Shown here: piece by piece, positions 1 to 64,000 of the stretch
Numbering within the stretch: position 1 is the first letter of the stretch
Layout of the letters: each line of letters begins with the position of its first letter
NCBI GenBank assembly: GCA_030141605.1
Contig: JAQGDQ010000451.1
Span: 86,001 to 150,000 of the forward strand
Direction: 5' to 3'
DNA from: Tubiluchus corallicola
Lineage: Eukaryota > Priapulida > Priapulimorpha > Priapulimorphida > Tubiluchidae
DNA length: 64,000 nucleotides
Position numbers and translations under genes: made by a program
The notes under the pieces: model-generated
The model's database searches: none
Told to the model about the DNA's origin: nothing
Seen by the model: the letters and a program-made list of their open reading frames with translations, nothing else

Positions 1-3000
1 CGTTTGCACTGTTTTTGCGGTCCCAGCGACAGTGGGTGACAAAACCGATGGATGAGGGTGTAGCTGAGAAATTCAAATCCACGTGCGAGAGATATGAATA
101 CAAACCTCATCTGATACTACCTCATGGTAGGTTGATAATGACCCTGATTTCTTGTGAACTTGTTGATAATAGAATACAGTATTTTGTATAATGTGGAGAC
201 ATCTATTGAGAAAAACAAGGAAGCATTGTAAGGTAGCTCTTCTTTAATTTACGCAAAATATCTCATATTGATGCTGAGATTAAGGTCTCGGCTTTCATGG
301 GAACGGTTTTTGTTTCTCTATGCAGACAAACCCAATAATTCGTACTGGTGATGAGATTAAAAAAATCTCTCATATGAAATATTTTTGTTTCTGTGTACAG
401 ACAAACCTCTGCATGTAGACCCATTTGTAATTTATGTTGACCATTTTTTGTGTCGTCATTTTTTGCTTTGCAATGGTTTGTACAGTACACAGATAATTTG
501 TGACATTTTGTGCATGTTTCTTTCTGCAGATTAGCTACCACACTGTACACTGGGTTCTTCCTTGTCTTAGCTGATAATGTTTCAGCAACTTCTAACATAA
601 ATACATGTAATCCCAGGACATAACATTTTGGTTATATTTCAGCCACCAAAATGAGTTTTCTCATGAACTCATAACTATGCCAAATTTGAGTTGAATAGAG
701 TTAACAGTTATTTTAGTTTTGGTTAATAACAACAAAACACTAACAAATATGAGTAACTTTATCTTCCTCCTGTAATTTTATCTTGCTAGGCAGTCCTAAA
801 GCAGATTTGTATCAAAATTTCATGCAGCCATGTGTTAATTCGTGTGGTTCTGATTGGCTGTGCAAAAGTCGTAAATATTCATTTAACTTAACGTCATTGA
901 CACTTGTAAAGTGTCAGTGTATTTAGATGAATGACCAGAATCATTTGAGAGCTGGCGCCTTTGGCTCTGCATGTATGTTGCTGTTTGTCATTGTCTACCC
1001 TTTCTGATTGGCACCGTTGTTACTAATAGTTTCTTATACACTTGTAGGATCATATTTACTAAACTGCGGAGCTCCGAATCCAGAGACCCTGCGGAAAAGT
1101 CGAGAGGCACTCGTCGATGAACTCCAGCGGTGTGAACAGCTGGGCTTGACGATGTTCAATTTTCATCCGGGTTCAACTTGTGGGGAGATTTCGGTGGACG
1201 AATGTTTGGACAAGATTGGAGAGAGTATAAATATGGCACACAGCAAGACAAAGTATTGCATGACTGGTAAAATATTTAAAGGAAAACAGTACTCAGTAAT
1301 AGACTACAGCTTCAAAATGCGTAAAGATTATGTGCAAGTTCAGTAATAAAATTTGAAACGGTGAAGTTAGAACTAGGCAAATTTTCTAGTTTTATTGTCA
1401 GCTGTACACAACAGCACAGTATTTCAGTTTTCGCTTTTGTAAATGTACACATGCGAGACATACTTGGAAGAGTTCTGTCATTGGAGAATTGTACATAATG
1501 ATGATATCATCACTAGCTGAGCTTGTGGGCAGTTAATTAAGTTCCTGCACTAAATTTAATTATAAGAAACATTTTGGCAAATGTTACTGTGATTAGACCG
1601 TGATTATTGGGAAGTATTGCCTCTGAAATCATCCTGGTTTCCTAATATGTATGTTATAAAGCTTTTGTTTTTCAGAGCTATGCATTAACCAATCCCTCAT
1701 ACCCAACACTGTCAATTTATTCCACTGGACCAAAACTCTTCTGGTCATTTAATCCTATTCACTTATATAAGAATAATTAATTATTAAATAATGAGTATCG
1801 TTCCAGATGTTGAATTTCTGTAAATTTTAATGCTGCTAGTTTTGGCAGACTTATTATCGTGGTACTTGCACTATCTTATTGATATGATACTTGCACTATC
1901 TTAATGATATGATACTTGCACTATCTTATTGTACCATGTCACTATCTTATTGACATGGTGCTTACACTATCTTATTGACATGGTACTTGCACTATCTTAT
2001 TGACATGGTACTCGCACTATCTTATTGACATGGTACTTGCACTATCTTATTGACATGGTGCTTGCACTATCTTATTAACATGGTACTTGCACTATCTTAT
2101 TGACATGGTACTTGCACTATCTTATTGACATGGTACTCGCACTATCTTATTGTCATGGTGCTTGCACTATCTTATTGTCATGGTGCTTGCACTATCTTAT
2201 TGACATGGTACTTGCACTATCTTATTGACATGGTGCTTGCACTATCTTATTGACATGGTGCTTGCACTATCTTATTGACATGGTACTTGCACTATCTTAT
2301 TGACATGGTGCTTGCACTATCTTATTGACATGGTGCTTGCACTATCTTATTGACATGGTGCTTGCACTATCTTATTGACATGGTGCTTGCACTATCTTAT
2401 TGACATGGTGCTTGCACTATCGTACTTGGGTACTGCAGACTTTCTTCTCCTGTTCAGTTTTCAAATAGTTACCAGTGTTTACATTTTTTCAGTCGTAGAA
2501 AACATGTGTTGTCAAGGAAACACAATCGGCGGAAAATTTGAAGAGCTGCGGGATATTATTAGCCGCGTAAACGACAAAAGTCGCATTGGAGTTTGCCTGG
2601 ACACTTGTCATGCTTTTGCAGCGGGTAAGATTAACAGAAATTTTGCATTTTACTTCGTATCTGCTGCCTGTGTATCAAGCACACAGCATACATTTGAGAT
2701 TAAATAATTTTGGTTTTCCTAAGTACCTAAGACTGGTGTGTAAGGAGGGAAAACTATATTAGCGGGGTGAGTGGCTGAGTGATCAAGGAGTGTGCTTTGC
2801 GACTGAAGTTATACAACCTCAAAGTTGGTTAGTAAAAGGATGCCAGAGGATCACTAATTACTCCATGCAGTTTGTTTTTCGTTGTACCTATTCTGACTGT
2901 TAACTTTTTTTTGAAGGAACTAACATTTATATCAGTGTGGCTAAGACGACCTTATCATTCATATTAGAGGATGGTCCTTGATATGAGCCTCTTGGATTGT

Positions 3001-4526
3001 TATTGATCATTGATAATAATGCTCTTCCCCTGGGTATCCATATGAACTAGGCCCTGCCACTGTTAGCTCAATTCCAGCAAACTTTATAACAAAAAATCAT
3101 TTTGCTAGAGTACTTCCAAGGGTTCATTTTAACATGTCGGTTCTTTACTTTTGAACTATCAGCGCTATGTTTACAACAATCCAAGAGGACCCGAGGCCTT
3201 GAATTCTGCCACTCTGAAGAATGTGCTTAAACACTGGGTTTTTTAATAATTTTCTGCCGACTAACTTTTAGGTCACAACATTGCCAAAAAAGACGGTTAT
3301 GAACAAATGATGTCTGACTTTGACGATATTATCGGTCTGAAGTACCTCAAAGCTGTGCACCTGAATGATTCAAAAGGTATGGCTATCGGTCACAGAATGT
3401 CAAGTGATTCCACAAAAATATTTCGAAAATCTCCATTTCAGTGAACAGATTGCCTGCTTATTTTTTGTTGCTATCCTTTTTGTCATTTGTATACGCGGTC
3501 ACATTTATTTAGAACACGTTCTCAAAATGAGTGATGAAATTCAGTTCAAATTTGCTGAAAAAGTTGTTTGTGGCGGTGCTAGAATTAATGTGTTTATTAA
3601 AGGTCAAGGTCAGTGCTGTCAAAGCTATCGAACCGGACATGCCTTAAAGACATGTGGTGGAAATTTAACCGGTTTTTAACATAGGTAATGTTTTTTTCAC
3701 ATTCTGCTGCTTCTGCAGTTTCCAGTCAGAAACCCAGTTAAGTGGTCAAAGGTCACAATTGCTACGAGACCTAATTATGTTCACTAGTAAAGCTTAGAAA
3801 CAAACAATTAAGCTGTAACCAAATTTGACAGCGAAATTGTCTTAACAGTTATGTTGTCAAGAGTGTAGTTCATAAGTTGATGTAGGGATGTTTACTTTGC
3901 TATAATTTTGTTTAATTTTAACGTAAAGTTTGGTGACAGTTTGGAAGAAAATGGACAACTAATGTTCCGTCTTACTTGCAGCATTGTTGAATCCTAACTG
4001 CAAACTCTTTACATGTTTATCGTGGTGTTAATCATGGTGTTGATCTGAAGTAGAATGCTGTATTGCATGCGTAAAAGCTTTTTTTACTATAGGATAGTGA
4101 GTGAAGTAATTTAGTTGTACTGTTCATGTACCTTTATGCCAGCTATGGATTTAGATTAATTACTTGATCTTGTGCTTAACACAGATGTATTAATAGATTT
4201 TTTTTCTTAAACATCTATATCTTAACTGATTGACACTGAGCTCAATTCCCATTCGTAGTTTCTAATGTCATTCACATTTTACCAGATTCATAAATACCTC
4301 ACAGCATCGTTGATTGCCATTCATTGGAAGTGTTTATCTTGCAGGCAAGGTTGGCTGCCATCTGGACCGTCACGAGAACATTGGAAATGGTCACATAGGA
4401 CTGGACGGCTTCAGTTTTCTCATGAACGACCCAAGATTCGACAACATCCCGCTCATCTTGGAGACTCCAGCAAATCTCAGCGACGAGGACGAGATTCACA
4501 TACTGTATGCACTCTGTGACAGTTAA
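1..4526 (+). CDS. apn-1: AP endonuclease IV (APN1/Nfo family), 5' end outside window
   Basis: Zinc-dependent endonuclease that cuts DNA 5' to abasic sites in base excision repair; nuclear and/or mitochondrial. Exons read as 1-126, 1048-1266, 2493-2624, 3272-3376 and 4345-4526 (TAA stop), all joined by GT-AG introns that keep frame. About 253 residues are visible, so most of the usual 280-residue TIM-barrel core is here and the N terminus lies upstream. All nine metal ligands known from E. coli Nfo have counterparts: His in [11 protein letters not shown], His in NFHPGS, Glu in [10 protein letters not shown], Asp and His in [13 protein letters not shown], His in VHLNDSK, Asp and His in [11 protein letters not shown], Glu in LILETPA. 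The usual ENTAGQG loop reads ENMCCQG, which is atypical. Intron 2 carries a 25-bp minisatellite. Family assignment is very secure; the symbol follows the nematode name. Confidence 0.93.
1848..2431. repeat. 25-bp minisatellite in endonuclease IV intron 2
   Basis: About 23 tandem copies of a 25-bp unit (core TTGCACTATCTTATTGACAT) with few substitutions (GGTAC/GGTGC, TTAACA/TTGTCA variants). It ends 62 bp before the acceptor of exon 3. Low divergence between units suggests recent expansion. Confidence 0.95.
2760..2860 (+). repeat. Possible tRNA-derived SINE head
   Basis: The stretch GTGGCTGAGTGATCAAGGAG resembles a pol III A box of a tRNA-Leu/Ser-like head, with a GGTTAGTAAAAGGATGCC stretch about 45 bp downstream where a B box would be, but degenerate. 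It lies in intron 3 of the endonuclease IV gene. No poly-A or simple tail is visible, so this is only a suggestion. Confidence 0.3.
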
Positions 4527-6052
4527 GAGACCCATCACAAGAGACACAACGGCTTCACATTCGGCTTGTTAAGAGCAGATCTGAATTTGCTAATGAGGGG
4601 CGTAAACATGTGTCAACATCGCATATTGCAAAATACCATTATCCTCATAGACTATATTGCAGTGTCTCACAATGGCAAAAATCATGTATATGTCATGTCT
4701 AGGGTTCATGTCTTGGCTGAGCTGCAAATTTCTTATATTTGGTTGCCTTATTGCCTGTATACAAACATGCCTATATTGATTGCTGAGTTATCAATCACAA
4801 ACATGCCTATATTGATTGCTGAGTTATCAATCTTCACAACATAACTGTTCAGACAATTTCTTTATCAAATTTGGTTATAGCTCATATGGTCATTTCTGAG
4901 CTTTACCAGTGAGCAGAACTTTTAAGCATGGGAGAAAAAGATCACTAATAATGCATTTTTATGCATCTTCTGGCAATCTAGACACTTGAGTAGTTTTCAA
5001 ATGGTGTTTTTTTATTATAAAAATCATTTTTTGTGCTTTAAGTGCAGAACTGCTACTTCTCAAATGCACTCAGTTCTCGTGTGCTTTTGCATGGTCTTGT
5101 GTTATATAATTGTTTACATTAAATGACATGCATTCTTTTAATTGTCTTGTGTTAGAAAGGCTGGCATAGCTAAAACGTATTTTTGTCATGTCTCGAGTTA
5201 TTGCATTGAAATTTTGTTGAGTTCTTAAACCTTTTGCAATATCATATTGAGAGCACGTAATATTTATGATACAAGAAAACCACGAGCATTGGTTGCTGGA
5301 AAATCCGTCTATTGCTTATTGTTTTCTCCAATTTCTATAGTATTACTAGTTTCTTCATTTATAGTTCAACTTATTAGTTTTTGTATATTGGGTTTTCCAT
5401 CTTGGTCCATCTTACGCATTTCATTTCAAAGTTCACAAATGAACAACTCTCACTGATTTTATCTTATCAGTCAGCTACGTATTTACCAGATGTACTCGTT
5501 GAATGCTAGATCTTATGCTCTACCATCACTATGCCCTACTTTAAGATGCCATTTTGTAGCATGTGTTTACTATACTAAGTCACTACACTATAACTGCACT
5601 GTGAAGCCAGAGTTTATGTTTGAAACATTATTCAATAAGTATTATAGTTTTGTTTGAATTTGTCAGTTAATTTGTACTACCTTAAAATAAAACAATGTAG
5701 TCTTTATACAGATGCATTGCTGTTTTTGCTACTGATTGTAGTGTGCCATTTTCACAAAAAATACGCAAAAGTTAACATTAAAATGCTGTTTGTAATTTCA
5801 CCTATAAGAACTTTGTTAGAGTTTTACATTTAAGCACAACATATGTAAGTTGATTACTTGATATTATGCAGAAATCAAATGTATAGCAACTTAAACTTCA
5901 TGCCTCTCACAAGCAACACCACAACTGATAATTATTGCAGTTTTTTAAACAATTCATTTTGAGATTGGATTACAATAAGCAGTATATTTGATGTTGCACA
6001 TATGCACAATACACAAGCAGTCGAAAGTTCTGCATGGATTATATTGCCAGCT
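4527..6052. other. 3' UTR and AT-rich spacer after endonuclease IV
   Basis: No further coding exon is recognisable. A 34-bp sequence containing ATGCCTATATTGATTGCTGA is tandemly repeated twice near 4767-4832. An AATAAA signal at about 5686 is the best poly(A) signal candidate for the endonuclease IV transcript. Confidence 0.5.
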
Positions 6053-6490
6053 TTAAAATTTTGGTAAGTCCACGACCTGTGCAACATAACCTTTTGCTAG
6101 AGATTGGTGAATAAGACTGTTGGGGTGCAATGCATTGTTTATTACATCACAATGTTGCTCTATGTCACAATGAAGAACCTCTATTATGCCTGTAATGTTA
6201 AGTGAGAAAGCATCGAATAAACCTGCATTATTGAGAGGTATCATCAGAGATTCTCAGAACATGCAGTGTCAAACCCAAGATCCTCCAACGCATCTTGAAA
6301 ATATCTCCCAAACTTGTCTGTTGAATACTTGTCAATGGCACATAATGCATGTTCTTGGGTCAAGTTACCTTTCATTATCTTTTTCAAGATGTGCCTCAAA
6401 TATGTTTTCAGCGGGGTTGATGTCCATTGAATTTCCTGGTCGTTTATTTCGGTTTACTATTGTCGTACCTTGCAAGTTTGCAACGCGAAG
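6053..6490 (-). pseudogene. Decayed DDE transposase fragment (Tc1/mariner-like)
   Basis: On the minus strand the translation contains RPGNSMDINPAENIF, matching the PGNSPDLNPIENLW block that holds the second catalytic Asp region of Tc1/mariner-type DDE transposases. It is followed, after at least one frame change, by ILKKIMKGNLTQEHALCAI and a possible C-terminal tail reading to about 6053. There is no intact open frame and no terminal repeat was found, so it is a relic. It sits between the endonuclease IV gene and the WDR91 promoter. Confidence 0.55.
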
Positions 6491-6940
6491 CTTCCACATT
6501 AAAAATTAATGTTGATAACAAAGTAGATTCTCTATTGTTTTAGTGCTACTTTCATGTAATTATATATTTCTGTACAATTACTTGTTGTTTTTGCACTCGC
6601 TAGCAAAATATTGTTTCACCCTGTTCTAGTTCTCTAAACGTTCTGTTCCTGTAATAGTTAACTGAAAGTCAGGATGGGTTTAAGACAAATTCTTGTTTAA
6701 ATATGCAATAAAAATGTTATATAGACTACCCAAGGACAGTAAGATGCCTCACTGTGAAATTTGTGAGATTCTCCAGAGGGGCTTTCAAGTTGCAATGCAC
6801 GTTGTGCAGGCACGTTTGTCAACAAAGCTGGACGTGCACTCGCTTGTGAGAATTCGATCGACTTGCGATCGTCGTTTTAGAGTAGAGGAAAAGCTTGTTA
6901 ATATATTATAATTCTTATTTTTTGTAAAATACGTCGAGGT
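6491..6940 (+). promoter_or_regulatory. WDR91 upstream region
   Basis: Spacer between the transposase relic and the WDR91 start codon. No TATA box is obvious. A more GC-rich patch with inverted GATCG motifs (about 6855-6875) may mark the transcription start area. An in-frame TAA at 6899-6901 precedes the WDR91 ATG. A short open frame at 6693-6911 matches nothing I know. Confidence 0.35.
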
Positions 6941-9900
6941 ATGGCAAGCTCGAGCTTTGCAGATGATTTAGTAAAAGAATACTTGTTATTTCGAGGTCTA
7001 ACCACATCATTGAAGAGTTTTGATGCAGAACTAAAGTCAGAAAAAGACAAAGGTTTTCGAGTAGGTTAAATAAGTATTGAAATTATTAGTTACTATAGTC
7101 CTATGTGCCCTAGAAATATTTAATAAAATTTTTTTCCATAAAACTTTAAAAATAGTAATATTTTGGGTGACTTTCAATGCACTGGCAGCTGGACACTTTT
7201 GACAATCCAACATACTTTATTAACGAATTTTTGTTTATTAAATAAATACCTCAATTGTATAGATTCAGTGATCTCATATAGTTACATTAAATTTATTATT
7301 AATCATTCTGAAATTCAGTTTAAGTTTATACTGGTTACAGTTTTACACCAAACTTTGGCACCTAGCTGGCTGCTTTGTTCACGTGATACGGTAAACTAAA
7401 ATATTTAATAATAATCTCTAGATTTTTCTAATTATTTAGCGTGTTTAAATTGCACACAACAACAAAGTGTTTGTTAACTTTGAATTTGCATTTAAACTGC
7501 TCGTTCTGGCCTGAGTAAGTCATTATAATGTGCTTCATTGTTTACATGCTAGCCTATAGAACCTTTGCAACCAATTTTCTGCTTAAAGAAATTTGTGGAC
7601 AAGAGAAATTGAATTTCATACATTAAATTTAAAATAATAAATATTTTTAATTTTTTCCAGAATGAAGGTGCTTAGCTTATGCTTTCTTTTTACAGATAGA
7701 CAAAATAATAAGTCAATTGAATGAACTCGTTAGCAATCATGAATTGAATGCATTGCAAGAGTATTGGGCGCACCTCGATTCCAGGCTCTTTTCACGGCTA
7801 CCTCATGTAAGTGCTTGACATATTTATGTTTGTTTCCATTTAATTTGGAAGCAGTAAATTAAGCACCTGGTTTTTTGCATAACTGTTCTCAGTGCATAGT
7901 ACGTTGATGGTACTGCAAATTATATTGTAGAACTTCAGGAAGCTATGCAATTGACATCTACTTAAAGTGACTCAGGAAGTTGAAAGCTATTCTATTCTTA
8001 CTACTGAATTGAATTAGAGCAAAATGCTAATTAAACCCTGCTATAATTAGTTAATTCCATTATGTTCTACTTATTGGCCTTCTAAGACTTATCAAATCAA
8101 ATTATTTTGCTAAACTTTCAAACTATGCTCTAGTATATTGATTTGGCAAAATAAACTATTAGATTTTGATATAAATACCAAACAAATGTTTTGTCAAATT
8201 TCTTCATAAAACCATGCTGGTGTTAAACTTTTGCAAATTTATGACTAGATTGCAGATTTTAGTTTAAAGTTTCAGTATTTCATTATTGTAATTTGCTTGC
8301 AGACAAAGTTCTAGTAGTTACATCTCATATACAGCCTGTTAGTATCAGGTGCGGTAACTATTAGCAAACTTGGATTATTAGTGTAACATGTTAAGCTACC
8401 GTAATCACCACTTACACTTTGTATTGTCACTTATCAGAAGTAAGGATTAGACTTAATACCTACAGTTTGAATATATTCAATCAAAAACATGCGACAGTAA
8501 TCTAATACAAAATTTTAAGTTGACTCTTTTTGATTTCAAAATGTCTTAATAATTTAATTTCAGAGATTCTCTGCTACGGTGAGAAAGTTAGAGGTGAGCT
8601 TGTTTCGGCTGTATCTCGTTAACGTTTGCGTGAATGAGAGAGCGGACAGAATGACGGAGTTTTTTCAGAAAATGACACCAGAACTTCAAAATCAAGCTGA
8701 ATGGAAAGAGTGGTTTGGTGTGTATGCTTCCCGTTTAGCTGTTTGTCTGTAACTTGATGGCTATGTGTTCGTTTGTAACTGCGAGAGACTACTATTTCAT
8801 GATGCCCAAAGTCAAAAAATTCATGTTTGAGTAGCTTTATTACGTTTTATCTGTAAGAAAAATCATAACAAAATATAAAAAACTAATTTGAGCCAAAAAA
8901 GAAACAAAGAAATTAATAATAAAGTGAGACTGAATAATCAAAATAAACTTACATCATGGCTCTGCTGCTCTTGACAAATAAATGGTTTAACTGAGACAAA
9001 CAACAACAACAACAACTCTCTTAGCCAAGAACAGACTACCAACAGACCAGATAAACTAGCTCTGTCAGTAGAGCATGACAAAAAGAAGCCAAGTCAAGAC
9101 ATACATACGAATGCAGTTAAAAAGGACAGTATAGGGGGTTTACAGAATGGGAGAACACTGAAGTAATAAAATAACCTAAAATCCTTCACAATAACTTTGG
9201 CTGCCGTGGTTTTCAACGTGGTTTAATTTCATCCCTGGAAAAAATTTGTATCAGTTTTTTTCTTCACATGTGATGAAGTGATTTTTAGGAGCCAAATGTT
9301 TGTCACTTTAAAAGCATCTTAGTAGAAAACATTCTATTTAGGTGGGAATCAAAGTTTAATTAAAAGATAATAACACCAACGAACAGCAAATGTAGCCATA
9401 AAATTTATTCTGGGCATTTCAGCTATCCTTGCAGCCAATCTCAGCAGATCAAAACTTATAAAAAAATATTTTAGAAATTAAAATTATAAGGCACAAAGTG
9501 TACAATAGTTAGAAAACTTATAATAAATAATATTTCTATTCTTCATTGTATTATTACTTATTAGTATTCAAACCATTGTACAGTATACTTATAATTTCAC
9601 TTTCTAAATCAGACCCAATTTGCTTTTGTTTGTAAATTTCGTTCAGCTTAGGAAGGCACTCCTAGGACACTGCAAAATGTAATGTTTGTGTTCACATGTT
9701 AAAACTGAAGATTTTTCCTTTATGTGATTCTAAATCTGCATTTGCGCTATGTTCTGAGATGCATACAGTACTCTCACAATATTAACACATTGCGAAATAT
9801 GACCCAGTAGACACATATCAAATCTATCCAAGTTGTCTGTCCAAGCATATTAAGAATAGCTATTTTTTGGTTTATTAATTTTATACTTCCAGCAAGTGGT

Positions 9901-12900
9901 TTCATTTCATCTTTATTAACTTGTCACATTGCAGCTTTGCCGTACGTCAAAAAGCCGGAAGAGAATCCGACATTTGCCACGTACTTCACACGTCACTGGC
10001 AAGACATGTTCTGGTTATCGTTGTTCAACTTTCTCAGCGTTCTCTTCGAATGTCTGCCGACGCCGAGGCTTCTCGGTACTGAAGCTGAGCAGAAAAAGAT
10101 TAAGGAATTAATAGAGGAAAATGAGAAGCTACGTGAACAGGTACAGCGATTGATTATTTGTTATTTCATTTTTTTTTTTATGATTTTTAGATATTTTTAC
10201 ACTATTCACACTAGATAAATGCCAAGATTTTGGGTTTAGGATTTTTAAATTTTGGTTCAGAAACCAGGTAAAATTTTTACACTAGTTACAAATAACATAG
10301 TTTGAATTGAGTTTGGATTACCATTAAATGGTGAACATTCTTGGTCTGCACATAGTGTGAACAATAAAAACTGCAGAAGATACGTGGTGCATGTGAACGG
10401 GCATAAAGCTATTTCTAATACTTGTTAAATGTTTAACTTTAAGTGCGGTATTAGAGTGCCTCTAATGTTTGAGGCAACAATTTGATATTGGCTTCTCCTA
10501 ATATATTTCTTGCTAGATGGCAGCACAAGTATTGTGCTGACCATCATCATCCTTTGCTGTTCCAAGCATGCTGCTTTATAACCTATAAATCCTATTTGTG
10601 AATAATTAAATTAATGTTTATATTTAAAAATTTTGCAGCTAGCGTTGGCCAGAGAAGGGAAGCGTACTCACGTAAGCGGAGATACGCGTTCAGAAGACAG
10701 TTCTGTACCAGAGTTAATGGATGATTTCTTTTGCATAGCTAAGTAAGTAGCTAAATTTTTTGTTGCAGTGAGTCGTGCTTTTGTACAAGGATTACAGATG
10801 GTGTGAAGACTTACACTTCGGGTACTGCCACACAAACACACTGAAAGTTGAAAAATGCACTTTGAGAAGTTTTTCAAAAGAACGATAATGAAAGGAAACT
10901 TTATATTATTTTTTTTACAAATAGTTTTTTATTTCTCGTGGATTTCACGCATACTGTCTTATCCACCATTATGTTAAATGTGTTCTTGAAACGTATTGAT
11001 TTTTTCCTAGAGAATCGTCGCCCATGTTCGCTGCAGATCAGAAAGGTCGCATCAAGTCTTTCATAAAAAATATCACACTACCGTCATCACCAATGTTAGG
11101 AAAAAAGCCGTCTCCGAGCAGCGTACCTTCGATGCAACCCGGTGCTTCCGGACCGAGTAATGTGAGTAGGTGTGCTTTAATCTTTAGTTATTACACGCAA
11201 CACCAGATGGAGCAGCGTACCTTCGATGCAACCGGGCTTCCGGACAGAGTAATGTGAGTAGGTGTACTTTAATCTTTAGTTATTACACGCAACACCAGAT
11301 GGAGCAGCGTACCTTCAATGCAACCCAGGGCTTCTGGACAGAGTAATGTGAGTAGGTGTACTTTAATCTTTAGTTATTACACGCAACACCAGATGGAGCA
11401 GCTTCGCATCGTAGGATAAAAATCTAAATAACTAATATTTATCATTGTCATGTCGTAAGTGTGATTATTTGTAGTTCATATGTGAATGTTGATAGATTTG
11501 AAATTTCATTAGTGAGTTCAAGTCTGAGTTACCATGTTCTAATACATTCATTAATGATGAGATAACTCTTATCTGAGTAATCACATTCTAATACATTCAT
11601 TAATGATATGATAACTCTTATCTGAGTAATCACATTCTAATGCATTCATTAATGATGAGATAACTCTTATGGTATATTGTTACAGATACCTAAAAAATCT
11701 AGTCAAACTTCCTTGGTAACCATTGGGGATGAAAAACAGTCATCAGTTGTGAGTGGGAAAGGAAAGGGGAAGGAATCGGTGCTGCAATCTTCACAACCAG
11801 CAAAGCCCAAATCAAAATCCAACGTTCCCGTACCTTCAGGTTTCTGATTTGTAATTGTTTAAATATGTGAAGGAAATATGTGTATGTTGTTTATTTATAT
11901 AAAGAATTCTTAAAGGAGAAGAAAAGGCTATTTTAAAGTGTTGTAAATTATTTATTTAAATTTGATTATATATTGTATATCTTAAAGGCTATTTTATATT
12001 TCCATAGAAAGTTATTACTTAGTATTACGTTTACCTGTTTGAAAGTCTTACCTAATTAGAAAAGAAAATTCTTAATAACTTAAAATATTCTTGCTAACTG
12101 GGATTAAACATCACTGCTTCTCTATCCCAGTGTACACAATTGATTTTACTGACAACATAAAAAAATGTAAATTTTTGCTTAGTTAGCCGAGAGTGTGGTA
12201 CGAATGCACTGGTTATTTTTTCAAACGTTACACATTGTTATATAAACGTGTTTCAAACAACCTAACATCAAAATGGCTGCACCCAACGATCATCTCACGA
12301 GTTCAAATTTTCAAGTTTTATACATCGTTACTGCTAACACAAGCTCTTTATGCAATAAAACAGCATTTAAGTGATATAGAATTTCAAGATGAATTTCCTT
12401 AATTCATGTAAATAAAAGGTTTTCTTGTACTTTAATGTAGTTTAAAGTGAGAGCAAAACAACATATGAAGCAATACCTTTACCACTGCTTCGTTGTTACA
12501 ACCAGTAACATGAGCACTGTTAATTTTTGCCTGTCAGCTATTGTAGACATTAGTGATAGCGATGTCGAATGATATTTACTAACTGAACAGATTTTGAATG
12601 AAAAAAATCACTTTGTTCAATAATTTGGAAAGACATAATTCATTTTTCTGGCTATTCTTGTGCAAGTGTATAACCTTGGCTGCAATCTTGTGCTGTTTGT
12701 GCTAATTTCAGAAGCTATTACTACACTATCATTAATGATTAAAACTAATATCAGTCCCTATCATACCTATGTTACTTTTTGTACTGTTTACATTTAGAAT
12801 ATTATTAATAGACGAAGTACCAGAACAAAGACAATCACAGATATGTCCTACAAATCATATCAAAATGTCCAAAATTTTCTAGCTCTAATAACTTGCTTCG

Positions 12901-15900
12901 TTATCAGACATACAAATTTTATCACTTAATTTTTCGCCTATAGCTTCCCAATTGTGTCCCCGTAGTTCTGCGCATGTCTTCACTCTCATTTTAAATATAG
13001 ATCGTATGAGACCCTAGTTATACTGCCATCATTAGCAACTTTCTGGGTATAGGCCGTCTCTGTCAATAACATGTTCTTAACGTTTCAAAAGTCAAGTATA
13101 TCCTGATAATAACATGCCCGAGCTTACGAGTTTCTATGGAAATGTAGCAAAAATCATAATTTAGTTCCCAAAAATATAAACTTCACAAAAAAATACGGGT
13201 CTCATAGAAAGTCATGGTTACCAATAAACATTACTACTAGCTACATTCGCAGCCGACAATGCAAGCAGAAAACTACCAGATGATACCATATAGAATACAA
13301 GTGCTGACATTGTCTGTGTTGCAGGACCTACATCGGTGTTTGTGAAAACCACGACTGCTGTCAGTGCCGAGCAGAACGTGCAGAGACCCACTTCTGCTGA
13401 GAAGGACAAAAATAAGCAGCGGGACAGCAAGCAACAGAGAATTCAACGTGAACAGCAAGAGAGAGAGAAGCAACGCAAGGAGCTTCTCGGAGATGCTGAT
13501 TACAGGAACGACTCGCAGGCAAAAGTTGGTTCCAGTTGCATTATTTTGTCTGTGAATGTTCTTTTGTTGGTTTTGTTAAGCAATTTTTTTACTACGTGTG
13601 TCTTCTTGCTAAGAAATATGATGCAAAACTCCTCTTGACAACTCAAATTTGTACAAAAGTTTGTGCTTTAGTACAAGATAGGAATGAGACGAAGCTTAAA
13701 TTTCCGAAACTGAATCTGAAGCTCACGCTTTTTCATTTTGTCAAAATCGAACCGAATCCGAATTTTGTAATCTAATATCAGTTACGTTTTCCATTTTTTG
13801 GATCAGCTGCGAGTTAGTTACAATGGATGTTATAAGTTTTGTTGAGATGTAAGGGTTTTGCTAAGCACAGTAAAGTTTCTTAATTCAGATTTAGTTTTTG
13901 GCTTAGTTCATCATCAGCTTGCTTTGATCTTTATCTATTGTCATCTAGAAAATATTACTACATCTATACAAAATGTGCATGATATTGTGTACAAAGAATT
14001 CAGGTGTATTTTATGACTGCACTTTCTTATTTTACACTAAATTAAATTTTAAAAAGTGAAAAGGAAGTTGAACACAATGCCTGCTGAAAAATCGTCTTTG
14101 TTTAGTAGCACGATAACCGAAACGTTAAAGTTAATTGTTGAGTTATGCCACTGTTAAAAATAGTGTCAGCTTGGCATTGATTTGACGACTTTTACAAAGA
14201 TTTGCGATCATGTTAATGGTGTCAATATGGCGAAGCTCACATTGCAAAATTTAACTTTTTTTAGAGGGGAAGTAAATGTTACAGCATTAATTGGCAGTGA
14301 ATTTGCTCCCTACATGGAACAAATATGACTTATGAAGACTTCCTCGCATTTTTTATGGAACCTAAATCGGATCCAAAGGAGTTAAAGTTAAACCGCGTTG
14401 GATTTGAATCGGAGCTTTTTGGAAACCAAAGTTCTGGAGTAGCGAAGCTTTGTCCCTTCCCGGAGTAACGAAGTTGTGTCCCATCCTGGAGTAGCGAAGC
14501 TTTGTCCCTTCCCCTTTGCAAGGCTTTGAGCTTTAAACTCTGTACCAGAATTGAAGTGCAGAAAATTATCTTTATGGACTGATTTTGTGCTAAGTGATCG
14601 TGACAAACTTTCTTCAATAACTTTCTTCAATTTAATTACTAATTTTAAAAATTTCTGCTTTAGGAGGACAGACTAGGACAAACACCATCGGCTAACAACT
14701 CCAATAACATAGGTAAGCGTGATTGTTAGTCAAAATTACGTATATTTATATTACTGATACTGTACGGGTTTGATTTTAATATGTGCAAAACTGCTATAAA
14801 GGCCTGTTTTAAAACTATTGAACTGATATTGAAAATCATTACTACATTGCTTATGGTATTTTGTAATTCGGTATGTCAATAATTTACTGTAGTATGAATA
14901 TTATTTGATTGACATTTTCATTTTTCAACATAGTTTTTTCCAACCAGTGAATTTTCTACTCAGCTTAGACCTTTTCAATTATTTTTCATAAAATTTCTTA
15001 AGTTTCCTTGCCTTAGAAAAACTTTTCCTGGCAGTGCGAATGATTATGACGGAATAGTGAAGCAAGTTCTGTACATTTGTTTATACTGTTTCCAATCCTT
15101 TTGAATGTAAATGATTATGACGGAATAGTGAAATATGTTCTGTACATTTGTTTATACTGTTTCCAAACTTTTTGAATGCGAATGATTATGACGGAATAGT
15201 GAAGTAAGTTCTGTACATTTGTTTATACTGTTTCCAAACTTTTTGAATGCGAATGATTATGACGGAATAGTGAAGTAAGTTCTGTACATTTGTTTATACT
15301 GTTTCCAAACCTTTTGAATGCGAATGATTATGACGGAATAGTGAAATATGTTCTGTACGTTTGTTTATACTGTTTCCAAACTTTTTGAATGCGAATGATT
15401 ATGACGGAATAGTGAAGTAAGTTCTGTACATTTGTTTATACTGTTTCCAAACTTTTTGAATGCGAATGATTATGACGGAATAGTGAAGTAAGTTCTGTAC
15501 ATTTGTTTATACTGTTTCCAAACTTTTTGAATGCGAATGATTATGACGGAATAGTGAAGTAAGTTCTGTACATTTGTTTATACTGTTTCCAAACCTTTTG
15601 AATGCGAATGATTATGACGGAATAGTGAAATATGTTCTGTACATTTGTTTATACTGTTTCAGTCCTTTTGAATGCAAATGATTATGACAGAATAGTGAAG
15701 CAAGTTCTGTACATTTGTTTATACTGTTTCCAAACATTTTGAATGCGAATGATTATGACGGAATAGTGAAGTAAGTTCTGTACATTTGTTTATACTGTTT
15801 CCAAACATTTTGAATGCGAATGATTATGACGGAATAGTGAAGTAAGTTCTGTACGTTTGTTTATACTGTTTCCAATCCTTTTGAATGCGAATGATTATGA

Positions 15901-18900
15901 CGGAATAGTGAAGTAAGTTCTGTACATTTGTTTATACTGTTTCCAAACATTTTGAATGCGAATGATTATGACGGAATAGTGAAGTAAGTTCTGTACGTTT
16001 GTTTATACTGTTTCCAATCCTTTTGAATGCGAATGATTATGACGGAATAGTGAAGTAAGTTCTGTACATTTGTTTATACTGTTTCCAAACATTTTGAATG
16101 CGAATGATTATGACGGAATAGTGAAGTAAGTTCTGTACGTTTGTTTATACTGTTTCCAAACCTTTTGAATGCGAATGATTATGACGGAATAGTGAAGTAA
16201 GTTCTGTACGTTTGTTTATACTGTTTCCAAACATTTTGAATGCGAATGATTATGACGGAATAGTGAAGTAAGTTCTGTACGTTTGTTTATACTGTTTCTA
16301 AACCTTTTGAATGCAAATGATTATGAGTGAATAGTGAAATATGTTCTGTACATTTGTTTATACTGTTACCAAACCTTTTGAATGCGAATGATTATGACGG
16401 AATAGTGAAGTAAGTTCTGTACATTTGTTTATACTGTTTCCAAACCTTTTGAATGCGAATGATTATGACGGAATAGTGAAGTAAGTTCTGTACATTTGTT
16501 TATACTGTTTCCAAACATTTTGAATGCGAATGATTATGACGGAATAGTGAAGTAAGTTCTGTACATTTGTTTATACTGTTTCTAATCCTTTTGAATGCGA
16601 ATCCGGTGTTAGTTATATTTTCTCAAACTCTGATTATAAAATATCTATTCTTATACAATGTAGCCTGACATCTTTTACAGCTATCCTGACGATACGACTA
16701 TTGCCATATTTTCAGTTAATGACCACGATCGATTGCCCAAAGAACCAAGCAATATTGCACGGGGAGAAGTGAAGAAATCTTCTAAGAAAGTTGCACAGTC
16801 CGAACGCGCCGCTCCGTCACCGTTTCTTCTTCTTAGTCAAGATGAATATAAAGAGCACCAATCAGCGATCACACATTGTCGGTTTAGTCCAACCGGATCT
16901 CTTGTTGCTAGCTGTGATTATGACGGAATAGTGAAGTAAGTTCTGTACATTTGTGTATACTGTTCCTGCAACTGCGCTGGTGATTTTTGAGGTATAAGTT
17001 TGTACTAAATCGTAAATCTAGAAAAGAATTTTGCGCCAAGTTCTGCTCAACTGTAACAATGTTTTTGCAACGGCAAGTTAGGTTCATATTGTTACTGTGC
17101 CTATTGTACAATTCTTTTTTTGTAAATTTGTTGAACAAAGGTTCTAGTTAGAGTGTAAACGCGCTCATTTATATTGTTGCAATATTCTAAACATTTCTAA
17201 ATAATTTTCACAGTTTTGGGGTGGAGGTGGGCTTAAAATGTGTGACCCGTAATTAGGAATGTAACAAGTACAACTTCATTAATTTGTAATATATCTTGGT
17301 AAATTGTATGTACAGTAGGCGCTGCCTAATAGACTCACTTTGGGATGGAAGTGTTTTGACCCATTTAACCGTCTGATTCAATTAGCCGACGTGTGTAACC
17401 TATTACTACTAGGGAATTGTGAGCCATAATTCATCATTTTAGTATTGCATTGCAAAGGCTTTAAATGAATTTCAGAAACGAATTAATGTCAAAATTCATA
17501 TGAGCAATTATTTAGGAGTACTAAATTGCATAAGTGAATTAATAAAAAACAATGGAAATACAAAAGTCGCAAACCGCTGTGCAAGTGATTAACTGTTTAC
17601 TTTCCAGAAACAATGGGGTTAACTGCAGCGGATAAGCGGGTGACAGATTCAAAGCAAAACTGCTTGTTAACTATTTTAGGGCATATGATAAACGTACTAA
17701 ACTTGCTCACAAACAAAGCTGTACCTAACTTGACTGTTTCTACGTACATTATAGTGCACAAAATCGAAATAAAATGACATAAAGCAGCAGAAGCTCTTTG
17801 GGCACCCAGAAATGTCTTATTTTAAGTGTGTGAAGTAAAAATATCGAGTCCACTATACGGAGTTATATGAGCCAATTACCGACAGTTTTTATGTACATTT
17901 GAATAGGAACGGCGGCCCGTACTGAACGTTTTTGAGTCAATTAATCAACTGAGTCTATTAAACCCGAGTGTAATAAACGTTACCTACTGTATATGTAATC
18001 AGGGCACATTAAATTATCGCATTATGGGGATGGGTTTGGTAGGAGGGATGAAGCTAAGAATTTGGCCATTAATGAAGAATGTACAAAGTATATTCTTCAT
18101 CATCTGAAGGTTTTGCAATAGTAGAACTTAAACTGCACAAGTTTACTCACCATTAAAGGTTAGTTGAAGGAAATAGATCACACGTGACAGCCACAAGTCA
18201 GTGATCACACGTGACAGCCACAAGTCAGCGATTAACAAGTGATTAACAACATCTTCACGGTTTTCTGACCACCAAATTTGCATTTTGGTTGTATATATGG
18301 AGTGGTGGTACTCATTTTGATGACATTTTCATCATTTCTAATTCAGCATAACTGTTATGCGCTCTATCCAAGTTTGCTGTCTCAACACTCGTCAAAAGGG
18401 TTTTTCATGTCTGATGTGATCTGATCTTACTGAAACTATAGACTTAATCATTTTCATATTCTAACCGATTTAGTCATATGTTTAAGAACTATAAATTTGT
18501 CATATAATTTACCAAAACACTTGTCCAATTTAACTTGTTAATCTTTCTGAGCACCTTCCAGCAAGCAGACACATTTTTGACGATGTTAAACTAGAAAGGT
18601 ACCTGTTTGATAATATTTCTTTTTTTATTTTAGAATCTGGTCAATCAGCCCTTCACCGAATACAGTTGTTGTGGTGATGACAAAATCCCCTATCCTGTGT
18701 TTGGAGTGGGCCGGAAAAACAGACAAATACGTATGTTATTGTTTGTTTACATTTTTATGTATGTTTTGTTACTATACATGCTATGAATGATGCACCATTG
18801 AACAATGAACAATGAACATTGAACAATGAACAATGAACAATGAACTTGCCTAAACACTTCATTATGTTCTCAAATCAAGATCAAAAGCAACATCATTATA

Positions 18901-21900
18901 AAGATGCCAGTGGGACATTGTTTAAACGTTAAATGTGCTGACGTAAGCGATGTTGTTTTACAAAAAAAGAGTTTTTTTTGTTGCGCTTCTTGCAGTAGTG
19001 AGCTCAGAAAATATGGCGTTAAGGATTTTGTTTTAAGTTTTTTGTGATAAATGCATCAGCTCTTTCATATACGATTCACCTTAGATCTATCTGAGTTTCA
19101 TGATAGTCAAAAAAGCTAAGCCTTAGTTTTACCATACTGCCTAGTTGATTTTAAGTTGTGCTAAACAATTGTGTTTCTTTAAAAACACTAAAAAGTTTTT
19201 TTGTAGTTTTAGTGATCTATTTTAGTTTTGCTCGTTGTTATTTTTTTATACAGTCGGATGCTGTACAACGTCAAAATTAGCACACAACGACAGGCCGTAT
19301 AAATCGACATCCGTGTTTGTGGTGGATTCGTTATCAGGGTTAATCCTATAAGGTGTAGCAGAAATTTTGTGCTTAAGCTTCTCTATAGTTTACAATTTAC
19401 ATATTGTTGATCTATGTTTGATTAGTTGTTGCTTGGCAGTCGGATGGGCTCCGTACGAATGTTTGACACGGTAGAAAAGAAGAATATTTATGAAGTAGCA
19501 ACAGAACCGGGATATCCTAGGTAAGTGTGAAATTAATGTGATTTAAATTTTCTATTTTTATGTAGAGCTATTCGAAATGCGAACTTTGTGTATGGAGAAA
19601 TTATTGACAAAATAAGAAATGTGAACGATATATCTTTTTAAGACGGATTTTTTAGACTGTATGTAAAAATTTGCTTATCATTTCCTGGTTGATTTGTGTT
19701 GCAGAGTGCTATCTTTGTCGGCCAACCCCACGGGTGCAAGTTTCGTGTGCTCCTGCGCAACTCGAGTAAACCCAGAGCAGCCTCTAGACCAGTGCAAGGG
19801 AAAGTTGATGGTGTGGAACCTGAAATCAATGAAAACCGAGGTAATCCAGAATGTTCTTTTCACTTTTCGTACTGTATTCGGTGCTTACAAATGTTTACAT
19901 TCCAGCTTTTTGGGCGTTTTTTGCCCAGATCTCTTATCTGTGGAACGCTTTACCAGAAAATTGTTTTCTTTTTAAGTACAACCTCACAAGCTTCAAGAAT
20001 AATACTAACAATTACATGTACTTCGTATAACTATAACTTATCACTACAAATTACTTATAAGAGATAGTGTTAGAGAGAATGTCCATTACTGTTTACATGA
20101 GCAGCAAAAATCGTTGATTGTTAAGATTCAGATGCAGCAAAAAAGAAATTGAAATCATTTTTATTCACAAATAAAAACAGCCGTGCATACATTTCAATTA
20201 ACTGCTGTGCAATAAACAAATGGTTATTACATGTTAAGAGGCTGAACACACAAGTCGTAAAGTTAGTGTTTTCCCACGCGAGCCATTCATTTGAATTTTT
20301 ATCTGCCAGACTTCTTAATTACTTCATTGCACGCTTTATTAATAAATCAGCTACGTCAGCCTAGATACTGCCCTGAACTTTATTAATACAATGTAGGGAT
20401 TAGAGGAATAAAATAATCTATATTATCCTTTTTGTGCTGTTAAACTTAACAATCCGTATATTCATATTTTGCTAGTGGCCTGAAATGGAGCCTGAACACA
20501 TGAGCTGTGTGTCATGTAAGTTAGTGTTTTGCCGTGCAAGGCATTTAAGTTTCTGCTCCTATTTGCCAAGATTTCTTAATTACTTATATTGCAACCTTTA
20601 TCTGTTAGTCATCTAAGTCAGCCTAGGTATGTCCCTGATAAGTGGTTTTAATAGGGCATAGGGATTAGGAAAATATTATAATCTGTATTATCCTTTTTGT
20701 GTTATTAAACTGAACAATCCACTTAACCATCACATTACTTTCACGGTTTGCTTTTCTTTGCTGAACCATTCTACGTACCTGTTAGCTAGCAGAGCTGCTG
20801 ACTAGAATGGGCTAGGAATGTGAAATACGCATCACATGTGTTCCCTGTTGGCTTGGCACGGTGCCAATATAGCAATCAATAGTCTCAGTTAATGTAGAAG
20901 TACCAAGCAGAAGGTGGCATTTAAATTTTAAATTCCTAAACAATAGATATTGTATTAACAATAATGTCTGCATTTTCGTTGTTGGAACTGGGTAGAATTA
21001 TTAGGCTCTGGTAATTAACAATGCGGGTAATTACTCAGGTACCCAATGGAAACACTAATGTCCTTTACTTTAGGGTGATATGTATTTATTTGTATTTTTA
21101 CCTTAACCCTGAATAACCATTGGTAGGGTGTTATTTGGGGTAATTAGTATAAAGATGCTTCTTAACAGTAACTGATGATATGTAATATCTGCACTTTTGA
21201 CTTTTCTTCCCAGCGTCAGCTGCCTTTAGACTCTGATGTCACGTGTATAAACTGCACAGCATTTAATCACAATGGAAACTTATTAGTTGCTGGAAGCGCT
21301 AATGGAATGGTTAAGCTTTATGGTGAGCGTGATTCCAATTCTCATTCATTCGTCGTCAAATTGAGCAAGAGATTTTGAACTTTTTCGAACAACAGGGTGA
21401 CTAGGGTAGTTGTTTGCAGTTTGACTGTGCCATTGGATCAAATTCCTATTCTTGTATCCATGTAACGGATATACAGAATAAGTTTTTGTTGTAATTTCTA
21501 TTATTTAAAACTAGTTCATTTATAAAAAGTTCTAAGCAACATTTAGCCCTTTGTTCTACAGGCTATATTTCTTGTTTCCAACGAACTAAGCCTAATGGAA
21601 TTTATTTTATCACAAGTTTTTTTACTCATTTCGCACATGAAAATGTTGTACAAAAGATGATCATATGGAAACAAAACCAAGCCGTAAATTATTGTAGTTG
21701 TGCTTGTACGTACACCATGAGTTTTAGTAATAATATGCAAAGAATAATAGGGAATAAGGGACTTGGTGTGATTTGCTACCATTTCAGACATGCAGAGGAA
21801 TGAGTCAATAGCTTGTTGGAAAGCTCACACTGGACAAGTGCACAGCATCGAGTTCAGTCAAGATGAGAATTCCTGCTATACAATGGGAGGTGACGGCAAG

Positions 21901-24900
21901 GTGAATTGTACTGTGTTTCTTAAAGGAAAACCGGACGATTGTTTAAACTCAATCTCATTTTAATTTACTGTCCAAAATATACATTTTCTTGCCTATAAAA
22001 GTTAACAATTGTTGCTTAAATTTGAATAATTAGCTTAGAAAGTTAATTAACGGCAACCGAACACAGCTATTGCTTACGTCAGAAACTAACCACTGTTTGT
22101 GCAATGGCAGGCATCTTCCCTTGCTCATCAAGCATAGGCGTGAGTGTTACAGTACTGCTTAAATGCGTGATGTCACAAAAATGTGTTTTACATCATATGA
22201 TGTCAGAAACTAACCCTGCAGTTCGTGATCATGGTTATCACGGCACCACCTTCTATTTGTCGGCCACACGCATGTGACAAAAAGGCGCCGTTGCCAATCT
22301 TAGTAGATTCACTGAGCCGCGCGTAGCTTTGAAAGTTTAACAAAATTTGAGTATCCGAGGTAATTATTATTTAATCTAAGCTTTTAATATAACGCTATTG
22401 TAGTTTTCAATATTTTAGAGCATTCTTTGGTCTGAATCACAGTTTACACAATCGTCCGGTTTTCCTTTAATAAAACGTAATGCAACATGCTTTTTGAAGT
22501 ACATTTAGTTTTAACGTAGTTCTGCAACATCCATTTTCAACATTTTTCCCACAATTAATCATATATCATCTATACTTTTCTTTGGAAACTGCTGTTATAC
22601 TGGGATAATTCCGTTATTAGAACTTACGTGTTAAGATTTCTTTTTCAACTTTAGAATTCTTGCACACTAAACTCTGTTACGTCAAGTCTTTGTTTACATT
22701 TCAGTTCATTCAGTGGAGTTTGTTAAAGAAGTCTGGTCGGTGCTTAGCTGACATTCCGATACATGATGGCGCCACCGGACCGTTCACAAGTGTCAATGTT
22801 GGCGGACAGGAACACGTGGTGACACCTCGGGGAAGACTGTTTGCATACGATTCAGAAGGAAAGCATGTCTTAACTTGCGGTCCAACTGGCGGACAGATTT
22901 ACAGGGTGCGGCCTTTTGTTTATTTGTTTACTAAACAGGTGCTATTTCCTGCGTGTGACTAACTTTTTATTATAGTTCAATTTCGAGAATATGATTTGAC
23001 ATTTCTCAAAACTCGCGGTACAGAGCCAGCAATGCTTATAATTATAGTCATTGCAAAAATCATGAATGTGAAAACCTGCCTTACATGCTGTTTCCCAAGT
23101 CTCAAAGTCTAATTTTGTGTAATTTTTTTAACTCCTTCAGGACAACACCATTCAAAATAGGTCTTATAAGACCTATGACTTTTCTGCTACTGTGTGAGCA
23201 TAGACATAAATAAATTATTACAATTTGGCTCTATTAAGGACAATATCGCTGTCCAATCAAGCTATTTATTTAGACATATATAAGTGATTTATTTAGATAA
23301 AATTATGAAAGACACGCCTTTTTAGGCACTCTAACTTAGCCTATTGAGTAGCTTAGTCTGGTGCACACTTGCGTGATCGTACACACTATTTTATTGGCCG
23401 CCTTCTTGCTACAGTCCCAAGTTGTACAGTGTTCTGCTGCTATTCCAGGAAAAACCAACTGACCAACCAAGGAGAAATTAAGATCGTTTCATTTTTTAAT
23501 ACGAATTTCTCCTTAAAAATAGAGCAGACTTGAGGCCAAAGTGTATCCGGTGTGTTGTGTCTGGATAGTTGAAATTTTCTATAATAGCCAATTTCACACA
23601 AGTTATACTGTACATTGTTACAGTACAAACACTGCAGTTAGTGAAAGATTTTTTCAATTTATTCGTCAAAAATCGATTTTTAATTTGTCTAAGGTAAGCA
23701 GATGCAATTAATATCTAATTCTGCATGAAAATCCATTGTATGAGGAGTAGAAACATACAAAAATTATCAAATATAACGTAATCGCTGCTTAGTGAGAGCA
23801 GCTTTTCATCAACCCATGCAAAATGCAGCAAATGCTTATGGTCCTGAAGGAGTTAAATCATGTTACGTTTCTACCATACAATGATTATAAACTTAAACAA
23901 AACACGGAAAAAAATGAATGATGTAGTTCCTAAACTTTTGACAAGTTTTTATTTGTTTCTGGTTTCTTGTCTTATTTAAAAAGTAGAGAAAAGTGACCAA
24001 CTATTTTTGATTTAGTGTTTTCAAATTATCAACTGATTTTGTCGTCTTTGAGCAAAGACGCTTAATGATTGGTGTGTTTCCACGCTGCGCTGGTAGTCCT
24101 ATGAAAAAATGGCTACCTGTGATGGCAGTGAAACCACGGCCATCTTAATGCATGGGTACGTTTGGCAGTTACCCGCGGCCGCATGTTGTGACTCGCTGTC
24201 AATATATTAATACTAAACTAAATATTAAACAATAAATACTTGTTATTGTGTTACAAGTGAACATTGGCCTTCACTCTGATTTAGTATCACGGTCACCTCT
24301 GCAACCTCTGCACGGTCACCACCTGCTTGTATGTATGCAGATGTCACGGGCTATGCTAAGCAATTCTCAGCAAAGAAATTTCGCAAACGTTTGTGTTTAA
24401 CACGTCATTAAAGATAAATAATTCATAGTAATTCCGTACTGTGCCATCTCAGCCTCTATGGTTTAAGTTTTGAGTATCATGTATATGTTGAAATTTTTGT
24501 GGTTTTCAAGGCTCATCTTATATTGTTAAAACGTTTGTGTTGATTAATCCTTCCTGTACAGCATGTTTTCCTGTGAGTCATCGTGTATGTAGAGGGCTGT
24601 CATGCCATCTCTGCCCGGGGGTCTGTTGTTGTTGGTATCCTTCTGTCTCGGAAGACAATGGAGTGTGTGCCAAAAGAGTCAGTTATTGATCACATTGATG
24701 GAGCTGCAGCGTCGACTGTGGCTGAGCAGTCCGATGCTTAAACCACTGGAGTGGCCTCTCCAGGGTGCACGCCTGGGCAAGGTGTATGGAGATCCTGAGT
24801 TCCCCAGATAACAGGAACCCCCTGTCTTCCTCCCTGGTGTAGTCCAAAGGAAAGCGGAGCGATACGTTTGGCACCAGGTCGGCTGCAGGAGCTGCCGGAG

Positions 24901-25379
24901 TCAGTGAGCATGCTGCACTGGTCCGCCTTCGGGGCTCCACCCATGATTTGGAAGGTTTACTCCTCTACACATGGCTGTTGGGTCACTTGACCTCCTCTGC
25001 CCTCTACCCGTTGGCTGCCTGTGCAGCTCCTCCGCCTATAGTGTTGAGATTCAGTGTGGGCATCCCGGGGGTCTATGACGCTATTAAGACGGTCCTGAGT
25101 GAAACAGCTTGTATGATTGCCAATATTATTATGAATATTGATGAAAGAGCAGACGCAGTGTAACTAAGTAAAAACTGACGATTTTCATGTTTTCCTTTAC
25201 CGACTGTCTCTACTTCTCTTCAGATATTCTCGGACGGCGGCGCTAGTAGACTTCTTGAGCTTGGTGGACACACCTCGGCCGTTTCTACAGTAGACTGGAC
25301 GGCTGCCGTGGACTGTGGAACTTGTATTACAGGCTCAATAGACGGACGGATACGCATCTCTGTACTTCTCTCACATTGA
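6941..25379 (+). CDS. WDR91: WD repeat-containing protein 91
   Basis: Rab7 effector that, with WDR81, lowers PI3P synthesis during early-to-late endosome conversion (family knowledge). Exons: 6941-7060, 7696-7806, 8564-8717, 9935-10140, 10639-10742, 11011-11161, 11686-11839, 13325-13524, 14664-14712, 16716-16935, 18634-18730, 19426-19520, 19705-19840, 21214-21322, 21788-21900, 22705-22905, 25224-25379. Joined frame is open, 791 aa (human about 747). The N terminus is LisH-like ([13 protein letters not shown]); [17 protein letters not shown] (about 140-156) is a WDR91 signature; a coiled coil lies near 178-197; a charged low-complexity linker fills about 200-450; WD40 repeats run from about 455 to the end ([35 protein letters not shown]). 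An in-frame stop just upstream fixes the start. Exon 8 could instead end at 13518 with a GC donor; the GT donor used here (GTTGGT) is weak. Introns 6 and 9 contain tandem copies of the gene's own donors. Confidence 0.92.
9000..9016. repeat. (CAA)n microsatellite
   Basis: Short run of CAA triplets in WDR91 intron 3. The rest of this 1.2-kb intron shows no recognisable gene or repeat. Confidence 0.7.
11117..11402 (+). repeat. 93-bp tandem triplication of WDR91 exon 6 end plus donor
   Basis: The last about 45 bp of exon 6 (from GCAGCGTACCTTCGATGCAA) together with the donor GTGAGTAGGTG and about 40 bp of intron are repeated at a 93-bp period: real copy from 11117, extra copies from about 11209 and 11302. 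A fourth copy breaks off at GAGCAGC near 11396. Both intronic copies keep the donor GTGAGTAGGTG but carry small indels in the exon-derived part, which would shift the frame if used. Confidence 0.93.
11524..11671. repeat. 50-bp tandem triplication in WDR91 intron 6
   Basis: Three copies of a 50-bp unit with core TACATTCATTAATGATGAGA. The last ends about 15 bp before the acceptor of exon 7, so the array makes up most of the region where branch point and pyrimidine tract must lie. Confidence 0.9.
11910..12435 (+). mobile_element. TTAA-flanked MITE, family B copy 1
   Basis: Starts TTAAAGGAGAAGAAAAGG and ends TTTTCTTGTACTTTAA, i.e. TTAA at both ends with matching inverted ends (AG.ACAAGAAAA). The interior (CATCAAAATGGCTGCACCCA, AATTTCAAGATGAATTT) aligns with copies near 32742, 46291 and 61388. 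TTAA target duplication suggests mobilisation by a piggyBac-type transposase. No transposase is encoded. Lies in WDR91 intron 7. Confidence 0.75.
14437..14514. repeat. 26-bp short tandem repeat (3 copies)
   Basis: GAGTAGCGAAGCTTTGTCCC is repeated at 14437, 14463 (diverged) and 14489 in WDR91 intron 8. The remainder of the intron (13525-14663) has no feature I can name. Confidence 0.85.
15035..16604 (+). repeat. 71-bp minisatellite built from a WDR91 exon-intron junction
   Basis: About 22 tandem copies of a 71-bp unit fill most of intron 9. About 51 bp of each unit matches 16916-16966, the end of exon 10 (TGATTATGACGGAATAGTGA, then A) followed by its donor and the first 30 bp of intron 10 (GTAAGTTCTGTACATTTGT). 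The other 20 bp (AAACTTTTTGAATGCGAA) is not in the exon 10 region. Most units keep the donor AA|GTAAGTTC; a few read GCAAGTTC or ATATGTTC. Units differ at few positions. The array lies 112 bp upstream of exon 10. Confidence 0.96.
17311..17991. mobile_element. TA-flanked MITE (pogo/mariner-like), family P1 copy 1
   Basis: Begins TACAGTAGGCGCTGCCTAAT and its right end read in reverse is TACAGTAGGTAACGTTTATT, so imperfect inverted ends starting CAGTAGG flanked by TA. CAGT ends with a TA target are typical of pogo/Tc1-mariner MITEs. No coding capacity. In WDR91 intron 10; a related piece lies at 43720-44071. Confidence 0.7.
18176..18229. repeat. 27-bp tandem duplication
   Basis: GATCACACGTGACAGCCACA(AGTCAGT/C) occurs twice in a row in WDR91 intron 10. 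Confidence 0.9.
18796..18846. repeat. 8-bp microsatellite (AACAATGA)n
   Basis: Six or so imperfect copies of an 8-bp unit in WDR91 intron 11, just after the exon 11 donor. Confidence 0.9.
19850..20060 (+). mobile_element. LINE 3' end relic (CR1/L2-like)
   Basis: One frame reads [20 protein letters not shown] then K, the common C-terminal motif (LWN.LP.......L..FK) of CR1/L2-type non-LTR retrotransposon ORF2 proteins. It begins within 20 bp of the exon 13 donor in WDR91 intron 13, sense to the gene. No catalytic core is present. Confidence 0.55.
20223..20734. repeat. Diverged direct duplication of about 250 bp
   Basis: 20223-20460 and 20480-20734 align over blocks such as TTCTTAATTACTT, GTCAGCCTAG, TAGGGATTAG and TATTATCCTTTTTGTG. 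They follow a LINE 3' end, so may be a duplicated LINE 3' UTR. Located in WDR91 intron 13. Confidence 0.65.
21920..22470. mobile_element. TTAA-flanked MITE, family A copy 1
   Basis: 551 bp with near-perfect inverted ends, TTAAAGGAAAACCGGACGAT(TGT) and its reverse complement, TTAA at both extremities. It inserted 20 bp downstream of the exon 15 donor of WDR91. A second copy lies at 25420-25966. No open frame of note; non-autonomous, piggyBac-type target. Confidence 0.88.
23128..23856. mobile_element. TTAA-flanked MITE, family C
   Basis: 729 bp bounded by TTAACTCCTTCAGGAC and the reverse complement GTCCTGAAGGAGTTAA. TTAA target plus 12-bp perfect inverted ends indicate a piggyBac-type non-autonomous element. 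Single copy seen here, in WDR91 intron 16. Confidence 0.75.
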
Positions 25380-25419
25380 TATGCTGTACCTAAGTATATT
25401 TTATGTATGTCTGGGGCAG

Positions 25420-25966
25420 TTAAAGGAAGACCGGACAATTGTTTCGACTCAATCTCATTTTAATTTACTGTCCAAAATATACATTTTCTTATACATTTGC
25501 CTATAAAATTTAACACTTGTTCCTCATATTTGAATAATTAGCTTAGAAAGTTAATTAACGGCAACCGAACACAGCTATTGCTTTTGTCAGAAACTAATGG
25601 CAGGCATCTCCCCTTGTGCGTCAAGCACATTTGTATAAGTGTTACAGTACTGTTTAAATGCATGTCGCGAAAAATGGGCTTTACATCATATGACGTCAGA
25701 AACTAACACTGCAGTTCATGATCATGGTTATCACGGTGCTGCCTTCTATTTGCCGGCCACGTGAATATGACAAAAACGCGCCGTTGCCAATCTTAGTATA
25801 TTCACTGAGCCGCGCGTAGCTTTGAAAGTTTAACAAAATTTGAGTATCCGAGGTAATTATTATTTAATCTAACCTTTGATTTAAAATGAGCTATTGTAGT
25901 TTTCAATATTTTAGAGCATTTTTTATTCTGAACTCGTGTGTACACAATCATCCGGTTTTCCCTTAA
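25420..25966. mobile_element. TTAA-flanked MITE, family A copy 2, in WDR91 3' UTR
   Basis: 547 bp, same orientation and about the same content as 21920-22470 (for example GTTAATTAACGGCAACCGAA and GAGCCGCGCGTAGCTTTGAA). The inverted ends carry a few mismatches (AGGAAGACC against GGTTTTCCC). It starts 41 bp after the WDR91 stop codon, so the mature mRNA probably runs into or through it. Confidence 0.87.
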
Positions 25967-27990
25967 TGCACGTGCAGTACAATCTTATGGCTGTCTTTTT
26001 AAATTATGCATCATGTACATTAAATACATTCACAATGTTAAGGTGATTTTTATTTTAAATTCATTAGTGTAACTTAGTATTGTCAAAGAAAACGGAAGAA
26101 ACAATGGGAAGATCATGCAATGTAAGCAAAATGGGAGATTTAACTTGAAAAATTTATATAGAGAAATTATCTTTTCCATCTTTCGCAAACGATTTCTTTA
26201 CAGAGCAAACTTTGTACAAGCTAGAAGGATTACAGACTCACTGGTGAACACGTTTGAGTTTGCCATTTGCTGCACAATGTACTTAAAGCAATTGAAAAAC
26301 TAATTCTTAGCCCACAGTAACAAAAGTTAAATTCGTGTTCCATAGGCTACATGCCATGATAATTAGTACATATCGAACTGCAGAACTGTCGTAATTAATA
26401 TACCAATAATGTGACTACAACAAATTGCTCTTTTTAGATAAAGCCCATACCTACTTGTAATGTATATAAATATCATTGTGGGCTTTAGAAGGGGTACTCA
26501 TTGTCCCAAGTATTCATGGGTCTTTGTCGTTTTTCTAGCAGACCGTTGTATTTATTTTATACTGTGATAAAATGGTACATTGAGATCTCGACGCTGCTAG
26601 ATTACCAGTCACTCTAATACTGCTGATGCTAGTCGGAAATTAAACAAAGCAACTAGATGATTGAAACTTGAGTTTCAGATAAGAAATTTTTGGTCTCAAA
26701 GTGCATTAAAAGTTTGCAAGAGCTGAATGCTTGTGCCAAACAGAAAACGCTCCTACGCAGTAGAATTTCTGTTGTGTTTGTGAAAGGGTTAAAATATATG
26801 CATTTTGGTTAATTTTGCTTTTGCTCATTTATGTATTTCAAACGTTTTTTACGCAAGCTAATTTGTATGTCTAATGTTGTACATTGTAATATTAACTTAT
26901 CATTTATTTTAAACATTGCCAACAAGTAAGTAATCTATGTAAAGAGTTGAACATCTTTGCGATACTTCATATACATTCCTTATTGTTAAAGTCATTAAAT
27001 GTCGTTGTACAATGCACAATTTATCAATCAGTTTAATGCCTTCGTTATGGATGGCACTAAAAATCATGATTTCTAATGGTTTATTATAAGTTATGCAAGT
27101 TAAAATTATATATAGCAATTATAAACTTAGCTTATTATAAAGTTATTGTTTACCATTATGGCTTCTTTCTGATGTGATACAATAACATTGAATACATTTT
27201 ACTTATTGTATGAAATATGAATTATGTCGTGTTGTGTATAAGTTTTCACTATAGTGTTTACTGCTTTACGAGTTAAATAGTATTATCTATTCTCGACTCA
27301 GTACAAATCAGAATAAACAATAAACAAATAATGCGATATTTAAAAAGAATGGTGGCACACGTTTTGACATCTAACTGAAACTTTAGCAAATCACAGTCAA
27401 TCAGCCCAAACTAGCTGTGGCCTCAAGCAGTGATAAACCTGGTTAATAAATGGATGGGTGTTTGTCATTTTTCTAAATACCTTTGCTTTCCAATTGAAAG
27501 GAAAATTTAAAAAATCCGAATTGAAAAACTAGTGTATTTAATTTTGTAATCAGAAATCGATCATTTTTGCAACAAAGATGCGGGAAAACTGTAAAAATGA
27601 AAAAAAAAGCTTGCTTTACTAAAACTTGTCACACAATCATACCAGAACTCGTCACAACACATATACATGTATGTATACAAAATTGGAAATTAAAAATCAT
27701 ACTCCTGTATTATGTTAGTAGTGTACGACATTAAGATGCAGATGAGAACTATCGCAGGCTAACCATAACGGATGTACCACTTTTAAACTGCTTTGTGAAC
27801 AATACATTGTTTTATTGTACACTAAAAAGAAAATTGCAAACTTGTCAAATTTAGACTCTCTCAATAGCCTACAATTGACTCTTGTAGAAAAAATGTTGTT
27901 CTTTGTTATTGACTGGTCAATCAATGGACTCAATTTATACAAAGTATTCATTTCTTGAATGAATTTTCTTGTGAAGTTAACTCGCCAAGA
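25967..27990. other. Gene-poor AT-rich spacer
   Basis: No coding exon recognised. At 27425-27460 a short stretch (GGTTAATAAATGGATGGGTG) resembles the box C part of 5S rRNA, as in the better copy near 60380, and may be a decayed 5S-derived SINE. The rest shows only AT-rich sequence. Confidence 0.5.
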
Positions 27991-28358
27991 AACTCACAAG
28001 CGTGTTCAGACTAGAGAGCAAAACTTGCTGTGAAGCTGCTCTGTAACAGTAAGTGCGAGCTGACAGCCGCTTCTCTAGTCACAGCAAGAAGTGTCGAGAG
28101 TAACTTGCCAAGTAACTCACAAGCTTGTTCAGACTAGAGAGCAAAACTTGCTGTGAGTTGCTCTGTAACAGTAAGTGCGAGCTGACAGCCGCTTCTCTAG
28201 TCAGTGCAAGAAGTGTCGAGAGTAACTCGCCAAGTAACTCACAAGCATGTTCAGACTAGAGAGCAAAACTTGCTGTGAGTTGCTCTGTAACAGTAACTGC
28301 GAGCTGACAGCTACTTCTCTAGTCACAGCAAGAAGTGTCGAGAGTAACTCGTTGAGGC
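27991..28358. repeat. 122-bp tandem hairpin repeat, three copies
   Basis: Unit boundaries AACTCACAAGC at 27991, 28114 and 28236. Inside each unit GACTAGAGAGC and CTTGCTGTGA are echoed in reverse complement further on (CTTCTCTAGTC, TCACAGCAAG), so each unit can fold on itself. 28340-28450 continues with related GTAACT/AGTAAC blocks, suggesting the array grew inside a MITE with inverted ends. Confidence 0.85.
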
Positions 28359-28450
28359 GTTTGCACTAGACAGTAACTGATTTCGCAGGAAATCAACTCA
28401 CAGCAACTGTCGAATTTCGCAGTAACCTGCCGACGGTAACTTGCTAGTCT

Positions 28451-30157
28451 CTGTTAAATTTGCTTCAGATTGCACTTGCAAATGTCTTTAAACACCGACC
28501 TTTTAACTGTCTTTTCCCACTTGGACGTTTTTATTCGTCCATTTTCTGTATTCCAAACATTCTCTTGCTGACCGCAAACAATACTTCCCTTTTACGCATT
28601 GACAGAACCTCTGGAATCATCACATTCTGGATTCGGAGAAGTGGCCTACTGAGCCACAATTCCGGGTCCACATGAATAAGAAAATTTGTTAAGTTGCAAT
28701 TTTCGTATCAGTATAAAAGTATTCAAATTAATATTCATATTCAGCTGAGGATTATCATCTTATAAAAACTGAAATGCACAGTTTATAAAAAATAAAAAAG
28801 TTAGTTATTAATAAAGTGCCATTGTTTGTCCAAACATTAATGTTCATTTGCTCTTATACTAACAATGACAAATGATAAAATGAATTAAGTAACTGATCAA
28901 TATGAACAATACGGATAATGCATGAACAGCTTTGACACTAATGAATTTTTTCACGAAATCGTACCTAATCTGAAGTACCTAATCATGCCGATGTAACGTA
29001 ATATCTTGCTAATGATTTAATAACGCGGAAATAATTCTTAATGACAAAGAGTTTGAAAAATAATTAGTAAAAAAATCCTTCATAAAGAAATTGAAGATGC
29101 AACATTTCTGTGAGCTATCTTCAGATGAAAGGAAACAAAGTACATTCTCAATATTAGCAGAGATATTTGGTCCCTTCACATCTTTTCTCCTCTCTAATTA
29201 GTGATTGTGTTATGAAAATATAAAATTATATTTTGTAATTTTTCCAATTTTTCTTCTGCTTCTTCCTTTCAACAGAGGGCAGCACAGAACTATGCCCTGT
29301 AATGTCCTACTTTTTCACCGTCTCTGCTATGAAACTTCTTATTAATTGCTAAAGACATAATGCCAACAATCGTTTAATGGGATTGTTGTCAACTATTGCT
29401 TCAACTATTACATGAACAGACAACTTTATTTGCATTCGTAACATCGTTTTTTGGTAACATCATGATTTGAGAATGGTGATGATGTCGTGCAAGGTATGAT
29501 GACATCATATATACATGTGAATGACATTGTACAATGATGTGCATGGAAACGTCAAACGTTTCTACACTCTACTCAACGTTAAATACTCAAACTCATGTAT
29601 GAAGTGTTACAGCATGGACAATAAATAGTAACAAGTAACAATTTTATAGTTAATAAAATAAAATGAACAAGATATCAACAATATATCACAATTTCTTTGT
29701 ACTTCTATAGATTGCAAGATGCAGAGTCATCAACAGAAATCACGGTGTCATTGTAGTCCGACTGCAGTCCCCGCTCTATAGTTATATTTTGGCAACACAT
29801 TTCAACTTTTGTTAGTAAACTCCGTAACTTTCAGACGAGTGTCCCACTAATTTGTGAACGAAGAATGTAAGAACTGAATTTAAATTATTAAATAAAAAGC
29901 ATGTCTGGCATTAAAAAACCCACAGTTGATTCTTGGCGAAAATTTTATGGCAGTTTATAGAAATGGCAATTTTTGTTATAAGTGGACTGACTTCAGTCGG
30001 GTTTGTGTCACCATCACCTCTGAGATAATAAAACTTACTTGCCAGAATGTTCTAAAGACAGCCCACTTTTAAATCAAAATTTGCTTCAGATAAACATGCT
30101 CCTAAAAATAATTTCAGTAAGTCAGAAGAGGACAATTGACTAACTTTGACATGTGCA
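28451..30157. other. Spacer downstream of CANT1
   Basis: 3' flank (and presumably 3' UTR) of CANT1, which is transcribed toward lower coordinates. Nothing else recognised. The short open frame at 28460-28675 has no familiar motif. Confidence 0.4.
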
Positions 30158-33100
30158 TCATATAAACTCTATTCCTTCGTATTTATAATCTCCAATTTTT
30201 GTTTCTGGCAGCAGGATTTTTCCTGTCTCTTCAAACACCATGATGTAACTGGCCGCTGTACCTTCTTCTGCATTTTCTTCCGACTTCAAAGCAACAATCA
30301 GTTTGTCGTTTGTACCGGGAATGAACTTGAATGAAGAAAAACCATGAGTGGGGATAACGGTACCAATCTTCCGAGTCTCTGTAAAGTTAGAAAACAGTCA
30401 CAAACTTGTGCTAAAAATTGTACTAAATAAACTGCTACAGTAAAGTGTGCGTAACTCGAAATCGCAAAACTCAAATTTTCGCCTAACTCAAAGAATTTCA
30501 GCGGTAACGGATGAGATCTTTAGTTTTTTCCGTAAAAAAACAGCGCTTAACTTCGAAATATATAACTCAAAATATCGCCTAACTCAAACAAAAAATTACG
30601 GTCCATTTAATCAAAATACACATAATTTACATCGCCTAACTGAAAAATGCAATTTGTGCTCTACAAAAATAAAAAGTTTCATACAACTCAAAAACAGTAT
30701 CGTTTTCCATGTAAATTTTAATATCTTACAAGTCGCCCCCCCCCCCCCCAATTATTTTCTCCGGGATTGATCTTTCCGTGTTGTGTACATGTCCTTTTGT
30801 AACACAAAAAAATCATGTTTCACTACATAATTTGTTATTCTTTATGTAATTGTCATCAAATCACATTGTGTGTGTATAGAAGGATTGGATTTTGTCTTCT
30901 ATTTAGCTCGCCGTCTGGAGGATAGAGTTTCTGTGCTGGACAATGGTCAACATTGCCTAACTCAAAGTTATTTCGGTCCGGTTGGGTTTGAGTTATACAG
31001 AGTTTACTGTATTTAGAAAAAAATATCTGTTGCAGAAGAGAAACGAATAACATCAATGCCATGCCAGAATTTATAAAAACACAATTTTATGCAACAACGT
31101 GTTATGCATAATGTGTTAAAATAACATCAAAAATGGAGTGTCAAGAAACGATAGGACCATTAGGCTTAAAAGTTATCACAATCAGACATGAATGCATGCA
31201 TTTTTTACCATCCGATTGATTGTGATTATTTCTTAGTGAAGCTGTTTTTCGGAATTTGTCACTATTTCATTGCTACCATACTGCCCGTCAATCGTCAATT
31301 ATTGGTTGTCAGAATTATGAAATGGCCATCAGAACGGGACAGTGTCAGATGTTAAAATAAGTGCTTTTTATTCAAATTAAAATCTCTTTTTCGTGGATTC
31401 ATCAGATCTCTTTCCTCTTGGTTTCTTTCCATCCTGAACGAGGTCAATTATTTTGTGCCACCCTGTACATACACTATAAAATTCAAATGTGTGACTTGCC
31501 TATATTCTGAAAGTTTTCATCAGCAATGAGCATGACGTTGGACCCTTTTTTCTCGTCCAACACGTCATTGTATCTCTCCTTACTCAGCCTTCTCGGCAAG
31601 AAATACCACTTCTTTTGATGCGTACTCCATGTGGCAGCCTCATGAATTAAATAACCTAGAAAATAAAGTAAAAATAATCTTGATAGCAAACACAAGAACA
31701 AATGTTAGGCAGATAGTGGTACAAGAGCAATCCTTTGTGAACGGTGTGTGACAGAATTGTGTAGTTTACCATTTACAGTGTCCCGTTACGGGCATTTTCC
31801 CGGAGACAGCCACGCAAATTTTGCAGAAAACTGCACAAACAGCCTCTAGAAAAACTGGATTTGTGTAACTGTTTGGGCATATTGGAAAAAATAAGCACAA
31901 TCACAAAAAGAGGACGAAACAGTCTACAAAATGTTGTGGGTTTCCTTGAGAGAAATGTCCACTAGACGAAACAGGAGGGGAGTATTTTGAAGTTGTTCTT
32001 CAACCCCAAAGTGCAGCACACTATTTAGAACAGCCATTGTCTTTGAGTTTGACAAATTTTGTGGGTGTTCCAGGCATTATTGTCACCCGCCATTCTACAG
32101 TGCTATAGATAAATGGTTGTTTACTAGACAAACTGTAACCATATTCTGCATTTATCCCACCGCTGCCTGACATGAAGCACTAGCCATCACAGGATCAGTG
32201 ACAGAAACTATCCATTTTTCCCCGCACTACCATCTAGTTACTAAACTCTTGCAACAAATTCACTTTAGCATTTTTAGAACTTTGTTAGAACGTTAACGCT
32301 TTGCTGGAAGTCTGCACATCTTACACACTGCTCTAGCTACTAAAGTCTTGCAACAAATTCACTTTAGCATTTTTAGAACTTTGTTAGAACGTTAGCACTT
32401 TGCTGGAAGTCTGCACATCTCACACACAGCTCTAGCTACTAAAGTCTTGCAACAAATTCACTTTAGCACTTTTTAGAACTTTGTTAGAACATTAGCACTT
32501 TGCTGGAAGTCTGCACATCTCACACACAGCTCTAGCTAGTAAAGTCTTGCAACAAATTCACTTGCTATGTCACTTTACATAAATAAATGGCACGAAGTTA
32601 ATAAGACATGGTTAACAAAAATGAATTTTGGCGAAATAGTCGGCAGTGGTACTTGATTTGTTGTACTTACACTTTATGCTGACAACTGTGTGCAGATAAT
32701 TTTACTTTTTATTTCTTATTTTATAACTAATGAAGGAGTTTTTAAGGACGCAAATACTCCGAAATTGATTTGGTTTAAAAAGGATAACTGTTCTTCTCTT
32801 AACTTTATTCCTGCTTATTGTCAAAAGGTTATTTTAAAGTCTGCCTCTGAAAACTTCCCACACAGAGTTATATTATTTTTCATTACGCTTACCTGTTTGA
32901 AAGACTTATGTAATTAGAAAAGAAAATTCTTAATACCGATAAATTAAAATGTTTGCGCCACCTGGTAAAATGGCACCGCATCGCGATCTCGGTGCGCACC
33001 ACTTGCTAAAAAACACATTGTTGCTATTGACAATATAAAGGTAATTTGAACCTTTTCTGAGTTAATCAATGAAAACTATGCTAAGAATGCTCTGATTATT

Positions 33101-36100
33101 TTCTCAAATTTTACGCAATATTATCTAAACTTGTTTCAACTGACACTCTCCAAATGGCTGCACCTAACGGTCATAACAGGAGTTTAAATTCTCAACTTCT
33201 GCTGACACAAGCCCTGTGCGCAATAAGACAGCAGTCAAGTAATATGAAATTTCAAGACGAATTTTTTAAGCTTTATTTGTGAAGAATGTTTTCTTGTACT
33301 TTAAGAGATAAAATCTACTAAGCAAGTGAAATAACTAAGATACCACACAGTTACTTACCAATGTCGGTTATACCAGCTGCTTCCTTCAGTGCATCATACT
33401 GAGTATGCCAGTCAAGATGGGTGACAACCCCTGAGGGAGATACGGCTTTTACCCACTGAGGGTCCCGATTGAGTATCCTACCCTCTTTTGTTGTCCACTC
33501 CTTACCAAGACCTCCGATGTACAGAATTTTATCCTTCACCGCAGCCCATTCAGCTTTAAAACCTAAAAGCGCAAAAAATGAGTTTGTACGCAAATATTAA
33601 ACTTACTTCCGATAATAGTTTTTAAACAAATTATACAACATGTACAATACAATACTGATTTCAAGTTCAACCTATCTCAAAAGCTGCTTTACTGAAGCTG
33701 CCCCAGATCATTTTAAACAATAGAATAGGCGTATATGTGTGTTAAAATGTCTTGCTTATATATTATATTTTTTGGAAAAAGTTACTCAAATAGTTCATAA
33801 AGGTAAACCAGTTAGATTTCAGCAAGGCATTTGATAAAGTTCCCTACAAATGTCTGCTGTCAAAGTTGAAAATGCATGGTATTGATGGATTGATGTTGAA
33901 ATGGATGAGCAGTGATTGTGTGGAACAAAACAACTTGTGGTTGTAAATGGAAATATGTCTTCATGCGGTGAAGTACTAAGTGGAGTTCCACAAGAATCTG
34001 TACTCGGACCTGTTTTGTTTTTAATCTACATAAACGACATCGTGACAATATTTCTAGTGCTATTCTAAAGTTTGCTGATAACGCAAAGATTTGCAAAGCA
34101 GTGGGTAGCTCTGAAGAAGCCTTTACCATACAAGAAGATTTGACTAAAATGCATGAGTGGTCACTTGTCTGGCATATGCTGTTTAATGTGGAGAAGTGTG
34201 AGTGCATCCATTTTGATTATAATGATTTGATTTGAACAATGTGCATTATGATTACTTTATGGGAGACATGAGATTGGAGAGTACTACTGAAGTTAATGAT
34301 TTAGGAGTGTTAATAAATGAGTTGCTAAATTCGAACAGTCAATGTGCTGAAGTAGTCAAGGTCAACAGAACTTTGGGCATAATAATAAGATCTTTTATTA
34401 ACAGAGTCAAAGATGCAACTGTGAAATTGTACAAAAGTTTTGTTGGACCACACTTGGATTACTGCATGCAGGCATGGAACTCTACATGGTGAAAGATATT
34501 AGATTGCTTGAACGGGTACAAAAGACAGCTATAAACTTGACCGTGTACTAGTTTTGCAGAGTTAACACATGAACAGAAACTGAAGAGATGCAGATTGATG
34601 CCCCTAGAACGTACACCGTCGACTGAGAGCACATCTGATTATTAGAATTGGAATGGGCTCGAAGGTCTGGAATGTAATGACTTTTTTACTGTTAGTGATG
34701 ACAGTAGAACAAGAAATCACTCCAAAAAATTAGTGAAGAGAAGGTCTAGATTTGATCTTACAAAATACACTTTCAGTCAAAGGGTTATTAATATCTGGAA
34801 TCGATTAACGGACGAAGCGGTGAACTGTAGCAGTGTAAATTTATGCTTTCAAGAGCCATTTAGAGGAGTTCTTGAAGAAGACTAGGGGGGGGGGAGGTGC
34901 ACAACACAAGCTTGTCCAAGCTTACAGCCGCAGTTAGTATCGTCACCGATTACAGTGTCATTTAGATGAAGATGGTGGTCGTCACTAAGTATCAGTAAAA
35001 TAGATTAACACCACATAGCAACAACCACAATTTCATTTAGGCTTCGATTATATTTATTGGTTAACTAATAAATATGTTAAAATACCATCACATTTGCAAT
35101 GCCGTAACTTCGTCACTAGAGCTGGACATGTTTATCTGTAATTTAGAAGTTTCCATTTCAATAACTAATATTTAATAATTAATAATATTACTTATGTTAA
35201 ATTGTGTTATGTTGATGATATTGTTATGTTAATGATATCAACCAGTACCTTTTTGTTTCTTCCCATTTCCATCTGGTAAAACTAACCAAGGCACAACAAC
35301 ATCTTTTCCATTGTCACTGTCTATTCGGAAAACAACACCTGTTCGATCGTCAAATGTATATAAATTACCATTAAATACAATTAATTCACTAAGTTCCATT
35401 CCCCTTCCACCCATTGCAAGTGTTTCTTCTAGTGTTACTCTGTTGCTGAACTGAAATTTAGCACTACTATGATCTTTGCTTATAATTAAATAACCTTTCA
35501 AAAAGAAACTCAACCACTTATTAGGCTCACTGTTGCTTTTTGATGCTTCATCTAAATCAGAGATCACACCAATTTTGTAGCGAACATCACCGTTCGATAA
35601 TGTAACGGGTTTTGTTAGGGGATAAGTTGCATTGTAGTCTTCATTAGGCAATATTATGCAGGGCTGACTTGCATCATTGGTTGTGTCTTGCTCTGGCACC
35701 GCAACTGGTTTGCGTTTCGCAGCAAGCACATCCTGTTCCTGAACAAATGTTTTCCCACGCGGAAAAAAACGAGGTTCACCTGTAAAGTAAAGTAAGTAAG
35801 TAAAAAATTTATTTGTCTCTGAATGTTACAAAATAAACATAAACAAAAGGTAAAAACTAAAATAAAGACGTGTATACCTGTGCCTCGTGTATACCTAGCA
35901 TCGCCGTTCGGTAGCAAAATAAACAGCAAGCCAATGACTATAATAACAGTAAAACAAGGTATAAAAACTTTCGTCCGAAAAATATCATAACGCAACCGTA
36001 TTGAACCGTTCCCCACACGAAAGCTGGGCGGCGTTTTTGCGATATTCATCCATTCGCTAAAATCTGGACTTTTCCTTTGATGGTCAATTGAAAGTGGAAT

Positions 36101-36124
36101 TTCCTCAAACTTCCACGTTGCCAT
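30158..36124 (-). CDS. CANT1: Soluble calcium-activated nucleotidase 1 (apyrase)
   Basis: Calcium-dependent nucleotidase preferring UDP and GDP, working in the ER/Golgi lumen or secreted, needed for proteoglycan sugar transfer (family knowledge). Exons in transcript order: 36124-35878, 35779-35249, 33562-33359, 31655-31500, 30378-30158. All introns are phase 1 and the joined frame is open, 452 aa (human 401). Residues 53-71 ([19 protein letters not shown]) form a type II signal anchor. Apyrase motifs include [84 protein letters not shown] and the ending [18 protein letters not shown]. Intron 4 uses a GC donor (ATAG|GCAAGT). Intron 1 is only 98 bp and carries a retroelement-like tail. Intron 2 contains an antisense LINE relic. 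It is divergent from RSL1D1. Confidence 0.94.
30436..31011. mobile_element. TA-flanked MITE (pogo/mariner-like), family P2
   Basis: Left end TACAGTAAAGTGTGCGTAAC; right end in reverse TACAGTAAACTCTGTATAAC. Inverted ends of about 25 bp start with CAGTAAA and are bounded by TA. The interior repeats GCCTAACTCAAA-type motifs and has a poly-C run at 30737-30749. In CANT1 intron 4. Confidence 0.8.
32237..32564. repeat. 99-bp tandem repeat, three copies plus part
   Basis: GCAACAAATTCACTTTAGCA starts units at 32251, 32350 and 32449, with a partial one at 32549. Units are nearly identical. In CANT1 intron 3. Confidence 0.93.
32742..33304 (+). mobile_element. TTAA-flanked MITE, family B copy 2
   Basis: Right end TTTTCTTGTACTTTAA is identical to copy 1 at 12435, and the interior aligns (CCAAATGGCTGCACCTAACG, AATTTCAAGACGAATTTTTT). 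The left boundary is less sure; TTAAGGACGCAAATAC at 32742 is the best candidate. In CANT1 intron 3. Confidence 0.65.
33790..34890 (+). mobile_element. Dead non-LTR retrotransposon, RT domain (CR1/jockey type)
   Basis: Broken frames read [19 protein letters not shown] (RT block with catalytic Asp region), [20 protein letters not shown], then KFADNAKIC where the FADD catalytic motif has become FADN, and near the 3' end [20 protein letters not shown], the usual CR1-clade C terminus. Several frameshifts and stops make it non-functional. Inserted in CANT1 intron 2, antisense to that gene. Confidence 0.85.
35780..35877 (-). other. 98-bp CANT1 intron 1 resembling a retroelement tail
   Basis: Read in the CANT1 direction the intron has AACATTCAGAGACAAATAAA followed by TTTTTTACTTACTTACTTTA and the acceptor CAG. 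An AATAAA-type signal followed by (ACTT)n looks like the 3' end of a LINE or SINE. Both borders read ACAG|GT, a possible 5-6 bp target duplication. A similar ATAAAGATACTTACTTACTT tail occurs in reverse at 37568-37590. Confidence 0.5.
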
Positions 36125-36475
36125 CTCAAGTACTAAAATACATCCACCACTCGTTACAGTAAGTTTAAGACACCATACTGTAAAATATGAACACTTTCTA
36201 ATTGCGTAATGTTTCACAAACAGCAAGTTGCCATCTTATAACCTACTACAGAGTTTACGACGTTTCATAAATAAAACATAATTATTATTTTTGGAAGTTT
36301 AGTACAGTTTTTCCCAAAGAGGAAGCAGCTATAACACACAAAAATTTTGCTTGTTAACATCTTTGTTTGAAAATTAGTACATATGATAACTAGTTGTTTA
36401 CACTATTTTTTACTTAAAACTTTCTACTGCACGAAAAGAAATATGTCAGCTCACTGAAGTTTTTGAACACGAGGC
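36125..36475. promoter_or_regulatory. Shared bidirectional promoter, CANT1 / RSL1D1
   Basis: The two start codons face away from each other with 351 bp between them, so both promoters must lie here unless untranslated first exons exist elsewhere. No TATA box or CpG-rich patch is obvious; the region is AT-rich. Confidence 0.6.
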
Positions 36476-38584
36476 ATGGCGACAGAAAATCAGGTTTTTC
36501 TTGTTTTTTTCATGTTACGATGATAAGATGCTTTTTCAGTTTACCTTATTAAAATTTCAATTTTTTATTATTTAGCAGTTAAATTTAATGCATTTTGCTT
36601 GTATGTAGTTACAAGAAGATATAATTATAAGGCATATCGCTTATCATCTAGACGAAGTCTATACTATAGTTTATTTTATTTATATTGATTATAATTTAAA
36701 ATTTTGTAAGTTAACTTTTAGCTTTCTGACGGCGACTGCATTCTTCAACTGATAATATAAAACAACTAATTATATAACAACTATCGTTTTTTATTTAGGC
36801 TCAGAAAGCAGTTGCTGCTTTGCTGAAATACGTCGAAAGCAAAGAAAACGAAGCTACCAGTCGGCTTCTCTTAAACGAGAAATGCCCCATACAAATGCAG
36901 ATTGTTCTGAAAAAGGTGCCTCAAGTAAAGAACAAGCTTCTGAAATTGTAAGTTTCCAGTTAATGCAGCGTCATCTTAACTAGAATATACAATTATATAC
37001 AATTGAGCTTTCTGATCTTTGAATGAGTGACACTGTCTCCTGTATTTCTATTTCAAATTTAAAGTTGAACTTTACTGTTGAGATGTCTGTTTTCTAGTGA
37101 CATTCCACACCCACTGTACACAGACGAAACCAGCATATGTCTTATTGTTCCTGATGAAGGCCATGCACGGAACGACGACCACGAACTGTTTTCTTCCAAA
37201 TTCAAAGCAAAGCTACACGACAAAGGCATCACTCATATTTCAGAGGTAGGGATTAAAAATGTGCATGTTAGTGATGACCTTATTAGAATGATGCATAATT
37301 TTCCATTAACTGTTACAGTTTTGATCAACAAAATTTTGTGCTAAATGGAAAGTAGACCACTTCCAAAGCTACCGATCCAAACGACATGAAGATTTAAACG
37401 AACTTATTAGTGCAGTTTGTCAGAGCCTACTATTAACCTCTCCTCTCAAGTGAGAAATCTGAGAGGGGAGAATTTCATTAAACTGGCAGTGATGACTGCA
37501 TCTGCTGATGTGCCTTTTACTTCAGCCCTATTCTTCTCCTAATCTACACCATATTTAGCTGATTGTAAGTAAGTAAGTATCTTTATTTAATCACCTTTTT
37601 TACACAGAGCATGAAACGATAATATGATAATATGATACAAAGTGACAAAATTATTAAATGAATAAATTATCTGAGTCAATGATATTCAAGTGATTGGTGA
37701 AAATTGAAAACACTTTTGATGTGGAATTATTCCAGGTCACTTGTACAGTTGAAATTGCATCTGCCATTCCAAGAACACTTAAATTTTGTAATTACGTAGT
37801 ACATAAGTATTGGCTTTCAAATCTCTTCTCATGTTCTCCAATTTCATTTCAATTATGAGTATTCAGATATTCATTTGAGTATGAATATTTGATGCCTAAC
37901 ATTATCTAGAAAATTGTCGCAACCTTGCTTGTCACTGCAGCAAGCCATGGCAGTCTTTACCTGAGCGTCATCTATTGTCCACTTCATTAGAGCAAACAGG
38001 TTGTTACGTAACGTCGGTAAAACTAAGTTTATGCTTTTTCATAGTCAACGTAGCAGTAATGTGCCGCTTCTTAATATTAAAATTAATAACTGCATACAGA
38101 ACCATTATTTAAAAAATACCAATTATTAAATTTAAAAGATTTATTCTTGGTCCAAAAGCTTTATTTCTTCTTTAATTATACTAATTCATCACTTCCTTTT
38201 TATTTCACAATTCGTGTAGTTTCTAAAGGCTATGGCCATCATAATTATTTTACTCGGGGGTCCGACCACCAGCTCTACACTAATTTTTTGCAGAGCGATC
38301 TCTGAAATATACTATTTATTCCCTCGTCAGTGACATATCTCGATATGTTACTGATAAGGCTGTAACCCACAGCTACCATGCCTTTAAACACTATTGCAAA
38401 ATGTTTTTCATCAATACTTACACTGATTTTGTCACATGCTGCGCAATTGCTACGTAATTGCTATGCATGCTGTCTTCATGGCACTATGTAAGTTGACACA
38501 AATTTTATGTCAATTCAACTGCAAAATTTATTAATAGTTACTACTGTCATTATTTGTCATTTTATTGATAATGGTGATAATGAC

Positions 38585-38656
<72 letters not shown>

Positions 38657-41600
38657 ATTATTGTTATTATTGATTTCGTTGTTGTCTTTGTTTGGTGCAG
38701 CATTGGTTTTCACATCGACATAGCCTTTGTTTCTCTGTCTTTCTTCCCTTTCGTTCTTTTCATTCATCGCTCTTTTTCTCCTTTTCCATTTCTTTTTGAG
38801 TTGGCCTTTAATTTATACAGGTGTATTGCCATTTTTAGGTCTCCTCAGCCACACAGATTTACTATTTGTAATTTACAGTCTAAATCATTACAGAAAACTC
38901 AATTTGTGCATGTTCCTGTTGTTGGCTAAATAAATAAATCTTGAATCTTAATAAGTTCATTTGCCTATTGCGTTCTTTAGGTAATACCATTTAAACAGTT
39001 GACAACAGAATTCAAGACATACGAATCCAGGAGAAAATTGTGCAACATGTTCGACATTTTCCTAGCAGATGGAAAGCTAATGTCTCTTTTACCTCATAGG
39101 CTTGGCAAAGCATTTTTTAAAAAGAAAAAGTAAGTACCGGCCCTTTCTTTTTGAAATCACCAAACTTGGAAAAGCGGGCTGCTTAGTCGAATGTGTTGAT
39201 TTTTTTAAGTAAAAAATTACTTTTCTGAATGTTGTCATAGCAAAATACCACTTTTTGAAGGGCTTTTAATACTTCCTTGTGATTTTCTGAGCTCGAGCAT
39301 AAAATTGCAACTGGGACAACATAGTATACGTGTTGAGCCTGAGCGAGTAACAGATTTGTGCCCCAAATAAATGTTTTAAAACAAATACAGTAGTACCTCT
39401 GTTTTCGACCATAATTCATTCCTAAAAAGTGTTTGAAAACCGATTTGGTTGAGTACCGAATCATTTATTTTCCTAAGAAATGTAAAAGCAAATGATCTAT
39501 TCTTAAGCACCAAATGAACTGTAAAGTATTACTAAAACGAAATATAATAATGCAAAAATGTTTATGCAAACAGTAGATATGATACAATTGATAAGAAAAA
39601 CATAATAGAATTACGTTGAAAGAAAGACATAATTGTTCCTGCACGTAGAAAGCGGAGAAAAGTAAGTGTAGAAAGCACTTAGCGATATTAGGCGATTCAA
39701 ATGTTGTGCGTGACTACTCTCGGGCGCGGTCGGTTACGCTCGGCTCTACTCGGCTCACCGCGCATGCGTTCATCACGTGTTTGGTGGTTGGTCGAGAGCG
39801 GAGACAATTTCAGCTCGAATTTTCTGGTCGAAAAACAATTTGTACGATTACGTAGACATTCGACAACGGAGGTGTGACTGTATTGAGTTTTATTTAGCTG
39901 AAAATCATGATGTGCTGTGAGTTTTATGATGTACTTTTAGTCCACTTTAAGTGCCTCTTTCTTTTTTCTTTGATGCAAATAATTTATAGGGAACATCCAT
40001 GTTGTAATGATCTTCCGTTCTACTAATTTAGTGTTCTAATCAGTCGGTTTATTACTAAACTTTGTTTGTCTGGTTTAGGATGCCAATTCAAGTTAACCTT
40101 GATGCACGTGATTTGAAGAAGGAAATCTACAAGGTGTTGGATCGGACGTATTGCACAATGAGCGGATCGGGACCGTCTTGGTGAGTGGTAATAATTCATT
40201 GGTGAACAGTGAACAGTGTATACAGTACAATTTGGTGCTTAGTTGAAGGAAGGATATGCAGATGGAATTAGATAACACGACGGTCAGATTAACAGTTAAC
40301 AACCAGATTTTTTTTTTCATTTTACAAATTCTGTTAAAAAACACATCATTTAACCTTTACTACTTAAAAAAATGTCCCCAACTCGACCGTCAAAACGTGT
40401 AGCGTTGATGGAGCCAGATCAGCGACTCCACTCCGTGCTTGGAATGGCGGAATGCCAGAAATTATGTGAACGCAAAAAAATTAATTTCTCTGTGTTTTCT
40501 AATGCCCAATTCAGCACACTTCTAAGAAAAACTGCCACAGTGCCATTATTAGAAATGGTACAACAATGAAAACAGGATCAGTCAGTCGATCTTACCCAAG
40601 ACGTTATCCTAGCAGCTAGCTTGTGATTAAAGTCACAAAATTAAGTTGTACTGTATAGCGAGCTCTTTTTGCTTCAATCCAAGTTTGTACTGTGTAGCTA
40701 AAAAAATCAGGAAAGCAGCGTGAGCTGAGCAGAAACTGTGGTGGTGGGCAGGTCGCGAGGTCGGGAATAGCGAAACACCAAAAGGTTGTTATTTTGTTTC
40801 AGGTATTTGTACTCTGCTTTGATTACCTAGCAATTAATTAAAATTTACTGTGAATTTTTCTTCCCTTCTGGTTAACAACATAATTCAAGTCTCAACATTG
40901 GCAATCCATGATAGCCCAATTCTTTCACTAAGAAGTTTTTTGCAAATATAAGTTGAAAGTTTTTTTGCAGCACGTTCGTCGTTGCCCACACGGGACTGAC
41001 GGAGATGGAAATCACCAAAAACATCTTGTCGTGCATGGACAAACTGGACGCTGTCCTGCCAGGTGGACGAGCTAATGTTCGTGGTCTATATTTAAAGACG
41101 GCCACCTCACCGGCTTTGCCCTATTATTATTCATTTGGTAAGAAAACTTTGCAGAGTTTATTAGTGGTTTTGCTCTCTTTGTGGAACTGCTAGCCAGTGT
41201 CCATTGCAAGTTGGACCCGTTTCTTTAAGAAAAAATAGAAATCCAATCCAAGCATTAGGCAGAATGAAGTTTCTGTCAAGTTCATGTTCAAAAACTAATT
41301 TTCATTGCTAAAAACGCATTCATAATCCCAATTTCAGGAGTTTCTGTTAACGATGAAATAAACACTGTTAACCCTTTCAGTCCCAAATTGTACTTTAGTA
41401 AACAAAAAGCTAAGTACTGGACTTGCAAAGAGGTTTTTGCACATCATTGCATTATTGAGTGTAACAACAAAACAGTTTTTGTGCTGCATTTCTGTGTCTA
41501 TTATTATGAATTACAACCGTTTGTTCCCAATGTATCCTGTGGGATGCACAACATTCTTTGTCATGTCCAAAAAAAACAACAAAAGCAAAAAATGTGCTTC

Positions 41601-44600
41601 ATTTTACAACTGCTGATAATTTTTTAAAGTATTTAAGACATTAAGTATGCACTCTATGCTGATCTGTACAAAGTGTCTCTAAAGTACTGCACCTTGCGCA
41701 GTTTTTTATGCTATGTAGATTTTCTAGTTTGCCGTTTTATCACCATTTTTAGTCTATTGTTATTGGCTTAAATCAAAATAACTATTAACAGATCAAATAA
41801 CTGTCAGTTTCAAAATTTCATTAATTTTAAAGGCAGAAAATATTCTCGTATCCCGCGGGATATGAAAGGGTTAATGCTTTTTTGAAACCAGACATAGTAG
41901 AAAAGAAAGGAGTATGAAAGAGTTGCATCCTGCTAGATTTCACGGGTTATTCTGCGCTCTAGATGAAACAAAATGACTCCCATGTGAATAAACTAAAATA
42001 TTGGAGGATTAAACTGGTTGGTGGGTTATTAGATTTCAAGAACTATGGCTTGAATCAGTGGCCGTGTAGTGGTGACATCATGATGGACTTGTATGGGTGT
42101 ATGGCAGTAGTCTTGGCATGTGCCTTACAATGTAAAGGTCGCTGGTTCAAGTCCAAGGGTCATTATAATCTGTAAAACATTTCTTCCTGTCTGGTTTGAT
42201 TATTAAAAATTGATAATAACGAGTTTTGCCATCGTTAATTGTTAAGTGCGCCTTCTGAATGTCGAAGCTCCATGTTTCGGAACAAGTGTTTGCAAAAATT
42301 TTGAAAATATATTAAACTACTTAATGAGTCATTTCCTCTCTTTATTAAAATGTAGTTAGTAATATTTTGATTGCTTATTGTATTGGGCATTTGATGTTGG
42401 GTCAATCAAATGTGTGTTTTTAATTATTTGTTGCAACTGTATGTTTTGTCTAATACTAATGAAATGATGTTAGATGTTGTTGTAGTGATGATGCTGGTTT
42501 GAATGCGGAAGACCTGAGTTCAAATCCAACTGTGGAAAGAAACTATTTTTCGAGACTTTGTTAATTTATTTCATGCATTTCTGTATAATAAATGCAGTTT
42601 GTATTCCGTTTTTGCAGGATCGAAGCAAGACGTGGACTTGCCAAAACCAGAAGTTACTTTGTTTGAAGATCTGCTAGAAGATGTCACCACTGTGACGTCA
42701 GGGAAAGTCCTGGTAAGAAGCAATAAGATTAGGTGTTGTACAATAATAGTCAGTGAAACTTGTTGATATGTAAACATTACACAAAATCTATAATATATTT
42801 TTATTGATACTGAACAACAAAAATTTTGGTTTCATTCATCTAACAATCAAATTTGGTTTTGTTTAAATCACGAGCAAATTTTCGTAAAACATTGAGATAG
42901 GAATCTGTATCATCAGAATCTACCACCAGTGACACTTGTTAAAGTAGCAAATCTCTTTTACAGTCTTGCTAAATGAGTGGCTCCATCCATTTCTGGGCAA
43001 TGCATATCAGAAATTTTAAGCAATCGTGATTATTTTTGCCTAGGTAACTGATAACCAGGTGTGATAATTTTTGCCTAAGTAACTGATTACCAGGTGTAGT
43101 TATTTTTGCCTAGGTAACTGATTACCAGGTGTAGTTATTTTTGCCTAAGTAACTGATTACCAGGTGTAGTTATTTTTGCCTAGGTAACTGATTACCAGAT
43201 GTGATTATTTTTGCCTAGGTAATTGATAACCAGGGTGATTATTTTTGCCTAGGTAACTGATTACCAGATGTGATTATTTTTGCCTAGGTAACTGATTACC
43301 AGGTGTGATTATTTTTGCATAGTTAACTGATTACCAGGTGTGATTATTTTTGCCTAGGTAACTGATTACCAGATGTGATTATTTTTGCCTAGGTAACTGA
43401 TTACCAGATGTGATTATTTTTGCCTAGGTAACTGATTACCAGGTGTGATTATTTTTGCCTAGGTAACTGATTACCAGATGTGATTATTTTTGCCTAGGTA
43501 ACTGATTACCAGGTGTGATTATTTTTGCCTAGGTAACTGATTACCAGGTGTGATTATTTTTGCCTAGGTAACTGATTACCAGATGTGATTATTTTTGCCT
43601 AGGTAACTGATTACCAGATGTGATTATTTTTGCCTATCTCACAAAGACCATTTTGTTCTGCAGTAGAAATGGAATAATTTGTTTAAAAACTGTGCACAGA
43701 ATTCGAGCTAAATTGTGTCATTTTTGGTAGTTGAAGTGGTGAATTACACTCATATCTCAGTTTGCCGGACCTCGCTTTTACAGATATTGGAAAATTCGGA
43801 CATGTGTCCTGAATAATATGAACACAGTCCGTTATTTTGCGAGCTGGCCACTAGTTGGTGGGCCGTCACTTTGTTTACATCACGTACATCAGTGTAACCA
43901 TGTGTATATCTCTATGTATAAAATGTAGAATCGATTATGCAGAGTTATTGAAGTCAGTTGCCGATAGTTTTTATATACTGTTGCATAAGAGCGGCCCGTA
44001 CTAGATGTTTTTGAGACAATTAGGCGATTGATTCTACATTACTGTGAGTCTAATACACGGCACCTACCGTATTAGTTTAGTATTAGAAAATACGGACAAT
44101 CGGCAAATTTGGACCGACGCCACTCCGCTTGTGTCCAGCAAACCGAGACATGAGTGTATTCAAATCCATAATCTTAGGTTCGAGTTGAATTCGAAGGTTC
44201 AGTGCTCACCTCTACTGATTAGTGTAATAACTGCTGATCTGATACTAATGTTCTGTAAATAGCAGCATTTGACATATCACACTGATAACTCATCATGGCC
44301 ATTGTGTGATCAGTATTCAATCAGTGCTGTTAAGCTTCGAACTTGATAATTTGTGGCAGTTTTTACAAACATTGCTGTACATTTGCAAGCGTCTTGCTTC
44401 ATTGTTTTTAGCCTAAATTTTTGGTATTAGACAGCAATCATTTAACAATCAGTTAATGGGAAAAGTAATCGATGTTACTTTTTCAGTAATACGTATTTGC
44501 TGATTTAGAATTCTTTTTCAGATTCGACCCGATGGCTACATCAAAGTAATAGGCCCAGAAGAAGAAGAGAAACTGATAGCAGCAAGAGCTACAGCTGGCA

Positions 44601-45193
44601 ACGAAACAGTTAAAGAAGGTGATGATGTCATGCTACTGCCTGATGTAGAAGTAAAGCAAGAGCTAGACGATACGTTAGAATATGACTACACGGCAACAGA
44701 AAATGGCAAAAGAGATTCCGGTAAATGCGTTAAAAAACTGACGAATACTTTAACAGAAGGAGAAGATGCTATGATGGCTGATGACACAAACAGGAGGAAG
44801 GGTGTGTCAAAGCGAAAGCGGGAGACTTCCGAGAAGGGGACGTCCCTGAAAACAGGAAGCCAGTCGGAACAAAACGGGTTGAAGAAAAAAGCGAAGAAAA
44901 GAAAATCAACAAACGGTGAACAGGAAGTTGTAACTAGGACTGAAATTAATGAAGCTGTTGACACAGATGGAATTAAAGAACACAGGAAAACGAGGAAGGC
45001 AGAGAAGTTGCTAACAGTGCACAAAGAAATGGGAAAGAACTTTGCTAAAAAGAAAGTAAAGGAGATACCACAAAATTTACAGAAGACGCCAGACAAACGG
45101 GTGTTAAACAATAAGAATAAGAATATTTCATCTGCTAAGAAGCCAGTAAAAGTGAAAAACTCACTATCAAAAAAGAAACGAAAATCTTATTAG
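36476..45193 (+). CDS. RSL1D1: Ribosomal L1 domain-containing protein 1
   Basis: Nucleolar protein of the ribosomal L1/Utp30 type, involved in pre-rRNA processing and, in mammals, senescence control (family knowledge). Exons: 36476-36493 (six codons, MATENQ), 36799-36947, 37098-37245, 38981-39129, 40079-40180, 40971-41137, 42618-42712, 44522-45193. The frame is open over 499 aa (human 490). Residues about 7-276 form the L1 fold (AQKAVAALLKYVESKENEAT, IPHPLYTDETSICLIVPDEG, YESRRKLCNMFDIFLADGKL, LLPHRLGKAFFKKKK, PGGRANVRGLYLKTATSPAL). The last exon encodes a long lysine-rich acidic/basic tail with many KKxK nuclear/nucleolar signals (for example KKKAKKRKS and a final SLSKKKRKSY). The short first exon was chosen because its Met and donor (CAG|GTTTTT) join in frame to exon 2. 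AATAAA at 45653 probably ends the mRNA. Confidence 0.9.
37564..37660 (-). mobile_element. Probable retroelement 3' tail in RSL1D1 intron 3
   Basis: In reverse it reads AATAAAGATACTTACTTACT, a LINE/SINE-type tail with (ACTT)n, similar to that of CANT1 intron 1. The element body beyond is not recognisable. Confidence 0.4.
38588..38657. repeat. (ATT)n microsatellite
   Basis: About 23 ATT triplets in RSL1D1 intron 3. Confidence 0.97.
38690..38950 (+). mobile_element. Possible LINE 3' UTR and tail
   Basis: Pyrimidine-rich segment followed by TTGGCTAAATAAATAAATCTTGAATCTT, a tail style common at non-LTR element 3' ends. It ends only about 30 bp before the acceptor of RSL1D1 exon 4. Confidence 0.4.
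39388..39880. mobile_element. TA-flanked MITE (pogo/mariner-like), family P3
   Basis: Left end CAGTAGTACCTCTGTTTTCG; right end in reverse CAGTCACACCTCCGTTGTCG. TA dinucleotides flank both sides. The CAGTR.ACCTCxGTTTTCGA end style is widespread in animal pogo/mariner MITEs. A GC-richer internal patch (39720-39790) contains CGGTCGGTTACGCTCGGCTC. In RSL1D1 intron 4. Confidence 0.8.
41368..41874. mobile_element. TTAA-flanked MITE, family D
   Basis: Bounded by TTAACCCTTTCAGTCCC and GGGATATGAAAGGGTTAA. TTAA target and CCCTTT-starting inverted ends are characteristic of piggyBac relatives. 507 bp, no transposase. In RSL1D1 intron 6. Confidence 0.78.
42055..42175 (+). repeat. tRNA-like SINE fragment
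   Basis: CTGGTTCAAGTCCAAGGG is a good B box/T-arm match, with a plausible A-box region about 75 bp upstream (GCCGTGTAGTGGTGACATC). A second B-box-like GAGTTCAAATCC lies at about 42518. Spacing exceeds that of a functional tRNA, so a tRNA-derived SINE is likelier. In RSL1D1 intron 6. Confidence 0.4.
43027..43637 (+). repeat. 35-bp minisatellite with AG|GT motif in RSL1D1 intron 7
   Basis: About 17 copies of a 35-bp unit containing TTATTTTTGCCTAGGTAACT then GATTACCAGGTG. Each unit has a pyrimidine-rich run ending in TAG|GTAACT (some TAAGTAACT) and an inverted pair GGTAA/TTACC separated by CTGA. Units vary at one to three positions. Confidence 0.95.
43720..44071. mobile_element. Partial TA-type MITE, family P1 copy 2
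   Basis: The 3' half matches 17311-17991 (GCGGCCCGTACT, GTTTTTGAGACAATTAGGCG, ending CACCTACCGTA). The 5' inverted end is not recognisable, so the copy is truncated or diverged. In RSL1D1 intron 7. Confidence 0.6.
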
Positions 45194-46290
45194 AGTAATC
45201 AGAGGTAAAAAAGTGGTGGAGAAATGACAATAATTTATTGGAAGTACCCTTGGTCTGTCTGCCTGTTATTCAGCAGATGGGGTCCATGTGAAGAACATCT
45301 TCACTGTGATCTCAGTTGTCAAGAACATCTTCACTGTGGTCTCAGTTGTCTTCTAAGTATGAATAAGCAAACTCTGAACAGTCACAGCCATGGACAGAAG
45401 TTTCACATTTCATGTTTTTAGGATCTGAACCTAAAATGGTAAAATTTTGGCAAATTTGAAGAAGTGTACACATGATGGTTTGAAATGCAAATAAATTATT
45501 TTATCTTAATTAGATATTGTTCTTTCTGTATATTGAAGCGAGGTCTTATTTTTGTTTATATTGTGTAGTTGCTGGAGTAGTGTATTTGCTATACATTTGG
45601 TAAGTAATAGATGTGAAATGCTATCCAGAAGATGTGATGTTTATGGTAGAGAAATAAAGATGTGTTTAATATATCCCAATGTCTTCGCTGAGAATTTGGA
45701 TTTGGCATAAAATTAGTTGTTCGAAGAATCTTGATAAACCACCAGTACCACTTAGAATGCTTGTGCATTTTTGATGCCCAAATGTGAATATGGTGCTAGT
45801 AATTTTAGGACACAATGCACTATGCAAACATTCAGCCGTATAACATGTTAAACTTCACACCTGTGAATGGTCAGTAAGGCGAGAACATTCCACCTGGTGT
45901 TTTCCTCGACAGTAACGATTTGGCGCAGTTCTTGTAAAAACTTCTTACAAATATTTTTGCATTGTTGTGCCATCTATATTTAACAACTAATAACTTTTAA
46001 ACCTTAATGTCTGCATTAAATGCCCTAAGAATATATTTCATCACTTTCATTTTGCCTGCATAGTTTCAAAATTATCAGAGTTTAAACCCCAGGATGTTAA
46101 TTAAATGTTTCAAACAAACATAGTCGAAATAGGGTAATGTTTAGAAATGGTAAGACAGTGTAGCAATGTAGCACATTATGAACAAGTTCCTATTCGGTCC
46201 TACCAGTTCACCCAACATTTTAACACTTGCTGCCTGGCTATTAGGATCAGGCTGTTGAAACTTTGGCTTTCGCCGTTCACACGACTGTGG
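45194..46290. other. RSL1D1 3' UTR and spacer
   Basis: 3' UTR to about 45680 with AATAAA at 45653. A 24-bp tandem pair (AAGAACATCTTCACTGTG) lies at 45290-45340. Nothing else recognised. Confidence 0.5.
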
Positions 46291-46913
46291 TTAAAAGACA
46301 AGAAAAGAGGCACCTGAAGTAGGTTTCAGAAAAATCTCCTTAAAAATTATATTACTTTATAGCAATTTTATGCGTATATCTTACTCGCGTTGAAAGGATT
46401 TTAGATTATTTCCATTTTAAATTTCCCGCAATATTGTTCCGACGGCGCCATTACGTGACGTCATATACGCACAACGTAAATCTGGGGAAAAAGGAAATGT
46501 TAAATTATGTCCCAAAAAACTTTCAATGCAAAATTATATTACTTAGCATTTCGCTTACATGCTGAAAGACTTACCTAACTAGAAAAGAAAATTATCTCCA
46601 GGGTGCACCACTCACTAAAAAAACGTATTTTTAAGTCTTATTGACAAGATACAATAATTTTAAATTTTACTCAGTGACGTGTGCGTTACGAATGTTCTGA
46701 TTATTTTTTCAAAGTTTAAACACTTATCTAAACTTATTTTAAATGACCTATCGTCAAAATGGCTGGTCATCGCGGGAGTTTAAATTTTCAAGATTTATGC
46801 AGCGTTACTACCGACTGAAGTCCTGTACGTAAACAGGCAATATGTAAGTGGTATAAAATTTCAAGACGAATTTTTTAAGCTTTATGTAAGTGGAGGGTTT
46901 TCTTGTGCTTTAC
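46291..46913 (+). mobile_element. TTAA-type MITE, family B copy 3 (long form)
   Basis: Starts TTAAAAGACAAGAAAAGAGG, ends TTTTCTTGTGCTTTAC (last TTAA base mutated). 623 bp, aligning over its whole length, in inverse, with 61388-62059 (shared CGGCGCCATTACGTGACGTC, ATGGCTGGTCATCGCGGGAG). Copies 1 and 2 are shorter, diverged relatives. Confidence 0.82.
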
Positions 46914-47153
46914 ATATGTCTGTAAATTTTAATTCTGCGTATTCTTGCTCTTTTCAAATCCCCAGACGACAAGATGCTTGATTGAGTTCTACGTCTGCTG
47001 CCCAACCTTGTTTCGTATTATGCCGCTTTACAAAGTGCTTCTGTAATTTTCCTCGAAACCCTTAAAATGTCATTTTGCGTCTCCATTTACTACCGAATTT
47101 AGCGAGCATGTGGTTAAATTTGCCCAGAATCCATTTGATTTCTATTCATTTGC

Positions 47154-49503
47154 TTTGCGGTGCCACTGGATAAAGTACCTTGATAAATAGACTTGCAAAA
47201 ACTTCCACTCCATCAGTTATATGAACATGGAAGCCGTACTTAGATTATTATTTCATTTAAATTAATGAAATACGAAATGAAAAGAGTTTTTTCAAAGCTG
47301 ATGGTGACTTTGACTGCGGACAAGGGATTATTTTTTGATTGCTCTTCGAAGGTCCAGTCCACCATCCAACTGCAAATCAGTCGTTAGGTTGACAGTTCAA
47401 TCCCGCTCAACTCCCTTATGGATTTATGGTTGTTTATATAGGAAGCCCCTTACACGACTGTTTGTGCTGTGTTAGTAGCACTAATACCTATTTGCACGCT
47501 TGCCCTGCTTTTGCTATACTGAGCTTATATTAAACCAAACAACGTAATTGCTAGTGGTGTGTTAAAAATGCCTGATTACGGTGAATGTGCTTTGAACAGA
47601 GATACGCATTTTCCGAGGATTAAAAGAATTTTTTAACACTGCATCTCTAAAATCTTGCGCCTTTCAAAATTTTGCGCCCTAGGCTATAAATAGTTAACCT
47701 ATTGATAGATACGCCCCTGGTTCTGACACTGACCTGGCAGAGGTCACTAAGAAACGTTTTAGCCATTTCCCACTATCCAGAGCGAGTAGCCCGACAATCG
47801 TCCTCCGTTCACAGCCTAATAGTAACAGATACTGTTCACATGTTAGGACTAATGCTGTACCTTGCTATATCTGCTCGGAGGTATTGAGTTCGAGTCTTAG
47901 CGGAGTAAACAAAATTCGGACTCCATTTCATTACGGCTTTTATGGGATTGATACAATGCGGATTGTATATGGCCACTGTCCCCAGGTGTATCTAGTACAC
48001 AGCGTAAATGTGTGTCAACATATTTTCGATTGTTTATACATTTATTGTCCTAAATGTGTTCTTGTAATGACTTGTGCTTTCAGTAATTTCGGTAAAAAAA
48101 TAACACAAAAAGCATTTCAAGTACCGCCACCTGGCGTTAGACATCCTAAACACATCAATGTTTCATAATGCATTCACTTTAAACTAATATGCGACATCTA
48201 ATTCACCTTATTTCCGTTTCGTTCGATATTCGTGAATCTATTTTGGAAAAATTTCTAATTTTCTCCTTGAAAGAGTTTCGCTTAGCGTATTCTGATATAA
48301 ATAATCATTTATGTAACGTTCTCAGTAATGGGAGCCTTAATTAAGTTAGCGCCATAAATTCTCCTGTCGTCTTTGGTTTTGAAAAATATTCCTTGTTGGT
48401 TTTGAGTAATGTGTTCAGCGCAAAGATAATCTGCTTCAAGTCTAGTGTGATCATTCAAAGGAAAGGGTGTAAAAGTAAGATTTATATCAAGGACTGTGAC
48501 GCATGCGTAGAAAGTAGTTAAAAATGGAAAAAACGTTGCCTTCGAATTGGAGACAAGTGATTACGGGCTTAGCGACCACTGTCGATACAGAATCCTTGAT
48601 AATTACACCATGTTCCGGCCCTGCCACACCTTAAATAAGTCCAGCCATTGAGTGTTATTTGTCCACTCTCAGTGAAGAAATACCCGGAGAACAGTATACC
48701 GCAAAATAAACGTCAAGAATAATTATTGAACAGGCGGTCATCAATCCGTTTACTGGCCATGTTCAGAATTGCTTAATTTCAGTTGCTAAGCACACAGAGT
48801 AACAATTAACTAATCACCCCGCCCACCTTAATGATCCATGGACATCTTCCCTGAAAGAGGCAAACAGCTAAGAACAGAACGACCAATGATACCAGCCAGA
48901 ACCAGTTTTCCTTTGTAATTAGGGTCGCCAATCCATTTTCTAGCCAAACACAGCGTACTCAATTTCGCAGTCGAATGAAACACTGTAACCAGTCTATTTT
49001 TCACCGTTATCATCATCAGTACCACCACCACCATCATTATCATCACCATCATCGTCATCACCATCAAACAGTAGCGTCAACAGCAACTAAAGGCAAAGTA
49101 AGCATGTGTGAAAAGTGACAATATTAGTTTAACGTGTCAAGATGTAGACTTTTGCTTTCATTACAATGGCATTCCATTACAAAGTTGATATCTGCAACAT
49201 TAAAAGTTAACGTAATTATTAAAGGAAAAAGCAACAGATGAACAACGTTCGTTGTATTTTAATGTAGGCTTAGAAATAGTGAAATTATCCAGTAAAATGC
49301 GAACATGAAATCTCTTGGTTAAAAGTGCAAAAGAAATTTAATTCATTGTCAACTTCCGTCAAACCAACCTTGCTGCACATATTTGAAAAAAACATGAAAA
49401 GCTTTTGGACAGCACGAAGGCACGCCACAATGACTACGCGTAAAAAAATTTCTGCAGTTCACTCAGAAAATCTGCTGTTCCAAGTGTTTGTTATAACTGT
49501 GTT
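47154..49503. repeat. 2.35-kb tandem duplication, unit 1
   Basis: Begins TTTGCGGTGCCACTGGATAA and is followed directly by a second copy. It contains short open frames (47702-47887, 47884-48168; minus 48828-49067), none with a familiar motif, a B-box-like GACAGTTCAATCCC at about 47391, and an imperfect CAT/CAC triplet run at 49008-49067. Origin unknown. Confidence 0.93.
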
Positions 49504-51869
49504 TTTGCGGTGCCACTGGATAAAGTACCTTGATAAATAGACTTGCAAAAACTTCCACTCCATCAGTTATATGAACATGGAAGCCGTACTTAGATTATTA
49601 TTTCATTTAAATTAATGAAATACGAAATGAAAAGAGTTTTTTCAAAGCTGATGGTGACTTTGACTGCGGACAAGGGATTATTTTTTGATTGCTCTTCGAA
49701 GGTCCAGTCCACCATCCAACTGCAAATCAGTCGTTAGGTTGACAGTTCAATCCCGCTCAACTCCCTTATGGATTTATGGTTGTTTATATAGGAAGCCCCT
49801 TACACGACTGTTTGTGCTGTGTTAGTAGCACTAATACCTATTTGCACGCTTGCCCTGCTTTTGCTATACTGAGCTTATATTAAACCAAACAACGTAATTG
49901 CTAGTGGTGTGTTAAAAATGCCTGATTACGGTGAATGTGCTTAGAACAGAGATACGCATTTTCCGAGGATTAAAAGAATTTTTTAACACTGCATCTCTAA
50001 AATCTTGCGCCCTTCAAAATTTTGCGCCCTAGGCTATAAATAGTTAACTTATTGATAGATACGCCCCTGGTTCTGACACTGACCTGGCAGAGGTCACTAA
50101 GAAACGTTTTAGCCATTTCCCACTATCCAGAGCGAGTAGCCCGACAATCGTCCTCCGTTCACAGCCTAATAGTAACAGATACTGTTCACATGTTAGGACT
50201 AATGCTGTACCTTGCTATATCTGCTCGGAGGTATTGAGTTCGAGTCTTAGCGGAGTAAACAAAATTCGGACTCCATTTCATTACGGCTTTTATGGGATTG
50301 ATACAATGCGGATTGTATATGGCCACTGTCCCCAGGTGTATCTAGTACACAGCGTAAATGTGTGTCAACATATTTTCGATTGTTTATACATTTATTGTCC
50401 TAAATGTGTTCTTGTAATGACTTGTGCTTTCAGCAATTTCGGTAAAAAATAACACAAAAAGCATTTCAAGTACCGCCACCTGGCGTTAGACATCCTAAAC
50501 ACATCAATGTTTCATAATGCATTCACTTTAAACTAATATGCGACATCTAATTCACCTTATTTCCGTTTCGTTCGATATTCGTGAATCTATTTTGGAAAAA
50601 TTTCTAATTTTCTCCTTGAAAGAGTTTCGCTTAGCGTATTCTGATATAAATAATCATTTATGTAACGTTCTCAGTAATGGGAGCCTTAATTAAGTTAGCG
50701 CCATAAATTCTCCTGCCGTCTTTGGTTTTGAAAAATATTCCTTGTTGGTTTTGAGTAATGTGTTCAGCGCAAAGATAATCTGCTTCAAGTCTAGTGTGAT
50801 CATTCAAAGGAAAGGGTGTAAAAGTAAGATTTATATCAAGGACTGTGACGCATGCGTAGGAAGTAGTTAAAAATGGAAAAAACGTTGCCTTCGAATTGGA
50901 GACATGTGAATAGCCAAGTGATTACGGGCTTGGCGACCACTGTCGATACAGAATCCTTGATATTTACACTATGTTCCGGCCCTGCCACACCTTAAAAAGG
51001 CCCAGCCATTGAGTGTTATTTGTCCACTCTCAGTGAAGAAATACCCGGAGAACAGTATACCGCAAAATAAACGTCAAGAATAATTATTGAACAGGCGGTC
51101 ATCAATCCGTTTACTGGCCATGTTCAGAATTGCTTAATTTCAGTTGCTAAGCACACAGAGTAACAATTAACTAATCACCCCGCCCACCTTAATGATCCAT
51201 GGACATCTTCCCTGAAAGAGGCAAACAGCTAAGAACAGAACGACCAATGATACCAGCCAGAACCAGTTTTCCTTTGTAATTAGGGTCGCCAATCCATTTT
51301 CTAGCCAAACACAGCGTACTCAATTTCGCAGTCGAATGAAACACTGTAACCAGTCTATTTTTCACCGTTATCATCATCAGTACCACCACCACCATCATTA
51401 TCATCACCATCATCGTCATCACCATCAAACAGTAGCGTCAACAGCAACTAAAGGCAAAGTAAGCATGTGTGAAAAGTGACAATATTAGTTTAACGTGTCA
51501 AGATGTAGACTTTTGCTTTCATTACAATGGCATTCAATTACAAAGTTGATATCTGCAACATTAATAGTTAACGTAATTATTAAAGGAAAAAGCAACAGAT
51601 GAACAACGTTCGTTGTATTTTAATGTAGGCTTAGAAATAGTGAAATTATCCAGTAAAATGCGAACATGAAATCTCTTGGTTAAAAGTGCAAAAGAAATTT
51701 AATTCATTGTCAACTTCCGTCAAACCAACCTTGCTGCACATATTTGAAAAAAACATGAAAAGCTTTTGGACAGCACGAAGGCACGCCACAATGACTACGC
51801 GTAAAAAAATTTCTGCAGTTCACTCAGAAAATCTGCTGTTCCAAGTGTTTGTTATAACTGTGTTTTTGC
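49504..51869. repeat. 2.35-kb tandem duplication, unit 2
   Basis: Nearly identical to unit 1: by eye about 15 substitutions, one A-run difference, and a 12-bp segment (ATGTGAATAGCC) near 50906 absent from unit 1. Junctions fall in TTTTTGCGG/TTTTTGCTG. The internal open frames are conserved only because the whole unit is. Confidence 0.93.
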
Positions 51870-52900
51870 TGACTTAGCTTTAATCTACAGAATTATACCT
51901 CGAAAATCAAAATACGTAACCATACATGATGTGATTGCAGGTAAGTATGAAATACAACGAGCATACAGTACGTGCCGGGTGGGTTACTTAGGTTATAGAC
52001 TTATTAGCTTGTTAAACTAATTAATCTGTAACACTGTTACACTGTTAACCAAATGAGTTGGATGTTACATTGTCGTCGGTAACTGGTTTTCTTTGCATAG
52101 TGAGCAACGGGATTCTTCAAAAAACTGTAAAAAAATACCATTAGTAGTCAGTTGTTTATCGTTTTGGATTGTCTACAATTCAAAATAGTTGTAAAAAAGT
52201 TTGCTCAAGCACCTGGGTAATTGTTTGTATTGCACGATAACCCTATGACGTCATTTTTGTTCAAAATGAGCGCGCCCAAACGTGGATCGCGGCTTTAAAT
52301 GGGGGTTTAGCTAATTACACGAGGCGCCTTTTGATTTAAATTAAAAATATTGCATTTCTGTAAAGCAAATTTCTAAACATGTGTAAATTGACAGAGATGG
52401 TAAAATACATTGGAAACGTGTACCATGCTAATACGTTATATTCTATGAAGAGTATTACTCTCTATACGCTTAATAGACAATATGCAGTATGAGAGCTTAC
52501 AATGATGTAACAATACAACAAACAAACAAACAAGACGCCATTGTTTACCACAATGTATGTAGTTTATTGACTAAAACAAGTTACATGTATACACGAGGAA
52601 CGAGGTAAATGCCACAATCGATACATCAGTGATTTTAGTCCCAATGTCACTGTACGTACATTTCCTACTCAAGGTTATAGCATTAAAAACAGTGTTATGA
52701 ATACAAGGTAAATACTTTACAACAACAGTTTACTCGAATTGAAAAAGGAATATCGTGTTTCGAACTCTATTCATGTCCTGCTAACATTCAAGAAATGAAA
52801 AACACAGAGTAAGATGCACAAACGTTCACGAAGTATTACATACTTTTTCAAGGAAGCTTTGTATTTGGCATGCAGACCACAATTGGTAAACAAAAATTAA
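51870..52900. other. Spacer, no gene recognised
   Basis: AT-rich sequence with a short (ACAA)n run near 52518-52532. Confidence 0.4.
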
Positions 52901-52919
52901 TGCGAATCTTATCCTAAAT

Positions 52920-53960
52920 GGTATTTTTTAAGATTGTAAGAAAGTTTTTACTGTAACAAACGGTGTTAGACAGGGTAGCGTTTTGTCTCTCTACCTATTT
53001 AGTCTCTCTGTGTGTAGACGACTTCAGTTCTAAGCTGACACATTTGGATTTTGGCTGTGAGATTGGTAATCTCAGTACAAATCATTTATTTTATGCCGAT
53101 GACATGGTACTCCTTGTACCTTGTGGTACTGCCCTGCAATTACTAATCGACTGTTGTGTGAAGTGTGCTAATTCTCATAAAAATCATATTCAGCACAACC
53201 AAGACAAAATGCATGCTTATAAATGGTAAACCCTGGATTTGGCCCATATTTTGGTTTAATGGCTCTCGTAATTCTTATGATTATTTAGATTATGTATTCA
53301 CTAGTGATTTACCTGCCAATGAGGCTATGAAAGCGCAGTTAAAAGGTCTTTATGTAAGGGCAAATACTGTATTGGTTAAGTTGTCTAAATGTTGTGTAAA
53401 TACGAAAATACTGGAGTTCAAGTCGTATGTGTGTCAATTTCACATATACACCCTACGGTGCGACCTTTTTCTAATACAACTACACCTTTTTAAAGGTGGC
53501 TCACAATAACGCATTTCGTAGGCTCTTCAACATTTTGGGAAAATGGAAGCGTAAGTGAAAAATTTGTAAATTTTAATATTCTTAACTATGATGTTATTAC
53601 ACGAAATATAACAGGATCCTTTACATATGGGCTGAACAGAACTACCTAATGATATAATTGATAAATTGTATGTTTACTCTACATATCACAATACAGTTAT
53701 ATGAACGAATTGGTACAAACTTTGTTTTGCACTATGAAATCAACATCTTTTACCATTACAAAGGTGATTTTTATTGGATTTTATGCCTCTGTATGTTGTA
53801 TTTTTAGTGATTTGACTTGTGTTTTTATGCTTTATGTTTGGGTTGCGTGTGTATGTATGTAAGCAAATATTTTAGTAGTGTCTATCGCAATTTTATAGTA
53901 TAGCCGAGTGTTTTTTATTTTTTTATACGAAATGTACGAAATAAATTGAAATGTTTCCTA
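52920..53960 (+). mobile_element. Dead non-LTR retrotransposon, RT 3' half
   Basis: Frames read VTNGVRQGSVLSLYLFSLSV, then NHLFYADDMVLLVPCG with the YADD catalytic motif intact, then across a frameshift YLDYVFTSDLPANEAMKAQL. These are the RT palm and thumb of a CR1/jockey-group element. The 3' end is probably the ACGAAATAAATTGAAATGTT stretch near 53935. The 5' part is missing and frames are broken. It belongs to a different lineage from the relic at 33790. Confidence 0.82.
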
Positions 53961-55045
53961 TTTAAATTGTCTTTAATTGAGATTATGTATTGTCTCCCAT
54001 TTCTTGCTGATCTAGTGCAAAACTTGTAATATTCCCCCCGTATTTCTTGCTGATATTACAAAAGTTGTATAATAAAAGCAATCCTTCCAATAGATGTTAT
54101 TTTAGGTAAATCGGGGAATATCTATTTTGCCGTATTTTCTAAAAGCACTTGCTTGTCGACCAGCCCAGCTGCACGTCAGACTTAACTGCCTCTATAAAAC
54201 CAAAAAAATTCAGTCAGAAATTAAAGTTAACAACCGCCGCAAAAGAAGGCTCTTAATTAGGGCAGTGAAGAGAGAAGTACTTCAGAATGAATACTCCAAG
54301 CGAGCGACCGTCTCTAATGCAACCAACTAAAACGTTAAAATCAAAGAGGCGCGGCGATTCAAGAATCAATTTAACGTCCTCCTCTTACGTCAGCGATAAT
54401 TGGAAAGTTTGGCAGTTTTAGCTTTCCATAGCTTCGCACGTCAGCATTGTCAAACTGGCGCGTAAAATGAAAATTTACTGCCTATAATTTTACAAGGTAA
54501 AGTCGGCTGAGCTTACGTTTGACACGTTAATAACCTGCCTTGCACGTATTTTACCTATAACCACATTGATTTTCTGCCTGCTGCAGTCAGGCAGTCATTC
54601 AAACAGGTTTGCTGTGCACATGCGCAGTCAACCTAACAGGTTTGTGCAGGAGAAGCCACGCTATAACTCGAGCAACTAGAGAAGTTGTCGCGTAGCGTGA
54701 AGCCTTCAGTTTTGTAAGAAGCCAAACTTCAAGAATGTTTAACGAGGACTAATATTTAACGGGTGATGATGAGTGAGTGGTGTAAAGTTCACTTTGTGTT
54801 GCCAGAAATACTTGGATGAGGATAATTTCGCATCTAGCGAGAAGCTGCTAACACGGTGCGTTTATAAATAAGCTTCACTATTGGCCACTTATGAGGGCTT
54901 CTACACGTGTTTGTTTTGCTCAATTATAATATGTTTATTCACCTGGGTTCAATAGGGTGAAATGTATGTTATGCAAAAACATTTTTAAAAGTGTTTGTAG
55001 TGGGTTACGTTGTTTTTACTTTGCAAAAACATTTCGTTTAAATGC
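53961..55045. other. Spacer, no gene recognised
   Basis: A short open frame at 54127-54330 has no known motif. Around 54570-54660 ACAGGTTTG-type motifs repeat beside GCGCAG, possibly a degraded element. Confidence 0.35.
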
Positions 55046-57481
55046 TTAAAGGAAGACAGTATGATATTTCATATACTAACCCACTTTCAAGTACGGTAAA
55101 AAGTATATATTTTAACACCAATAATGCAACAAAACCGTATCTGATAATTAAAGAGTAGATTAAAATCTTAATTAACGGCGGGCGAGCCAACTGTTGATGA
55201 CATCACAAACTAACATAATTTTCAACACCAAAAACATTTCATGAACGTGTTGCGCGTGTTTGTACAAAAATTGAAGTACAGTGCTACTGTAAGATATTCA
55301 GTGTGTTGTACCAAAACTCGGCAAGTTTAAGATAAAAACTCAAATTTCAAATTTAGCGCTGTACTCATGCATGAGCTGTCGATCGTGCACAACTAATACA
55401 TCTGAACTGTGAGGTACCACACCTGTTTTTTGTGCAACACTTTCCGAAATCCAGGCGTTAGTGCCCGTCTAACTAAATGAATGGCAAAATGCATGTAACA
55501 GGGAAAAACTAGTGGCGCAAACGTGAAATTGTGTTTGTGTGGTAATAAATCTTCCACGTAAGTCGTTCTTTAAAAAACAGTATGTTTCCATTTAATATTT
55601 TAAAGAGTAGGTTGTTTTGACCCACAGTTTAAGATTGGCTCCAGTTTTGCTTTAACGTGTTTGTTGGCTATGTAAACGCTTGTTTTAGGTGTAAGTCATA
55701 AACTTTCTTTCGGAATCCAATAAGTATCAGTAAAACAACTAACACAAATTGTAAAACAACGTTTCGCTTGACCAGATAAAGAAAATTAAGAAAGTAAAAA
55801 GACTCCGATCTGTGACAAAATTTACAAAACTTTTGCTCGATATCTACCACGAAATTATTATTGTGTTTGGCTACAGAATACAATAGTAACAGACATTTTT
55901 AGCTGTTTCATCATAATAGGGATATATAATTATGGTATATAGCTTTAGAATATATAAAAGACAGCGGTCTAATCCTCATCTCATGTCACATTCTTGGGTA
56001 TTTCTTGTTATCATGTACAACTGATTGCTCTTATTGCAGAAACGAACCGTTTCTTATTTCATTATAACTGCGTATTATTTGATACCGAAATGTCAACATT
56101 TTATCACTTAAACGAAAACAAAACGTTTAAGCCTCTATTGTTACAGACAAGCTTATTCTGTATATAATAAAGTAGCTTAGACCAGTATCGAAAGAAATAG
56201 TTACGAACATTTAATTGCTTGCAATTTTGAGCAGATGCGTTCAGTCAGCTTTCCTCTAAAGCAGATAAGCAGGGATACCATATCTGGGATCGGCAGTTAA
56301 CCTGTACAGTGCCTGGTAAACTTCAAACTTCAACATCAACATTTTTGTGTTTTTAAATACCAATTTAGATGTGAAATAGTCTTCGTTTTAATTCACATAT
56401 TCACATTGCGCAATTAAGCCTTCACTTCTCTTCATTCGAAAAACACGGTAAATTCTTAGTGGTACTTATTTCATGAAGTGGCATCATACACAACTTTAGT
56501 ACTGGGTTATTTTTGGCTTAATTTTATTAGCCCCGTACTATAAATTTAATTTTAAAATGTTCTAATATGTAACGAAAATCTTGCCAACAACTGGTACATT
56601 CCTGGCCTATTTACCAGACTTCCTGATGACCTATACAGGAACTATGATTGCACGGTCTAATTAATATTGCAACAGCTCTAGTGAAAGCAATGAATATATT
56701 AATTATACCAAATTGCTTATAGTAAACACCGTGAATTGATACCAGGCGAAACGTTGTTTTACAATTTGTGTTAGTTGATTTACTGATATTTATTGCATTC
56801 CGAAAGAAAGTTAGTGATTTACACCTAAAACAAGCGTTTACATAGCCAACAAACACTTTAAAGCAAAACCGGACCCAATCTTAGACTGTAGTCAAAACAA
56901 TCTACTCTTTAAAATATTGAAAGGAGACACACTGTTTTTTCAAAAATGGCTTACATGAAAGAATTATTACCACACAAACACAGTTTCGCGTTCAAGTCAC
57001 TAGTTCTTCGCTGTTACATGCATTCCGCCATTCGTTAGTTAGACGGACACTAGCGCCTGCATTTCGGAAACGCATTGCATAAAAAACAGGTACTGTACTT
57101 CTCAGTTCAGATGTGTTTGTTTCTGACGAACTGCACACGTTCGATAGCTCAATTTCTATCTTAAAACTTCCCTAGTTTTACAATAACACTAATATATTGA
57201 TTTACGATATTTATTTATTAGTGTAATATAAATATCTTACAGTAGCACTGTACTTCAATTTTCACTTTCGCAAACACGTGCAACACGCTCCTGGAACATT
57301 TGTGCTAATGAAAATTATGTTAGTTTGTGATGTCATTAATGGTTGGCCACGCCCGCTGTGTTTTTAATCTATTATTTAATTATCAGAAACGCTTTTGCAG
57401 TATTAATTGTGCTAAAATGTATACTTTTTATCGGACTTGAAAATGGGGTAGTATATGAAAAATCATCCTGTCTTCCTCTAA
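55046..57481. mobile_element. Fold-back element with 740-bp inverted arms
   Basis: Left arm 55046-55786 and right arm 56736-57481 are reverse complements over their length (for example left TAAACGCTTGTTTTAGGTGT, right ACACCTAAAACAAGCGTTTA). Ends are TTAAAGGAAGACAGTATGA and, in reverse, TTAGAGGAAGACAGGATGA, so a TTAA target is likely with one base mutated. The loop, about 950 bp, encodes nothing recognisable. Subterminal blocks (TTAATTAACGGC, CATCACAAACTAAC) recall family A MITEs, suggesting kinship. Confidence 0.88.
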
Positions 57482-57517
57482 GTACAGACTGTTTGTTGAA
57501 CAATTACTTCGACATCG

Positions 57518-57606
57518 TTACCATCATCATCGTCGTCGTCGTCGTCAGCATCATCATCATCGTCGTCGTCGTCGTCGTCACTCATTCATTCATTCATTCG
57601 TTCACT
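57518..57606. repeat. Compound microsatellite (CAT/CGT)n (CATT)n
   Basis: Runs of CATCAT, CGTCGT and ATTC just outside the fold-back element. Confidence 0.9.
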
Positions 57607-58548
57607 CATTTCAGTTTTAATTATTTGTAGCTAGTTGCTAATGTTTGAATCGCTTATTTAGTGAAATAGCAAATCATCTAAGAACTGAATTGATAAAGAA
57701 AACGAGACTTTGTTCTGAAGACTGAAAATTAAATTTTTAAGGTTTTTTAGGGGATGGTTGTGCCAAAAACGTTTTGTAGAGTTGCCGAGTTGATGAATGA
57801 TTTAATTGTACTCTTGTAAAACCCTGGTCCATAGTTATCTAGAAACAATTTACTGCAACCTGGAGAAGTTTTAGATCTGTATCTTACACAATCCTAATTA
57901 TTCCCGTTATTAACCATGTATAAACTAACAAAACAAGCTAGTTTTATGTGAACTTAAAAAGCGAAACGTGCTTCCGGGGGCTTGAGTCGACAGTATCTAA
58001 GTTCCAAAGGTGAGGGAAGGTCTTGAGGATGTTAAAATTTTATCAGCAAATGGAAAGTCCCTACTGACGAGCGTCGAAATGACAGCGGAGCGCACCCCTG
58101 TATGATCAAATAGAATTATTTATAGTGTCACTAGGATTAAATTGTGTCCCCATAATGTATATATATATATATATATCTAGTATCTTTTGTTAAATGAGGA
58201 AATCTACCTGTGTTGTACCCTGGTTGTCGGATAATGGTGAGAATTGGCTGAAATTGCCAATCATTACCGTTTGGCTGTTGTTCACGACATTGTCTATCGT
58301 ATTTCAAGTCGTCCTACCCACCCACAACAGCAACATTAACAGCAGCCACTGCCACAGTCGTAGCCACAACCGCAGCAGCAACAAGTTAGCAACAACTTCC
58401 ATGGCGACGGTTATAAAAATAGAATAATTCTAATTCCAATCAAAAAGTTTCACTCCAACTAATATGCAGAGTTTTTACTTTGTCAGTATTTCTGAACATG
58501 AGCTACACACATAGGCTTTAGGCGCATTAATTTTTGTTGTTTACAAAA
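57607..58548. other. Spacer with (AT)n run
   Basis: An (AT)n tract lies at 58157-58177. CAGCAGC/CAACAGC-rich sequence at 58325-58400 gives a low-complexity open frame that I do not believe is coding. Confidence 0.4.
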
Positions 58549-59510
58549 CTATAATCCATATCCCAGGATCCCACGCTGTATCATAATCCATATCCCAGGA
58601 TCCCACGCAGTATCATAATCCATATCCCAGGATCCCACGCAGTATCATAATCCATATCCCAGGATCCCACGTAGTATCATAATCCATATCCCAGGATCCC
58701 ACACAGTATCATAATCCATATCCCAGGATCCCACGCAGTATCATAATCCATATCCCAGGATCCCACGCAGTATCATAATCCATATCCCAGGATCCCACGT
58801 AGTATCATAATCCATATCCCAGGATCCCACACAGTATCATAATCCATATCCCAGGATCCCACGCAGTATCATAATCCGTATCCCAGGATCCCACGCAGTA
58901 TCATAATCCATATCCCAGGATCCCACGCAGTATCATAATCCATATCCCAGGATCCCACGCAGTATCATAATCCATATCCCAGGATCCCTCGTAGTATCAT
59001 AATCCATATCCCAGGATCCCACGCAGTATCATAATCCATATCCCAGGATCCCACGCAGTATCATAATCCATATCCCAGGATCCCACGCAGTATCATAATC
59101 CATATCCCAGGATCCCACGCAGTATCATAATCCATATCCCATAATCCCACGTAGTATCATAATCCATATCCCAGGATCCCACGCAGTATCATAATCCATA
59201 TCCCAGGATCCCACGCAGTATCATAATCCATATCCCAGGATCCCACGCAGTATCATAATCCATATCCCAGGATCCCACGTAGTATCATAATCCATATCCC
59301 AGGATCCCACGTAGTATCATAATCCATATCCCAGGATCCCACGCAGTATCATAATCCATATCCCATAATCCCACGTAGTATCATAATCCATATCCCATAA
59401 TCCCACGTTGTATCATAATCCATATCCCATAATCCCACGCAGTATCATAATCCATATCCCATAATCCCACGCAGTATCATAATCCATATCCCATAATCCC
59501 ACGCAATATC
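58549..59510. repeat. 32-bp minisatellite
   Basis: About 30 copies of a 32-bp unit (ATAATCCATATCCCAGGATC then CCACGCAGTATC). The final six or so units mostly carry CCCATAATCCC instead of CCCAGGATCCC, showing local homogenisation of variants along the array. Confidence 0.96.
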
Positions 59511-60379
59511 AGTTCACTAATGAAGCCGGTCAAACGTTGTTGACAATAATTACTACACGTCATTTACTCTCGCTCGTGTGCACGTGAAAGAAAACAAATT
59601 TATTGAATTTACGGCTTCCCTCGGGGGGAGAGAGAGCGGTCTCATTTGCCTCCCCAACCTGATCGTGCCTTCCGCCGCCTCACTCCGAGAAGATAGAGAG
59701 TCAGAGTTGACGGAAGAAAGTGCAATTAATGAGGGGAACTTAAATCAACATGGCTGATTACAGGAAGAATCTTCTAACATCAAACTTCTTGTATAAACGT
59801 TAGAAACTCTCTGCGCTGGTTTTTGTTTGTAAAAGGCGAACGTCGTAAAGTGCAATTAGATTTCCAGCGTCGATACAAAGTGAAGATAAATTTTGTTTGA
59901 ACTTTACCTTTTACTGCAGCAAAGTACAGCAGTCTAGGGGATTTTAAAATCTCTCTGGTTTTGTGCGCATCTGGCAAGACAGAACTTTACAATAACATAA
60001 CTTTTATTTTTTACTTTTATTTAAAATATATTTCAGTACAAATTGTACTGAGTCCAATTAGGTAGGCAGTGGTGGCGGCGGCGGCAGTGGCAGTGGTGAT
60101 GGTGTTGGTGGTGTTGGTGGTGGTGGTGATGGTGGTGGTGTTGGTGGCGATGACAGTGGTGGCAGCAGTGGCAACGGAGTTGATGGTGATAGTTCATGGC
60201 AGTGACTACTGAGACAGCAGTGGGACAACGATTGTTGCTTGTGCAGTACTGAATGTTTTCATTGTCGCCACGGTCTTTGGCTTTTCTCAAGTTTGTCGTT
60301 GTCCTTGTTGTGGCTGCATCTGTCACTCTTTTTATTATTACTTTTATCCTCGTCTCACTCTCCGAGGAGGCAAATAGCT
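59511..60379. other. Spacer with GGT-rich low-complexity tract
   Basis: An imperfect (GGT)n tract runs from about 60065 to 60190; its minus-strand His-rich frame is an artefact of the repeat. No gene recognised. Confidence 0.45.
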
Positions 60380-60455
60380 GACTGCACGACCGAGGTTGAG
60401 CAACACTGGGCTTAATCAGTAAATGGATGGGTGACCGCCTGGGTTCTATACTTGT
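60380..60455 (+). repeat. 5S rRNA-derived sequence (SINE or pseudogene)
   Basis: GAGGTTGAGCAACACTGGGC, followed by TCAGTAAATGGATGGGTGAC and CGCCTGGG, matches the internal promoter (A box, intermediate element, C box) and 3' part of animal 5S rRNA. The 5' third and a clean 3' end are absent, so it is a 5S-derived SINE head or a truncated pseudogene rather than a working gene. Confidence 0.7.
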
Positions 60456-61032
60456 TCTGTGTGATGGGCGGTTTCATTCTGTCGTGCTGCCCGTGGGTGT
60501 TTACCTTGCTGAGGGACGATGTGGGTGAGCACAGGTCTTATTTTACTTGGCAATGAAATAGATTCCGGTCCTGACATAACTACCTGTATTGAGTAAACCT
60601 TACTGTACCCAGCTTACTGAGAATAAAATAAATTAAATCAGTAAACTGGACAATAACGATTAAATACGCTGTGTTAAAATAATTGTGTTTGCAATGAATC
60701 TATAAATGCTTAATCGAATCGATCGACGCGTTATTGAATTTGCAAATTCAGTAACAAAATGCATTTCCGATAATCCAGTAATATTTTACGCTGAGAGCAC
60801 TAAAAGCTTGTTTTCTTACAGTAGACCAGTCAAGAACTCGAGATGTATGGCTATTGTCATGAAAATCAATGATAGCATTGAGATTACGCATAATAAAGAT
60901 GAATGCGAAGACAGACATCATCAGTGATACCCAGCGTAACTGAAACCTACTTCCTAATGAAGCCATGTGACCTTGGCAGCAGTTTGTCAGCAATCTGTGG
61001 TAAAGTGGTGTAGAAGCATTGATAAATGAACT
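60456..61032. other. Upstream region of the TPM-like gene
   Basis: Contains the presumed promoter. An open frame at 60706-60927 (73 codons) on the same strand has no recognised motif; it could be an upstream exon or chance. Confidence 0.35.
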
Positions 61033-61297
61033 ATGACGTCAGGAAATTGTGACTATTGGACAGGTTTTAGTGACAACATTAACAGACGGTTTCTGATTGG
61101 ACTCCTTTGTTTGACCAGTGTGGTCAATTGTGTGTCTCCGCGTGCTGCGTCCAGTGACCACATGAAGGAGAGTCTTATGCCCAAATCTTGGCGACGAGAT
61201 GAGTTTCCTAACCCCCAGGAGAACTTGTACGAGTGTGGGCGGAGGGGAAGAATTTCGTGGGTTTGCGATCCTAACAACATCACCAAATATACAGAAG
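61033..61297 (+). CDS. First exon of a secreted TPM (MOLO1-like) protein
   Basis: Eighty-eight codons followed by a strong donor (GAAG|GTAAGT). An in-frame TGA lies two codons before the ATG, supporting the start. A hydrophobic stretch, RFLIGLLCLTSVVNC (about 19-33), looks like a signal peptide or anchor. The mature start has SWRRDEFPNPQENLYECGRR then ISWVCDPNNITKYTEG, matching the FPNP...CG....S.VCDPN.I opening of the TPM domain in MOLO-1-type proteins, which in C. elegans act as auxiliary subunits of levamisole-sensitive acetylcholine receptors. The rest of the TPM domain and any transmembrane helix must lie beyond the window. Identity rests on this short block, so it is moderate. Confidence 0.6.
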
Positions 61298-61387
61298 GTA
61301 AGTGAGTTTATGTGATCATTAGACCATTTTGTCACAGAAATTAGCCTAATCATAATAGCATGAATAATTGCACAGTTCCTCTCCAAG

Positions 61388-62059
61388 TTAAATCACAAGA
61401 AAACCATTCATAAACATAAAGCTTGAAAAATTCGCCTTGAAATTTTATATTACTTACATACTGGCTTTTTGCATATAGGGCTTGCGCCATCAGTCACGCT
61501 GTATAAAACATGTAAATTTAAACTCCCGCGATGACCGTTAGACGCAGCCATTTTGACGATAAGTCATTTGAAACAAGTTTAGATAACATTGAGTAAAGTT
61601 TGAAAAAATAATCAGAGCATTCGTAGCGTGACTAACTAAATAAAATTTTAGATTACAGTATCTTGTCAATAAGTTTAAAAATACGTTTTTTGGTTAGTGA
61701 GTGGTGCCTGGAAGGTGAGTCAGCGACATTTTACCAATTGGCACCAACATTTTAAATTATTATTTCTAGTTACATAAGTCCTTCAAGCAGGTAAGCGAAA
61801 TGCTAAGTAATATAGATTAGCATGGAAAACTGTTTGGGACATAATATAACATTTCCTTTCCGTCCCCTGATTTACGTTAGCGTAATGACGTCATGTAATG
61901 GCGCCGTCGGAACAGTATTGCGGGAGATTTAAAATGAAAACAAACAAAAATTCCTTTCAGTGCGAGTACGATATGTGCATAAAATTGCTATACAGTAATA
62001 TAATTTTTAAGGCAATTTTTCTGAAAACTACTTCAGGTACCCATTTTCTTGTCCTTTAA
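61388..62059 (-). mobile_element. TTAA-flanked MITE, family B copy 4 (long form)
   Basis: 672 bp, ends TTAAATCACAAGAAAACC and TTTTCTTGTCCTTTAA, TTAA at both sides. Inverse orientation relative to the copy at 46291-46913 and collinear with it. It inserted 90 bp into intron 1 of the TPM-like gene. Confidence 0.85.
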
Positions 62060-62418
62060 ACATTTTTCACATTATAAATAATACGAAAATTTCAACAATT
62101 TGTATAAAAGGACTGGAACTGTTTCTACAAGTTATGAAATCTCTAGTTAGAGCTAATACTTGCTCTGCAGGGTTGACTTTTTTACGGAAAAACGCACTAT
62201 GCTAAAACAGACCATCAAACGGTTTTCATAAAGAATCTACCAGAACCATTAGTTTCTGATGATGTTCCACTCTGTGCTGTGATTGTGGCTAGTGAGTTTA
62301 TACTTCTGTGTTTCTTCCTTGCGTTTTTACTTGCTATAGTTAGTGTTAGTGTTCAGTGTTAATAATATAAATAAAAAGCCTCAAAGTATCAGTAAGTCCG
62401 TGTGACCTATTTGCTTTT
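62060..62418. other. Intronic spacer
   Basis: No exon could be supported. A stretch near 62180-62290 has an open frame with a weak YGK...KTDHQ resemblance to retroelement RNase H, but a stop precedes it. Confidence 0.3.
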
Positions 62419-63980
62419 TTCTTTCGTCTGAATATAAAGTACAAGACTACTTTGAAGTATCGTGGGGTTTTTCTTTCGTCTGAATATAAAGTACAAGACT
62501 ACTTTGAAGTATCGTGGGGTTTTTCTTTCGTCTGAATGTAAAGTACCAGACTACTTTGAAGTATCGTGGGGTTTTTCTTTCGTCTGAATGTAAAGTACAA
62601 GACTACTTTGAAGTATCGTGAGTTTTTTCTTTCGTCTGAATATAAAGTACAAGACTACTTTGAAATATCGTGAGTTTTTTCTTTCCTCTGAATATAAAGT
62701 ACAAGACTACTTTGAAATATCGTGGGTTTTTTCTTTCCTCTGAAGATGAAGTACAAGACTACTTTGAAATATCGTGGGTTTTTTCTTTCGTCTGAATATA
62801 AAGTACAAGACTACTTTGAAATATCGTGGGTTTTTTCTTTCGTCTGAATATGAAGTACAAGACTACTTTGAAATATCGTGGGTTTTTTCTTTCGTCTGAA
62901 TATAAAGTACAAGACTACTTTGAAATATCGTGGGTTTTTTCTTTCCTCTGAAGATGAAGTACAAGACTACTTTGAAATATCGTGGGTTTTTTCTTTCGTC
63001 TGAATGTAAAGTACAAGACTACTTTGAAGTATCGTGAGTTTTTTCTTTCGTCTGAATATAAAGTACAAGACTACTTTGAAATATCGTGAGTTTTTTCTTT
63101 CCTCTGAATATAAAGTACAAGACTACTTTGAAATATCGTGGGTTTTTTCTTTCCTCTGAATATGAAGTACAAGACTACTTTGAAATATCGTGGGTTTTTT
63201 CTTTCGTCTGAATATAAAGTACAAGACTACTTTGAAATATCGTGGGTTTTTTCTTTCGTCTGAATATAAAGTACAAGACTACTTTGAAATATCGTGAGTT
63301 TTTTCTTTCGTCTGAATATAAAGTACAAGACTACTTTGAAATATCGTGGGTTTTTTCTTTCCTCTGAAGATGAAGTACAAGACTACTTTGAAATATCGTG
63401 GGTTTTTTCTTTCGTCTGAATATATAGTACAAGACTACTTTGAAATATCGTGGGTTTTTTCTTTCGTCTGAATATGAAGTACAAGACTACTTTGAAATAT
63501 CGTTTGTTTTTTCTTTCGTCTGAATATAAAGTACAAGACTACTTTGAAATATCGTGAGTTTTTTCTTTCGTCTGAATATAAAGTACAAGACTACTTTGAA
63601 ATATCGTGGGGGTTTTCTTTCGTCTGAATATAAAGTACAAGACTACTTTGAAATATCGTGGGTTTTTTCTTTCGTCTGAATATGAAGTGCACGACTACTT
63701 TGAAGTATCGTGGGGGTTTTCTTTCGTCTGAATATAAAGTACAAGACTACTTTGAAATATCGTCGGTTTTTTCTTTCGTCTGAATATGAAGTACAAGACT
63801 ACTTTGAAATATCGTGGGTTTTTTCTTTCGTCTGAATATATAGTACAAGACTACTTTGAAATATCGTGGGTTTTTCTTTCGTCTGAATATAAAGTACAAG
63901 ACTACTTTGAAATATCGTGGGTTTTTTCTTTCGTCTGAATATGAAGTACAAGACTACTTTGAAATATCCTGGGTTTTTTT
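62419..63980. repeat. 52-bp minisatellite in TPM-like gene intron
   Basis: About 30 copies of a 52-bp unit (GTACAAGACTACTTTGAAAT then ATCGTGGGTTTTTTCTTTC and GTCTGAATATAAA). Variants such as GAAGATGAAGT and CCTCTG recur in ordered sets, implying multi-unit duplication. It ends about 20 bp before the window edge. Confidence 0.96.
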
Positions 63981-64000
63981 CTGTTTTTCAGTTGTAATAT

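Follow-up and report, generated by a model that had tools for sequence, protein, structure and literature searches.

Tandem repeats of exon-intron boundaries have been described in lancelets as mirages, in the Adh3 gene and the globin genes BflGb6 and BflGb9 (PMC3087553), with TnC and PGBD5 as further cases (PMC3902484). According to the former report, their units measure 10–72 bp in Adh3 and about 150–160 bp in the globins, they are unstable in length, and their splice signals could act as cryptic sites; RT-PCR and the Adh3 data are presented there as suggesting that mirages leave regular splicing undisturbed (PMC3087553). In humans, a minisatellite in IFI6 is reported to supply splice donors (Turri et al. 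1995, cited in PMC4526556). The initial annotation of the locus considered here had held its pattern to be undescribed, a claim that has to be withdrawn in view of the lancelet mirages (PMC3087553, PMC3902484) and the IFI6 minisatellite (PMC4526556), as these are described in their reports. The locus lies in a 64,000-nucleotide stretch of the genome of the priapulid Tubiluchus corallicola (the window), within a WDR91 gene, and comprises the following features (throughout, a slash in a splice site marks the exon end).

14664–14712, + strand: exon preceding the array, with donor TAG/GTAAGCGT (U1 pairing −9.4 kcal/mol)
14713–16715, + strand: intron holding the array
15035–16602, + strand: 71-bp minisatellite array in the WDR91 intron 5' of the source exon, 22 units, one of them 70 bp
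16716–16935, + strand: WDR91 source exon (number 10 in the initial annotation), open in frame and encoding a conserved WD40 segment
16915–16967, + strand: source of the unit, comprising the exon's last 21 nt and, with the donor, the 32 nt that open the next intron
16936–18633, + strand: intron 3' of the source exon, the next exon starting at 18634

A protein joined by hand from the exons has WDR91 structures as its best match (8shj, E 2.8e-93). The acceptor AG of the source exon is found at 16714–16715 (TTTTCAG), and the exon ends in AA before GTAAGT, with its donor at 16936; the exon from 18634 opens with AATCTGG, such that the split codon AA/A reads K and is followed by ATC TGG, or I-W. Tandem Repeats Finder gives a period of 71, 22.1 copies and 95% matches at 15035–16602, and cutting at GATTATGA yields 22 units (71 bp in 21, 70 bp in one), in agreement with the 22 tandem 71-bp units claimed earlier. 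A single copy of the locus was found in the assembly.

The earlier proposal of WDR91's own exon-intron junction as the seed of the array is borne out. When all units were aligned to the junction, a comparison called for beforehand, each of the 22 matched 16915–16967 without gaps at 46–51 of 53 positions, and no other place on the window's + strand scored above 29/53 against the unit copies; the homology stands. A BLAST search with the array as query likewise returned one place in the remainder of the window, 16915–16967, at 96.2% over 53 nt (E 3.6e-19). In the 343.5-Mb assembly there were 23 unit matches, one for each of the 22 array units and one at the junction (98% over 50 nt), with no further match among the best-scoring candidates, the only ones that this search scored, so that rare distant relatives could escape it. 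As annotated, the units carry the end of the exon, the donor and the start of the intron, the copied intron part being 32 nt; like mirages, therefore, all 22 span a boundary of their host gene (21 nt of exon plus 32 nt of intron). The array also lies, as had been stated, upstream of the exon from which it derives, ending at 16602 with the boundary at 16935/16936.

We consider it likely that the array is a displaced, mirage-type minisatellite derived from a splice junction, and that it persists as a neutral passenger. A patch of ~53 bp, running from the 3' end of the WDR91 exon into the intron that follows, would have been copied into the upstream intron, either by templated repair of a break or by template switching, and would there have joined about 18–20 bp of other sequence to form the 71-bp unit, with slippage or unequal exchange as candidate routes for its amplification. 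The copied donors, of moderate strength and separated from the exon's own acceptor and body, would probably be passed over, and intron removal would normally pair the stronger upstream donor with the acceptor of the source exon.

A functional reading of the array would have its tandem donors attract U1, so that removal of the intron is slowed or blocked and WDR91 output is lowered or depends on unit number; we regard this as unlikely. The donor hexamer is GTAAGT in 16/22 units, ATATGT in 4/22 and GCAAGT in 2/22. GAA/GTAAGTTC is present in 16/22, and it is in the same proportion that the unit donor is identical to the real junction donor from −3 to +8, as a decoy would have it. Moreover, a transcript that read past the upstream exon's own donor as far as an array donor would meet a stop at the sixth codon, and WDR91 output would be expected to fall. 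Against this stands the quality of the donors themselves. Nine genes pass the cut-off of the U1 family, and the 5' end ATACTTACCTG, found in all three loci fetched, was used to compute pairing energies: the junction donor and its 16 intact copies reach −5.6 kcal/mol, compared with −9.4 for the upstream exon donor and −14.0 for a perfect site, and 227 of the 3945 GTs in the window outside the array equal or exceed the copies in U1 pairing. The description of most units as presenting a near-perfect U1 donor was thus overstated, since 16/22 keep GTAAGT, the last exon base is A and the pairing is moderate (−5.6 kcal/mol). Within the copied stretch, the hexamer is more variable than the remainder, with changes in 3/6 columns as opposed to 4/44 elsewhere (Fisher p 0.03); the number of hexamer changes is small, and units with the same change probably owe it to common descent. 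A strong, maintained donor motif, as expected of a splicing decoy, is accordingly not what the array contains (−5.6 kcal/mol; 6/22 changed; p 0.03). From the moderate pairing, the GTAAGT counts and the variability of the hexamer, the array donors are, as far as their sequence can tell, ordinary and not visibly maintained. Since donor strength, donor variation and the published mirages, which reportedly leave regular splicing intact (PMC3087553), all point the same way, the effect of the array on splicing is probably small. The decoy donors, delayed intron removal and local U1 titration suggested in the initial annotation find no support in the sequence.

It is improbable that the array is in part an assembly artefact, in which the copies exist with their number and order wrong. 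Tandem arrays are hard to assemble, and the draft of a lancelet mirage locus was seemingly misassembled, with haplotypes of 6 and 3 units reported (PMC3087553). Here, however, the 264 kb examined contain no Ns, and the 14 unit variants stand in a structured order, ABCDECCDFGHIHIHJKLMDHN, with a mean pairwise difference of 3.28 of 71 positions (4.6%); in any case, the argument concerns copy number, not the existence of the array. Together with the HIHIH stretch, the 14 types indicate stepwise turnover of units, and the array, with imperfect tandem units in the range of roughly 10–100 bp and such turnover, is a minisatellite in the usual sense. Similarity between neighbours across the whole array was not significant at lag 1 (p 0.63) or lag 2 (p 0.16), despite which the HIHIH stretch is visible in the unit order. 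As for the junction scars expected of a class 2 templated insertion (microhomology, microdeletion, no target-site duplication), the motif TGCGAAT occurs at both ends of the array, yet also in 19/22 units.

Duplication of exons into a neighbouring intron is common, and the whole source exon could in principle have been duplicated upstream, with its junction part then amplified and the remainder decayed. We think this very unlikely. Comparison of the array flanks with the exon body and the downstream intron gave nothing longer than 10 nt at E ≤ 1 (BLAST of the flanks against the junction surroundings returned self matches and two 10-nt matches only), and the copied part is still 87–96% alike, so an exon body of the same age should remain visible. 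As the flanks share no more than 10 nt with the junction surroundings at E ≤ 1, we infer that a small patch was copied rather than a whole exon. The remaining 18–20 bp of the unit had a best match of 11 nt (E 0.29) in a short-word search of the window minus the array. Comparing three variants of this tail with five nearby stretches, we obtained p < 0.05 in one of 15 comparisons (left flank, p 0.019), a value that is weak after multiple testing; we claim no origin of the tail there, and an insertion scar is not legible.

The least credible alternative reverses the direction, such that gene conversion would have transferred the sequence of an older intronic satellite onto the end of the exon. 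Array and junction could in principle undergo such an exchange, but no computed result favours it, the residues encoded by the 21 exonic nt belong to a conserved WD40 segment, and the best-scoring candidates in the genome included no further unit match. In the copied exon part, DYDGIVKIW aligns with DVDGVIKVW of the WDR91 structure 8shj, and it is because this part has conserved coding sense that the exon is taken as source and the array as derivative; judged by its reading frame, the WDR91 exon is the older copy.

Copying of a boundary out of its place remains our preferred origin for the array; what speaks against it is the illegible scar, the position of the described mirages at the boundary, and the lack of a genome-wide excess of the array's own donor word. 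The same gene also holds a repeat in which the boundary has stayed in place.

11116–11402, + strand: second WDR91 boundary repeat, in place, with three near-copies of one exon end at spacings of 92 and 94 bp

Each copy has the donor AAT/GTGAGTAGG, with GT at 11162, 11254 and 11348, and the probable exon, which is in frame with the next one, ends at 11161. The position of mirages at the boundary is therefore shared by the repeat at 11116–11402 and not by the array at 15035–16602. A displacement survey over 264 kb, made up of the window, 80 kb of adjacent sequence and 120 kb from a second contig, and limited to arrays with period ≥ 10, copy number ≥ 2.5 and score ≥ 100, identified a relative outside the array itself and within 10 kb (E ≤ 0.001) for one array of 18, that at 15035–16602; the survey is blind to sources within an array's own borders. 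The sampled GC content in the same assembly was 34–36%, compared with about 41% in lancelet genomes, which is no more than a hint against Branchiostoma. The COX1, GH6 and GFP families had no match in the assembly; for GH6 and GFP this does not indicate absence, as these searches were equally negative in the control genomes.

Donor arrays are also found elsewhere in the genome. The AGGTAAGT pattern with gaps of 22–52 bases gave 1902 placements against 105 for its reversed control (18-fold), and the CAGGTAAGT pattern with gaps of 51–81 gave 327 against 40 (8-fold), in counts that do not equal independent loci because placements overlap and cluster. Many of the AGGTAAGT rows listed come from one dispersed repeat. 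The word of the WDR91 array itself, three times AAGTAAGT with gaps of 48–78, showed no excess in the genome (6376 against 7566 reversed), and many of its listed matches are GTAA-type simple repeats. Nor was there a clear excess in the genome of the acceptor pattern, three times TTTTGCAG (240 against 199 in the control), and the contrast between donors and acceptors is provisional, a single acceptor word having been used. The TTTTGCAG matches listed fall mostly in one cluster on C159.

Donor-array loci were drawn, in contig order, from the first ~100 matches listed per pattern. Eleven AGGTAAGT clusters were fetched, those on C5, C24, C30 and C32 from the list of the AGGTAAGT pattern and those on C9, C217, C236, C265, C357, C507 and C557 from that of the CAGGTAAGT pattern; a dispersed family on C16, C17, C38, C46, C48 and C50 and a simple repeat on C36 were left out. 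In three of the eleven clusters, among the matches listed, the first array donor marks the end of an exon supported by protein similarity, a proportion that is not a general rate for minisatellites, as the loci were picked by their donor motif.

C5: PDCL3-like gene (7nvm, E 9.3e-20), 47 copies at 33 bp
C32: Smoothened-like gene (4c79, E 7.4e-26), 4 copies at 42 bp, GT kept in 3 of the 4
C9: DUSP8/16-like gene (4yr8, E 9.9e-10), at least 7 copies at 79–81 bp

In the PDCL3-like gene, the unit consensus agrees with the exon end at 22/26 positions and single copies at 21–23/26, except for one shifted copy; 37 of its 47 donors read CAG/GTAAGTGG and pair with U1 at −13.2 kcal/mol. Two clusters, on C24 and C217, were not counted: each has a frame open to the donor without a Pfam match, and the units share ~4 bases with the exon. 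The C24 frame is signal-peptide-like. Inspection of open frames at the other six (C30, C236, C265, C357, C507 and C557) revealed no recognised exon at the array start; the array on C265 lies within about 1 kb of a contig end, and C507 and C557 share one unit family. The one locus fetched from the AAGTAAGT list, on C29, also had no recognised exon at its start among the open frames inspected, one of which was compared with Pfam and had no match.

One may speculate, with considerable reservation, that exon ends with donors are recurrent birthplaces of minisatellites in this genome, far more so than acceptors, that a rule favouring the exon-proximal donor lets such arrays, with up to 47 near-identical donors beside the real one, be tolerated, and that boundary patches can escape to other sites, WDR91 being an example, where they may tune splicing by unit number. 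The preference for donors over acceptors in this idea draws on two of three donor words and one acceptor word, and acceptor sides are represented among the lancelet mirages.

In conclusion, what is new here is the upstream-displaced array, the second, in-place repeat of WDR91, and the PDCL3-, Smoothened- and DUSP-like exons that run into donor arrays. Our queries of the open-licence literature, which were not specific to displacement, met no displaced boundary repeat among the papers listed, and its absence there is unproven. With a displaced array, a further repeat within WDR91 and three other genes with in-place donor arrays, all in one assembly, the birth of boundary repeats becomes addressable, and up to 47 near-identical tandem donors provide natural experiments on the choice that a spliceosome makes between equivalent 5' splice sites. 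Compared with the lancelet mirages as described, the WDR91 array has the same boundary-spanning tandem units, splice signals and minisatellite turnover, but it is displaced into the preceding intron, whereas mirages sit at the boundary itself. The human IFI6 minisatellite similarly lies in a gene and presents several donor sites; its units are reported as used alternative donors, while the WDR91 array lies at a distance from the exon it copies. Class 2 templated sequence insertions (PMC5110952), as characterized in that report, also involve a short patch from elsewhere without a poly(A) tract and are a candidate for the first step; theirs come from distant regions, whereas source and target in WDR91 are a few hundred bp apart and the patch was then amplified. 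Finally, splice signals were likewise duplicated in the reported intron gain of potato RdRp, by tandem duplication across an intron-exon boundary (PMC4974935), and the dual-specific splice sites described in tandem repeats (PMC10809524) also involve duplication that copies splice signals; in contrast to both, the WDR91 array implies no new intron.

A second repeat of a WDR91 exon boundary lies in place in the window, and arrays adjoin the exons of PDCL3-like, Smoothened-like and DUSP8/16-like genes on contigs C5, C32 and C9, respectively:

Window 11116-11402, second WDR91 boundary repeat, three exon-end copies spaced 92 and 94 bp apart
L028 (PDCL3-like locus) 2021-3617, minus strand, tandem array of 47 copies of 33 bp directly 3' of the exon
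L039 (Smoothened-like locus) from position 1938, plus strand, short array of the gene's own exon end and donor
L032 (DUSP8/16-like locus) from about offset 2345, minus strand, likewise

The WDR91 copies carry the donor AAT|GTGAGTAGG, and every copy of the PDCL3-like array comprises the exon end and a donor, mostly CAG|GTAAGTGG.

At two further loci, on contigs C24 and C217, an open frame stops where the array begins, at its first donor:

L029 2026-2357, plus strand
L033 from about 2116, plus strand

A Pfam search of these frames returned no match; one of the two, on C24, is signal-peptide-like.

No recognised exon was found at the left edge of the following array:

Window 43026-43636, 35-bp unit repeated 17.5 times, motifs CCTAGGTAACT and CCAGGTG

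Separately, among the matches listed, a dispersed repeat of tandem AGGTAAGTCAAATGTAGACA... units was observed on contigs C16, C17, C38, C46, C48 and C50; its listed units include a donor-like motif.
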